A program made the translations under genes and the position numbers. This document shows, in pieces, positions 1 through 36,781 of a DNA stretch of 36,781 nucleotides (position 1 is its first letter; each line of letters begins with the position of its first letter). Where the stretch lies: assembly GCA_018830225.1 (NCBI GenBank), contig JAHJSS010000019.1, positions 1 through 36,781 of the forward strand, read 5' to 3'. The notes beneath the pieces were generated by a model. The model did no database searches. It was not told where the DNA came from and saw nothing but the letters and a program-made list of their open reading frames with translations. This DNA comes from Nanobdellota archaeon. GTDB taxonomy: Archaea > Nanobdellota > Nanobdellia > Woesearchaeales > UBA11576.

Positions 1-284
1 ATCTCCTCGACTGTCTTGGTGTACTCGACCTGCTGCGTGGCCTTGAACCAGATGAACCAGCCAACAGCAGCGATGACAAGAATAAGGATAATACCATATA
101 CAATCATGAACTTAGGGACTCTCTTCCCCTGCTGCTTGGCAAGGACAAACTGCGAAGCATCCTCAATGGCCTCAATAGGGTGGCCGACCTCTGCGAGCTT
201 GCGCTTGATATGGTGTATCTTGAAGCCCTTGGCAAGATGCTTCTCAACATACCTCACAAGCTCTGGATTAGGTCTCTTGGCCAT
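1..284 (-). CDS. Small membrane protein, truncated at the window edge (N-terminal helical motif plus one TM helix)
   Basis: Own translation of the minus strand from ATG at 284: MAKRPNPELVRYVEKHLAKGFKIHHIKRKLAEVGHPIEAIEDASQFVLAKQQGKRVPKFMIVYGIILILVIAAVGWFIWFKATQQVEYTKTVEE. Open to position 1; not in the ORF track because it has no stop in the window. Confidence 0.85.
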   Translation of the reverse strand, partial: MAKRPNPELVRYVEKHLAKGFKIHHIKRKLAEVGHPIEAIEDASQFVLAKQQGKRVPKFMIVYGIILILVIAAVGWFIWFKATQQVEYTKTVEE

Positions 285-321
285 GATAACCTCTTTTTCT
301 AACTCAAAACCAATGACTGCG

Positions 322-468
322 CTAACCGCCGAAAAACTCTTTCTGCTGCTTCGACCACACCTTGTTAGGAGTCTTTTTGAGCCATTCAACATACATCTCA
401 ATGAACTTAAGACGCTCCTCAGCATTCTGCTTTTTCTGCTTTTCAAGCTCCTCAAGGTCTGGTTTCAT
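322..468 (-). CDS. Small 48-aa charged hypothetical protein
   Basis: Own translation: MKPDLEELEKQKKQNAEERLKFIEMYVEWLKKTPNKVWSKQQKEFFGG*. The ATG overlaps the upstream stop (TGATG), consistent with translational coupling. Confidence 0.7.
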   Translation of the reverse strand: MKPDLEELEKQKKQNAEERLKFIEMYVEWLKKTPNKVWSKQQKEFFGG

Positions 469-1127
469 CATTCCCTCGCAATCCTCTTGAAACGGATCCT
501 TGTCCCTTCATCAAACCAGGACAAAAACCCTTCCAACTTTTCATGACTGATATCGTCAAAGAACAACTCATATAAAAACTTTGCATCTTCCAAGTCCTTA
601 TCAGAGCCCAAATAGAGCTTATATGCTATCTGAAGCTCTATCGGTGAAATCCTCAACCTGTGAAGCCCGTTCAACACGAGCTCTATGGAGTTTTCCATCA
701 CGAACCCGTCTGTAGATGTCTTCTTGAACTTCAGCTCCATATTGGGGATAAACCTCCCTTTCCTGGAGAACCGTATCGCGTGACCCGCCCTCAAGTATTC
801 CTCAAAAGCGCCCTTGCAGTCAGCGGTATTCAGGCATTCAAAATCCTCTGATAATAAATCCCATAATCCCTTGAACTCCTCAAAAGAGAGCTCGTCAACC
901 AACAGATCAACATCTTCTGTCTCACGGCTCCTACCAAACAATATGGAGATATAACCTGAAACCAATACAAACCTAATCTTCAGGTCTGAAAGGTGTTCAC
1001 AGAAGTCAATAACGAAGCGGTCAAGATAATTCAGCTCCTTGGCAAAAGAAATCCTGTTCTGCCTGAATTCATACTCCATAGGCCGGATAAAGCCCGATTC
1101 GTTTATAAAGGTTTCTGCCGTGCTCAA
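468..1127 (-). CDS. Nucleotidyltransferase-like protein (MNT/AbiEii fold-like)
   Basis: Segment VLVSGYISILFGRSRETEDVDLLV resembles the hG[GS]...DhDh motif of the nucleotidyltransferase superfamily; operon overlap on both sides. Confidence 0.6.
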   Translation of the reverse strand: MSTAETFINESGFIRPMEYEFRQNRISFAKELNYLDRFVIDFCEHLSDLKIRFVLVSGYISILFGRSRETEDVDLLVDELSFEEFKGLWDLLSEDFECLNTADCKGAFEEYLRAGHAIRFSRKGRFIPNMELKFKKTSTDGFVMENSIELVLNGLHRLRISPIELQIAYKLYLGSDKDLEDAKFLYELFFDDISHEKLEGFLSWFDEGTRIRFKRIARE

Positions 1128-1468
1128 GGCTTCTTGCAGTCCGGAACTATCTTCAGGCCGCTCTCGCCTTCGAACATGCTCATGCTCAGAGTCACCTTCT
1201 TGCGCTCTTTTGGACCGAGAACGCCCACATTACTCCGTCTGACAGACTCGTTGGTTCCATTGGCCATCGTTATGATGATGTCGCAGTCAGCCTCATAGTC
1301 CTTGTCGTTCTGCATCACGAAAGATATCCTGTCTTTTGTCTGGTTGTTCACTGAGGAAACACCCTCATGAGATGCGTTGATCAGCACAACAGGCTGCTGA
1401 CCAGACAGGAACGACCTATTGCAGCCCGCAACAAGGAGAAACAACACCAGCAAAAGCAACCATCTCAT
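1124..1468 (-). CDS. Hypothetical lipoprotein-like secreted protein
   Basis: N-terminus MRWLLLLVLFLLVAGCNRS looks like a signal peptide with lipobox-like AGC; overlaps its neighbours by 4 nt. Confidence 0.6.
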   Translation of the reverse strand: MRWLLLLVLFLLVAGCNRSFLSGQQPVVLINASHEGVSSVNNQTKDRISFVMQNDKDYEADCDIIITMANGTNESVRRSNVGVLGPKERKKVTLSMSMFEGESGLKIVPDCKKP

Positions 1469-2073
1469 CTTGCAACACCCTCCAGTGCAGTGTGGACTTC
1501 AACAGCAGCCATGCCCAATCCCACGAAAAAAGAGCCCAGCTCCTGCCCAGCCCTCATCTGCCAGGGGCTCTCTGCGAACGATGCTATGACTGTCCTGAAC
1601 TTGAACTTCCTGGCGAACACTATGTTCTGCATCATGCGTCCCAGGAAAAGAGCCCTGTCGCGCGGGCTTGCGCTGACCAGGGCTGAGAAGTTGAAGCCGA
1701 TGGCGACACCCTTCTCTTTCGCAAGCACTGCAAGGATGTGGTTCAAGCCTGATGCCCTGTGGTGCAGGAAATCCTTCCTCCTGTGGAACTCGAGATTGAA
1801 AAGTATGTCAGGCCTTATCTTCTCGATGATGTGGCGCAGCTGCATCTGGTCATCCGGAGCCCTGACAATAGTCAGGAACTTCCCCTTGTACTTCTTGACA
1901 TCCTCTGGCTTGCAGAGGATGGCAGTGGACAGTTTGACTCTTGTTTTTTTCTGAAATTCGCTGATATCCTTTGGTGTATCATAAACAAAACATAAAGAGG
2001 CAATACCAAGCTTTTCAGCTATCTCAATGAACTCAGGCTCATTCCCTTTCGGAAAAACAAAGTCATTCATCAT
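1465..2073 (-). CDS. rnp3: RNase P protein component 3 (Rpp30/PHP-like)
   Basis: Rpp30-like pattern: DILFNLEFHRRKDFLHHRASGLNHILAVLAKEKGVAIGFNFSALV...ARKFKFRTVIASFAESPWQMRAGQEL. Confidence 0.8.
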   Translation of the reverse strand: MMNDFVFPKGNEPEFIEIAEKLGIASLCFVYDTPKDISEFQKKTRVKLSTAILCKPEDVKKYKGKFLTIVRAPDDQMQLRHIIEKIRPDILFNLEFHRRKDFLHHRASGLNHILAVLAKEKGVAIGFNFSALVSASPRDRALFLGRMMQNIVFARKFKFRTVIASFAESPWQMRAGQELGSFFVGLGMAAVEVHTALEGVAR

Positions 2074-2558
2074 CCAAACCCGAATACCCTCAGCTTCAGC
2101 AACAGCAGGCGTTCTTTGACACGATAATAGACAGACTCGACAGGATCGAAAGTGTCAGGAGCGGCCTCAAACTTCAGCGAGACCCCCATATGAGAGTAAA
2201 GTCTCTTAAAAATGTATCTTGTCCTTGGCATGTGGTGCTCTGAAGTCACGACAGTGATGTTCTTCGGCTTCTTTTCCTTGAGCAGCTCCCAGCAGAACAC
2301 AGCATTATGGACTGTGTCGCGCGAGTGTCGCTCGAGAAGTATCTTCTCATGCGGGATGAAGTTCAGCAGCATCACGCGCATTACCACAGACTCGGGCACC
2401 CTGTATCTGGCAGGCCCTCCGCTGAGCAAGACCTTTGAGTAGTTGTTCTTCCTGTAGAGCTGGACCGCCTTCCTGACGCGTGCAATCATGCAGTCACTGG
2501 GCCTGCCGTCAGGCCTGGGCGAGCAGCCGAGCACTATCAGCACATTCTTGAAGCTCAT
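2070..2558 (-). CDS. DUF218 / YdcF-SanA-like family protein
   Basis: VLIVLGCSPRPDGRPSDCMIARVRKAVQLYRK...VLLSGGPARYRVPESVVM...ERHSRDTVHNAVFCWELL...ITVVTSEHHMPRTRYIF. Confidence 0.85.
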   Translation of the reverse strand: MSFKNVLIVLGCSPRPDGRPSDCMIARVRKAVQLYRKNNYSKVLLSGGPARYRVPESVVMRVMLLNFIPHEKILLERHSRDTVHNAVFCWELLKEKKPKNITVVTSEHHMPRTRYIFKRLYSHMGVSLKFEAAPDTFDPVESVYYRVKERLLLLKLRVFGFG

Positions 2559-3412
2559 CTTATAAGCCCCATCAAGTCAGAGAGCATCTTCTCATCGTAG
2601 GCTATCAGCGGAGTCAAGAGCGCTGTCTTGATATCGCCATACTTGTCTAGCTCAAAATCCTCAAATCTGTCTCCTACAACCACCGCCCTACAATTGTTTT
2701 TTTCGGCGAAGCCGTCAATATCTGAGAGAGCATTTATTTGTGTGAATCTTATGTCGTAACCGTAACTGAATCTCATCAAAGAATCAATATATTTTTCTTT
2801 TCTACCCAGCGGAAAAACAATACAACCTCTCTTCATCATGAGCCAGGCAGCGGCGAGGGACTTCTCGTCTTCTATCAGGCAAACAACATTTCCTGTGATC
2901 CCGACAGGCAGGCCGCCGAAGCAGGGGATGGTCTTGTGAAAGATGAATGTTTTTTCATGGATCTCGACGCCGACATCAAGGTCAGCACCCTTCATCTTTG
3001 CTTTTAGATTGAACGTGTTGCCGACAGCATCGCCAAGGAAGATATCTGTCTCATTAGAAGACTTTGGAAACTTCTTGTTTGTCCTTTTGGTTGAGATGCG
3101 GAAGGTGGTGGGTTTTTCGTGTTTTACAACACTACCAGCATAATCAATAACTTTCTCTTTTATGGCATCTGGCAAGCTTTCAACGACGACAGCCGGGCTT
3201 AGAGAGACCAGGCCAAAGACATTTTTCAGTGAAGAAACCGCAGCAGAATCAGAAGTGTAGACAAATATCCTCCCCCTGACCTTCTTGATCTCAGCGGTTA
3301 TGCTGTTCTTATTGAGGCAGTCGCGCAGGTTATATACCAGCCTGTCCTCGAACATGAAGCGGTTCTTGCCCTTCAAGGCCAGCTCGCCATAACGGCAGAT
3401 AATGCAATCCAT
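2555..3412 (-). CDS. ThiI-like THUMP protein with degenerate PP-loop (tRNA 4-thiouridine sulfurtransferase homologue)
   Basis: N-terminus MDCIICRYGELALKGKNRFMFEDRLVYNLRDCL is ThiI NFLD-like, followed by a THUMP domain. GLPVGITGNVVCLIEDEKSLAAAWLMMKRGC aligns to the ThiI PP-loop region but lacks SGGxDS. Start placed at the internal Met (track ORF begins at 3436). Confidence 0.8.
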   Translation of the reverse strand: MDCIICRYGELALKGKNRFMFEDRLVYNLRDCLNKNSITAEIKKVRGRIFVYTSDSAAVSSLKNVFGLVSLSPAVVVESLPDAIKEKVIDYAGSVVKHEKPTTFRISTKRTNKKFPKSSNETDIFLGDAVGNTFNLKAKMKGADLDVGVEIHEKTFIFHKTIPCFGGLPVGITGNVVCLIEDEKSLAAAWLMMKRGCIVFPLGRKEKYIDSLMRFSYGYDIRFTQINALSDIDGFAEKNNCRAVVVGDRFEDFELDKYGDIKTALLTPLIAYDEKMLSDLMGLIR

Positions 3413-3467
3413 GAGGCGTAATAAAGAAGAAGACAATATAAAGGTTTAGATTGAGTAAAAAAACATT

Positions 3468-3599
3468 GCGGCGCCGCGTGAAGCTCGGCGTTCGTGATAT
3501 TTGGTGCGGTCTGACATCCCCGTAAGGGACGTCCCCCTGTCAGAATATAATATTTAGTCTAAGCGCCTGCGCACATTCACGGCGGCGCCGCGTGAAGCT
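3468..3599. repeat. Intergenic element bounded by 18-bp perfect direct repeats GCGGCGCCGCGTGAAGCT
   Basis: Copies at 3468-3485 and 3582-3599; between them an inverted repeat TCTGACA (3510-3516)/TGTCAGA (3538-3544). Confidence 0.85.
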
Positions 3600-3969
3600 A
3601 AGCGTGCTTCTCCTTGTAGTCCTTTATAGCTGCTTTCAGCGCATCTATGCCGAGGATAGAGCAATGTATCTTCAGCTGGGGAAGCTCTCCGCCAAGATAG
3701 TCTATCACATCCTGCTTGGTCAGTTTCATAGCATCATCAACAGTCTTGCCCTTCACGATCGCGCAGACAGCGTCTGACGCAGCAATAGCAGCACAGCAGC
3801 CGAAAGTCAGGAACTTAGCCTCCTTGATTATCCCTTTCTCGACCTTGATATAAACTTTCATGACATCACCACAAGCGGTATTGCCTACCTCGCCGATGCC
3901 GTTCGCCTTCTTCAGCTCCCCGGCATTCTTCGGATTCCTGAAATGCTCCATCACTTTCTTAGAGTACAT
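3598..3969 (-). CDS. iscU: Fe-S cluster assembly scaffold IscU/NifU-N
   Basis: YSKKVMEHFRNPKNAGEL...GNTACGDVMKVYIKV...FLTFGCCAAIAASDAV...LPQLKIHCSILGIDALKAAI: the three conserved cysteines are present. Confidence 0.93.
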   Translation of the reverse strand: MYSKKVMEHFRNPKNAGELKKANGIGEVGNTACGDVMKVYIKVEKGIIKEAKFLTFGCCAAIAASDAVCAIVKGKTVDDAMKLTKQDVIDYLGGELPQLKIHCSILGIDALKAAIKDYKEKHA

Positions 3970-5128
3970 CCTTCAACACCCTCTTCAGAGGACTTATCTT
4001 CCTCAGCTTCTCGACATACTTCTTCAGACTGCCTATCGTGTAGTCTATCTCCTCTTCTGTCGTGAAACGGCTCAAAGTCATGCGCAGGGTCCCGTTCGCA
4101 AGACCCTTGTCAAGGCCTATCGCAAGAAGGACATGGCTTGGCTCCAAAGAATGTGAAGAGCACGCGCTGCCTGTCGAGGTGCATATCCCGCTCACGTCAA
4201 GATAGGAGCCAAGGGCCTCTCCCTCTACATTGGCAAAAGCGATGTTCACGTTGTTGCAAAGCCTTTTCTCACCGCGCGGACCGTTAAGCTTCACGTCATG
4301 AATCTCTTTCTCGATGCCTGAAATCAGCCGATCCCTCAACTTCGCAATCCTTTTCGCATCAGAATCTGAAGAGAGCTTCACTGCCTTGGCAAAACCCATT
4401 ATTCCAGGCACGTTCTCAGTGCCTGCACGCAGCTTGAACTCGTGCGCACCTCCGTGCTGGATGCTTGCCATCTTCGTGCCTTTCCTGACGTACAATGCAC
4501 CGACTCCTTTCGGACCGTGGATCTTGTGAGAAGACATGGATATAAGGTCTACAGGAACCTTCTTCGCGTTTATAGGAACCTTTGTGAAGCTCTGCACCGC
4601 ATCTGTGTGAAACATGACTCCGTGCTCCCTGCATATATTCCCTATCTTCTCCAGCGGCTGTATAGTCCCTATCTCGTTGTTTCCGTGGATGATTGATACA
4701 AGGAGCGTCTTCGGAGTGATAGCCTTCCTGAGATCATCGAGAATGACAAACCCTTCATTATCCACCCCCAGATACTTAATCTCGAACCCCTCTTTCTCCA
4801 ATGCCTTGCAGGTATTCAACACAGCAGGATGCTCTATCTTTGTGGTTATGATGTGATTGCCTTTATCCCTGTTGGCATAAGCAACCCCTTTGATAGCAAG
4901 ATTGTCAGACTCTGTCCCGCCAGAGGTGAATATTATCTCATCATATCCTGCATTGAGCTTCTTCGCAACATCCTCCCTGGCCTCTGTCAGGTAGCGCTTA
5001 GCCTCCTGCCCCTTCTGGTGTATGCTTGAAGGATTCCCATAAACATCACTGAAGAAAGGGAGCATCTCCTTGACCACTGCTGGATCGACCATTGTTGTAG
5101 CGCCGTTATCAAGATATATTTTCTTCAT
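3959..5128 (-). CDS. iscS: Cysteine desulfurase IscS/NifS
   Basis: MKKIYLDNGATTMVDPAVV...SSHKIHGPKGVGALYVRKG...CTSTGSACSSHSLEPSHVLLAIGL. Start placed at MKKIYLDNG (5128); the track ORF begins at 5155. Confidence 0.95.
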   Translation of the reverse strand: MKKIYLDNGATTMVDPAVVKEMLPFFSDVYGNPSSIHQKGQEAKRYLTEAREDVAKKLNAGYDEIIFTSGGTESDNLAIKGVAYANRDKGNHIITTKIEHPAVLNTCKALEKEGFEIKYLGVDNEGFVILDDLRKAITPKTLLVSIIHGNNEIGTIQPLEKIGNICREHGVMFHTDAVQSFTKVPINAKKVPVDLISMSSHKIHGPKGVGALYVRKGTKMASIQHGGAHEFKLRAGTENVPGIMGFAKAVKLSSDSDAKRIAKLRDRLISGIEKEIHDVKLNGPRGEKRLCNNVNIAFANVEGEALGSYLDVSGICTSTGSACSSHSLEPSHVLLAIGLDKGLANGTLRMTLSRFTTEEEIDYTIGSLKKYVEKLRKISPLKRVLKDVL

Positions 5129-5685
5129 TTTAATCCTTCCTTGCAGATATTGCAATTTTCAGGTATTATTTTATGTTTTCTATACTCTGAACATTCTTCT
5201 ATTTCGTTCCGAAACTCGCAATAACTTTTTTTATTCCATTGCTTTCTTTTATCAATTGTTTCCCTTAAAAGAGCTATTTTAAATAACCCTTCTTTTGTTA
5301 GATGCTCTTTTCTTTCCATTAAGTTTATACATTTTTTCCATGCTAAAAACTCCGCTTTCTTCGAGTTTGAAACAAAGTCCATATCATTCAGCAAATCGAC
5401 AATTTTCTTTGCTTCTTGAAGTTTTGTCACTTTAAAAGCAACACAATCTCTTGCGTTGGTTAGTCCTTTTTTTCTGCTTGATTTTGAACTTTGAAAATAG
5501 ATATGGCCTATACCCCCAAGGTATTCTCTTATTTTTTCAAGAACCTCTCTTTCGGATTCAGTTAGTTTTATAGTAAAATCCGCTACCACCTGCTTCGAGT
5601 TTCCAGTTTTACCGCTTTTTTTGATGACTATACAAAAACAGCCTTCTCCTTCTATAAATCCGAGTAACCAACGTATATCCATCAT
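5125..5685 (-). CDS. Free-standing LAGLIDADG-type homing endonuclease
   Basis: N-terminal RWLLGFIEGEGCFCIVI matches the LAGLIDADG helix pattern; 186 aa, single motif; its stop overlaps the nifS start (ATGA). Confidence 0.85.
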   Translation of the reverse strand: MMDIRWLLGFIEGEGCFCIVIKKSGKTGNSKQVVADFTIKLTESEREVLEKIREYLGGIGHIYFQSSKSSRKKGLTNARDCVAFKVTKLQEAKKIVDLLNDMDFVSNSKKAEFLAWKKCINLMERKEHLTKEGLFKIALLRETIDKRKQWNKKSYCEFRNEIEECSEYRKHKIIPENCNICKEGLK

Positions 5686-5706
5686 AAATTAACAAATAGC
5701 AACTTA

Positions 5707-5723
5707 TATATAAACCTTTATAT
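5707..5723 (-). promoter_or_regulatory. Archaeal BRE/TATA promoter for the LAGLIDADG-nifS operon
   Basis: Minus-strand AAAGGTTTATATATAAG about 25-30 bp upstream of the ATG at 5685. Confidence 0.6.
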
Positions 5724-5756
5724 CTTAATATGATCCGCCGCATCCAGAGGTTAAAT

Positions 5757-5772
5757 AGAAACATTTATATAG
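5757..5772 (+). promoter_or_regulatory. Archaeal BRE/TATA promoter for the giant membrane protein
   Basis: AGAAACATTTATATAG. Its position argues for translation starting at 5810 rather than 5777. Confidence 0.6.
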
Positions 5773-5809
5773 TCAATTGCCATTCCGTAGTAACAACAGA
5801 GGGGTATTG

Positions 5810-8800
5810 ATGAGAAGTAGTAAAGCTATCACTAATTATGCAGTCATCCTCCTAACGGTCCTAGTGCTTATTTCTAGCTCTGTAAGCGCAATAGCAGAGG
5901 ATTTCAGCGCTTTCGGCGAAAAAAAAGACGTAAGCGTCTGCGCCTGCGACCTCACAACAGACCACATCACAATCCACAATACAGGGGATATAACAAGCAC
6001 TTTCATGATAGACGCAGAAGGCAGAGCCGCTGAATGGACCGACCTCGCACCCCAGACATTCTACCTTGAACAAGGAGAAGTGAAGACAGTAGAGAGATTC
6101 ATCAAAGTCCCCTGCAGGGCAAGGGGAGACTACACACTAAACACGACCGTAAGGACACTCTTCGACATGGAAAAGGTGCTTGAACAGACACTCAAAGTCC
6201 AGAACTGCCCGAATATCCAGATCATACCCAAATTCTCAGGAGCACAGCAGGAATGCCCGTGCACACCTGTTCAGTACAGCTTCGAAGTTGTCAACACAGG
6301 AAACCACATAGAGACATACGAGATAAGCGTAGAGCCATACTCCGAAGCGATATCTCTCAGCACAGACTTCCTCGTGCTAGAGCCCGGAGAGAAACAAGAG
6401 ATCCTGGTCTTCATAAACCTCGAATGCGGCCAGTACGGAGAGAAGATATTCACATTCAATGCGCGCGCCCAAGGAACTGGAATCCTGGGCCAGACAGACT
6501 TTGTCCTTGACATAAACAAATGCTATGACTACTATATCCTTGTCGGCGAAGAATACAATGTATGCCAAGGCATACCAAACATAATACTCTTCCAGATAGA
6601 CAACAAAGCAAACATAGCCAACGAATACTTCCTGGCTGTCGAAGGCGCCGACTGGGCATACCCGGAAAACGAGACAATCGCTGCTTGGGGCGGAGAGACA
6701 AAGGAATCAAACATACTCGTATTCCCGCCCGACGAAGAAGAGTCCCTGCACACAATCACCTTGCGGTCTATGTCAGCCAGAGGAGAGGAAGAGAGGATAA
6801 AGGAAATCCTGCTCGAGACAGAAAAATGCTATGACTACGAGCTTGTCGAGACAGAAGGTGTCTTCCAGGCGACCGAGTGCAAGACAAAAGACCACATATT
6901 CACGCTCAAGAACATCGGTGGACGAGACACCACATACTACATCGACGCTGAAGGTCTTGAATGGATGACAACAAGCCCTGAGCCGATAACACTCGGCGCA
7001 GGACAGGAAGAATCCATAGTCTTCCGCGGAGAGGCACCATGCGAAAGCGCAGGCGAATACATTGAGAACATCTACATCACAATCGAAGAGATAAACCAGA
7101 CATATCTCGAAGAAAAAACAGTCACTGTCCATGCCAAAGAAGAGGTATACATGCCAGAGATAGATATCCCTGACCTGAAGATAGACTATGCTGGCGGTGA
7201 GACAGAGATCAAGATAACAAACAATGGATTCGAGACAGCAACATACCTCCTCGGACTTGTCGCAAGCGACTGGATAACGCTGGACACCAGCAGCGTGGAG
7301 CTCGCGCCAGGAGAGAACACAACTCTTCTTCTACAGGCTTGGCCGACAGAAGATGTCCCTGAGGAAACCTATGCCGGAGAGCTCACAGCAAGGGTCCAAG
7401 GAGAGGAAATAGAATACTCAACAGACTTCACAGTAGAGCTGAGAGAAAACGCTGGCTGGCCGTTGTGGCTCATCGCAGCCATCGCCGGCGGAGCACTCCT
7501 GCTGATCATAATAATAGTCATCCTCGTGGTCTTCCTCAGCAAGAAGAGGAAGAAGAAGGAAAAGAAGGAAGAGCCAAAGGAAGAGAAGAAAGAAGACAAG
7601 GAAATAATAACAATAGACAAGAGAGAATACAGGAGAAAGAAGAAGGAAGAGAAGAAAACAAGGCTTTGGCCGATACTCCTTCTGCTCTTGCTGGCATTGA
7701 TAGTCGCTGGCGGGCTCTATTATGCATTCAGCACAGGACTTCTGGGTGGAGAAAGGAACGAGACCATAAGCGAAGAGCCCGAAGAGCTTGAAGAGATGCC
7801 TGAAACCGTCGAAGAGCGGGTCGTCCCTGTGACTCCTACGCCAGAAGAGACAGAGACCGGCGTGCTGACAAACGTAGAGATAGAGGAATCGCTCATAACA
7901 ATAGACCGGAGCGGTGTCGCTGGTGAAGGAAACAAGATAATAATATCAAATGAAACAGAAATAAACCTTCTGCTCTCCATAAAGAACCCGACAGACAGGA
8001 AGGCAAAATTCACTATCCACACGCCAGAGAACAGCTGGCTTAGCTTTGAAAGGGACAAAATAACTGTGATGCCGAACGCAACAGACACCACAAACATAAA
8101 GATCACACCTGACCTCGGGGCGCTCAAAGACAACGACTACGCACTAACAATCAACACGACACTTGAAGGAAAGAAGATATATTACGAAGAAACGCTCGAC
8201 CTCGTGCTCACCACACAGAAGACAGGGATCAAAAGCCTGTGGCCCTGGCTGCTCGCAGGACTCGTGGCGCTCGCAATAATAATACTCATAATAAGTCTTG
8301 CAACAATGAAGAGAAAACCAGAGATAAAGAAAGATAAAGAACTGATGAAAGAAAAGAAGGTAAAAGAAGAAAAGAAACCAAAGAAAGAAACAAAAAAGGC
8401 AGAGAAGAAAGCAGAAAGCAGAAGCGGCGTGTGGATGCCTGTTGTCGCAGGAATAATCATAATAATACTCCTGGCGGCACTCGGTTTCTGGGCATACAAC
8501 ACATTCCAGCCAGCCGGTGAAGGGGGCGAAATCAACGAGACAGAAAAGGCTGCACAAGAGCCTGCTGCTGAAGAACCGACAGACACACAAACTCAGCCAG
8601 AAGAGCTGAAACTCACAGAAGAGGATGTTGAAGAGGCCCTCATAACAATAGACAGAAGCGGCGTGCCTGGAAGCGGAGATGTCCTGAAGCTCGACCAAGA
8701 ACAATACACTCTCCCAATCTCTATAAAGAACCCGACAGACAGGAAAGCGAGATTCACAGTCAACACAAGCAACGAGAGCTGGGTCGTGTTCGACCAGTAC

Positions 8801-9196
8801 AAGATACTTGTAGAGCCAGACTCTGTCAAGAGCGCCGAAATGACCTTGATACCAGACATGGAAGCGCTTGAAAGAAATGACTACAAAATAACAATAGATA
8901 CCAAACTCGAAGGACAGAAGATAGACTATGAGGAAGAGCTAAGCTTTGTCCTGAAGAAGAACAAAGGATTCGAGGCGAGCTATTGGGTGTATGTGTTGGC
9001 GGGCCTCATACTGATCGGCCTGATTGTGCTCATAGTGGAGATAGTTAAAAAATCAAGAGACAGTAAAAATAAAACGCCCGCGGTTGTGAAAAGCAAGACA
9101 AAAGAAAAGAAGGAGAAAGCGGTGGACCAGATAAACAAGGAGCTTGCGGAGCTGAGAAAAAAGACCGTGCTCCAGCTCAAGAAATCCGCCAATTAG
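5810..9196 (+). CDS. Giant surface membrane protein: Ig-like (CARDB/NEW3-like) domains, about 5 TM helices and Lys-rich loops, with an internal duplication
   Basis: Signal peptide, then repeated beta-rich modules. TM segments include AGWPLWLIAAIAGGALLLIIIIVILVVF, LWPILLLLLLALIVAGGLYYAF, LWPWLLAGLVALAIIILIISL, WMPVVAGIIIIILLAALGFWAY and YWVYVLAGLILIGLIVLIVEI. The track ORF begins at 5777; MRSSKAITNY at 5810 is preferred. Confidence 0.9.
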   Translation: MRSSKAITNYAVILLTVLVLISSSVSAIAEDFSAFGEKKDVSVCACDLTTDHITIHNTGDITSTFMIDAEGRAAEWTDLAPQTFYLEQGEVKTVERFIKVPCRARGDYTLNTTVRTLFDMEKVLEQTLKVQNCPNIQIIPKFSGAQQECPCTPVQYSFEVVNTGNHIETYEISVEPYSEAISLSTDFLVLEPGEKQEILVFINLECGQYGEKIFTFNARAQGTGILGQTDFVLDINKCYDYYILVGEEYNVCQGIPNIILFQIDNKANIANEYFLAVEGADWAYPENETIAAWGGETKESNILVFPPDEEESLHTITLRSMSARGEEERIKEILLETEKCYDYELVETEGVFQATECKTKDHIFTLKNIGGRDTTYYIDAEGLEWMTTSPEPITLGAGQEESIVFRGEAPCESAGEYIENIYITIEEINQTYLEEKTVTVHAKEEVYMPEIDIPDLKIDYAGGETEIKITNNGFETATYLLGLVASDWITLDTSSVELAPGENTTLLLQAWPTEDVPEETYAGELTARVQGEEIEYSTDFTVELRENAGWPLWLIAAIAGGALLLIIIIVILVVFLSKKRKKKEKKEEPKEEKKEDKEIITIDKREYRRKKKEEKKTRLWPILLLLLLALIVAGGLYYAFSTGLLGGERNETISEEPEELEEMPETVEERVVPVTPTPEETETGVLTNVEIEESLITIDRSGVAGEGNKIIISNETEINLLLSIKNPTDRKAKFTIHTPENSWLSFERDKITVMPNATDTTNIKITPDLGALKDNDYALTINTTLEGKKIYYEETLDLVLTTQKTGIKSLWPWLLAGLVALAIIILIISLATMKRKPEIKKDKELMKEKKVKEEKKPKKETKKAEKKAESRSGVWMPVVAGIIIIILLAALGFWAYNTFQPAGEGGEINETEKAAQEPAAEEPTDTQTQPEELKLTEEDVEEALITIDRSGVPGSGDVLKLDQEQYTLPISIKNPTDRKARFTVNTSNESWVVFDQYKILVEPDSVKSAEMTLIPDMEALERNDYKITIDTKLEGQKIDYEEELSFVLKKNKGFEASYWVYVLAGLILIGLIVLIVEIVKKSRDSKNKTPAVVKSKTKEKKEKAVDQINKELAELRKKTVLQLKKSAN

Positions 9197-9235
9197 TTTT
9201 TCAATTTTCTCTATTATTACCTATTTTATCCAATA

Positions 9236-9248
9236 GGTTTAAAAATAC
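9236..9248 (+). promoter_or_regulatory. TATA-like box of the tRNA gene
   Basis: GGTTTAAAAATAC about 30-40 bp upstream of the tRNA 5' end. Confidence 0.45.
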
Positions 9249-9277
9249 CTTCTTTTTCTAAACAATTACTACTCCAC

Positions 9278-9423
9278 GGGGCTGTAGTATAACCTGGCTA
9301 GAATAGCTGGCTCCAGTCTTGGAGCGATGAGGCAATCTGCCGATGATTAAGGTGTCTGGTATGCCAAGACGTTGCTCTTGAGGAAGATACCAGCGGATCT
9401 GGGTTCAAATCCCAGCAGCCCCA
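9278..9423 (+). tRNA. trnW: tRNA-Trp (CCA anticodon) with a long anticodon-loop intron
   Basis: Acceptor GGGGCTG (9278-9284)/CAGCCCC (9416-9422); T-arm CTGGG TTCAAAT CCCAG (9399-9415); anticodon stem GCTGG (9306-9310)/CCAGC (9390-9394); loop CT-CCA-G then intron. 3' CCA not encoded. The D-stem is weak. Confidence 0.9.
9317..9388 (+). other. Predicted 72-nt tRNA-Trp intron at the canonical 37/38 position
   Basis: Removing 9317-9388 restores the 7-nt loop CTCCAGA between the anticodon-stem halves. A complete BHB motif was not established by hand. Confidence 0.7.
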
Positions 9424-9872
9424 TTTTTTTCTTTTTACTCTCCCCCCCTAAGTTCTGATGGAAACAAAAAAAAATGAGAACCGGTGTTCTTCAGACCAAT
9501 CTATTTATTTTATTACGTGGCAACGGTTGTATCTCATAATGTGTGATTATATAATATATATTATAATATATATTATTAATAATATAATAAACAAATATTT
9601 TCTATATGGAAAACAAAAAAAGCGTTTTTTGTTTTTGCTCGCAGTGGCTGTAATAGTATAATAATAAATAATTAAAACAAATTAAAACATTTTATTATTA
9701 ACAACCCAGTTCCACACGAAATAAAGGGGAGGGGGTAGGAAGAAAACCACTCGCTTCATAATATAGAAAAAACTAATAAATATAGCAATACAAGACCTGA
9801 AATACTAAAATAAAGACCTCTATTTCTACTGAAGAGTTAGCTTTATATACCTCTTCTTCATCTGGAGCAAAC
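9424..9872. other. Candidate replication origin (oriC) upstream of orc1/cdc6
   Basis: Noncoding, AT-rich, directly upstream of orc1/cdc6. Contains a 46-bp pure A/T tract (9546-9591) and ORB-like sites at 9451-9473, 9606-9622 and 9710-9735. Confidence 0.65.
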
Positions 9873-11081
9873 ATGACAGAAAAGGGGCTTGACAACTTCT
9901 TTGAAACATACCTAAAAAAAGAACCATTATTCTTAGACAAATCAGTAATCCAGTCAGCACACACACCAGACGAAATACCTCACAGGGAAGAGCAGATCAA
10001 GCAGATAGCAAACATACTGGCACCCGCTTTGAGGATGGAGCGCCCATCAAACATTTTCATATACGGAAAGACGGGGACGGGCAAGACGGTTTGTGTAAGG
10101 CACACAACAAAAAAACTCCAGGGCGTCGCGAAACAGAACAACATACAGCTTGACATAATATATGTCAATTGCAAGCTAAGCAAGATAGCAGACACGGAAT
10201 ACCGGCTCGTGGCACACCTCGCAAGGGAGTTCGGAAAGGAAATACCTTCAACAGGACTCCCTACTGGAGAGGTATACAACATATTCTACAAGGCAATAGA
10301 TGAAAAGAAAAGGATGATAGTGATAGTCCTTGATGAGATAGACCAGCTCATAAACAAGACCAGCGACGAGATACTGTACAACCTGACAAGGATAAACTCA
10401 GAGCTCAAAAACGCGCAGATATCAATAATAGGAATATCAAACGACCTTGTCTTCGCAGACAACATCGACCCGCGGGTCAAATCTTCGCTCAGCGAGGAAG
10501 AGCTGGTATTTCCACCCTACAACGCAATACAGATACAAGACATACTGAAGCACAGGACAAGCAAGGCATTCAAGAACAACGTGCTCGAGCAGGGGCTGCT
10601 GGAGAAATGCGCAGCATACGCCGCGAAAGACCACGGCGACGCGAGACGCGCACTTGAGCTGATAAGGGTGGCAGGAGAGCTTGCCGAAAGGAACAATGAG
10701 GAAAAGGTGTCGATCAAGCACCTCGACATGGCCGAGGACAAGATAGAGAAAGACCGGGTAATAGATATAATAACAACACAGCCACTACAGTTCAAAGCCA
10801 CGCTGTACGCAGCAATACTCCTGAAAAAGGAAAAAAAGAATACTACATTCACGGGAGACATCTACGAGATATACAAAGATATATGCAGCAAGACAGGGCT
10901 TCGGCCGCTCACCCAAAGAAGGATATCAGACATAATCGCGGAGTTCGACATGCTTGGGATAATAAACGCAAAAGTCATATCAAAAGGAAGGTACGGGAGG
11001 ACCAGGGAGATAAACCTGGCGGTCCCGCCGGCGATAGAGCCGAAGATCAAGGAGATAATAGTAAAGGACCTTGGATTATAA
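9873..11081 (+). CDS. cdc6: Orc1/Cdc6 replication initiator
   Basis: Walker A IYGKTGTGKT, Walker B IVIVLDEIDQL, C-terminal winged-helix region; N-terminus FLDKSVIQSAHTPDEIPHREEQIKQIANIL is typical of archaeal Cdc6. Confidence 0.96.
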   Translation: MTEKGLDNFFETYLKKEPLFLDKSVIQSAHTPDEIPHREEQIKQIANILAPALRMERPSNIFIYGKTGTGKTVCVRHTTKKLQGVAKQNNIQLDIIYVNCKLSKIADTEYRLVAHLAREFGKEIPSTGLPTGEVYNIFYKAIDEKKRMIVIVLDEIDQLINKTSDEILYNLTRINSELKNAQISIIGISNDLVFADNIDPRVKSSLSEEELVFPPYNAIQIQDILKHRTSKAFKNNVLEQGLLEKCAAYAAKDHGDARRALELIRVAGELAERNNEEKVSIKHLDMAEDKIEKDRVIDIITTQPLQFKATLYAAILLKKEKKNTTFTGDIYEIYKDICSKTGLRPLTQRRISDIIAEFDMLGIINAKVISKGRYGRTREINLAVPPAIEPKIKEIIVKDLGL

Positions 11082-11130
11082 TATACTAATAAATATTTCA
11101 AAATATTTTTTCTAAAAAAGAACGGGGGAA

Positions 11131-12660
11131 ATGTTGGAGATAGACAAAAAAAGGGAAATCGTGTCAACGCTGATGGGCAAAGGGATACTGCTAGACAGAG
11201 CAATGCTCGGCAAGATAGACACTATACCTGAACAAGAAAGATTCCACAGATTCATCCTCGACGACAACGCCGCCGGCCAAGAGGCTGACTTCACAAGACT
11301 TCTGGAAAAATACCTGCAGACCAGGACAGAACAGGCAGAAGCCGCGCCAGACACGACAGATACCCAAAACGCAAAAGTCGAAATCATATTCTCATACAAA
11401 GCAGAACCGAAGAAGAGGGAAGTCCAGGATTTCACCGGATACTTCACATCAAGGTACGATTCCTTGAGGTCCATACTGCAACACAGGAAGGAGCTTCAGA
11501 GCCTCACATCGATAAACCGGCTGAACCAGAAGAGGGAAAGGGAACAGACTGCGCTGATAGGCATGATAACAGACAAACAGGAGACAAAGACCGGCAAGAT
11601 AATGCTCACCGCAGAGGACATGACAGGAAAGATAAAAGTCATAGTATCACAAAACAGCGACGCATACGAGATAGCCAAGGAGACAACACTCGACGAGGTG
11701 CTGGGAATAGTCGGGACCTGCGCGGGCGACGTCATATTCGCGAGCAACCTCATACTGCCAGACATACCATTATACAAGGAGATGAAAAAAAGCCCTGACG
11801 AGGCATATGTGCTGTTCTTGGGTGACTTCCACCTTGGATCAAAGCTATTCCTGTGGGAACCATTCGAGAAACTGATAACCTGGATAAGAGGAGAGCAGGG
11901 CAACGAGAAACAGGCAGAGATAGCAAAGAAAGTCAAATACATATTCGTCACAGGAGACCTGGTCGAGGGGGTAGGGATATACCCTGACCAGGAGAAAGAC
12001 CTGGCGATAACAGACATATACGAGCAATACAATGAGCTCGCCAAACACCTCAGAAGGATACCACAGGACAAAAGGATAATAATCTGCCCGGGAAACCACG
12101 ACGCGATGAGGATAGCAGAGCCTCAACCTCCGCTGTACAAGGACTTCGCAGAGGCGGTCTGGAAGCTGCCGAATGTCACGATGGTCAGCAACCCTGCATA
12201 CGTAAACATACACAGCTCAGAAAGCTTCCCTGGTTTCGATGTCCTGATGTACCATGGCTTCAGCTTCATATACTATGCAAACGCAGTCGAATCTATAAGA
12301 AACAAAGGCGGGCAAAGGAGGCCAGACCTGATAATGAAATACCTTCTGCAGAGGAGACACCTAGCACCCACACACAAATCAACACTTTACCTCCCGGACG
12401 CGCAGAAAGACAGCCTAGTGATAGATAAGATCCCTGACTTCTTCGCAAGCGGACACATACACAGGACATCGGCAGCCAACTACAGGAATATCACTATGCT
12501 CAACTGCTCATCATGGCTGGAGATGACAGAATACCAGGAGAAAGTCGGCCTCATACCCCAGCCAGGAAGGGCCCTGCTCGTCAACCTGCAGACGAGGAAG
12601 GTGAAGATACTCAAGTTTTACGATGACACACAAAATGAAGAGCAGACAAGCGAGGAATGA
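11131..12660 (+). CDS. polB: DNA polymerase D small subunit DP1 (Mre11-like phosphoesterase)
   Basis: Motifs LGDFHLGSKLF, VTGDLVEGVGIYPDQ, CPGNHDAMR, YHGFSF and ASGHIHRT. Confidence 0.96.
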   Translation: MLEIDKKREIVSTLMGKGILLDRAMLGKIDTIPEQERFHRFILDDNAAGQEADFTRLLEKYLQTRTEQAEAAPDTTDTQNAKVEIIFSYKAEPKKREVQDFTGYFTSRYDSLRSILQHRKELQSLTSINRLNQKREREQTALIGMITDKQETKTGKIMLTAEDMTGKIKVIVSQNSDAYEIAKETTLDEVLGIVGTCAGDVIFASNLILPDIPLYKEMKKSPDEAYVLFLGDFHLGSKLFLWEPFEKLITWIRGEQGNEKQAEIAKKVKYIFVTGDLVEGVGIYPDQEKDLAITDIYEQYNELAKHLRRIPQDKRIIICPGNHDAMRIAEPQPPLYKDFAEAVWKLPNVTMVSNPAYVNIHSSESFPGFDVLMYHGFSFIYYANAVESIRNKGGQRRPDLIMKYLLQRRHLAPTHKSTLYLPDAQKDSLVIDKIPDFFASGHIHRTSAANYRNITMLNCSSWLEMTEYQEKVGLIPQPGRALLVNLQTRKVKILKFYDDTQNEEQTSEE

Positions 12661-12669
12661 GAAGATAAT

Positions 12670-15600
12670 ATGGTAATAGCCAGCCCAGATATGCAAAGAT
12701 ACTTCGACGAACTCCAGCGCAAGTGCAAGGAAGCGCACGACATAGCTACAGCAGCGAGGAAAAAAGGATATGACCCTGACGACTGCGTAGAGGTCCAGCT
12801 GGCATCTAACATGGCAGAGAGGGTTGTAGGCCTCATATCTGTCGTCGCTCCGCAGATAATCGGCAGCGGCGTCGTAGAGCGAATAATAGAGCTGGAACAG
12901 CAGTATGGCGTACTCGACTGGAGGGTAGCGCTGCAGATCGCACTAGAGGTCGCACAGGAGAAATTCTGCAAGTTCAAGGACAAAAAAGAGGCCATAGAGG
13001 TCGGCGTAAGGGTCGGGTTCGCCTATGGCACTGTCGGAGTGGTCAGCAGCCCGATAGAAGGATTGATATCAATAGACATAAAGAACAGAAGAGACGGAAA
13101 AGGAGAATACTTCTGCCTGAACTACGGCGGCCCGGTAAGGAATGCGGGCGGCACAGCTGCATCATGGTCTGTCATAATAGCGGACTATGTCCGGAAGAAC
13201 ACAGGATACGCAGTGTACGACCCAGACGAGAACGAAATAAAAAGATGCGCCACAGAAATCGAAGACTATCACGAAAGGGTCACAAACCTCCAATATTTCC
13301 CTTCAAAAGCGGAATCAGAGTTCATGATCAGGAATCTCCCTGTGGAGGTATCCGGAGACGCGTCAGAAGACATAGAAGTATCCAACTACAAGGACATCTC
13401 GAGGATACCCACCAACAAGATCAGGAGCGGATACTGCCTCATACACTCTAGCTGCATACCCTTGAAGGCAGAGAAGCTCTGGAAACAGCTCTCCAAGTGG
13501 GGAAAGGACTTTGGTATGGACCACTGGTCTTTCCTGGAGGAGTTCATAAAGATAAAGAAAGAGGCCCACGCAAAAGGGAAAGGGGCGAAGAAACAGCAGA
13601 CTGACGACGACAAGCATAAAGTGACCCCTGACTTCACGTACATCAAGGACCTCGTTGCAGGGAGGCCTGTTCTCGCGCACCCGCTGCGCACAGGAGGATT
13701 CAGGCTGAGATACGGCAGGAGCAGGACATCAGGATATTCTGCGCAATCAATCCATCCGGCATCCATGCACGTGATGAACAACTTCATAGCGACAGGAACT
13801 CAGCTCAAGGTTGAGAGGCCTGGAAAAGGGGCCGCGTTCACGCCATGCGACACCATAGAAGGCCCTGTCGTGAAGCTCAAAGACGGCAGCGTAGTCAGGC
13901 TTGACACAGAGCAGCAGGCAAAGGAAGTCAAGAAAGAAGTGATAGAAGTGCTGTTCTTAGGCGATGCTCTCATAAACTACGGCGACTTCCTCAACAGGAA
14001 TCACCTGCTGGTGCCGCCGGGATACTGCGAAGAATGGTGGATGAAAGAACTTGAGAAGAAGACGGTCTCCATATTCGGCAGCCTTGACACGTACAAGCTC
14101 GCAGAGATAACAGGGGCCAAACCACAGGAACTTGAGAGGATATTCAAGAAGCCGCTTAGGGATAAGCCGAACGCAAAGACCGCGCTGAACATAGCAAGAT
14201 CAACAAAGACGCCGCTCCACCCAAAGCACACATACTTCTGGAACGCAATAGACAAGACAGAGCTGATGCCTCTTGTTGATTGGCTCCACACGATGAGGAT
14301 AGAGACCGACGACGACGGCATAACAAAGGCGGTCCTGCAGAACAACAAGGAACAGAAAAGGGTGCTTGAAAGGATAGGGATACCACACATACTGGCGAGC
14401 AACGAGTTTGTCGTCTTCAGGAAAGATGAAGCGACCATACTCGAAGAGCTGCTGAAGATAGGATCCGAGAATGCGGAAGAAGTGAAGAACTGCCTCCAGA
14501 AGATAATCTCCGACGAAAAAACAAAAGACACCTTAGACGCACTCAACAGGCACTCAAACATAAGCCAAAGGGACAAATGCGGGATATTCATAGGGGCCAG
14601 GATGGGAAGGCCAGAAAAGGCAAAGATGCGCAAACTTACCGGCAGTCCACACGTCCTTTTCCCTGTTGGCGAGGAAGGGGGCAGGATGAGATCATTCCAG
14701 TCAGCGCTCACAGCAGGCAAGATAACAGCAGAGTTCCCGACATACAAATGCGAAAAATGCGGAAAAGAAACCATCTTTAGCGTATGCCTTGAATGCGAAA
14801 AGAAAGCGAAGAAGCAATACCACTGCAAGATATGCGGAACAATCGAGACAGACACCTGCCCGAAGCACGGGAAGACGACACCATACGTAAGAAGGGAGAT
14901 ACCGATAAACACCTACTTCGAGAACCTGCTGAGGAAGATGAAGACAAAGACATACCCTGACCTGATAAAAGGCGTCAGAGGCACCAGCAACAGGGAACAC
15001 ATACCAGAGCACCTCATGAAAGGCATACTCAGGGCGCAGAACAACGTCTATGTGAACAAAGAAGGCACGGTCAGGTATGACTGCTCAGAGCTCCCGATAA
15101 CGCACCTCAAGCCGAAAGAGATAGGCACAAGCATAGAACAGCTCAAGGAGATGGGTTACGACAAGGACACCAGAGGAAGGCCGCTCGAGAACGAAGAGCA
15201 GACGCTGGAACTTAAGCCCCAGGACGTGGTGATACCCTGCTGCCCGGACTCCCCTGACGAGCCCGCAGACGCAGTCCTTTTCAGGACCACAAAATTCGTC
15301 GATGACGAGCTTGAGATGCTCTACGGCCTGAAACCTTTCTATAAACTGCAGACAAAAGAGGATCTTGCAGGCCACCTGATAATAGGCCTTGCGCCCCACA
15401 CATCAGCAGGAACTATAGGGCGGATAATAGGCTTCTCCAAGACCCAAGGATTCTTCGCGCACCCCCTCATGCACGCGGCGATGCGCAGAGACTGTGATGG
15501 CGATGAGAGCTGCTTCATACTCCTGCTCGACGCATTCCTCAATTTCTCACGCAAATACCTGCCAGACTCAAGAGGAAGCACGATGGACGCTCCGCTTGTG

Positions 15601-16242
15601 CTCACCACGATACTGGCCCCTTCCGAGGTCGACGACATGGTATTCGACGTCGACAGGGAATGGACATACCCCCTTGAGTTCTACGAGGCCTGCCTTGAAT
15701 ACAAGCCAGCATGGGAGCTGAAGCTCGACACGATAAAGAAGGTCCTCAACACAGAGCAGCAGTACGAGGGCATGGGTTTCACACATGACACAGACAACAT
15801 AAACGCGGGGGTGCTCTGCTCATCATACAAGACTCTGCCGTCAATGCAGGACAAGCTGCTGGCCCAGATGGACCTCGCGCAGAAGATTCGTGCGGTCGAC
15901 GAGGCAGACGTCGCGAGACTCGTCATAGAGAAACACTTCATCAGGGACATAAAAGGGAATCTCAGGAAATTCTCACAGCAGGAGTTCAGGTGCGTGAACT
16001 GCAACGAGAAATTCAGAAGACCTCCCCTGCTAGGCAAATGCACCGCCTGCGGAGGCAAGATCATATTCACCATATCAGAAGGAAGCATCGTCAAGTACCT
16101 CGAACCCAGCATGAGCCTTGCGAACAAGTACAACCTGCCGACATACCTCAAGCAGACCCTCGAGCTGACGAAGCGGCGGATAGAAGGGGTATTCGGGAAA
16201 GAGAAGGAGAAACAGACAGGACTTGGCGCGTGGTTCGGTTAG
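12670..16242 (+). CDS. polC: DNA polymerase D large subunit DP2
   Basis: NYGGPVRNAGGTAAS, LRYGRSRTSGYSAQSIHPASM, RMGRPEKAKMR, catalytic RRDCDGDESCFILLLDAFLNFSRKYLPDSRGSTMDAPLVLT, zinc fingers. Confidence 0.97.
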   Translation: MVIASPDMQRYFDELQRKCKEAHDIATAARKKGYDPDDCVEVQLASNMAERVVGLISVVAPQIIGSGVVERIIELEQQYGVLDWRVALQIALEVAQEKFCKFKDKKEAIEVGVRVGFAYGTVGVVSSPIEGLISIDIKNRRDGKGEYFCLNYGGPVRNAGGTAASWSVIIADYVRKNTGYAVYDPDENEIKRCATEIEDYHERVTNLQYFPSKAESEFMIRNLPVEVSGDASEDIEVSNYKDISRIPTNKIRSGYCLIHSSCIPLKAEKLWKQLSKWGKDFGMDHWSFLEEFIKIKKEAHAKGKGAKKQQTDDDKHKVTPDFTYIKDLVAGRPVLAHPLRTGGFRLRYGRSRTSGYSAQSIHPASMHVMNNFIATGTQLKVERPGKGAAFTPCDTIEGPVVKLKDGSVVRLDTEQQAKEVKKEVIEVLFLGDALINYGDFLNRNHLLVPPGYCEEWWMKELEKKTVSIFGSLDTYKLAEITGAKPQELERIFKKPLRDKPNAKTALNIARSTKTPLHPKHTYFWNAIDKTELMPLVDWLHTMRIETDDDGITKAVLQNNKEQKRVLERIGIPHILASNEFVVFRKDEATILEELLKIGSENAEEVKNCLQKIISDEKTKDTLDALNRHSNISQRDKCGIFIGARMGRPEKAKMRKLTGSPHVLFPVGEEGGRMRSFQSALTAGKITAEFPTYKCEKCGKETIFSVCLECEKKAKKQYHCKICGTIETDTCPKHGKTTPYVRREIPINTYFENLLRKMKTKTYPDLIKGVRGTSNREHIPEHLMKGILRAQNNVYVNKEGTVRYDCSELPITHLKPKEIGTSIEQLKEMGYDKDTRGRPLENEEQTLELKPQDVVIPCCPDSPDEPADAVLFRTTKFVDDELEMLYGLKPFYKLQTKEDLAGHLIIGLAPHTSAGTIGRIIGFSKTQGFFAHPLMHAAMRRDCDGDESCFILLLDAFLNFSRKYLPDSRGSTMDAPLVLTTILAPSEVDDMVFDVDREWTYPLEFYEACLEYKPAWELKLDTIKKVLNTEQQYEGMGFTHDTDNINAGVLCSSYKTLPSMQDKLLAQMDLAQKIRAVDEADVARLVIEKHFIRDIKGNLRKFSQQEFRCVNCNEKFRRPPLLGKCTACGGKIIFTISEGSIVKYLEPSMSLANKYNLPTYLKQTLELTKRRIEGVFGKEKEKQTGLGAWFG

Positions 16243-16338
16243 TCGGTTGATTTTACTAAAATTAAGAAAAACATCCATAAACCATTTTTAAGCAAAAAAT
16301 AACCCCGGATATTTAATAAATAAACATAACATACTCAT

Positions 16339-18612
16339 TTGACATTTCATACTTTTTCAGACAGCTATCTTCAAAGGGGTGTTCTGCCAACCGAAACACC
16401 GGTGATTGTTATCCGCAACGCAAAAGAACTAGAACAAATAATAAACACCTTCTCACCTAGGCGCACCTCTTCTGATTCATGCATAGACGCGCTCGAATTC
16501 TCACAGCGAAACCCTCTAGCGTTATCTCAGGAGGAAGCATTGGCGATGTTCCTTGAAAATGCAACAAGGAAAACAAACAAGCCAAAGCAAGAAGCGCTCC
16601 TCAACTACATATCCGGGCACGACAATGGAATCGACCCGAAACTGCTCAAGATGGGGAAGACAATCCGTTCTCGCAGGAAATGGACGACAAAACAATCAAT
16701 AGTCAAGCAGACGGTTTCTGCCATCGACACTACGGAGATGAGCCCCATAGACAAGGAATACCTCCGCGAACTGATATATCATGTGACAAAAAAGTCTCGT
16801 GAACATAAAAACGTGACTTCTCCCTCGTTTGCAGCAATCAATTCAAGGGCGTCTGCGCTCGACTATATCGAAGACACGCTATTCGAGGCGACGCTCAGGC
16901 CAACGAAGACCTACCAGACAGACAACTTCAACGCAAGGTTCGCAGAAGCACTGCGCTCAGAGGCAGAAAAAGGCGCGAAGAACAAGCTCTCGATCCTGAC
17001 GAACGCATATGAGAATGCACGGCACGAAATTCCGATGAGAAAATCCCTCCTCAATATAGGAAAAGAGATCACCTCAAGGAGGAGATGGGACAACCGCCTT
17101 GCGAAGATAGATGAGCTGCTTGAAGACGCTGAAAATGCAGGGGGCCTCAATGACCACGAAAGACTGTACGTATCGACCGCAATACAGCATATATCAAACA
17201 ACAAGACCATAAAAGGAAACGCACTTCTGAAAGACTGGGCAGGATCAATCAAAAGAAGGCTAGCTGCACTCGCAGGCGAAAAGTATTCCGCTTACCATCG
17301 ACAGAACGAGGCATTGGTCATCGTAGATGAAAAGTTAAAACAGCTTTCAGACGAAGAGGATGTCATAGCAGCATCCGAAACAACAGAGAAAATATTCAAA
17401 GCATACGGCTACCTCAAAGAATCAACATCAAGGAAAGCGCCAATAAACGAAATAAGACCGCTTGAAAGACGCTGCAAGTCAATAGAAAAGAAGCTCATAC
17501 AGATAACTGAAACTTCCTTTCTCTACTTAATTGAAGAAAAAGAAAAACAACAACCATCTGAAGCACCTCTGGGATACGTGATTCCTTCACCACACGCGCC
17601 AGGGGCAAGTTACAAACCAAGAAGACTGAACCCATTCATGAGCGCAGCGATGGCATTGCTTTTCGGGATATCCCTGTCAAACGGGACACGGGCTCCTGCG
17701 AATGAAAATGTTGCCTTTAACGGAAACCCCACATCCGAAGGCCTCATCGAATCATTATACTCAGCCCCACCAATACGGCCACCAGAGCCGCCCGAAGAGA
17801 CAGACAACCAATTCTGCAGGAGAAGCCTACTAAAAAAGGCAGAAGAGGCAAAAATTGTCCTGTTCTCTGACCGACACCTGGAAGAGGTCCTGCAAAGGTG
17901 CTTCACAAACACGGCAAAAACCCCGCGGACAATCGAGACAGCCAAAGGAAAAATACTTTCCTTCTCACCTCTAGGAGACACACCTTACAAGATAGTCTCC
18001 CCCTTCAACCGGCAGAGAAAAGAGGAACCTTTCCTGGTAGACGAGGAGTCAGGGATGGTCATATGCAACCCGTGCTCAGAGCAGAGAGCTGACGAGAACG
18101 GCATACAGGCCTGCTACAGAAGACACCTCGGCGTAGACATAGCCGCCGCGAACGGTGAAAAGAAAAGGATACAGATATATCCCATAATGCCCGGAAGGAT
18201 CATCTCGCTTGGAAAAGGCGGAGAAAAAGCAGGGACATACGCAGTGGTAGAACACAATCTTCCTGACGGAACCATGATCCAGACAAAATATTTGCACCTC
18301 GATCAGTTCTCGACAGAACTGGAGTCCATATATGAGGCCAAGACGAGGAAGAAAATACTTGTCGCGAGGTTTGCACAAGGCGAAGGCCCTGTTGTCATGC
18401 CTTACGAGATGGGAGGCAACGAGATAGGGGTGATGGGCGCTACAGGAAACGCCCTGGGAGCCCACCTCCACCTAGAAGTCAAGCAAGGAAAAAAGCTGGT
18501 GGATCCAGAACAATACCTCCCACGCTACATTCGCGAAGATCCGGAACATCTTGTCGTCCCAGCCACTCCTGAACAGAAAAACACGCTGGCCATGCTTGAC
18601 AAAGCAGCCTAG
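16339..18612 (+). CDS. M23 (LytM/lysostaphin-like) metallopeptidase domain protein with a long N-terminal helical region
   Basis: C-terminal HLGVDIAA (HxxxD) and GAHLHLEV (HxH) M23 zinc-ligand motifs, with GVMGATGNALGAHLHLE context. Confidence 0.85.
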   Translation: MTFHTFSDSYLQRGVLPTETPVIVIRNAKELEQIINTFSPRRTSSDSCIDALEFSQRNPLALSQEEALAMFLENATRKTNKPKQEALLNYISGHDNGIDPKLLKMGKTIRSRRKWTTKQSIVKQTVSAIDTTEMSPIDKEYLRELIYHVTKKSREHKNVTSPSFAAINSRASALDYIEDTLFEATLRPTKTYQTDNFNARFAEALRSEAEKGAKNKLSILTNAYENARHEIPMRKSLLNIGKEITSRRRWDNRLAKIDELLEDAENAGGLNDHERLYVSTAIQHISNNKTIKGNALLKDWAGSIKRRLAALAGEKYSAYHRQNEALVIVDEKLKQLSDEEDVIAASETTEKIFKAYGYLKESTSRKAPINEIRPLERRCKSIEKKLIQITETSFLYLIEEKEKQQPSEAPLGYVIPSPHAPGASYKPRRLNPFMSAAMALLFGISLSNGTRAPANENVAFNGNPTSEGLIESLYSAPPIRPPEPPEETDNQFCRRSLLKKAEEAKIVLFSDRHLEEVLQRCFTNTAKTPRTIETAKGKILSFSPLGDTPYKIVSPFNRQRKEEPFLVDEESGMVICNPCSEQRADENGIQACYRRHLGVDIAAANGEKKRIQIYPIMPGRIISLGKGGEKAGTYAVVEHNLPDGTMIQTKYLHLDQFSTELESIYEAKTRKKILVARFAQGEGPVVMPYEMGGNEIGVMGATGNALGAHLHLEVKQGKKLVDPEQYLPRYIREDPEHLVVPATPEQKNTLAMLDKAA

Positions 18613-18905
18613 AGAGGAGATATGGCACATTGAGCATAAGGTATATTGTCAATGGTCATCACATTCTTATCGTCAATAAGTTTCAGCCTGACAAGAAAAG
18701 CCACAGACTTCTTCCCAACTGCATTTATCACATAACAATCCTTGAGCAATTTTCCCAGTTCATGTTCTGGCATCTCCTCGCCCTGATAGAACCTCGACGA
18801 GAGGTCGAGCTGCCTGCCTTTTTCCTCAAACACCCTGCCAAGAATATCAGAATCGCAGATAGCGAACAGCTTGCCGTTGGGGGTTGAATGAACCTTGACG
18901 ATCAT
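18609..18905 (-). CDS. DUF424 family archaeal protein
   Basis: MIVKVHSTPNGKLFAICDSDILGRVFEEKGRQLDLSSRFYQGE; adjacent to aIF2-beta. Confidence 0.8.
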   Translation of the reverse strand: MIVKVHSTPNGKLFAICDSDILGRVFEEKGRQLDLSSRFYQGEEMPEHELGKLLKDCYVINAVGKKSVAFLVRLKLIDDKNVMTIDNIPYAQCAISPL

Positions 18906-18921
18906 CTTATCACTTGCTTTC

Positions 18922-19341
18922 TCAGGTGAAGCTCGCCTTCAATGACTTCACCTGGTGCTTCGATCCGCAGGCCTGGCACCTTATGAAGAAAAGCTCGCCT
19001 TCTTTGATGATCTTTGTGTCAGGCTTACCGCAGTCAGGACACAGCACATACTCAGAGGCGTACTTCCTCACCTTCTCATTCACCCTGGATGCAGGGACCT
19101 TGGCCCCAAGAATGAGCGCGCTCTTGGTGAGCGTGCCAGGAGTCGCAAGCTCCTTCAATATGTACTTAAGCAGGTGCTCAGGATTCCTGCCGAGCACATC
19201 GGCGATCGCGAAGAAATTGCTTATGACTGTCCTGCTACCCTGGATGTGGCCCAGGACCTTAGGTATCTCAAACCTCTCACTCTCAAAAACAGACTCGGGC
19301 ATTTCCTTCCTTGCCTTCTTGAGCATATCCTTGTAATCCAT
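18922..19341 (-). CDS. eif2b: Translation initiation factor aIF2 beta
   Basis: MDYKDMLKKARKEMPE...RFEIPKVLGHIQGSRTVISNFFAIADVLGRNPEHLLKYILKELATPG...YVLCPDCGKPDTKI...FFIRCQACGSKHQVK. Start at 19341 preferred over the track start. Confidence 0.95.
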   Translation of the reverse strand: MDYKDMLKKARKEMPESVFESERFEIPKVLGHIQGSRTVISNFFAIADVLGRNPEHLLKYILKELATPGTLTKSALILGAKVPASRVNEKVRKYASEYVLCPDCGKPDTKIIKEGELFFIRCQACGSKHQVKSLKASFT

Positions 19342-19430
19342 AAGCAAAAAGGAGAAGCAGCCCCTATTTAAAACATGCGCATAAAAGCCCAGAGAAAGAT
19401 TTAAATACTTTATAAACGAAAATCCTGCAC

Positions 19431-20291
19431 ATGGTTCTTGAGTCACTAATAAGGCCGATAACAGCGGTGAAACGGCCCTGGGAGCTTTTCTTCTACGGCA
19501 TACTTGTAGCGTCGGTCGGGCTTTTCCTGGGCTACTGGATATTCAGGGACAAGGCAGACCTGGTCATGATATTTCTCACCACATTCGCATGCGTGCCGCT
19601 CATGTTCCACGCGATAAGGAACGAAGAGAAACAGGACATAATCCTTGAGAACGAAACAAGCATGCTGAAAAGGCACGGACGGGTGCTGATGTTCTACACC
19701 TTCCTGTTCATCGGCATGACATTCGCCTTTGTAATTTGGTATGTTGTGCTCCCTACAGACATGTCACAGACACTCTTCAGGCAGCAGATAACGACAATCG
19801 CCCAGATAAACTCTCCTGTGACAGCAAACGTGGTCGGGCACGCGACAACAACCTCCCTGTTCAACAGGATATTCTTCAACAACGTAAAAGTTCTCATATT
19901 CTGCATACTGTTCGCATTCTTCTACGGGTGCGGAGCCATATTCATACTGGCATGGAACGCATCTGTCGTCTCGGCAGCCATAGGAAACCTGATAAAGCTG
20001 GGAATGGCGAAATACGCAACAGTCGGCGGCGTCACAAAGATGGCAGCTGTAACGCAGACAGTCTCATACTCATTCTCAAGATACCTCTTCCACGGAGTCC
20101 CTGAGATGGTGGCATACATGGTAGCTGGCCTGGCAGGAGGCATCATATCCGTGGCAGTGATAAACCACGACTTCAGGACCAACCAATTCCAGAAGATAAT
20201 ACTGGACGCATCAACACTCTTGATAATCGCCCTAGCGATACTCTTCACAGCGGCAGTTGTAGAGTCATACATCACACCAGCGCTTTTCTAA
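19431..20291 (+). CDS. SpoIIM (stage II sporulation protein M)-like integral membrane protein
   Basis: Multiple TM segments; FFNNVKVLIFCILFAFFYGCGAIFILAWNASVVSAAIG and FHGVPEMVAYMVAGLAGGIIS are SpoIIM-like. Confidence 0.8.
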   Translation: MVLESLIRPITAVKRPWELFFYGILVASVGLFLGYWIFRDKADLVMIFLTTFACVPLMFHAIRNEEKQDIILENETSMLKRHGRVLMFYTFLFIGMTFAFVIWYVVLPTDMSQTLFRQQITTIAQINSPVTANVVGHATTTSLFNRIFFNNVKVLIFCILFAFFYGCGAIFILAWNASVVSAAIGNLIKLGMAKYATVGGVTKMAAVTQTVSYSFSRYLFHGVPEMVAYMVAGLAGGIISVAVINHDFRTNQFQKIILDASTLLIIALAILFTAAVVESYITPALF

Positions 20292-20318
20292 AGAAATCTT
20301 ATTTGTTCAGCCACTATC

Positions 20319-20462
20319 GCAGCGCCGCGCTGCTAACGTGATTTTCCGGCAATCAGACAGCGTTTTTTAGTGATATCGCTTGCGCAATCGTGAATATTAA
20401 TGCCACTTGGGCCGGTTTCTGCACATCTTTGCTGACCGACGCCAAAGCGGCGGCGCTGCTAA
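20319..20462. repeat. Intergenic GC-rich element with inverted/direct repeat termini
   Basis: GCAGCGCcGCGCTGC (20319-20333) near-palindrome; GCGCTGCTAA repeated at 20327-20336 and 20453-20462. Confidence 0.7.
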
Positions 20463-20489
20463 AAGGAGCTAAAAAACATAAAAAATAGA

Positions 20490-21140
20490 CTATTCGAGGA
20501 CCTTATACCTTCCAGGCCGGACCTCGAATATATCCCCCTGCTCAAGAAGCCTCTTCAACGCAGACTCGACATCGTTGCTGGAAACTGAAGATATATCATC
20601 AAAACCAACCCCTGATCCTGAGTCCAGTTTGCGTATCTCTTCAAGCAGCCTGGCAGAAACGCTCGGCTCGTCGACAAAATCCTCTTCCTCAACAGAAAGG
20701 ACATCAGGTCCCGGCTCCTCCTTAATCTTCTGTATCACATGGGCATCAAGAGCCAGCTCCATCCTCCTGAGCTCAACCCACTTAGGGTCAGAGACCTTCT
20801 TCATTATCTCAGGGACGATGTAACGCTCAGCACCGAATTCCCTGGGCCTGCCCATAACGTTGACGATGTCACCGACATCCAGGGCAGCGCCCGTCTCAAA
20901 AAACCTCAAAGAAATCCTCCCAGAACCGTCATCAAGAATGAAACTCTGGGACACGACACCATCCTCCTGGGCGCTCTTAGAGACAATCACTCCCAAAAGA
21001 TTGGCGCGCGACACCTTCTTATCCCTGACAGCAATATAGTTCGGGAGCCAGCCCTCTTCTTTCACATACCTATTGTTGATGATGTCAGCAACCCTTACCT
21101 TGTACGCAACCTGCCTCTTTGAGGATTCACCGTCAGCCAT
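20490..21140 (-). CDS. RPA-like OB-fold single-stranded nucleic-acid-binding protein with a C-terminal winged-helix segment
   Basis: NLLGVIVSKSAQEDGVVSQSFILDDGSGRISLRFFE...VGDIVNVMGRPREFGAERYIVPEIM is OB-fold; C-terminal DVESALKRLLEQGDIFEVRPGRYKVLE. Confidence 0.8.
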   Translation of the reverse strand: MADGESSKRQVAYKVRVADIINNRYVKEEGWLPNYIAVRDKKVSRANLLGVIVSKSAQEDGVVSQSFILDDGSGRISLRFFETGAALDVGDIVNVMGRPREFGAERYIVPEIMKKVSDPKWVELRRMELALDAHVIQKIKEEPGPDVLSVEEEDFVDEPSVSARLLEEIRKLDSGSGVGFDDISSVSSNDVESALKRLLEQGDIFEVRPGRYKVLE

Positions 21141-21235
21141 GGCAATAAAAATAGCAAACAGTTCTTATAAATCTTGTCATGGCAGCCAGAAGACAAGGCA
21201 TAAGCTTTAAATAAGCAAAACCCTTTGTCACTGGC

Positions 21236-22531
21236 ATGGTACAGCAGAACCTGGTCGCATTTATCCTGGCCCAGCTGAGGCAAGGACGCAGACTGGAGGA
21301 GATAAACGATTTCTTGATACGAGCAGGGTACGAGAAGTCAGAGATAGAAAGCTCTGTACAATACGTCATAAACCTTCAGACAAACCCCCAGCTGGCAGAA
21401 GAGCAGAGGATACAGCAGCTCGCAGACTACATACAGAAACAGCTCCAGGCAGGCTACGGCCAGCAGGCGATAGCCAACTTCCTCATATCCAGAGGGTATC
21501 CTTACTACGAGGTCAATTCTGCGCTGCAGCAGGCGACAATACCGAAGAAAGAGATTAGGATTGAGCACAAACTTGTGGTGTTCGCGCTGATCGCGATGTT
21601 CATCATGACAGCAGCAGTGACGATAATGTACTTCAAGGCCTACATGCTTATAGGGATAGGGGTGCCAGAGAAGCTGCTCGACGTCGAGGCAGAAAGGCTG
21701 ACGACAATAGTCCAGCAAGGAGGGGAACTGACATTCCAGGTCAAGCTCATAAACTTCGGGTATGAGAAGAGATTCGACGTCGTCCTTAACTACAAAGTGA
21801 TAGACCGCGAGACTCAAGGAACTGTGCTCGAGAAGAGCGAGACAGTGGCACTCTCAACAACCCTTGAGAACATCGTCAAGTTCAATATACCTGAAGACAT
21901 GAAACCGGGCAAATACGTGCTGAGAGTGGATGCAACGTATAAGGAATTCACAGCCACGTCAGGATTTGTATTCGACCTGCTGCCTAAAGAGCTCGCTGCT
22001 GAAAGGATAGAAGAGATAAGGAAGCAGGTGCCAGTGATACCTGAGAACATAAGCGAGATACCAGAGCTTGCGCCAGAGCGGCCAGAAGTACCTGAAGCGG
22101 TGCCGACGCCGATACCCGCCCTGCCTGTTGAGAAGAAATTCTACGAAGGACTCACACGACAGCAGGCATTCGAGATGGTGAAGGCCGTGAGCGTCAGAGA
22201 GCCGCAGAGAGCAGTGGAGATGTGCAAGACACTCAGGGTGCCGCAACACCAGAAGGACTGCATAATGAATATAGCAACGTTCAAGAAAGATGGCATATAT
22301 TGCAGCTTTATCGAGGATTCCGGTAAAGATGCTTGCCTTTTACAGCTATTCATGGAAACAAAACAGCCAAACCTGTGCGACCAGATACAAGACTCTGCTA
22401 TCATGAGCTCATGCAGAATGATGTCTGCCGCTGGCCAAGGAGGAACTTTCGCGCAGAATAACAGGCCGCAAGACGCGGCAGATACTTTCAAGCAATTTGA
22501 GCTAAGCGTCGCCCCTTTCAATCGACCATAA
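21236..22531 (+). CDS. Membrane protein: two N-terminal helical repeats, one TM, Ig-like domain and C-terminal Cys-rich repeats
   Basis: LVAFILAQLRQGRRLEEINDFLIRAGY and LADYIQKQLQAGYGQQAIANFLISRGY repeats; TM LVVFALIAMFIMTAAVTIMYF; spaced Cys in the C-terminus. Confidence 0.85.
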   Translation: MVQQNLVAFILAQLRQGRRLEEINDFLIRAGYEKSEIESSVQYVINLQTNPQLAEEQRIQQLADYIQKQLQAGYGQQAIANFLISRGYPYYEVNSALQQATIPKKEIRIEHKLVVFALIAMFIMTAAVTIMYFKAYMLIGIGVPEKLLDVEAERLTTIVQQGGELTFQVKLINFGYEKRFDVVLNYKVIDRETQGTVLEKSETVALSTTLENIVKFNIPEDMKPGKYVLRVDATYKEFTATSGFVFDLLPKELAAERIEEIRKQVPVIPENISEIPELAPERPEVPEAVPTPIPALPVEKKFYEGLTRQQAFEMVKAVSVREPQRAVEMCKTLRVPQHQKDCIMNIATFKKDGIYCSFIEDSGKDACLLQLFMETKQPNLCDQIQDSAIMSSCRMMSAAGQGGTFAQNNRPQDAADTFKQFELSVAPFNRP

Positions 22532-24889
22532 CTATCTTGGCTTGAACAAAGGCATGAGAACCGACCTGTAATCCCTGGAAATGTTCACGAGCTTTCCACT
22601 CTCCTCCAGATCCTCTATTATGACAGGTATTGGCATCTGAGCTACCTTGAACACGATGCTGTTGTTCTCCAATAGCTGGTCTTCCCCAACGCTCCAGAAC
22701 TGCGTCTCTTCTATGAATTCAAGACCTCCAGCGACAGTCTGGTCCATAACTGTTGGCTCCTCTGGCATAAAGTAGCATTCTGAATCCTCACCATTGTCAT
22801 AGTTCGTTTTATCATTATGACTCTTACAGCGCAAGCTCGGCTCTAGCACGACTCCTTTCCTATTAATCAATGTCGCCTTAATCTCGTAGTTTCCGGAAAC
22901 AAGCCTGACCTTACTTGAATTCATTGTCGGGGAATAGCTTATGACCTGAGTCGGGAAGTTCGCCAGCGGATTAATATCAACTTTCCTTAACATTATCAGT
23001 ATAGTATCATTGTCAGCGTCAGGCTCTTGCTTTACATTGCTCAATACAAGACGCCTTGTATATTTATTACCGTGAGCATCATAAGGATCCCAATAAAGTA
23101 TTTCCCTATCTACCAAAACCTTCGAAATATCCACCTCTTTCTCTATTATTGGTGTCAAAAGAATCTCAAAATCTCCAGAAAAGTCCGCGTCAACATCAAG
23201 ATCAAGCGTGACAGAGTCAAGATACCCCTCTTTCTCAAGCTTTATTATTCCCCCACCTTTGCAGAGCGGCAACCTAGATGTTAATGCGGTCTTGTTTTCT
23301 TCAAGATGAAATGTCGTAACACCCAAGCTGCAGAACTTGTAGAGCCCGCAGCCAAACTTGACCTTGACTCCCGCTACTTCTTCACCAATGATGCTGTCCT
23401 TTGCAGTTATCGTAACATTTTTTGATATCCGCTGGTTTGGATTGCAGAAAAGGCTCTTGCTTTCCCGGCGAGTAGATTCTATAATCTCACCCACACTCTT
23501 GTTAGCAGCAGCATCTGTCTCCGGAAGTTCGGTCTTTGTAACATCCACCCAAGTGAAAATATCCTGTATTCCTGAACCATAGGTTCCAGCGCCACCGGCC
23601 CATTCTTTCATATCCCTGTTGTCTCGCAGATTGGACTCAATGGAAAAAAATAAGGAATAGCCCTCACCGAAAAGCTCAGAGTCTCTACGGACCTCCACGA
23701 TTATCGGGTAAGATATGTCATAGAAGAAAGCGTATTCCCTTATCGGTGTAGAAGGGAAAAGAGTGAACGGACCCAATGAATTAGGTATGTCTATGACCCT
23801 TGTAGCTTTCAGCATCTCCCCGCTACTCGGCCCTATGTAAAGATAAATCGGCCAGTCAAGATAATAAAAGTTCACCGTGAAATTTCCGTAATCCTTGTCA
23901 AGCAAGCTGTTGTGATAGAAAGCCTTGTATAGGCCGTCAGCTATCAGGTCTCCGGTAATCACCTGTTGCGCATTCTTGGTACCTCTAAGACTCAAAAGTG
24001 GAACATAACTCACAAGCAATGAGCGGAAACTCTTATCGACAATAGTCCTGCTCCATATCTTCGGGACATGGCTCTCTTCCCGGGCGTATATGGGTGGAAG
24101 CCTGCTTGTGTCCGCACCAGAACCATACACCCCTATAATCTGTTTAGCGACATATTCCAGAAAGCTGGAATTCATCTCAGCACGGTTAATCTTATCAGCA
24201 AGCTCGTAGAAATCCTTGAAGTCGAGCTGTATCTTTGTGAAATACCTGCTCATGCTCGCAGTGTTATCCTCTATCGTGACGTTTATCGGGTATGTAAGCG
24301 TGACCACAACATCATTCTCCGTGATTTGCGTATCTGCCGATGGCTCACCCAGAGTGTCGATACTAAACCCTTCGCTCTTGAAAGATCTGAACCCATCTAT
24401 GCACTCCTCGAGATGATTGTATATGTAATAGTCGCTCTGCCGCTTGATGTAATCGAGGCCGGGTTTATTCTCATCAGTAAGTATACAGTTCATACACTTA
24501 TTGTCGGTCTTCATATACCACCAATAAGACACGTGGCTGGACTCGTAAGGAGTCATAAACGCAGCATCAGAAGAGGTCGGTTCATCCGGATTCAGCGTGA
24601 ATGACCTGCCAGAAATCTCAGCATCAGACATGTCCAAGTATCCTCCATGTTGCCCTATTATTATGAACGCCTCTTTGAGCTTCTTATTCAGACAGGACTC
24701 AATAAAATCCTTAATCGGCTTGAACTCATCAGGGACCCGTTCCGCGACCGCAACTTCTGCGGGCATTTCGCTAACCCTTCCACGAAGCATGAAAATGACT
24801 GTGGCTCCTGCCAAAATGATTATACCTATTATTATAAAGAGAGTCACTTGCGATTTTTTTCCGCTGAAAATCGAGCATCTCGCAATCAT
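22532..24889 (-). CDS. Large envelope-anchored hypothetical protein (pilin-like N-terminal TM)
   Basis: N-terminus MIARCSIFSGKKSQVTLFIIIGIIILAGATVIFML; 785 aa; 4-nt overlap with the upstream gene. Confidence 0.85.
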   Translation of the reverse strand: MIARCSIFSGKKSQVTLFIIIGIIILAGATVIFMLRGRVSEMPAEVAVAERVPDEFKPIKDFIESCLNKKLKEAFIIIGQHGGYLDMSDAEISGRSFTLNPDEPTSSDAAFMTPYESSHVSYWWYMKTDNKCMNCILTDENKPGLDYIKRQSDYYIYNHLEECIDGFRSFKSEGFSIDTLGEPSADTQITENDVVVTLTYPINVTIEDNTASMSRYFTKIQLDFKDFYELADKINRAEMNSSFLEYVAKQIIGVYGSGADTSRLPPIYAREESHVPKIWSRTIVDKSFRSLLVSYVPLLSLRGTKNAQQVITGDLIADGLYKAFYHNSLLDKDYGNFTVNFYYLDWPIYLYIGPSSGEMLKATRVIDIPNSLGPFTLFPSTPIREYAFFYDISYPIIVEVRRDSELFGEGYSLFFSIESNLRDNRDMKEWAGGAGTYGSGIQDIFTWVDVTKTELPETDAAANKSVGEIIESTRRESKSLFCNPNQRISKNVTITAKDSIIGEEVAGVKVKFGCGLYKFCSLGVTTFHLEENKTALTSRLPLCKGGGIIKLEKEGYLDSVTLDLDVDADFSGDFEILLTPIIEKEVDISKVLVDREILYWDPYDAHGNKYTRRLVLSNVKQEPDADNDTILIMLRKVDINPLANFPTQVISYSPTMNSSKVRLVSGNYEIKATLINRKGVVLEPSLRCKSHNDKTNYDNGEDSECYFMPEEPTVMDQTVAGGLEFIEETQFWSVGEDQLLENNSIVFKVAQMPIPVIIEDLEESGKLVNISRDYRSVLMPLFKPR

Positions 24890-25695
24890 CGAATTACCTC
24901 TTTAGTTTCATTCCAGATGTATGCACGGCTGAATGAAATGAAAAAAACAAAAAATATCAGCGCGGCTATCGAGGCTCCAACGCTAAAAACCGGCAAGACC
25001 AGATAAAATAAGATATTCATCCCTACAAACAAGAGCAATAAGAGAATGAAAGCAAGCCCAAGGACGTGGATTTTCGTAATACCTTTTTTCATTGTCTCGA
25101 TGAACGCTGACCAGCAATTCCGCCCTATGAGCGCGTTAGCAAATATACCTGTAAAATAAATCCCAACAACAATCATCACCAAGTCTAGGATGAACCCGGG
25201 CCAGCCTTTTGTCAGTACCGCTAGAATTACTAAAACCAACATCCAGGAGATGGACCAAAGCAGCCAGCAACCCACATATTTAATCATTGAAAGGAATGAC
25301 ATCTTATGTGACGCCAACACGGATATCGATACAAAACACCAACCACCTATTATTACTGCTCCTGCAATAAAACAACAAATCAACATAAACAAAATCCCTA
25401 GCACCACACTATTCGATTCGGCCCTCAAGTCAAGCAATTCTTTCTGCATATGAGTGCCTGAAACATCGCTGTAAGCCAAAGGAATCATCCGAATAGCCCC
25501 ACTCGCTATGGCCTCCATACCTTTCAGTTGAAAAGCAGCGAAGGCAATCGATATGCTGATAAAAATGACAAAAAGCAGGATGAAGCACAAATCTATAGCC
25601 AGAATCTTAAGAATTTTCACCTTCGGACCCTGGTGGAAGACACTTATCAGATTGTGAAACCTCCTCTTCCAGAAGCTGCTTTTCTTCGCCTTCAT
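24886..25695 (-). CDS. Polytopic membrane protein, hypothetical
   Basis: 269 aa with several TM segments (LCFILLFVIFISISIAFAAF, GILFMLICCFIAGAVIIGGWCFVSISVL, and others). Confidence 0.85.
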   Translation of the reverse strand: MKAKKSSFWKRRFHNLISVFHQGPKVKILKILAIDLCFILLFVIFISISIAFAAFQLKGMEAIASGAIRMIPLAYSDVSGTHMQKELLDLRAESNSVVLGILFMLICCFIAGAVIIGGWCFVSISVLASHKMSFLSMIKYVGCWLLWSISWMLVLVILAVLTKGWPGFILDLVMIVVGIYFTGIFANALIGRNCWSAFIETMKKGITKIHVLGLAFILLLLLFVGMNILFYLVLPVFSVGASIAALIFFVFFISFSRAYIWNETKEVIR

Positions 25696-26264
25696 CCTTC
25701 AACCACCGGAACAATGATCACATCGTCAGTCCTTTGATTCCAGTAATGCATCCTGGCCGAGGTATAGTTAGCATCGCTGAACTCAGAATAATAATCCCTG
25801 AACCCGTTCACATAATTTGAACTGCCAGAGCCTATTATTACCCTCTCACCAGAAGCCTTCACCAACCAGACCTCAAAATTCATCGATTCATCCAACTGCG
25901 TCGGCTGCACATACCAAGACACCTCGTACAGACGTTGCCCTGAATACTGAGAATACTCCTCTGGCAGGGGGTTTCTTCCCTGCGCCTGCAGGGCGATGAC
26001 GAGGTCATGATATATCTCCCCCTGTATTGTATCGCCGAAAAGCTCGTTCGGGTCCTTGTCCCCGCCCCAATCAAAGCAGACCTTTGCCTCCCAATCAGCG
26101 ACCTCATACCAGTTAGTGAAAGGGACCCCCACCTTCCCCGCGAAGAGGTCACTAGTCCAGAGCGTGACCACATCCGTCCACTCGGTACCAGCTGCCATGC
26201 CTGAGAGTGCCACAATCAACAAGACAGTTCCGAATAATATGATTAATCTCCGCATATTGATCAC
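25692..26264 (-). CDS. Secreted hypothetical protein
   Basis: Signal peptide MINMRRLIILFGTVLLIVALSGMAAG; 4-nt overlaps with both neighbours. Confidence 0.8.
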   Translation of the reverse strand: MINMRRLIILFGTVLLIVALSGMAAGTEWTDVVTLWTSDLFAGKVGVPFTNWYEVADWEAKVCFDWGGDKDPNELFGDTIQGEIYHDLVIALQAQGRNPLPEEYSQYSGQRLYEVSWYVQPTQLDESMNFEVWLVKASGERVIIGSGSSNYVNGFRDYYSEFSDANYTSARMHYWNQRTDDVIIVPVVEG

Positions 26265-29200
26265 ATCGAACAGTAGTCAGGATCCCCCAATGTCGGATTG
26301 TACTTATTCTTAAGGTCGTCAGCTGAGAACCAATCACCTATATCAATATAAATGGTGGTCATGGCAGTCAGTCCGCAAAGCACTGCATACCAGCCCATAT
26401 CTAAGGACACTGCTTTCCAAATCTCTTCTGGTTCTATGTCGCCTATGCCGCACTGCATCTTATCCCAGGTGTAAGCATCCTTTATATCCTTCAAACTACG
26501 AGGATATCCACAATTCATCACGTCACGCATGGCATACGAAAGCGCTGAGGTGGCGACCTGGTTTAGCAGCCACTCAAGTATTCCTGCAAAGATCCTCTGC
26601 ACAACTGCGCCGTCGACAACCCTGTAGACCGCACCATCAACATACAAGCACTCCCTGCCTGCGTACAGGCGGTCGCATATCTCAGGAGCAAACCCTGCCG
26701 CGACAAGATCCCGGTAACAGTTACGGTACATGCAAAGTATCTGCCGCTCTTTCTTTTTACCGTATAATTTTCCTGGACCGCACAACGAATACTTCGCAAT
26801 GGGATAGCTACGGTACGCTGAGAACTTGTTGTCTCCCGCCCAGACAATGGTAGCCCACGCATCGCCGGCATCAACATCGACATTTGTGTTATCTCTTGAA
26901 AAATCATTCCGTTGACCCTCATTATTCACTCCGTCAACCTGCTGCGAGTATGTGCCCCCATCCGTCCTTCCGATATGGGCGAAAAGCTCTATGAAATTGT
27001 TGGTCTCTGTGAACCGGCAGGTGGCGAAAGCACAGAATATCTTGTTATAATATCCTGGCGACAGAAACGAAGTTTTCGGCAACGAGTCCACTTGCCAGAG
27101 GTTGGTGACGAAGGTGGTTGTAAGATAATCAATCCACTTGCAAGCGGACATGAACACCCCCCCTCCTTTGCTCTTCGCATCTGCATCGCCCACTGCGGAA
27201 AGTATCCCCCAAACCAACAAGCCAAGAAGATAAAGCACCGTCTTCAATACCTGCATCACAGCTATGATTTCCATGACCAGCTCTGATATTGTACACCACC
27301 AGCCGGCAAAATCAATCCAGCCCTGCAACGAGTCTATCTCTGATTCCTTGTCGGATATAGCCGTTTCAATATCACTCATCTTTGATTTCATGGTCTTGTC
27401 CAGCTCACCGAATAACGTGTTGTGCAGTGGAACCTCAAACTCCACAACTTCTATCTCCGGCTGTTGATACACTTTCGTGCCTGCGCGGACAATCATGCTC
27501 AGCTGGCAAGAGACCTCGACAGAATCTGTTACAGCAGACGCATTAGCCACTGACAGCATCTCAGTCGGTAAACTTATCTTAAAGCTGAACAAAGGATTCT
27601 CCATGTTCAATGGCGTGACTATCCTGGCATCGCTTACCTCTCCACCAGAAACAGTGCAACTGTCTACCTTTATGTCCTGGATTGAGCCAGCACCAGAGTC
27701 AAATTTAGGGTTTGGCTGCCAGAAAACAGGATAAGGTATCTTACCAGCGACCTGCCTGTCAATACCCTCTGCGGGGAAAAGATTCACGCTTCTGACCTGC
27801 CTAACCACATTCGGCGGAGTGCCTGGAGCAGCCTCGCAGACCTCCTGCTTCAGCGTGGTGGTGTTGCGGTTGCCTGCCCTGTCCTCAAAAGTCACGTTTA
27901 TCTCGCCGTCGACATAATAAGTCACAAGATTGTCGATGGACACGTCGCAGGTCCAGATGCCTGCTGTGCTAGTCTCTTCGCAATCAAACCTCATAGGAAA
28001 AACATTGGAGCTAAGGTCAGGGGCAGACACCTCCATCCTGACCCCTCCTGAATAACGCTCAGAAACATTGATGGTGATGTCTATCGAGTCTGGGGCTGTC
28101 GGACAGATGCTGGAGTTCTGGATGCCGATTATCTGCGGAGCCTCTGCGTCATAATAGAAGCCTGTCGAGGTCACACCCTCGACACCATTGTTCGCGTCAT
28201 CAACGCTGCCTATCACTACAGAGACAGGAAGAGAATCTCCGCTGGCATGCTCCCTCTTGACATTCACAAAGTCATAGACGCAGGTCCAGCCCTCTGAACA
28301 GTTGTTAGGACCAAGAATGACCTTGTTGCCTGCGAGAGGCTGAGGGCCGAAGCTGCTGAAGTCAAGGAAAAGCTTCTTGTCATAGAAGCCAGAGCCCTCC
28401 TCAGTTATGTCCACGTATATCGTGTTATTCCCAGTACCGACCCAGTAACGGCCGCGGTCGTCAGCAATCCCTGAGCGGATAGAGCTGATAAACGGCTTTG
28501 TGTTGTCAAAGATGATGGGGATGGTATACGAGGCATTCATGATGTTGCTCAGATTATCAGAAGCGGAAATCCTTATCTCTGGAGTTGCTGCTGATGGCAG
28601 GAGAACCAGGAGACCGCTCCAGGTACAGACATAGGTGCCCTTTGAGATGTTTGTGCAATTAACCCTGAAAGGCTCTGCCCTTGCCCTTGTCACGTCGATG
28701 TTCTTGTAGAAACTGCTGAACTCAGGCCTTGAATTTAGCGCAGAGAAATCAGCGACAATCGAGCTGATGTTCAGTTCAGAATCATCTGAGAAATAAGCCT
28801 TGAGCTGCACATTGCCTATAGGCTCGCCTTTGGTGTACTTCAATGGAAAATTGCCCAGCCACAGACTGGCGTTGATTAGCTGGGGCGGGGAGAAATCCAT
28901 GACAATATCCCTGCAGAGGGATGATTTCTGGTTGAGATTGTCATTTACGTCGATGCAGATGGTCTTCGAGGCTGTGCCTGGCGCAGGAACAATATCAAGC
29001 TTTGTGCTGTTCAGTGAGACAAGGCAGGTGTGGTTCTCAGGCACAAACCCTCCGACCTTCACATAGTTCAGGAGGAAATCTACCCTGCTGATCCCTGAGC
29101 AAACCCCTGGGGAGCAGGCCTCACAAGCACGGTCAGAGACCTGGAACTTCGCCATGACATCAGAGCCGTTCCTCATCAGCTCAAAAGAATGGATTGTCGG

Positions 29201-29611
29201 GGGCAGGTTATCAACATAAATCGTCAATGGGATTTTTGGCGCTGCCTCGGTCATGTCAGCATGGAACAGCTGGACCTCGTAGAGCTTAGGGCCGGGAGGC
29301 AGCTCTCCAGGGATAGTCATCTTACATGAGACTGGCGAGCTGATGTCCGGCTCGCTGCACTCGAAACGCCTGGTAGGGTCAGATATCAGCTTGACCTGAG
29401 AAGCACCAATTGTCTCACCAGTGATAAAAGCAGAAGCATTGATTATCGTGACATCCTCCGACTGCCTGCGGAATCCTTCAACACCATCATAGCCATGGAT
29501 GTCAGCAAAAAACTCAGCAAAAACGTTTGCGCTATGCAGCACAGGCATTATCAACAGGTAAATCAAGAACATGCAGACAGTACGGACGTAAAACCAACCT
29601 CTTTTTTGCAT
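26261..29611 (-). CDS. Large secreted/membrane protein with bacterial-Ig-like domains (1116 aa)
   Basis: Signal peptide; repeated patterns such as VDNLPPTIHSFEL, FDNTKPFISSI, YDAEAPQIIGI; hydrophobic C-terminal segment MEIIAVMQVLKTVLYLLGLLVWGILSAV; Cys-rich tail. Confidence 0.88.
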   Translation of the reverse strand: MQKRGWFYVRTVCMFLIYLLIMPVLHSANVFAEFFADIHGYDGVEGFRRQSEDVTIINASAFITGETIGASQVKLISDPTRRFECSEPDISSPVSCKMTIPGELPPGPKLYEVQLFHADMTEAAPKIPLTIYVDNLPPTIHSFELMRNGSDVMAKFQVSDRACEACSPGVCSGISRVDFLLNYVKVGGFVPENHTCLVSLNSTKLDIVPAPGTASKTICIDVNDNLNQKSSLCRDIVMDFSPPQLINASLWLGNFPLKYTKGEPIGNVQLKAYFSDDSELNISSIVADFSALNSRPEFSSFYKNIDVTRARAEPFRVNCTNISKGTYVCTWSGLLVLLPSAATPEIRISASDNLSNIMNASYTIPIIFDNTKPFISSIRSGIADDRGRYWVGTGNNTIYVDITEEGSGFYDKKLFLDFSSFGPQPLAGNKVILGPNNCSEGWTCVYDFVNVKREHASGDSLPVSVVIGSVDDANNGVEGVTSTGFYYDAEAPQIIGIQNSSICPTAPDSIDITINVSERYSGGVRMEVSAPDLSSNVFPMRFDCEETSTAGIWTCDVSIDNLVTYYVDGEINVTFEDRAGNRNTTTLKQEVCEAAPGTPPNVVRQVRSVNLFPAEGIDRQVAGKIPYPVFWQPNPKFDSGAGSIQDIKVDSCTVSGGEVSDARIVTPLNMENPLFSFKISLPTEMLSVANASAVTDSVEVSCQLSMIVRAGTKVYQQPEIEVVEFEVPLHNTLFGELDKTMKSKMSDIETAISDKESEIDSLQGWIDFAGWWCTISELVMEIIAVMQVLKTVLYLLGLLVWGILSAVGDADAKSKGGGVFMSACKWIDYLTTTFVTNLWQVDSLPKTSFLSPGYYNKIFCAFATCRFTETNNFIELFAHIGRTDGGTYSQQVDGVNNEGQRNDFSRDNTNVDVDAGDAWATIVWAGDNKFSAYRSYPIAKYSLCGPGKLYGKKKERQILCMYRNCYRDLVAAGFAPEICDRLYAGRECLYVDGAVYRVVDGAVVQRIFAGILEWLLNQVATSALSYAMRDVMNCGYPRSLKDIKDAYTWDKMQCGIGDIEPEEIWKAVSLDMGWYAVLCGLTAMTTIYIDIGDWFSADDLKNKYNPTLGDPDYCSM

Positions 29612-29631
29612 ATCTTTTCGTTTATAAGGAG

Positions 29632-29643
29632 TATATATAAATT
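29632..29643 (-). promoter_or_regulatory. TATA box of the four-gene envelope operon
   Basis: Minus-strand TTTATATATAC about 25 bp from the ATG at 29611, suggesting a nearly leaderless transcript. Confidence 0.6.
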
Positions 29644-29679
29644 TTATTGATTGAAAGACACAAAACGACTCCTAGAACT

Positions 29680-32600
29680 CTAAATCTTCTGGATGAATCC
29701 TCTTTTCGGCTCGAAGATGTCTCCAGCCCTCTTCAGCTTTTCGATGACCTCCTCTGCCTTGTCTGCAGAGACTCCCTTATCCTGTGATTCCCTGATGACA
29801 TCCTCTACAGGGATGGTCTTGCCTATCTTGTTCTCCAGGTCATTTATGACCTCCTTTATCACGATGATATGGCTCCTTGCAGAGGATGATACGCCCGTCG
29901 TGAGCACGTCAACATCAATCTTCCCGGTGTCAGGGTCGATGCCGATCTGCGACATGCAGAAATGAAGCAGCTCAATAGCCTTCCTCGAGTCCCTCTTGGT
30001 GACCTTGTCAGAAAGCCTTGACCTGGCCGACGCTTCAGCAAGCCTCACAAGCCCCTCAAGCTGCCTCGCAGTGATAGGGATTGCCTTGATGCCGCCTTCC
30101 TCACCGCCAGAACCGCGCATCTTAACATAATATGCTTTTATTTCCTCCATAGCACCGTCGGTAAGCTTCGGCACACAGTTCCTCCGCGCATAGGCTATGT
30201 ACTTCCTGAGCATGTCAGTCTCAATGTCGCACGTACCTGCATCGCTGGTCTGGTGGAGATTCAGGACAAAGCCTGCAAGCTTCTCATCGTGCTCCCTGTT
30301 CGGCAAATCCCTTATAGGAAAAATAAGATCGAACCTGCTGATGAGCGCGGGAGGAAGATCAATCTGCTTGCCAAGGATCTCGTAAGGATCGAACCTGCCC
30401 CACTTAGGGTTGGCTGCCGCAAGGACAGTGGTCTCGCACCGAAGAGTGGCCTGGATATTGGCCTTAGAGATAGAGACTGTCTGCTGCTCAAGCGCTTCGT
30501 GCATCGCATCCCTATCCTCCTTGCTCATCTTGTCCATCTCATCAATCATGCAGAACCCCTTATTGGCAAGGACCAGCGCTCCTGCCTCCAAAGCCCAGCC
30601 GCGGAGGAACTCATCCCTAACTACAGCAGCAGTAAGGCCTGCACCTGAAGCACCCTTGCCGGACACGTACCTCGACTTAGGGGCGATGAGCTGAGCACGC
30701 TTGATAAGCTGAGAGTTATGGACAATTATAGCATTAGAGACAAAGTTGTGAGTATTGTCCACCTGAATATCATAGACGTATTCGCCGTCATTATCAATCT
30801 CTTCCTTGCTCGCCACAGCATCCCAGAAAACATCGCTCTCGGCAGCTCCCTTAAGCAGTCCAATCTCAAAGCCATCTATGCTGCGTGAATCCATTTCATC
30901 CACAATCTGCTTTAAATGGCCGAAGGAAGGGTTCCTGTCACCTTTTTCGTAATGCTGATAACTCGAACGGGATATTCCGAAATCGAACTGTGAAAGACCA
31001 TGCTTGAGACGTACGAAACGCAGGATTTCCTTCAACCCCGGAACCACCCTTATGTTGGTGTTAAACACCCTATCCATAGCCATGACTGCATCCAGCTGGC
31101 CCGTCTTATCTTTAGAGAAGAATCCTATCTTCTGGCCATATGCAATAACATCCACACCAGAAATACGCAGTTCGTAGTAATCCCTGACAATCTTCGCGGC
31201 TGTGTTGGTGGCGCACTTCCTCTTCTGCGACAGGGTGGATATAACCCCGAAACGAAGCAGCGCAATCTTCACATCCTCAATAAGATCCCTGCTCTTTGAA
31301 ACGAGCTCTATCTGCCGACGCCCTTTCCTGACATGCGCATCACACTCGAACAGCGCCCTCAAAAACTCCCGCATCACAAACTCAGGAGACCTGTTCACTG
31401 CTTGAGGAATTGTTTTTCCAGCAGATTTCAAGTACAGCCTGCTGTCGATCTTCTCCAGGAGACGAGCAAACTCTATACTCGTCGTGTAAGCCTCTTCAGC
31501 GCTCTTCCCTGAATGCGGGCGCCTGCGCGTAACGCGAACACCAAACTTATCCTCAAGAATCCTCTTGAAGTCAGACAGAACCGCCTCATTGTTGTTGGTA
31601 AGAGAGACGAATGCCCCTTTCTCCTTAAGCCTGAGCCAGCCGTCACCAACAAGATAGCCCAACACCCTAGCAATCTCCCCGTCGATGTGGTGAGGTATCC
31701 TGATGCTGACCTTACTACCCCCCCTCGACCTCAAAAAGTCCGTCGGACACGGCTGCATAGCGCTCTGAGTGACTATCTTTGAAGGAGACGCTATGAAATC
31801 ACCTTCCTTCATCTCCTCTGCAGCCTTAGGCACAATAAAACCATTATTTGCCGTAAAGAAAGGATGGTTCTTAGTGACGACAATGCTGTTACCTGTCTTG
31901 GTCCTAATCTTCAGAAGCCTATCTTCCTTCCGCCTCCATACAACCCTAGATGTATTAGAACCCGCTTTTGCATTCTCATCAAATGAAACTACATTGAAAG
32001 GGTCAGAACAGGCATAGCCCCCGTCTCCTAGCAGCTTACCCATCCTACAATCAACAAGTTCACCTACTCTGACAATTGAGCCGTCGGATAAAACCAATTT
32101 GGAGTCCTTATGCAAGCACTTCCCTGCGCCCGGGTCGCCCACAAGAAGGATGTGCATGTCACCCCTAGTGACAACCCCATCGGTCCGCACCTTCCGCACA
32201 CCTCCAAGAAGCTGGAGGATTATAGCCTCCTTGACCTTGTCATGGCCGTATATCGACGGAGCCATGGAATTCACCAGCTTGTTGAGTATCTTCGGGTCCC
32301 TCGAGAGCTCAATTATCTTCTTCTCCTCTTCTTCTTTGATAGTTATGTCGCCGAAGCTCTCCTCCAGAGGCTCCACAAAATTCGAGTCTATCATGAGGTC
32401 AAACCTAACAAGCTTTCCGCCATCCTTCGAAGGGATGGGAACCTCCTTAACCTGGCCGACGACATGCACCTTTGTCCCGGGGTTGGTCTTCTTGTCGCTC
32501 AGAGTAGAGACGAGGTCGTTCTTCAGGAAGATGTCAATCCTCTTCGGCTGGTCACCACCCTCAAGATTCTCAGGAATCTCCTCAAGGACAATCTTCTGAG

Positions 32601-33102
32601 CATCGACAAGCTCCTTAGATACCAGCCTGAACTTGCCCTTCCTGCCGCACCCGCACCTGCTCGGCTCCTTGAACTTGGCCTCAAGCTGGATGACAGACAT
32701 GATATTGCCGCAGCTGGGGCACTCGAACCTCGCAGTCGTCACCTGAGGCCTGACATCAGACTTCTGACGGACAAGACCATTGAGGCAGATCAGCCTGTCT
32801 ATGTTCAGGCTCCTTATGTCCCTTATCTTTATCTCCTGGCTCTTAGGGATGTTCTTGAAACGGACAAAGAACCTGGTCACTGATTCAGGGACATCAAGGT
32901 TCTTGATGGCAATCTCGAACGCCTTCATGACCTCCTCAGGCTGGTCGAGGAGAAGATCTGCGAGCTCAGGATCGAACTTAGAAAGATCGACGAAGTCAAT
33001 GACCATGAAATTATTTCCGAGACTAACTGCCTCAAGAAGCTGAACATGGTAGTCCTGCTCGATGAAGTGCTCAAACCTCTTTATCTGTTCTGATACATCC
33101 AT
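29680..33102 (-). CDS. mcm: Replicative helicase MCM, interrupted by an intein
   Basis: Exteins contain the MCM zinc finger CPSCGNIM...CGCGRKG, GDPGAGK/SQLIKRAQLIAPKSRYVSGKGASGAGLTA, MIDEMDKM and RFDLIF motifs. 1140 aa including a 468-aa intein. Confidence 0.97.
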   Translation of the reverse strand: MDVSEQIKRFEHFIEQDYHVQLLEAVSLGNNFMVIDFVDLSKFDPELADLLLDQPEEVMKAFEIAIKNLDVPESVTRFFVRFKNIPKSQEIKIRDIRSLNIDRLICLNGLVRQKSDVRPQVTTARFECPSCGNIMSVIQLEAKFKEPSRCGCGRKGKFRLVSKELVDAQKIVLEEIPENLEGGDQPKRIDIFLKNDLVSTLSDKKTNPGTKVHVVGQVKEVPIPSKDGGKLVRFDLMIDSNFVEPLEESFGDITIKEEEEKKIIELSRDPKILNKLVNSMAPSIYGHDKVKEAIILQLLGGVRKVRTDGVVTRGDMHILLVGDPGAGKCLHKDSKLVLSDGSIVRVGELVDCRMGKLLGDGGYACSDPFNVVSFDENAKAGSNTSRVVWRRKEDRLLKIRTKTGNSIVVTKNHPFFTANNGFIVPKAAEEMKEGDFIASPSKIVTQSAMQPCPTDFLRSRGGSKVSIRIPHHIDGEIARVLGYLVGDGWLRLKEKGAFVSLTNNNEAVLSDFKRILEDKFGVRVTRRRPHSGKSAEEAYTTSIEFARLLEKIDSRLYLKSAGKTIPQAVNRSPEFVMREFLRALFECDAHVRKGRRQIELVSKSRDLIEDVKIALLRFGVISTLSQKRKCATNTAAKIVRDYYELRISGVDVIAYGQKIGFFSKDKTGQLDAVMAMDRVFNTNIRVVPGLKEILRFVRLKHGLSQFDFGISRSSYQHYEKGDRNPSFGHLKQIVDEMDSRSIDGFEIGLLKGAAESDVFWDAVASKEEIDNDGEYVYDIQVDNTHNFVSNAIIVHNSQLIKRAQLIAPKSRYVSGKGASGAGLTAAVVRDEFLRGWALEAGALVLANKGFCMIDEMDKMSKEDRDAMHEALEQQTVSISKANIQATLRCETTVLAAANPKWGRFDPYEILGKQIDLPPALISRFDLIFPIRDLPNREHDEKLAGFVLNLHQTSDAGTCDIETDMLRKYIAYARRNCVPKLTDGAMEEIKAYYVKMRGSGGEEGGIKAIPITARQLEGLVRLAEASARSRLSDKVTKRDSRKAIELLHFCMSQIGIDPDTGKIDVDVLTTGVSSSARSHIIVIKEVINDLENKIGKTIPVEDVIRESQDKGVSADKAEEVIEKLKRAGDIFEPKRGFIQKI
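30715..32118 (-). other. Intein in the MCM Walker A motif with LAGLIDADG endonuclease and HTH segments
   Basis: Starts at Cys after GDPGAGK (CLHKDSKLVLSDGS), block B VVTKNHPFF, LAGLIDADG-like VLGYLVGDGWL and FLRALFECDAHV, ends DNTHNFVSNAIIVHN before Ser. 1404 nt = 468 codons in frame. Confidence 0.95.
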
Positions 33103-33205
33103 TTTATCCCTTTTTTTGAACGATCAATGCAAAATATGTCCGTAAGTATGACTATTATCCGCATTCCCCCTTAAAAAAATTTTCCCCCTAAAAACCAAAA
33201 GATTT

Positions 33206-33222
33206 CCGGCGAGATTTGCCGG
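33206..33222. terminator. Hairpin flanked by poly-T tracts downstream of tbp
   Basis: CCGGC gagattt GCCGG with T-rich runs on the minus strand. Confidence 0.35.
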
Positions 33223-33256
33223 CTGATAAAAAGAATATTTAATAAAAATCAAAAGA

Positions 33257-33817
33257 TTACTTGACCTTCTTGAGGTTCTCGATCAACGCATCCAATGCCT
33301 GATGCACCTGATGCTCTGACTTGGTGCCTGTGCAGACAACCTTGCCGTTAGAGAACAGCAGGAATGTAGCTTTGAACACCTTCTCACCCTTAGGTTCCAC
33401 ATTGATCTTATAGACAAGACCTGGGAACTGTTCAGGCTCGTACTCGGTGTTCTGCAGCTTCATGGCAAGGACGTTCAGGTTGAGGTCCATGCCGACACTG
33501 CCAGCAGCCACAATGTTCTGTACAGTCACTTTAGGCTCTATCGTTATCTTTATGTTGATCTTCTCAAGGCTCTTGATTATCTGCTTAATGGACTTCTGGA
33601 CATCATCCAATGTCCTGGCCCCTGTGCAGACTATCTTGCCAGAATTGAAAATCAAAGCCGAGGTCTTTGGCTCCTTTATTCGTATAACCAAGCCGGGAAA
33701 CTGCTCAGGATTGTATTCTGTGTTGGAAAGCGTTGCCGCCATCTTCTCTAAAGGGATGTCGTGCCCTAAAGAGGAGGAAACAACGATATTAACAACTCTA
33801 ATGTCCTTTTTAGTCAT
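33257..33817 (-). CDS. tbp: TATA-binding protein TBP
   Basis: Two TBP half-repeats: NIVVSSSLGHDIPLEKMAATLSNTEYNPEQFPGLVIRIKEPKTSALIFNSGKIVCTGA and NIVAAGSVGMDLNLNVLAMKLQNTEYEPEQFPGLVYKI...FSNGKVVCTGTK. Confidence 0.97.
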   Translation of the reverse strand: MTKKDIRVVNIVVSSSLGHDIPLEKMAATLSNTEYNPEQFPGLVIRIKEPKTSALIFNSGKIVCTGARTLDDVQKSIKQIIKSLEKINIKITIEPKVTVQNIVAAGSVGMDLNLNVLAMKLQNTEYEPEQFPGLVYKINVEPKGEKVFKATFLLFSNGKVVCTGTKSEHQVHQALDALIENLKKVK

Positions 33818-34067
33818 TTTTAACCCCCCACCAGTTTATAAAGCAAATATAAACTATTTAAATAAAAAAACACTCATCCTTTATAAATACTATTATTACA
33901 AAATATATATTTGAGAAACTATTTTTTATAAAGGCGATGCCCCCTTTATTTCTCATGGAAACTGTGTTTTTGTGCCATAATTCAGCACCTACAGACGTTT
34001 TCAAAAAATGCTATTTATAAAAAGATTTTTATATTAAGAGTGTTCGTTGGAAAAGGTGACAACAAAA

Positions 34068-34421
34068 ATGGCGATACTGAACAAGACCAGAAAAACAACG
34101 GTCGCCAAGGAGTTCAGGCTGTGCAGATCAGCGGCATCAAAGGCAAAAGGGCTGATGTTCACCAATGAGAACGAGGTCAAGAAAAACGCATTGCTTTTCG
34201 TTTTCAGCAGCCCAAGGCCGCAGAGCCTTCACATGTTCTTTGTGTTATATCCTATAGATGTCATATTTCTCGACGAGAAAAAGCAGGTTGTGGACCTCAA
34301 GGAGGGGTTCAGGCCATTCCATGTATACAACAGCAGCAAAAGGTCTAAATATGTGATAGAGCTGCCCAATTCCGCAATAAGGATGAGCAGGACAAAGCAG
34401 GGGGATGCACTGGAATGGTGA
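34068..34421 (+). CDS. DUF192 family protein
   Basis: KAKGLMFTN...LLFVFSSPRPQSLHMFFVLYPIDVIFLDEKKQVVDLKEGFRPF...VIELPN is DUF192-like. ATG at 34068 with upstream GGTGA preferred over TTG at 34047. Confidence 0.85.
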   Translation: MAILNKTRKTTVAKEFRLCRSAASKAKGLMFTNENEVKKNALLFVFSSPRPQSLHMFFVLYPIDVIFLDEKKQVVDLKEGFRPFHVYNSSKRSKYVIELPNSAIRMSRTKQGDALEW

Positions 34422-34702
34422 TCAAGCGCGTGAGGATGGTGATCAAGGGAAAGGTCCAGGGAGTGTTCTTCAGGGACTTCGCCAAGCAGAACGCCAACAA
34501 GCTAGGGATAGTAGGATACGCCAAGAACCTCAAGAACGGCTGCCTGGAGATAGTTGCGCAGGGTGAAGAGAAGAAGTTGAATGACTATATAATATTGTGC
34601 AAGAGAGGACCCATATTCGCGAAAGTCGAGAACACAGAGCTTAATTACGAGGATGTCGATGATTCAGAAGAGGAAGGCTATTTCGATATAAGATACAGCT
34701 AA
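34415..34702 (+). CDS. acyP: Acylphosphatase
   Basis: RVRMVIKGKVQGVFFRDFAKQNANKLGIVGYAKNLKNGCLEIVAQGEEKKL. Confidence 0.93.
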   Translation: MVIKRVRMVIKGKVQGVFFRDFAKQNANKLGIVGYAKNLKNGCLEIVAQGEEKKLNDYIILCKRGPIFAKVENTELNYEDVDDSEEEGYFDIRYS

Positions 34703-34734
34703 TTTCTTTTGCTACTGTAAAATAGCAAAAACAA

Positions 34735-34750
34735 CGAAACCTTTATATAG
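34735..34750 (+). promoter_or_regulatory. Archaeal BRE/TATA promoter upstream of the TrmB-like gene
   Basis: ACGAAACCTTTATATAG about 230 bp upstream of the ATG at 34976. Confidence 0.55.
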
Positions 34751-34975
34751 TGGTTATACCTCTACAATAGTAAATTTTAGGGTGGTTCGGTCGGTTTAAA
34801 ACGACCTGGAAAAAGAGATTTCAGTTGTATAAGACGTCTAGGGGCTTTTATAATGGTTTTAAGCTCTTATTGCGGTGTTTTATTCAATTTAAACATTTAA
34901 AAATTCAAATTTGTCCTTTTCAAGCAAAAACAGAGGTTTTTAGACGTTTTCAACTCAAACAAAGGTTGATATACT

Positions 34976-35788
34976 ATGATTGTCCAGAAAGACTTTTTAA
35001 ACAAGCTAAAAGACTTCGGCCTCAACACTTACGAAAGCAAGTTGTGGACCGCGCTTCTTTCACGAGGCATCTCAACTGCAGGGGAGCTCTCAGACATCGC
35101 AAATGTCCCAAGATCCCGAAGCTATGATGTTCTTGAAAGCCTTGAAAAGAAAGGCTTCATCATAATGAAACTGGGCAAGCCGATCAAGTACATCGCTGTC
35201 CCTCCTGAAGAAGTCCTTGAAAGGGTGAAGAAAAAGGTTGTCGATGAGGCTCAAAGCCAGACAAACATCCTCGAGAAACTCAAAGACAGCGAGATCCTCA
35301 CAGAACTCTCATTACTACATTCTCAGGGTGTCGAGCTCGTCGAGCCGACAGACCTGTCAGGTGCGTTGAAGGGCAGGAGCAACCTATACAACCATCTCGA
35401 GTCGATGCTGAAGTCCGCAGAGCAGTCCATAGATATAATGACCACGAGCGAAGGGCTCATAAGGAAGGCAGAGGCATTGAAGTCCATAATACAGAAGGCA
35501 AAGGAGAGGAAGATCAAGATCAGGATTGCAGCGCCTCTCACAAAGGAGGCAGAGAAGGCAGTTAAGGACCTTAAGAACTTCGCAGAGATAAGGCACGTCT
35601 CTGACATAAAAGGAAGGTTCTGCATAGTTGACGGCAAGCAGATAACATTCATGCTTCTGGACGATTCTGAAGTGCACCCGACATACGATTCAGGTGTCTG
35701 GGTGAACACACCATTCTTCGCAACTGCTCTCAAGCAGATGTTCGAGACAGAATGGAAGCAGATGAAGCCAATAGAGGTAAAGAAGTAA
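34976..35788 (+). CDS. TrmB-family transcriptional regulator
   Basis: FLNKLKDFGLNTYESKLWTALLSRGISTAGELSDIANVPRSRSYDVLESLEKKGFIIMKLGKPIKYIAVPPEEVLERV is TrmB N-terminal wHTH; effector-like C-terminal domain. Confidence 0.9.
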   Translation: MIVQKDFLNKLKDFGLNTYESKLWTALLSRGISTAGELSDIANVPRSRSYDVLESLEKKGFIIMKLGKPIKYIAVPPEEVLERVKKKVVDEAQSQTNILEKLKDSEILTELSLLHSQGVELVEPTDLSGALKGRSNLYNHLESMLKSAEQSIDIMTTSEGLIRKAEALKSIIQKAKERKIKIRIAAPLTKEAEKAVKDLKNFAEIRHVSDIKGRFCIVDGKQITFMLLDDSEVHPTYDSGVWVNTPFFATALKQMFETEWKQMKPIEVKK

Positions 35789-35852
35789 TCTTTTCACATT
35801 GTTCTCTTCATCCACCTAAACTAACAGTGTAGATGCAACTCTGGGTGACGAT

Positions 35853-36266
35853 ATGTTCGAAAAGATGGACGACCTGACCTCCAAACTAGAAAACCTGCGA
35901 CAAGTGCTCGGCACAGAAATCACAGACCAGATAGACGGAATCGCAGAACGCTATATGGGTGCAGGTATGGCAATAGGGACCGCGGGCGCAGCCGTCGGCG
36001 CAGGCATCGTGTATATAGTGAATGCGTTAACAAACGATTCTTTAGAAACAGGAGACAATTCAATGTATGTCTTTGGCGGATTCATCGGGCTGTGCTTAGG
36101 AGTCAACATCGGTGCGGTGTTAGGCAGGATACGTGCATCGCAAAAAATCAAAGAGCTGAAGAAGGAACACCATCTCCTGGCAGGGTACATCCAGATGTAC
36201 GATGATACCTCAAGGGAATTTCTCGTGGAATACCGTTCAAGAGGCATGAGAATCTCTTCTGATTGA
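35853..36266 (+). CDS. Small membrane protein with two TM segments, hypothetical
   Basis: GAGMAIGTAGAAVGAGIVYIVNAL and MYVFGGFIGLCLGVNIGAVLG hydrophobic segments; charged ends. Confidence 0.75.
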   Translation: MFEKMDDLTSKLENLRQVLGTEITDQIDGIAERYMGAGMAIGTAGAAVGAGIVYIVNALTNDSLETGDNSMYVFGGFIGLCLGVNIGAVLGRIRASQKIKELKKEHHLLAGYIQMYDDTSREFLVEYRSRGMRISSD

Positions 36267-36291
36267 AAAATAAATGATTGCACTTAATATG

Positions 36292-36474
36292 TCAGCATAC
36301 CCCCAATCTGTGATTGGTGGTTAGTGGCGGTATGCTGAGCACACTTAAAAATCCTGTGGGATTTTTGGTGTCCTAAAAACCGCGGGTTTTTATGATGCTC
36401 AAAAGGCGGCGGGGGTAAGCGAAGCGAACATGCCACCGGTCAAAGACCGGTGGTCCCCTGCCGCTTTTGACATC
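36292..36474. repeat. Dense cluster of inverted repeats / candidate structured RNA or REP-like element
   Basis: TCAGCATACC/GGTATGCTGA; CCAATC/GATTGG; AAAAATCC/GGATTTTT; AAAAACC/GGTTTTT; long stem 36394-36414/36455-36474; inner CCACCGGTC-AAA-GACCGGTGG. Confidence 0.8.
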
Positions 36475-36491
36475 ACACTTTCTAAACAGCG

Positions 36492-36642
36492 CTTCACACG
36501 GGTAAATTCAAAAAGGGTGTCATGCCGCGCTCGCTGCGATTCTCTTTCTGCCTATTTTTGCTGAACTGCGATATTTAGCGCCTATTTTGCACTCAGCTCG
36601 CTAGGTGTCATGACACTTAACTTGACAGCACCCTTCACACGG
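36492..36642. repeat. Element bounded by CTTCACACGG direct repeats
   Basis: CTTCACACGG at 36492-36501 and 36633-36642; AAGGGTG/CACCCTT inverted repeat; GTGTCATGACAC palindrome at 36605-36616. Confidence 0.65.
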
Positions 36643-36696
36643 CTCTGTAGAAAATCTCCGTAATGTTTATAACCCTCAAAGGCCCGTGAGGACCTA

Positions 36697-36781
36697 ATGA
36701 GGGGGTGGAGAGGCACCTCCACCATGAGGAAGGAAAAAAAGCTGGTTAATAAAGTTAAGCGGTTGTTTAAGCAGGCAGGGC
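36697..36781 (+). CDS. N-terminus of a Lys/Arg-rich protein, truncated by the window end
   Basis: ATG at 36697 or in-frame ATG at 36724 (MRKEKKLVNKVKRLFKQAG...); TATA-like GTTTATAAC about 30 bp upstream. Confidence 0.55.
   Translation, partial: MRGWRGTSTMRKEKKLVNKVKRLFKQAG

Follow-up and report, generated by a model that had tools for sequence, protein, structure and literature searches.

The window analysed here is the whole 36,781-nucleotide stretch of DNA from a Nanobdellota archaeon. Near its beginning lies a run of genes on the minus strand that encodes a NifS/IscS-type cysteine desulfurase (3959-5155; 531.6 bits, over the cut-off of TIGR03402), a NifU/IscU-type Fe-S scaffold protein (3598-3969; NifU_N 150.5 bits, and TIGR03419 166 bits, below cut-off), a THUMP protein of 285 amino acids (2555-3412, with its ATG at 3412), a DUF218 protein (2070-2558) and RNase P subunit p30 (1465-2073). 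The first-pass annotation had placed the THUMP gene in an operon with cysteine desulfurase and IscU, and both genes do lie upstream of it in the same operon. The DUF218 gene, which overlaps the end of the THUMP gene, is an operon neighbor that is probably outside the system discussed below, and the p30 gene is a conserved neighbor of genes of this type and of some ordinary thiI genes. Between nifU and the THUMP gene lies an 18-base direct repeat (GCGGCGCCGCGTGAAGCT; 3468-3485 and 3582-3599, 114 bases apart), the second copy of which overlaps the nifU stop codon. Just upstream of nifS, a 186-amino-acid open reading frame (5125-5685, minus strand) resembles, by eye, a LAGLIDADG-type endonuclease (WLLGFIEGEGCF). 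Elsewhere in the window, an MCM-like helicase gene (29680-33102, minus strand) appears by eye to contain an intein (CLHKDSKLVLSDGS ... VHNS), and a tRNA gene match with a span of 146 bases (9278-9423, plus strand), probably intron-containing, adjoins replication genes (Orc1/Cdc6-like and PolD subunits, by eye).

In its ordinary form, ThiI acts as a homodimer: the N-terminal ferredoxin-like domain (NFLD) and THUMP domain of one subunit grip the acceptor stem and CCA end of the tRNA, and U8 is thereby offered to the PP-loop domain of the partner subunit. A single ThiI chain starts with NFLD and then THUMP, and both domains, reported earlier as conserved, are intact in the window protein: ThiI_fer at residues 4-72 (3197-3403; Pfam PF22025, 70.3 bits) and THUMP at residues 82-155 (2948-3169; Pfam PF02926, 33.5 bits). 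Sequence comparison and a structure model show that residues 171-285 (2558-2902) form a degenerate and truncated PP-loop (AANH) domain. The ThiI PP-loop domain of Pfam scored 14.4 bits against a cut-off of 20.5, with only its first 30 positions matched, and the ThiI equivalog TIGR00342 (NCBIfam) scored 136.3 bits, under its cut-off of 264.5. At the place of the ThiI motif SGGxDS, the protein has EDEKS (EDE-KS; residues 181-185, 2858-2872) within residues 178-196, CLIEDEKSLAAAWLMMKRG, and at the place of the dimer-interface (DI) loop LGQVASQT it has FEDFELDKYGDIK (residues 250-262, 2627-2665). Both substitutions had been noticed before, and both were located in the protein, the PP-loop site reading LIEDEKSLAAAWLMMKRG and the DI-loop site DRFEDFELDKYGDIK, as was the retained PLIAYDEK. 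Beyond the first-pass annotation, we found that the domain is truncated as well as devoid of its motif. What remains is beta1-alpha1-beta2 together with the end of the core, a remnant whose entire length can be aligned to ThiI in structure comparison, but nothing is left of the C-terminal part, where ThiI has its CxxC and catalytic Cys344 (numbered as in E. coli and T. maritima). The window protein therefore does not qualify as a ThiI of the single-chain kind, having neither SGGxDS nor the DI loop with Cys344 (or CxxC and a further cysteine), and what the evidence supports is half of a ThiI.

The closest known relative of the window protein is PH1313 of Pyrococcus horikoshii, which gave both the best sequence match (E 3.4e-31) and the best fold match to the AlphaFold2 model (Z 31.6, rmsd 2.2 over 284 residues), a model with a pLDDT of 91.9. 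In PH1313 the PP-loop is likewise lost (ILHDELSALAIFLMMKRG) and the domain truncated in the same way, so that the two proteins share an NFLD-THUMP part, a shortened PP-loop domain without SGGxDS and the 1VBK fold; PH1313 differs in that, as far as read here, its gene is not in a nifS operon. The structure of PH1313 (PDB 1VBK) was reportedly solved in 2005 without an assigned function. The protein crystallized as a dimer, and it has been called 'ThiI-like', with several conserved residues missing and its activity unconfirmed (PMC9957541). The ThiI enzymes of T. maritima (4KR6/4KR7) and B. anthracis (2C5S) have the NFLD, THUMP and PP-loop core fold in common with the window protein, and 4KR7 matched the model over residues 4-331 of 388 (Z 27.0). 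We refer to short THUMP pseudoenzymes of this PH1313-like kind as S, to stand-alone PP-loop domains as A, and to fused (ordinary) ThiI as F.

Among the sequences compared, the PP-loop and DI loop were present in none of 46 S, in 44 of 44 F and in 47 of 47 A proteins. The earlier proposal that catalysis was selectively lost, leaving a THUMP pseudoenzyme, is borne out by this absence in every S-type orthologue, including those of the same genus and the same family, in none of which an intact SGGxDS was found. An isolated mutation or sequencing error is ruled out, since the loss is common to all 46 short homologues. In place of the motif, an acidic pattern, ED[EK]-xS, recurs among S proteins without being universal (SGP-NS in Thermococcus, others elsewhere). 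Residues of the NFLD-THUMP part are invariant across S, which has been kept in dozens of families, and the ThiI/TtuI features retained include Lys17, Arg21 and the THUMP residues. The window protein residue equivalent to T. maritima ThiI Lys17 is Lys14 (codon 3371-3373, minus strand), a lysine found without exception in the S-type (46 of 46) and fused (44 of 44) proteins. In close pairs of S genes, the dN/dS of the dead domain is about 0.20-0.27, similar to that of the NFLD-THUMP part, and on these values together with the conserved fold, decay of a ThiI was rejected.

With SGGxDS, the DI loop, CxxC and Cys344 all missing from the window protein, catalysis would have to sit in a second protein. 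The earlier suggestion of a second catalytic ThiI proved right in part: the genome does hold a catalytic partner, which is a stand-alone PP-loop domain and not a second full ThiI. The one strong match to PF02568 (192 bits) is an intact domain of 208 amino acids on contig C52 (~14684-15310) that carries SSGIDS, LGQVASQT, CVLC (the CxxC) and a further CC, and no RNA-binding domain; fused ThiI is absent from the genome. Two other PF02568 matches, on contigs C21 (20.9 bits) and C39 (15.3 bits, TtuA-like), were rejected as partners, being weak and found in genomes with fused ThiI too. The A protein scored 190 bits against ThiI TIGR00342 and 188 bits against NF006222/PRK08349, a family named 'hypothetical protein' with no assigned function to which thermococcal A belongs (325 bits vs a cut-off of 251), and which we propose here as the catalytic subunit. 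The gene adjoining A on contig C52 (L005:9305-9685) encodes a domain of about 90 amino acids that in relatives forms the C-terminus of a ThiF/E1-like protein. This adjoining gene also occurs in L059, L060, L062, L064, L071 and L100, and the domain stands free here and in L073, L086, L088 and L195. More generally, the gene before A often encodes an E1-like ThiF protein or just the C-terminal piece of one, and a sulfur-relay link of the ThiF/E1-derived domain is possible.

The distribution of S and A was followed in 118 relatives of the same order as the source genome, an order whose named members are 'Candidatus Woesearchaeota'. Of these relatives, 31 have S and 23 fused ThiI. The A gene was found in 28 of the 31 S genomes vs none of the 23 F genomes (Fisher 2e-12). 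Across a phylum sample of 279 genomes, S occurs in 76 and A in 79, with both in 70, and only one of the 55 genomes with F also has A (Fisher 3.5e-48); these P values count genomes as independent and ignore kinship, and the repeated origin described below weighs more. That one genome (G312) has S as well and so holds all three, a combination that could reflect either contamination or a genuine transition. Five genomes (G071, G117, G233, G305 and G343; L096, L099) have a fused ThiI of 480-500 amino acids with about 100 extra C-terminal residues. Eight sampled genomes have S without A and eleven have A without S. In six A-only relatives, an S profile picked up no convincing hidden S; its THUMP matches there were all weak and probably belong to tRNA methyltransferases. 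RNase P p30, the neighbor of S, is missing from five of the first six A-only relatives vs present in 27 of the 31 S genomes, which suggests, without proving it, that the absence of S from A-only genomes reflects assembly gaps and missing contigs.

It could be that S is a decaying ThiI that persists by inertia and that A, which has all the catalytic motifs that S has lost along with its PP-loop, DI loop and cysteines, is by itself a full 4-thiouridine (s4U) synthetase. This is highly improbable, as A without S is rare, S is maintained across dozens of families with invariant residues in its NFLD-THUMP part, and the dead domain has a confidently modeled fold and a dN/dS like that of the rest of the protein. 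Furthermore, T. maritima ThiI requires its THUMP-CCA ruler to find U8 (PMC4041423).

The pairing of S with A arose more than once. In a tree of the NFLD-THUMP part, S as a single clade was rejected (AU p 3e-10), and the S of Thermococcus (L115, L116) is nested within Thermococcus F. In a tree of the PP-loop domain, 37 DPANN A proteins form one clade (100/99), while the A of two other DPANN genomes (G033 and G137) falls within the DPANN F branch and that of L115 and L116 beside Thermococcus F. With A genes of different ancestry and a polyphyletic S, the pair must have been assembled at least three times, and the PH1313-type S of the thermococcal genomes and the S of DPANN did not come from one step. 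The two genes are mostly unlinked in DPANN genomes; in L116, the stop codon of S (5739-5741) and the GTG start codon of A (5738-5740) overlap as GTGA.

Thermococcaceae (61 genomes) appear to preserve several stages of this process. Wherever a PH1313 orthologue occurs (53 genomes), so does the A gene, often directly downstream of it; 50 of these A genes are intact and 3 are partial or interrupted. Of the eight genomes without an orthologue, two have A. Two Thermococcus genomes (G400, G415) have an A that looks interrupted and lies next to a full-length PH1313 orthologue. Ten of the orthologues are S-type; all ten are accompanied by A, and seven of the ten genomes have no other fused ThiI. One of these seven is P. 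horikoshii, represented by G382, which holds PH1313 at 100% identity, a single A and no fused ThiI, and hence is a genome of that species. The full-length Thermococcus orthologues of PH1313 have kept SGGIDS but not the catalytic cysteine, which is missing from 32 of 32 and present in 29 of 29 Thermococcaceae A proteins with a readable end. Some members of the genus have a second type of fused ThiI, with its cysteines intact, and A is absent from four of the five genomes that have only that type. The order of events reads as acquisition of the partner, followed by loss of the cysteine and then of the PP-loop.

We conclude that the THUMP protein of the window is very probably the subunit that binds tRNA in a two-protein 4-thiouridine (s4U8) synthetase. 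Once a separate catalytic domain had been found, the adapter role that the first-pass annotation thought plausible could be sharpened to this one. In T. maritima ThiI, the RNA is held by the NFLD and THUMP domains of one subunit so that U8 lies at the active site of its partner, into which Lys17 of the NFLD also reaches, and dimerization occurs mainly through the PP-loop domains (PMC4041423). As the homodimer already divides tRNA holding and catalysis between its subunits, a pair of S and A requires no new geometry. The S protein, with its NFLD-THUMP part and dead PP-loop-domain remnant, would hold the tRNA, while A would bind ATP, adenylate U8 and transfer sulfur. We infer a physical S:A complex and its stoichiometry from this arrangement, in which the dead domain of S would most likely sit where the partner sat in the former dimer interface and Lys14 of S would act in trans at the active site of A. 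The sulfur would probably start from the NifS encoded beside S. The expected product, s4U, is present in the tRNA of T. kodakarensis (PMC11323500). At about 17 loci, S has nifS as its neighbor, often together with nifU. To our knowledge, s4U has been measured in no DPANN archaeon.

The location of S in nifS-nifU operons at these loci, usually far from A, would also be expected if S were a tRNA adapter for a different enzyme, such as the partner of a Tan1/THUMPD1-like acetyltransferase, or for the NifS/NifU operon, with A a separate thiolase that has its own RNA recognition and the co-occurrence of the two secondary. THUMP adapters for acetyltransferases do exist (PMC12255305). Adapters of the Tan1/THUMPD1 type, however, are THUMP proteins without a PP-loop remnant, whereas the window protein has both ThiI_fer and the remnant. 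This role is unlikely given that S and A are gained and lost jointly, replacing fused ThiI, that the pairing arose independently from A genes of differing ancestry, that A lacks any RNA-binding domain of its own, and that S retains the ThiI-specific Lys14, which is meaningful only beside a PP-loop active site. Least probable of all is that S is active alone by other chemistry, at a non-canonical nucleotide site, and that A serves, for example, in thiamine sulfur transfer. The conserved region with its recurrent acidic pattern could be read in that way, and a review has considered that the Pyrococcus ThiI homologues may have separate roles (PMC9957541), but S has neither a conserved cysteine nor a motif for phosphate binding, and some S proteins lack the acidic pattern.

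Beyond the tRNA-binding role of the window gene, we lean, with modest conviction, towards a wider reading: in archaea, ThiI homodimers have repeatedly given way to obligate heteromers that pair a THUMP pseudoenzyme with a stand-alone PP-loop subunit; in these, the dead domain would hold the dimer-interface seat and the active-site lysine would be lent in trans. Such heteromers would be the usual s4U8 synthetase of Pyrococcus and of DPANN archaea with s4U genes, and Thermococcus would represent a half-way stage, with a full-length partner that has kept the PP-loop and lost the catalytic cysteine. In eukaryotes, both Ctu1/Ctu2 (Ncs6/Ncs2) and ADAT2/ADAT3 are homodimeric tRNA enzymes turned into heteromers of a catalytic subunit and a diverged subunit that orients the tRNA. 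By analogy, the closest precedent is Ctu1/Ctu2, which like ThiI belongs to the PP-loop superfamily and has been explained as an archaeal homodimeric thiolase that became a heteromer, with one subunit retained for orienting tRNA (PMC10067955). These eukaryotic pairs act on a different base (U34, as opposed to U8), belong to other families and arose by full gene duplication, whereas the pair of S and A is archaeal and split at the level of domains. No description of a split ThiI was found in the literature that we searched, a scope outside which lie He et al. 2022 (archaeal TtuI) and Liu et al. 2012.

If this reading is correct, it would provide a function for PH1313 and for a family of stand-alone PP-loop proteins now named 'hypothetical protein', and it would correct annotation pipelines that overlook both halves or name one or the other 'ThiI'. 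With the tRNA-binding and catalytic halves available as separate proteins, the two-subunit logic of the enzyme could be tested directly. It would also mean that archaea can repeatedly make a catalytic subunit and a pseudoenzyme partner out of a symmetric tRNA enzyme, as happened in eukaryotes with Ctu1/Ctu2 and ADAT2/ADAT3.

Follow-up and report, generated by a model that had tools for sequence, protein, structure and literature searches.

Gene neighbourhood and the gap upstream of orc1

The window analysed here, a DNA stretch of 36,781 nt, is contig C10 of an 81-contig, 1.32-Mb draft assembly that is 93% complete. It carries orc1/cdc6 followed by the genes for both PolD subunits, with an intron-bearing tRNA gene on the 5′ side (9278–9423), and, further along the contig, tbp and mcm on the opposite strand (Table 1). 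The encoded Orc1 shares 96% identity with its counterpart in Candidatus Woesearchaeota isolate Zod_Metabat.265, and its further relatives are, in order, mostly from Woesearchaeota and then from Pacearchaeota. Among proteins of solved structure, Orc1-1 of S. solfataricus (2qby_A, 372.7 bits) is the best relative; the alignments with this protein and with A. pernix ORC1 (2v1u) are near full-length and include the wing segment GRYGRTRE, and the winged helix is conserved. The same genome encodes a second, divergent Orc paralogue (L002, G000:C55:149–1042, minus strand; 27% identity); such a paralogue is present in most relatives, and a third class (30–33% identity) in most of the window's own family. 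The tRNA gene, apparently tRNA-Trp(CCA), has a long intron with box C/D-like motifs (CGATGA, CGATGAT) and was detected by Rfam but missed by ARAGORN, which found no tRNA in the window or in 12 further loci.

Table 1. Coordinates of the predicted features in the window
Feature	Position	Strand	Remarks
Left ORB	9442..9465	-	core 9444–9463 TTCCATCAGAACTTAGGGGG; outward G-string is the C-run 9442–9448; score 16.0, rank 3 of window
AT-rich spacer, candidate duplex unwinding element	9466..9707	.	78% AT by composition; 9536–9605 is 93% AT
Right ORB	9708..9735	+	core 9710–9729 TTCCACACGAAATAAAGGGG; extended G-string GGGGAGGGGG 9726–9735; score 28.1, rank 1 of window
Degenerate ORB, candidate autoregulatory site	9846..9869	-	between TATA box (9842–9849) and orc1 ATG (9873); score 11.3
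orc1/cdc6, Orc1-1 type initiator, 402 aa	9873..11081	+	Pfam Cdc6_C, Cdc6_lid, AAA families; 2qby_A, 2v1u_A
DNA polymerase II (PolD) small subunit DP1	11131..12660	+	Pfam DNA_pol_E_B
DNA polymerase II (PolD) large subunit DP2	12670..16242	+	Pfam PolC_DP2 N, central and catalytic domains
mcm, replicative helicase, intein-interrupted	29680..33102	-	Pfam MCM, Intein_splicing, LAGLIDADG_3
tbp, TATA-binding protein	33257..33817	-	Pfam TBP, 9.8e-58
Lone ORB upstream of tbp–mcm	33939..33962	-	core 33941–33960 TTCCATGAGAAATAAAGGGG; perfect pattern match; score 26.4

The 449-bp gap that precedes orc1 is indeed noncoding, as the first-pass annotation had it, and the three strings in which that annotation recognised origin recognition boxes (ORBs) of one orientation are all present at 9451–9473, around 9605–9622 and at 9710–9735. 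We scored them with an ORB profile for which the right-hand sites preceding orc1 in 91 relatives served as the training set; neither the window nor its near-identical sister was included. The third string is a true ORB on the plus strand, the best match of the window and a perfect match to TTCCANNNGAAANNNAGGGG. The first had been read on the wrong strand: the plus strand there scores −5.4 (rank 142), whereas the minus strand at 9442–9465 (GTTTCCATCAGAACTTAGGGGGGG) is a real ORB. The middle string is not an ORB (score −7.2, rank 212), and the supposed common orientation has to be abandoned, since the two genuine ORBs form an inverted pair of the sort seen in known archaeal origins.

The gap thus holds what characterises an oriC1-type origin: at least two ORBs of the form TTCCA-n3-GAAA plus G-string (9708–9731 at 28.1 and 9442–9465 at 16.0), inverted, minus then plus, around an AT-rich candidate unwinding element, with the initiator gene adjoining. 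The G-strings point outward from a spacer of 242 nt that includes a 70-nt stretch of particularly high AT content. The core and the G-string of the right ORB are retained in the sister locus L032, and the contig of the closest sister begins 172 bp upstream of orc1, short of the left-ORB position. Most relatives have a stronger left ORB than the window. Profile matches below the right, tbp–mcm and left ORBs lie at 9813–9836 on the minus strand (12.7), at 12289 on the plus strand (12.6) and at 9846–9869 on the minus strand (11.3). The match at 9813–9836, a would-be second promoter ORB, is not retained in the 96% sister L032 and was treated as a chance occurrence, and the match at 12289, inside DP1, is within the range of background matches.

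Conservation, specificity and GC skew

Among 79 orthologous orc1 upstream regions, each of at least 450 nt, a minus-strand ORB lies to the left of a plus-strand ORB in 70 and the order is opposite in 3, while the inverted pair occurs in none of 237 dinucleotide shuffles and never with the reversed profile. The loci are related by descent, so that these counts are not independent, and those of the right site are partly circular, the profile having been trained on right sites, whereas the left-site counts are not. The spacer of the relatives has a median length of 228 nt and a median AT content of 85%, and the position and strand of the ORBs are conserved across many genera.

ORB matches are not equally common elsewhere in the genome, and the candidate origin withstands this check, strong matches being nearly absent outside. 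Across the 1.32-Mb assembly, only two perfect matches to TTCCANNNGAAANNNAGGGG were found, at 9710 and 33941, both on the contig of the window. Profile matches of at least 11.3 number four in the 449-bp gap alone, as many as in the 258,132 bp sampled from the rest of the genome. In the 258 kb of other contigs, a single match is strong (23.2, at the end of contig C17), the rest falling within the range of the reversed-profile control; none of 503 control windows of 500 nt scores 16 or more, these windows having been cut end to end, with the C17 match falling in the leftover tail. This match (L142:7715–7738; G000:C17:19714–19737), the only other strong one in the sampled genome, is near a TATA-like sequence at the contig end and several hundred bp upstream of a gene on the opposite strand that encodes a large, secreted protein resembling S-layer proteins. 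When seven genomes were scanned in full, strong ORB matches were concentrated in three places: oriC, tbp and the interior of a Pacearchaeota winged-helix gene.

The raw GC skew of the window tracks gene strand and is uninformative. Skew was therefore assessed at third codon positions (GC3), with the gene-strand effect removed, in sampled stretches of five related genomes, the window's own genome being a draft of 81 contigs. In three of the five, a strand-corrected step was found no more than about 100 kb from orc1. For G020, a complete genome, the single-origin fit places the origin at 780–860 kb and the terminus at 140 kb, with orc1 at 764 kb; no permutation out of 100 fitted as well. In G024:C2, the step is at 400 kb and orc1 at 376 kb, splits at 260–280 kb being nearly as good; in G030:C1, the step is at 420–480 kb and orc1 at 394 kb. 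In these three genomes, the best-fit steps are displaced 20–90 kb rightward from orc1, and the sampling spacing of 15–65 kb resolves this displacement poorly. In the sampled stretches of AR20 and Pace33H, strand-corrected GC3 skew gave no significant signal.

ORBs outside the inverted pair

The first-pass annotation missed the predicted ORB on the orc1 core promoter, which is retained in the sister L032 and conserved in Woesearchaeales. When at most one mismatch in TTCCANNNGAAAY was allowed, the promoter site was found in 36 of 56 Woesearchaeales-like upstream regions, versus 1/56 in a control interval and 0/56 with the reversed pattern, and in only 3 of 37 Pacearchaeota-like loci. The plus strand of the same promoter interval matches in 13/56 because the motif is partly palindromic. 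Given that Orc1 bound at 9846–9869 would collide with the transcription machinery, autorepression of orc1 by its own product is the likely role of this site.

The perfect ORB at 33941 was likewise overlooked. It precedes tbp by 124 bp within an AT-rich intergenic region, and an ORB scoring at least 16 is present at 25 of 30 Woesearchaeales tbp loci, that of the window included; in the relatives, it has the same orientation and lies at about −120 to −335 from tbp. In all 30 loci, tbp is followed by mcm, and the divergent DUF192 gene was not detected at many loci that retain the ORB, which therefore goes with tbp–mcm. Where orc1 and tbp share a contig, they are about 5–27 kb apart. Initiator-titrating regions of the datA/oriC2D type are dense clusters of initiator sites; here, there is one ORB at 33941, and one or two in relatives, so that we class the site as an outlying ORB and not as a member of this type. 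The mcm intein combines LAGLIDADG domains with an additional HTH_3 domain.

Among Pacearchaeota, only 2 of 30 tbp loci have an ORB. In this group, a strong ORB is instead found near orc1, at 30 of 30 loci, within the linker coding sequence of a coiled-coil/winged-helix protein (L285–L314, e.g., L285:1912 on the minus and L290:1711 on the plus strand; also L188:12239 and L097:1450). In 29 of the 30, the ORB encodes variants of SSIGNEGV (AGT TCC ATA GGA AAT GAA GGG GTT), with almost frozen codons (TCC 29/29, GGA 29/29, GGG 28/29, GTT 29/29); elsewhere in these winged-helix genes, TCC accounts for only 10% of serine codons. Such near-frozen codon choice points to selection on the presumptive DNA site, and this site is possibly an origin-like or titration element inside the gene. 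Some of the loci have a second ORB 43 bp away, and the linker often runs on as TDRQTDRQ, a CAGA-type repeat. The Woesearchaeales homologues of the protein contain no intragenic ORB. One member of the winged-helix family matches DnaD_N weakly, falling short of the curated cut-off.

Proposed mechanism and rival explanations

The inverted pair in 70 of 79 loci, the adjacent Orc1-1-type initiator gene and the skew change near orc1 in three of five relatives all support the candidate oriC beside orc1/cdc6. Sulfolobus oriC1 has two ORBs in inverted orientation, one on either side of the duplex unwinding element (DUE); neither ORB is dispensable, and Orc1-ATP, once bound to them, guides MCM to the DUE (PMC12141716). 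The minimal origin of Haloarcula oriC1 consists of two inverted ORBs, with G-strings at the ends, and an AT-rich region, and mutation of either G-string abolishes function (PMC3936714). The layout at 9442–9735 is the same, and we therefore infer the same mechanism: Orc1/Cdc6 produced from the adjacent gene would bind the two inverted ORBs, with their G-strings outward, and the two bound initiators would face each other across the AT-rich spacer, help to melt it and load MCM there. Through the degraded third ORB on the orc1 core promoter, Orc1 probably limits its own synthesis; through the ORB upstream of tbp–mcm, it probably tunes expression of the helicase and of TBP, unless that site acts as an initiator sink. 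Taken as a whole, the best explanation is that 9442–9735 is the chromosomal replication origin of this Woesearchaeota-type archaeon, of the archaeal oriC1 kind and working by this proposed mechanism, and we consider it very probable; that the origin is real and of a known kind is held with high confidence.

Conceivably, the ORBs could be mere Orc1 operators regulating orc1–DP1–DP2, with replication starting elsewhere, for example from a second Orc-dependent origin or by recombination. Predicted Orc1 sites also over the orc1 core promoter and upstream of tbp–mcm do suggest that such sites are not confined to origins, and a second, divergent Orc gene exists on contig C55. However, the inverted pair around its long AT-rich spacer is conserved as a pair and stands well away from the promoter, at least 165 nt upstream; moreover, the skew switch in G020 is consistent with a single origin near orc1, and such pairs have proved to be origins where tested (PMC12141716, PMC3936714), so that we regard this scenario as improbable. 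Still less probable is that the lone ORB at 33941 belongs to a replication origin, either the main one or a second. This ORB is perfect and sits in an AT-rich intergenic gap beside mcm, and the best skew fits for G020 include 780 kb, close to tbp at 781 kb. Nevertheless, it is single, without an inverted partner, whereas in Sulfolobus and Haloarcula an origin deprived of one ORB of its pair is impaired or inactive (PMC12141716, PMC3936714); it is missing from 5/30 Woesearchaeales and 28/30 Pacearchaeota loci, and in G024 and G030, tbp and the skew step lie on opposite sides of orc1.

Finally, resemblance to ORBs could arise by chance in an AT-rich gap containing G-runs, as indeed happened with the middle string of the first-pass annotation and with the weak match at 9813–9836 that the sister lacks. 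For the two main ORBs, this explanation is already refuted by conservation, their position and strand being shared across many genera and strong matches being nearly absent elsewhere, and its probability for the locus is negligible.

The oriC1-type origin proposed here differs in several respects from its experimentally proven counterparts. Like Sulfolobus oriC1 (ORB3–DUE–ORB2; PMC12141716), it combines inverted ORBs around an AT-rich DUE with an adjacent Orc1-1-type initiator gene, but the spacer of 242 nt compares with an ORB3–DUE–ORB2 region of 130 bp, the PolD genes follow, and an extra degenerate ORB is present on the orc1 core promoter. With oriC1 of Haloarcula hispanica (PMC3936714), it shares two inverted ORBs, long outward G-strings (a C-run on the left and a G-run on the right) and an AT-rich centre, but lacks an inner G-rich inverted repeat (enhancer) between the ORBs and has other neighbouring genes. 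The ORBs outside the pair have parallels as well. Haloarcula oriC2D and E. coli datA, which titrate initiators (PMC3936714), also place initiator-binding sites, here predicted ones, away from the origin core; unlike the 11-ORB cluster adjoining an initiator gene, there are one or sometimes two ORBs upstream of the conserved tbp–mcm. The predicted initiator site over the initiator gene's own promoter resembles autoregulation through the DnaA boxes of the dnaA promoter (mentioned in PMC3936714), except that the promoter is an archaeal TATA promoter with the degraded ORB between TATA and ATG, and that the site is conserved in Woesearchaeales-like but not in Pacearchaeota-like loci.

A search confined to the open-access literature turned up no description of an origin or of ORBs in Woesearchaeota or any other DPANN archaea, and the motif clusters of Ori-Finder 2 include no DPANN group (PMC4164010). 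What is new here is the corrected anatomy and the outlying ORBs, the origin itself being of a known kind. A broader proposition, which in our judgement could equally well prove right or wrong, is that Orc1 of these DPANN archaea is also a regulator outside the origin, acting at an order-specific outlying ORB (upstream of tbp–mcm in Woesearchaeales, in the coiled-coil/winged-helix gene in Pacearchaeota) within about 30 kb of orc1 where linkage is readable, and that this ORB couples initiator level to helicase and TBP expression or titrates the initiator. The ORBs at the orc1 promoter, at tbp–mcm and in the Pacearchaeota gene make initiation control in uncultured DPANN testable with purified Orc1, and the corrected motif and layout in about 70 loci provide an origin map for growth-rate estimates from metagenome coverage. 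As for the assemblies, contig ends are strongly enriched just upstream of orc1: 24 of 77 loci (L032–L110) end no more than 750 bp upstream versus 3 downstream (sign test, 2.5e-5), and assemblies seem to break at the origin.

Follow-up and report, generated by a model that had tools for sequence, protein, structure and literature searches.

PATEs of Haloquadratum walsbyi are too short to carry a transposase, have palindromes near their termini as in IS605-type transposons, are inserted in many copies without target duplication, and hold small repeats nested inside (PMC3119063). These small mobile repeats attack PATEs, and one of them, SMR-A, is a gene-less repeat that measures about 110 bp, has terminal inverted repeats and inserts into palindromes of the PATE/IS605 type by a mobilisation that is not known (PMC3119063). 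ISDra2 of Deinococcus radiodurans carries both tnpA and tnpB. It is inserted 3' of TTGAT (PMC2806898). REP/REPIN elements with TnpA_REP are intergenic palindromes related to a Y1 transposase, and are marked by GTAG at the hairpin foot (PMC8266576). For insertion sequences of Woesearchaeota and DPANN, nothing on elements such as the one described below was found in the open-access literature searched.

The window, that is the whole stretch of 36,781 nucleotides under analysis, contains a 183-bp element that is very probably a palindrome-associated derivative of IS200/IS605, non-autonomous and mobilised in trans by a Y1 transposase. It is assigned to the PATE type because autonomous Y1 elements of the order share its subterminal hairpins. 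As in PATEs of Haloquadratum, its length leaves no room for a transposase (129-183 bp among copies, no ORF), palindromes lie close to both ends, and many copies are present without target duplication. In contrast to these PATEs, the element resides in Woesearchaeota, has another sequence and freely varying outer stems, and holds a covarying two-hairpin module; classical IS200/IS605 ends have shorter stems than its outer stems. Like ISDra2, whose TnpA is the nearest solved one to the transposases of the order, it is inserted 3' of TTGAT, but it is non-coding and tolerates TTNAT. The element is thus of a known kind, an IS200/IS605-derived PATE, in a new lineage, and composite with a widespread module that is defined by shape.

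Boundaries, copies and insertion sites

The hairpins had been described from the letters of the DNA in an earlier note, which placed them within 36292-36474. All the stems were found in the sequence at the coordinates given there, and no credible ORF was detected across the locus, in agreement with the statement that none explains the hairpins. As DNA, 36287-36474 folded with -51.9 kcal/mol (z -8.4), and as RNA with -87.1 kcal/mol (z -7.0); in neither case was any of 200 dinucleotide shuffles equally stable, indicating a stability far beyond that of shuffled sequences. The extent needed a shift: the hairpins lie inside it as proposed, but the true unit is 36289-36471, and positions 36472-36474, which close the 'CATC' side, accordingly belong to the host flank. 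The features of the locus are listed below.

36284..36288, + strand: target site directly 5' of the element, TTAAT (consensus TTGAT; left flanks of 22 copies)
36289..36471, + strand: whole non-autonomous element, 183 bp, ATGTCAGCATACC to CTGCCGCTTTTGAC (copy boundaries; empty sites at other copies)
36292-36301 / 36329-36338, + strand: left outer stem TCAGCATACC / GGTATGCTGA of the left-end palindrome 36292..36338 (fold)
36300..36320, + strand: left inner hairpin CCCCCAATC-TGT-GATTGGTGG (model R1, 24.6 bits, E 6.5e-5)
36337-36341 / 36396-36400: enclosing pair GAGCA / TGCTC (read from the sequence)
36342..36395, + strand: two-hairpin module, 54 bp, missing from five short copies (183- versus 129-bp copies)
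36341..36371, + strand: module hairpin H1, ACAC-(bulged T)-TAAAAATCC..GGATTTTTG-GTGT (covariation)
36347-36366: A/T stem AAAAATCC/GGATTTTT (read from the sequence)
36372..36394, + strand: module hairpin H2, C-(C)-TAAAAACC..GGTTTTTA-(T)-G (covariation)
36375-36391: A/T stem AAAAACC/GGTTTTT (read from the sequence)
36401-36414 / 36455-36468, + strand: outer stem AAAAGGCGGCGGGG / CCCCTGCCGCTTTT of the right-end palindrome 36401..36468 (fold)
36418..36432, + strand: conserved right-end core AGCGAAGCGAACATG, 5' of the right inner hairpin (same core after the tnpA stop in L023/L074)
36433-36453, + strand: right inner hairpin CCACCGGTC-AAA-GACCGGTGG (model R1, 30.9 bits, E 8.1e-7, top match of the window)

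The left outer stem encloses the inner CCAATC-TGT-GATTGG. It is kept with a different sequence in the G003 variant (L021), and carries two changes in the window copy (A to C, T to C), which are not compensatory. The right outer stems differ among relatives, whereas the core surrounded by them is constant.

A genome-wide copy search contradicted the possibility, raised in the earlier note, that the locus has no other copies. Counted as matches from sequence searches, the element family was detected at 8-9 places of the same genome with unrelated flanks. Five short copies (on contigs C67, C66, C62, C23 and C12) are identical, 129 bp in length and devoid of the middle part, with the identity spanning 132 bp; the copy in the window exceeds them by exactly 54 bp. 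The long copies are that of the window and those of C22 and C39, both of which are cut by contig ends and possibly represent the halves of one copy, and a degenerate copy is located on C47. The contigs of this MAG (1.32 Mb, 92.6% complete), which is assigned to the Woesearchaeota by its closest named relatives, are broken at repeats. A dozen more copies were found in the related Woesearchaeota MAG JACQXV (apparently identical with G009), and variants of the element are present in G003, G007, G055 and JAGVOD. The right-end core was not found in viral contigs. A different long repeat, also palindromic and of the type ATTTGTTTAGCT...AGCTAAACAAAT, recurs (L007, L053), and the copy on C23 sits inside it.

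The five bases on the left of the element were TTNAT in 19 of the 22 copies read and TTGAT in 10, a conserved left-boundary oligonucleotide as in PATEs, looser than that of ISDra2. As the base on the right was A in nearly all of these copies, the cleavage point is fixed only to within +/- one base. Joined flanks were searched in sister species, and empty sites were obtained at two loci, C67 and C62, which carry sister copies of the window copy. The C67 locus was empty in G001 (CTTGGTTTTTGACATTG, against CTTGGCTTTTGAT, element, ATCGG in the own genome), the empty site TTTTTGACATTG matching the own TTTTGAT/ATCGG, and the C62 locus was empty in G003 (AAAGTTCATATGTTTTTGCG, against AAATTTCAT, element, ATATTTTTGCG). 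Since these sites of G001 and G003 are empty, insertion takes place without target duplication, and it is exact. For the window copy itself, an empty-site counterpart was not found in sister species.

Relation to Y1 transposases of the order

The Y1 tnpA elements of the order carry a hairpin with the consensus CCACYGGTC-TnT-GACCRGTGG both upstream and downstream of the gene. We constructed a covariance model, R1, from 11 hairpins of autonomous elements, none from the family of the window, and ran it over both strands of the 36.8 kb. The right inner hairpin ranked first and the left inner hairpin third, with rank two taken by the right hairpin read on its reverse strand; the left hairpin is the counterpart of the end hairpin in autonomous elements. 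Both end hairpins were also recovered by R1 in other copies of the element. Thus, the end palindromes are held in common with IS200/IS605-type transposons in relatives of the same order.

On the right side, the core follows immediately on the stop codon of a gene whose C-terminus is of the IS200 type (L023/L074), and a similar right end accompanies a Y1 tnpA of G175 (L056/L061), the TnpA homologues of which were detected in 41 of 288 relative genomes. Behind the same tnpA, on contig C29 of G175, a small hairpin element is apparently inserted at the TTTGAT ending the Y1 element. The TnpA homologues of the order match PF01797, with E down to 1e-16, as well as NF033573, a model for IS200/IS605 whose cut-off was reached by one of three TnpA tested. 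Residues H64, H66, Y127 and Q131 are invariant, indicating the HUH motif and the single catalytic tyrosine. The closest solved structure is ISDra2 TnpA (2xm3 group).

Neither a PF01797 Y1 transposase nor a homologue of the order's TnpA was detected in the own assembly (92.6% complete), and no Y1 transposase with these ends was found in G003 and G009, two relatives rich in copies. Different ends accompany the Y1 genes of G007 and G009 and most Y1 genes of G084, and an intact autonomous element with exactly both same ends was not found.

We infer a single-strand route with an enzyme acting in trans. The hairpin at each end would be exposed in single-stranded DNA, presumably at the replication fork or during repair, and would be bound by the Y1 HUH transposase of an autonomous relative. 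This enzyme would cut 3' of the TTGAT-like sequence on the left and after TTTTGAC on the right, and the joined ends would give a circle with TTTTGAC linked to ATGTCAGC, which would be inserted 3' of another TTGAT-like site, again without target duplication. The TCA at the foot of both hairpins is complementary to the TGA of both cleavage sites, and this complementarity would fit guide-type recognition.

The inner two-hairpin module

The part missing from the short copies consists of the two hairpins H1 and H2. The module occurs at the same place in similar elements of relatives (L092, L093 and L095; G002, G003, G021 of another family), and is also present alone between genes (L098, L099, L102). 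A model was built from 11 sequences of this kind, in which 95% of cells are paired and 9 pairs show double changes, against 2.6 in shuffles. With E up to 0.01, this model matched 83 of 118 genomes belonging to the order; when genomes were sampled across the phylum, the module was detected in 77 of 193 (E up to 1e-5), a few of them outside the order. The copies number up to about 40 per genome and are mostly intergenic; in the own genome 48 matches were obtained at E up to 0.01, with some sites counted on both strands. Among 102 distinct sequences, 20 of the 21 pairs were changed on both sides (409 cells against 103 shuffled), in an alignment that was fitted to the model and so leans towards it, and in which some sites were entered on both strands. 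The outcome without covariation that the earlier note had allowed for is therefore contradicted, covariation being strong in the inner module. The unpaired bases are also conserved: the bulged base of H1 is mostly T or G, and the unpaired C of H2 was found in 57 of 58 sequences.

Wobble pairs (G-T or G-U) make up about 1.5-2% of the paired positions; in the better-scoring half, 16 of them were counted beside 1091 Watson-Crick pairs. When ORFs overlapping module copies were not taken as genes, the nearest genes were found in all orientations (16 ++, 11 -+, 10 --, 7 +-). These few wobble pairs and the mixed orientation of neighbouring genes favour hairpins of DNA over hairpins of RNA, although the module may have a function as RNA. 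A role as regulatory 5'-UTR was rejected, as no orientation bias was observed. An outer palindrome was likewise rejected as a general feature of the module: palindromes of at least 8 bp were found in 6 of 52 flanks, against a mean of 3.2 for swapped flanks.

With SMR-A of Haloquadratum the module shares the lack of genes and the small size, and it may likewise be inserted into palindromes of the PATE/IS605 type (PMC3119063). It differs in its length of 54 bp and in having two covarying hairpins with bulged bases; where SMR-A has terminal inverted repeats, inverted repetition beside 52 of the module copies was little above that of swapped flanks. In L107 and L110, module copies occupy the apex of a palindrome that belongs to another element. 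A Y1 tnpA of G084 (L058, contig C35, about 43200) is interrupted by an insert of about 100 bp with the module, while its counterpart L051 is uninterrupted. Several copies in JACQXV have their left palindrome split between CAATC and TATG by a double hairpin that is also 54 bp long but of a different type. We regard the module as probably another small mobile element, which lies inside the larger one.

The alternative, that the module is an ancestral part of the element and was deleted from the short copies, falls only a little short of an even chance. The order left end, module, right end is kept in L092, L093 and L095, and core deletions are known for the PATEs of Haloquadratum (PMC3119063). 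Against this, the module is found alone at many places, relatives of it occupy different positions in other elements (L107, L110), and short copies outnumber long ones also in G007 and G009. For the module we tentatively propose, as an idea rather more likely to fail than to hold, that it is an undescribed minimal DNA element of Woesearchaeota, either mobile or useful to the host, which is defined by its shape and a few extrahelical bases instead of its sequence, is spread by an unknown enzyme and is repeatedly nested in IS200/IS605-type elements.

Other readings of the element and its setting

The earlier note had offered the locus as a candidate for a novel structured ncRNA. A structured ncRNA gene or cis-regulatory RNA, with the hairpins acting as RNA, would agree with the very stable RNA fold, with the covariation of the inner module and with the conserved unpaired bases. 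This proposal found no support in the behaviour of the element, since the insertions are exact, with empty sites in sister species, the genes next to module copies show all orientations, and the number of wobble pairs is low for RNA. Moreover, the end hairpins are common to transposase elements, and Rfam gave no match at the gathering score for the element, the only match in the window being a tRNA. Altogether, an RNA gene is an unlikely explanation of the locus.

The other suggestion of the note, a REP-like element, was right in so far as the element is palindromic, mobile, dispersed between genes and linked to Y1 (IS200-type) transposases. That a domesticated TnpA_REP (RAYT) moves it as a REP/REPIN (BIME) element is very unlikely, however: GTAG, the mark of REP at the hairpin foot (PMC8266576), is absent from the element sequence, the element is asymmetric, its left and right ends being defined and one target site preferred, its composite structure is much longer, and the transposase genes in question resemble those of IS, occur in several copies and have ends of their own. 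The missing GTAG foot, the two defined ends and the fixed target thus place it in the PATE type rather than with REP. That the element is a TnpB/omega-RNA remnant of the IS1341 type, with the right hairpin as part of the omega RNA, is barely tenable in spite of its IS200/IS605 affiliation and the presence of one TnpB gene in the own genome, because the right end is not contiguous with this tnpB, the locus lacks both the GCGAAGCGARCATGCCACC core and the hairpins, and a similar right end in relatives lies directly behind tnpA, not tnpB. This single TnpB-type gene (L176, G000:C9:8717-8914) was also rejected as a source of the element, its ends being unrelated.

Several other features were observed in the window and in the genome. 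Directly downstream, 36501-36634 is occupied by another dispersed repeat, about 133 bp long (GGTAAAGTCAAG...CTTGACAGCACC, with imperfect terminal inverted repeats), for which at least 14 more copies with 88-92% identity and sharp ends were found in the own genome. The tRNA recognised by Rfam, at 9278-9423, was missed by ARAGORN; it probably contains an intron, since it is 146 bp long while the model has 71 positions. At 29680-33102 on the - strand, an MCM helicase gene carries an intein with a LAGLIDADG endonuclease domain; archaeal genes for PolD (DP2), TBP and MCM are present in the genome. A multi-hairpin family with the core CGAGACACTCAAACTGTTCAACAGTTTGGTGTGCCAAAGCATCTCTGATGCTTTGAGCA is sequence-identical at four places (L144, L145, L151, L153).

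As a PATE-type derivative of IS200/IS605, the element is ordinary in principle, and the module is the part worth following. The element explains the recurring contig breaks in these MAGs, and supplies ends and a target site for testing. The module offers a clean test of recognition by DNA fold instead of sequence, as its stems vary, its bulged bases stay, and it is present in most genomes of the order. In this uncultured archaeal group, then, the small genomes are shaped by Y1-type (single-strand) transposition and by its parasites.
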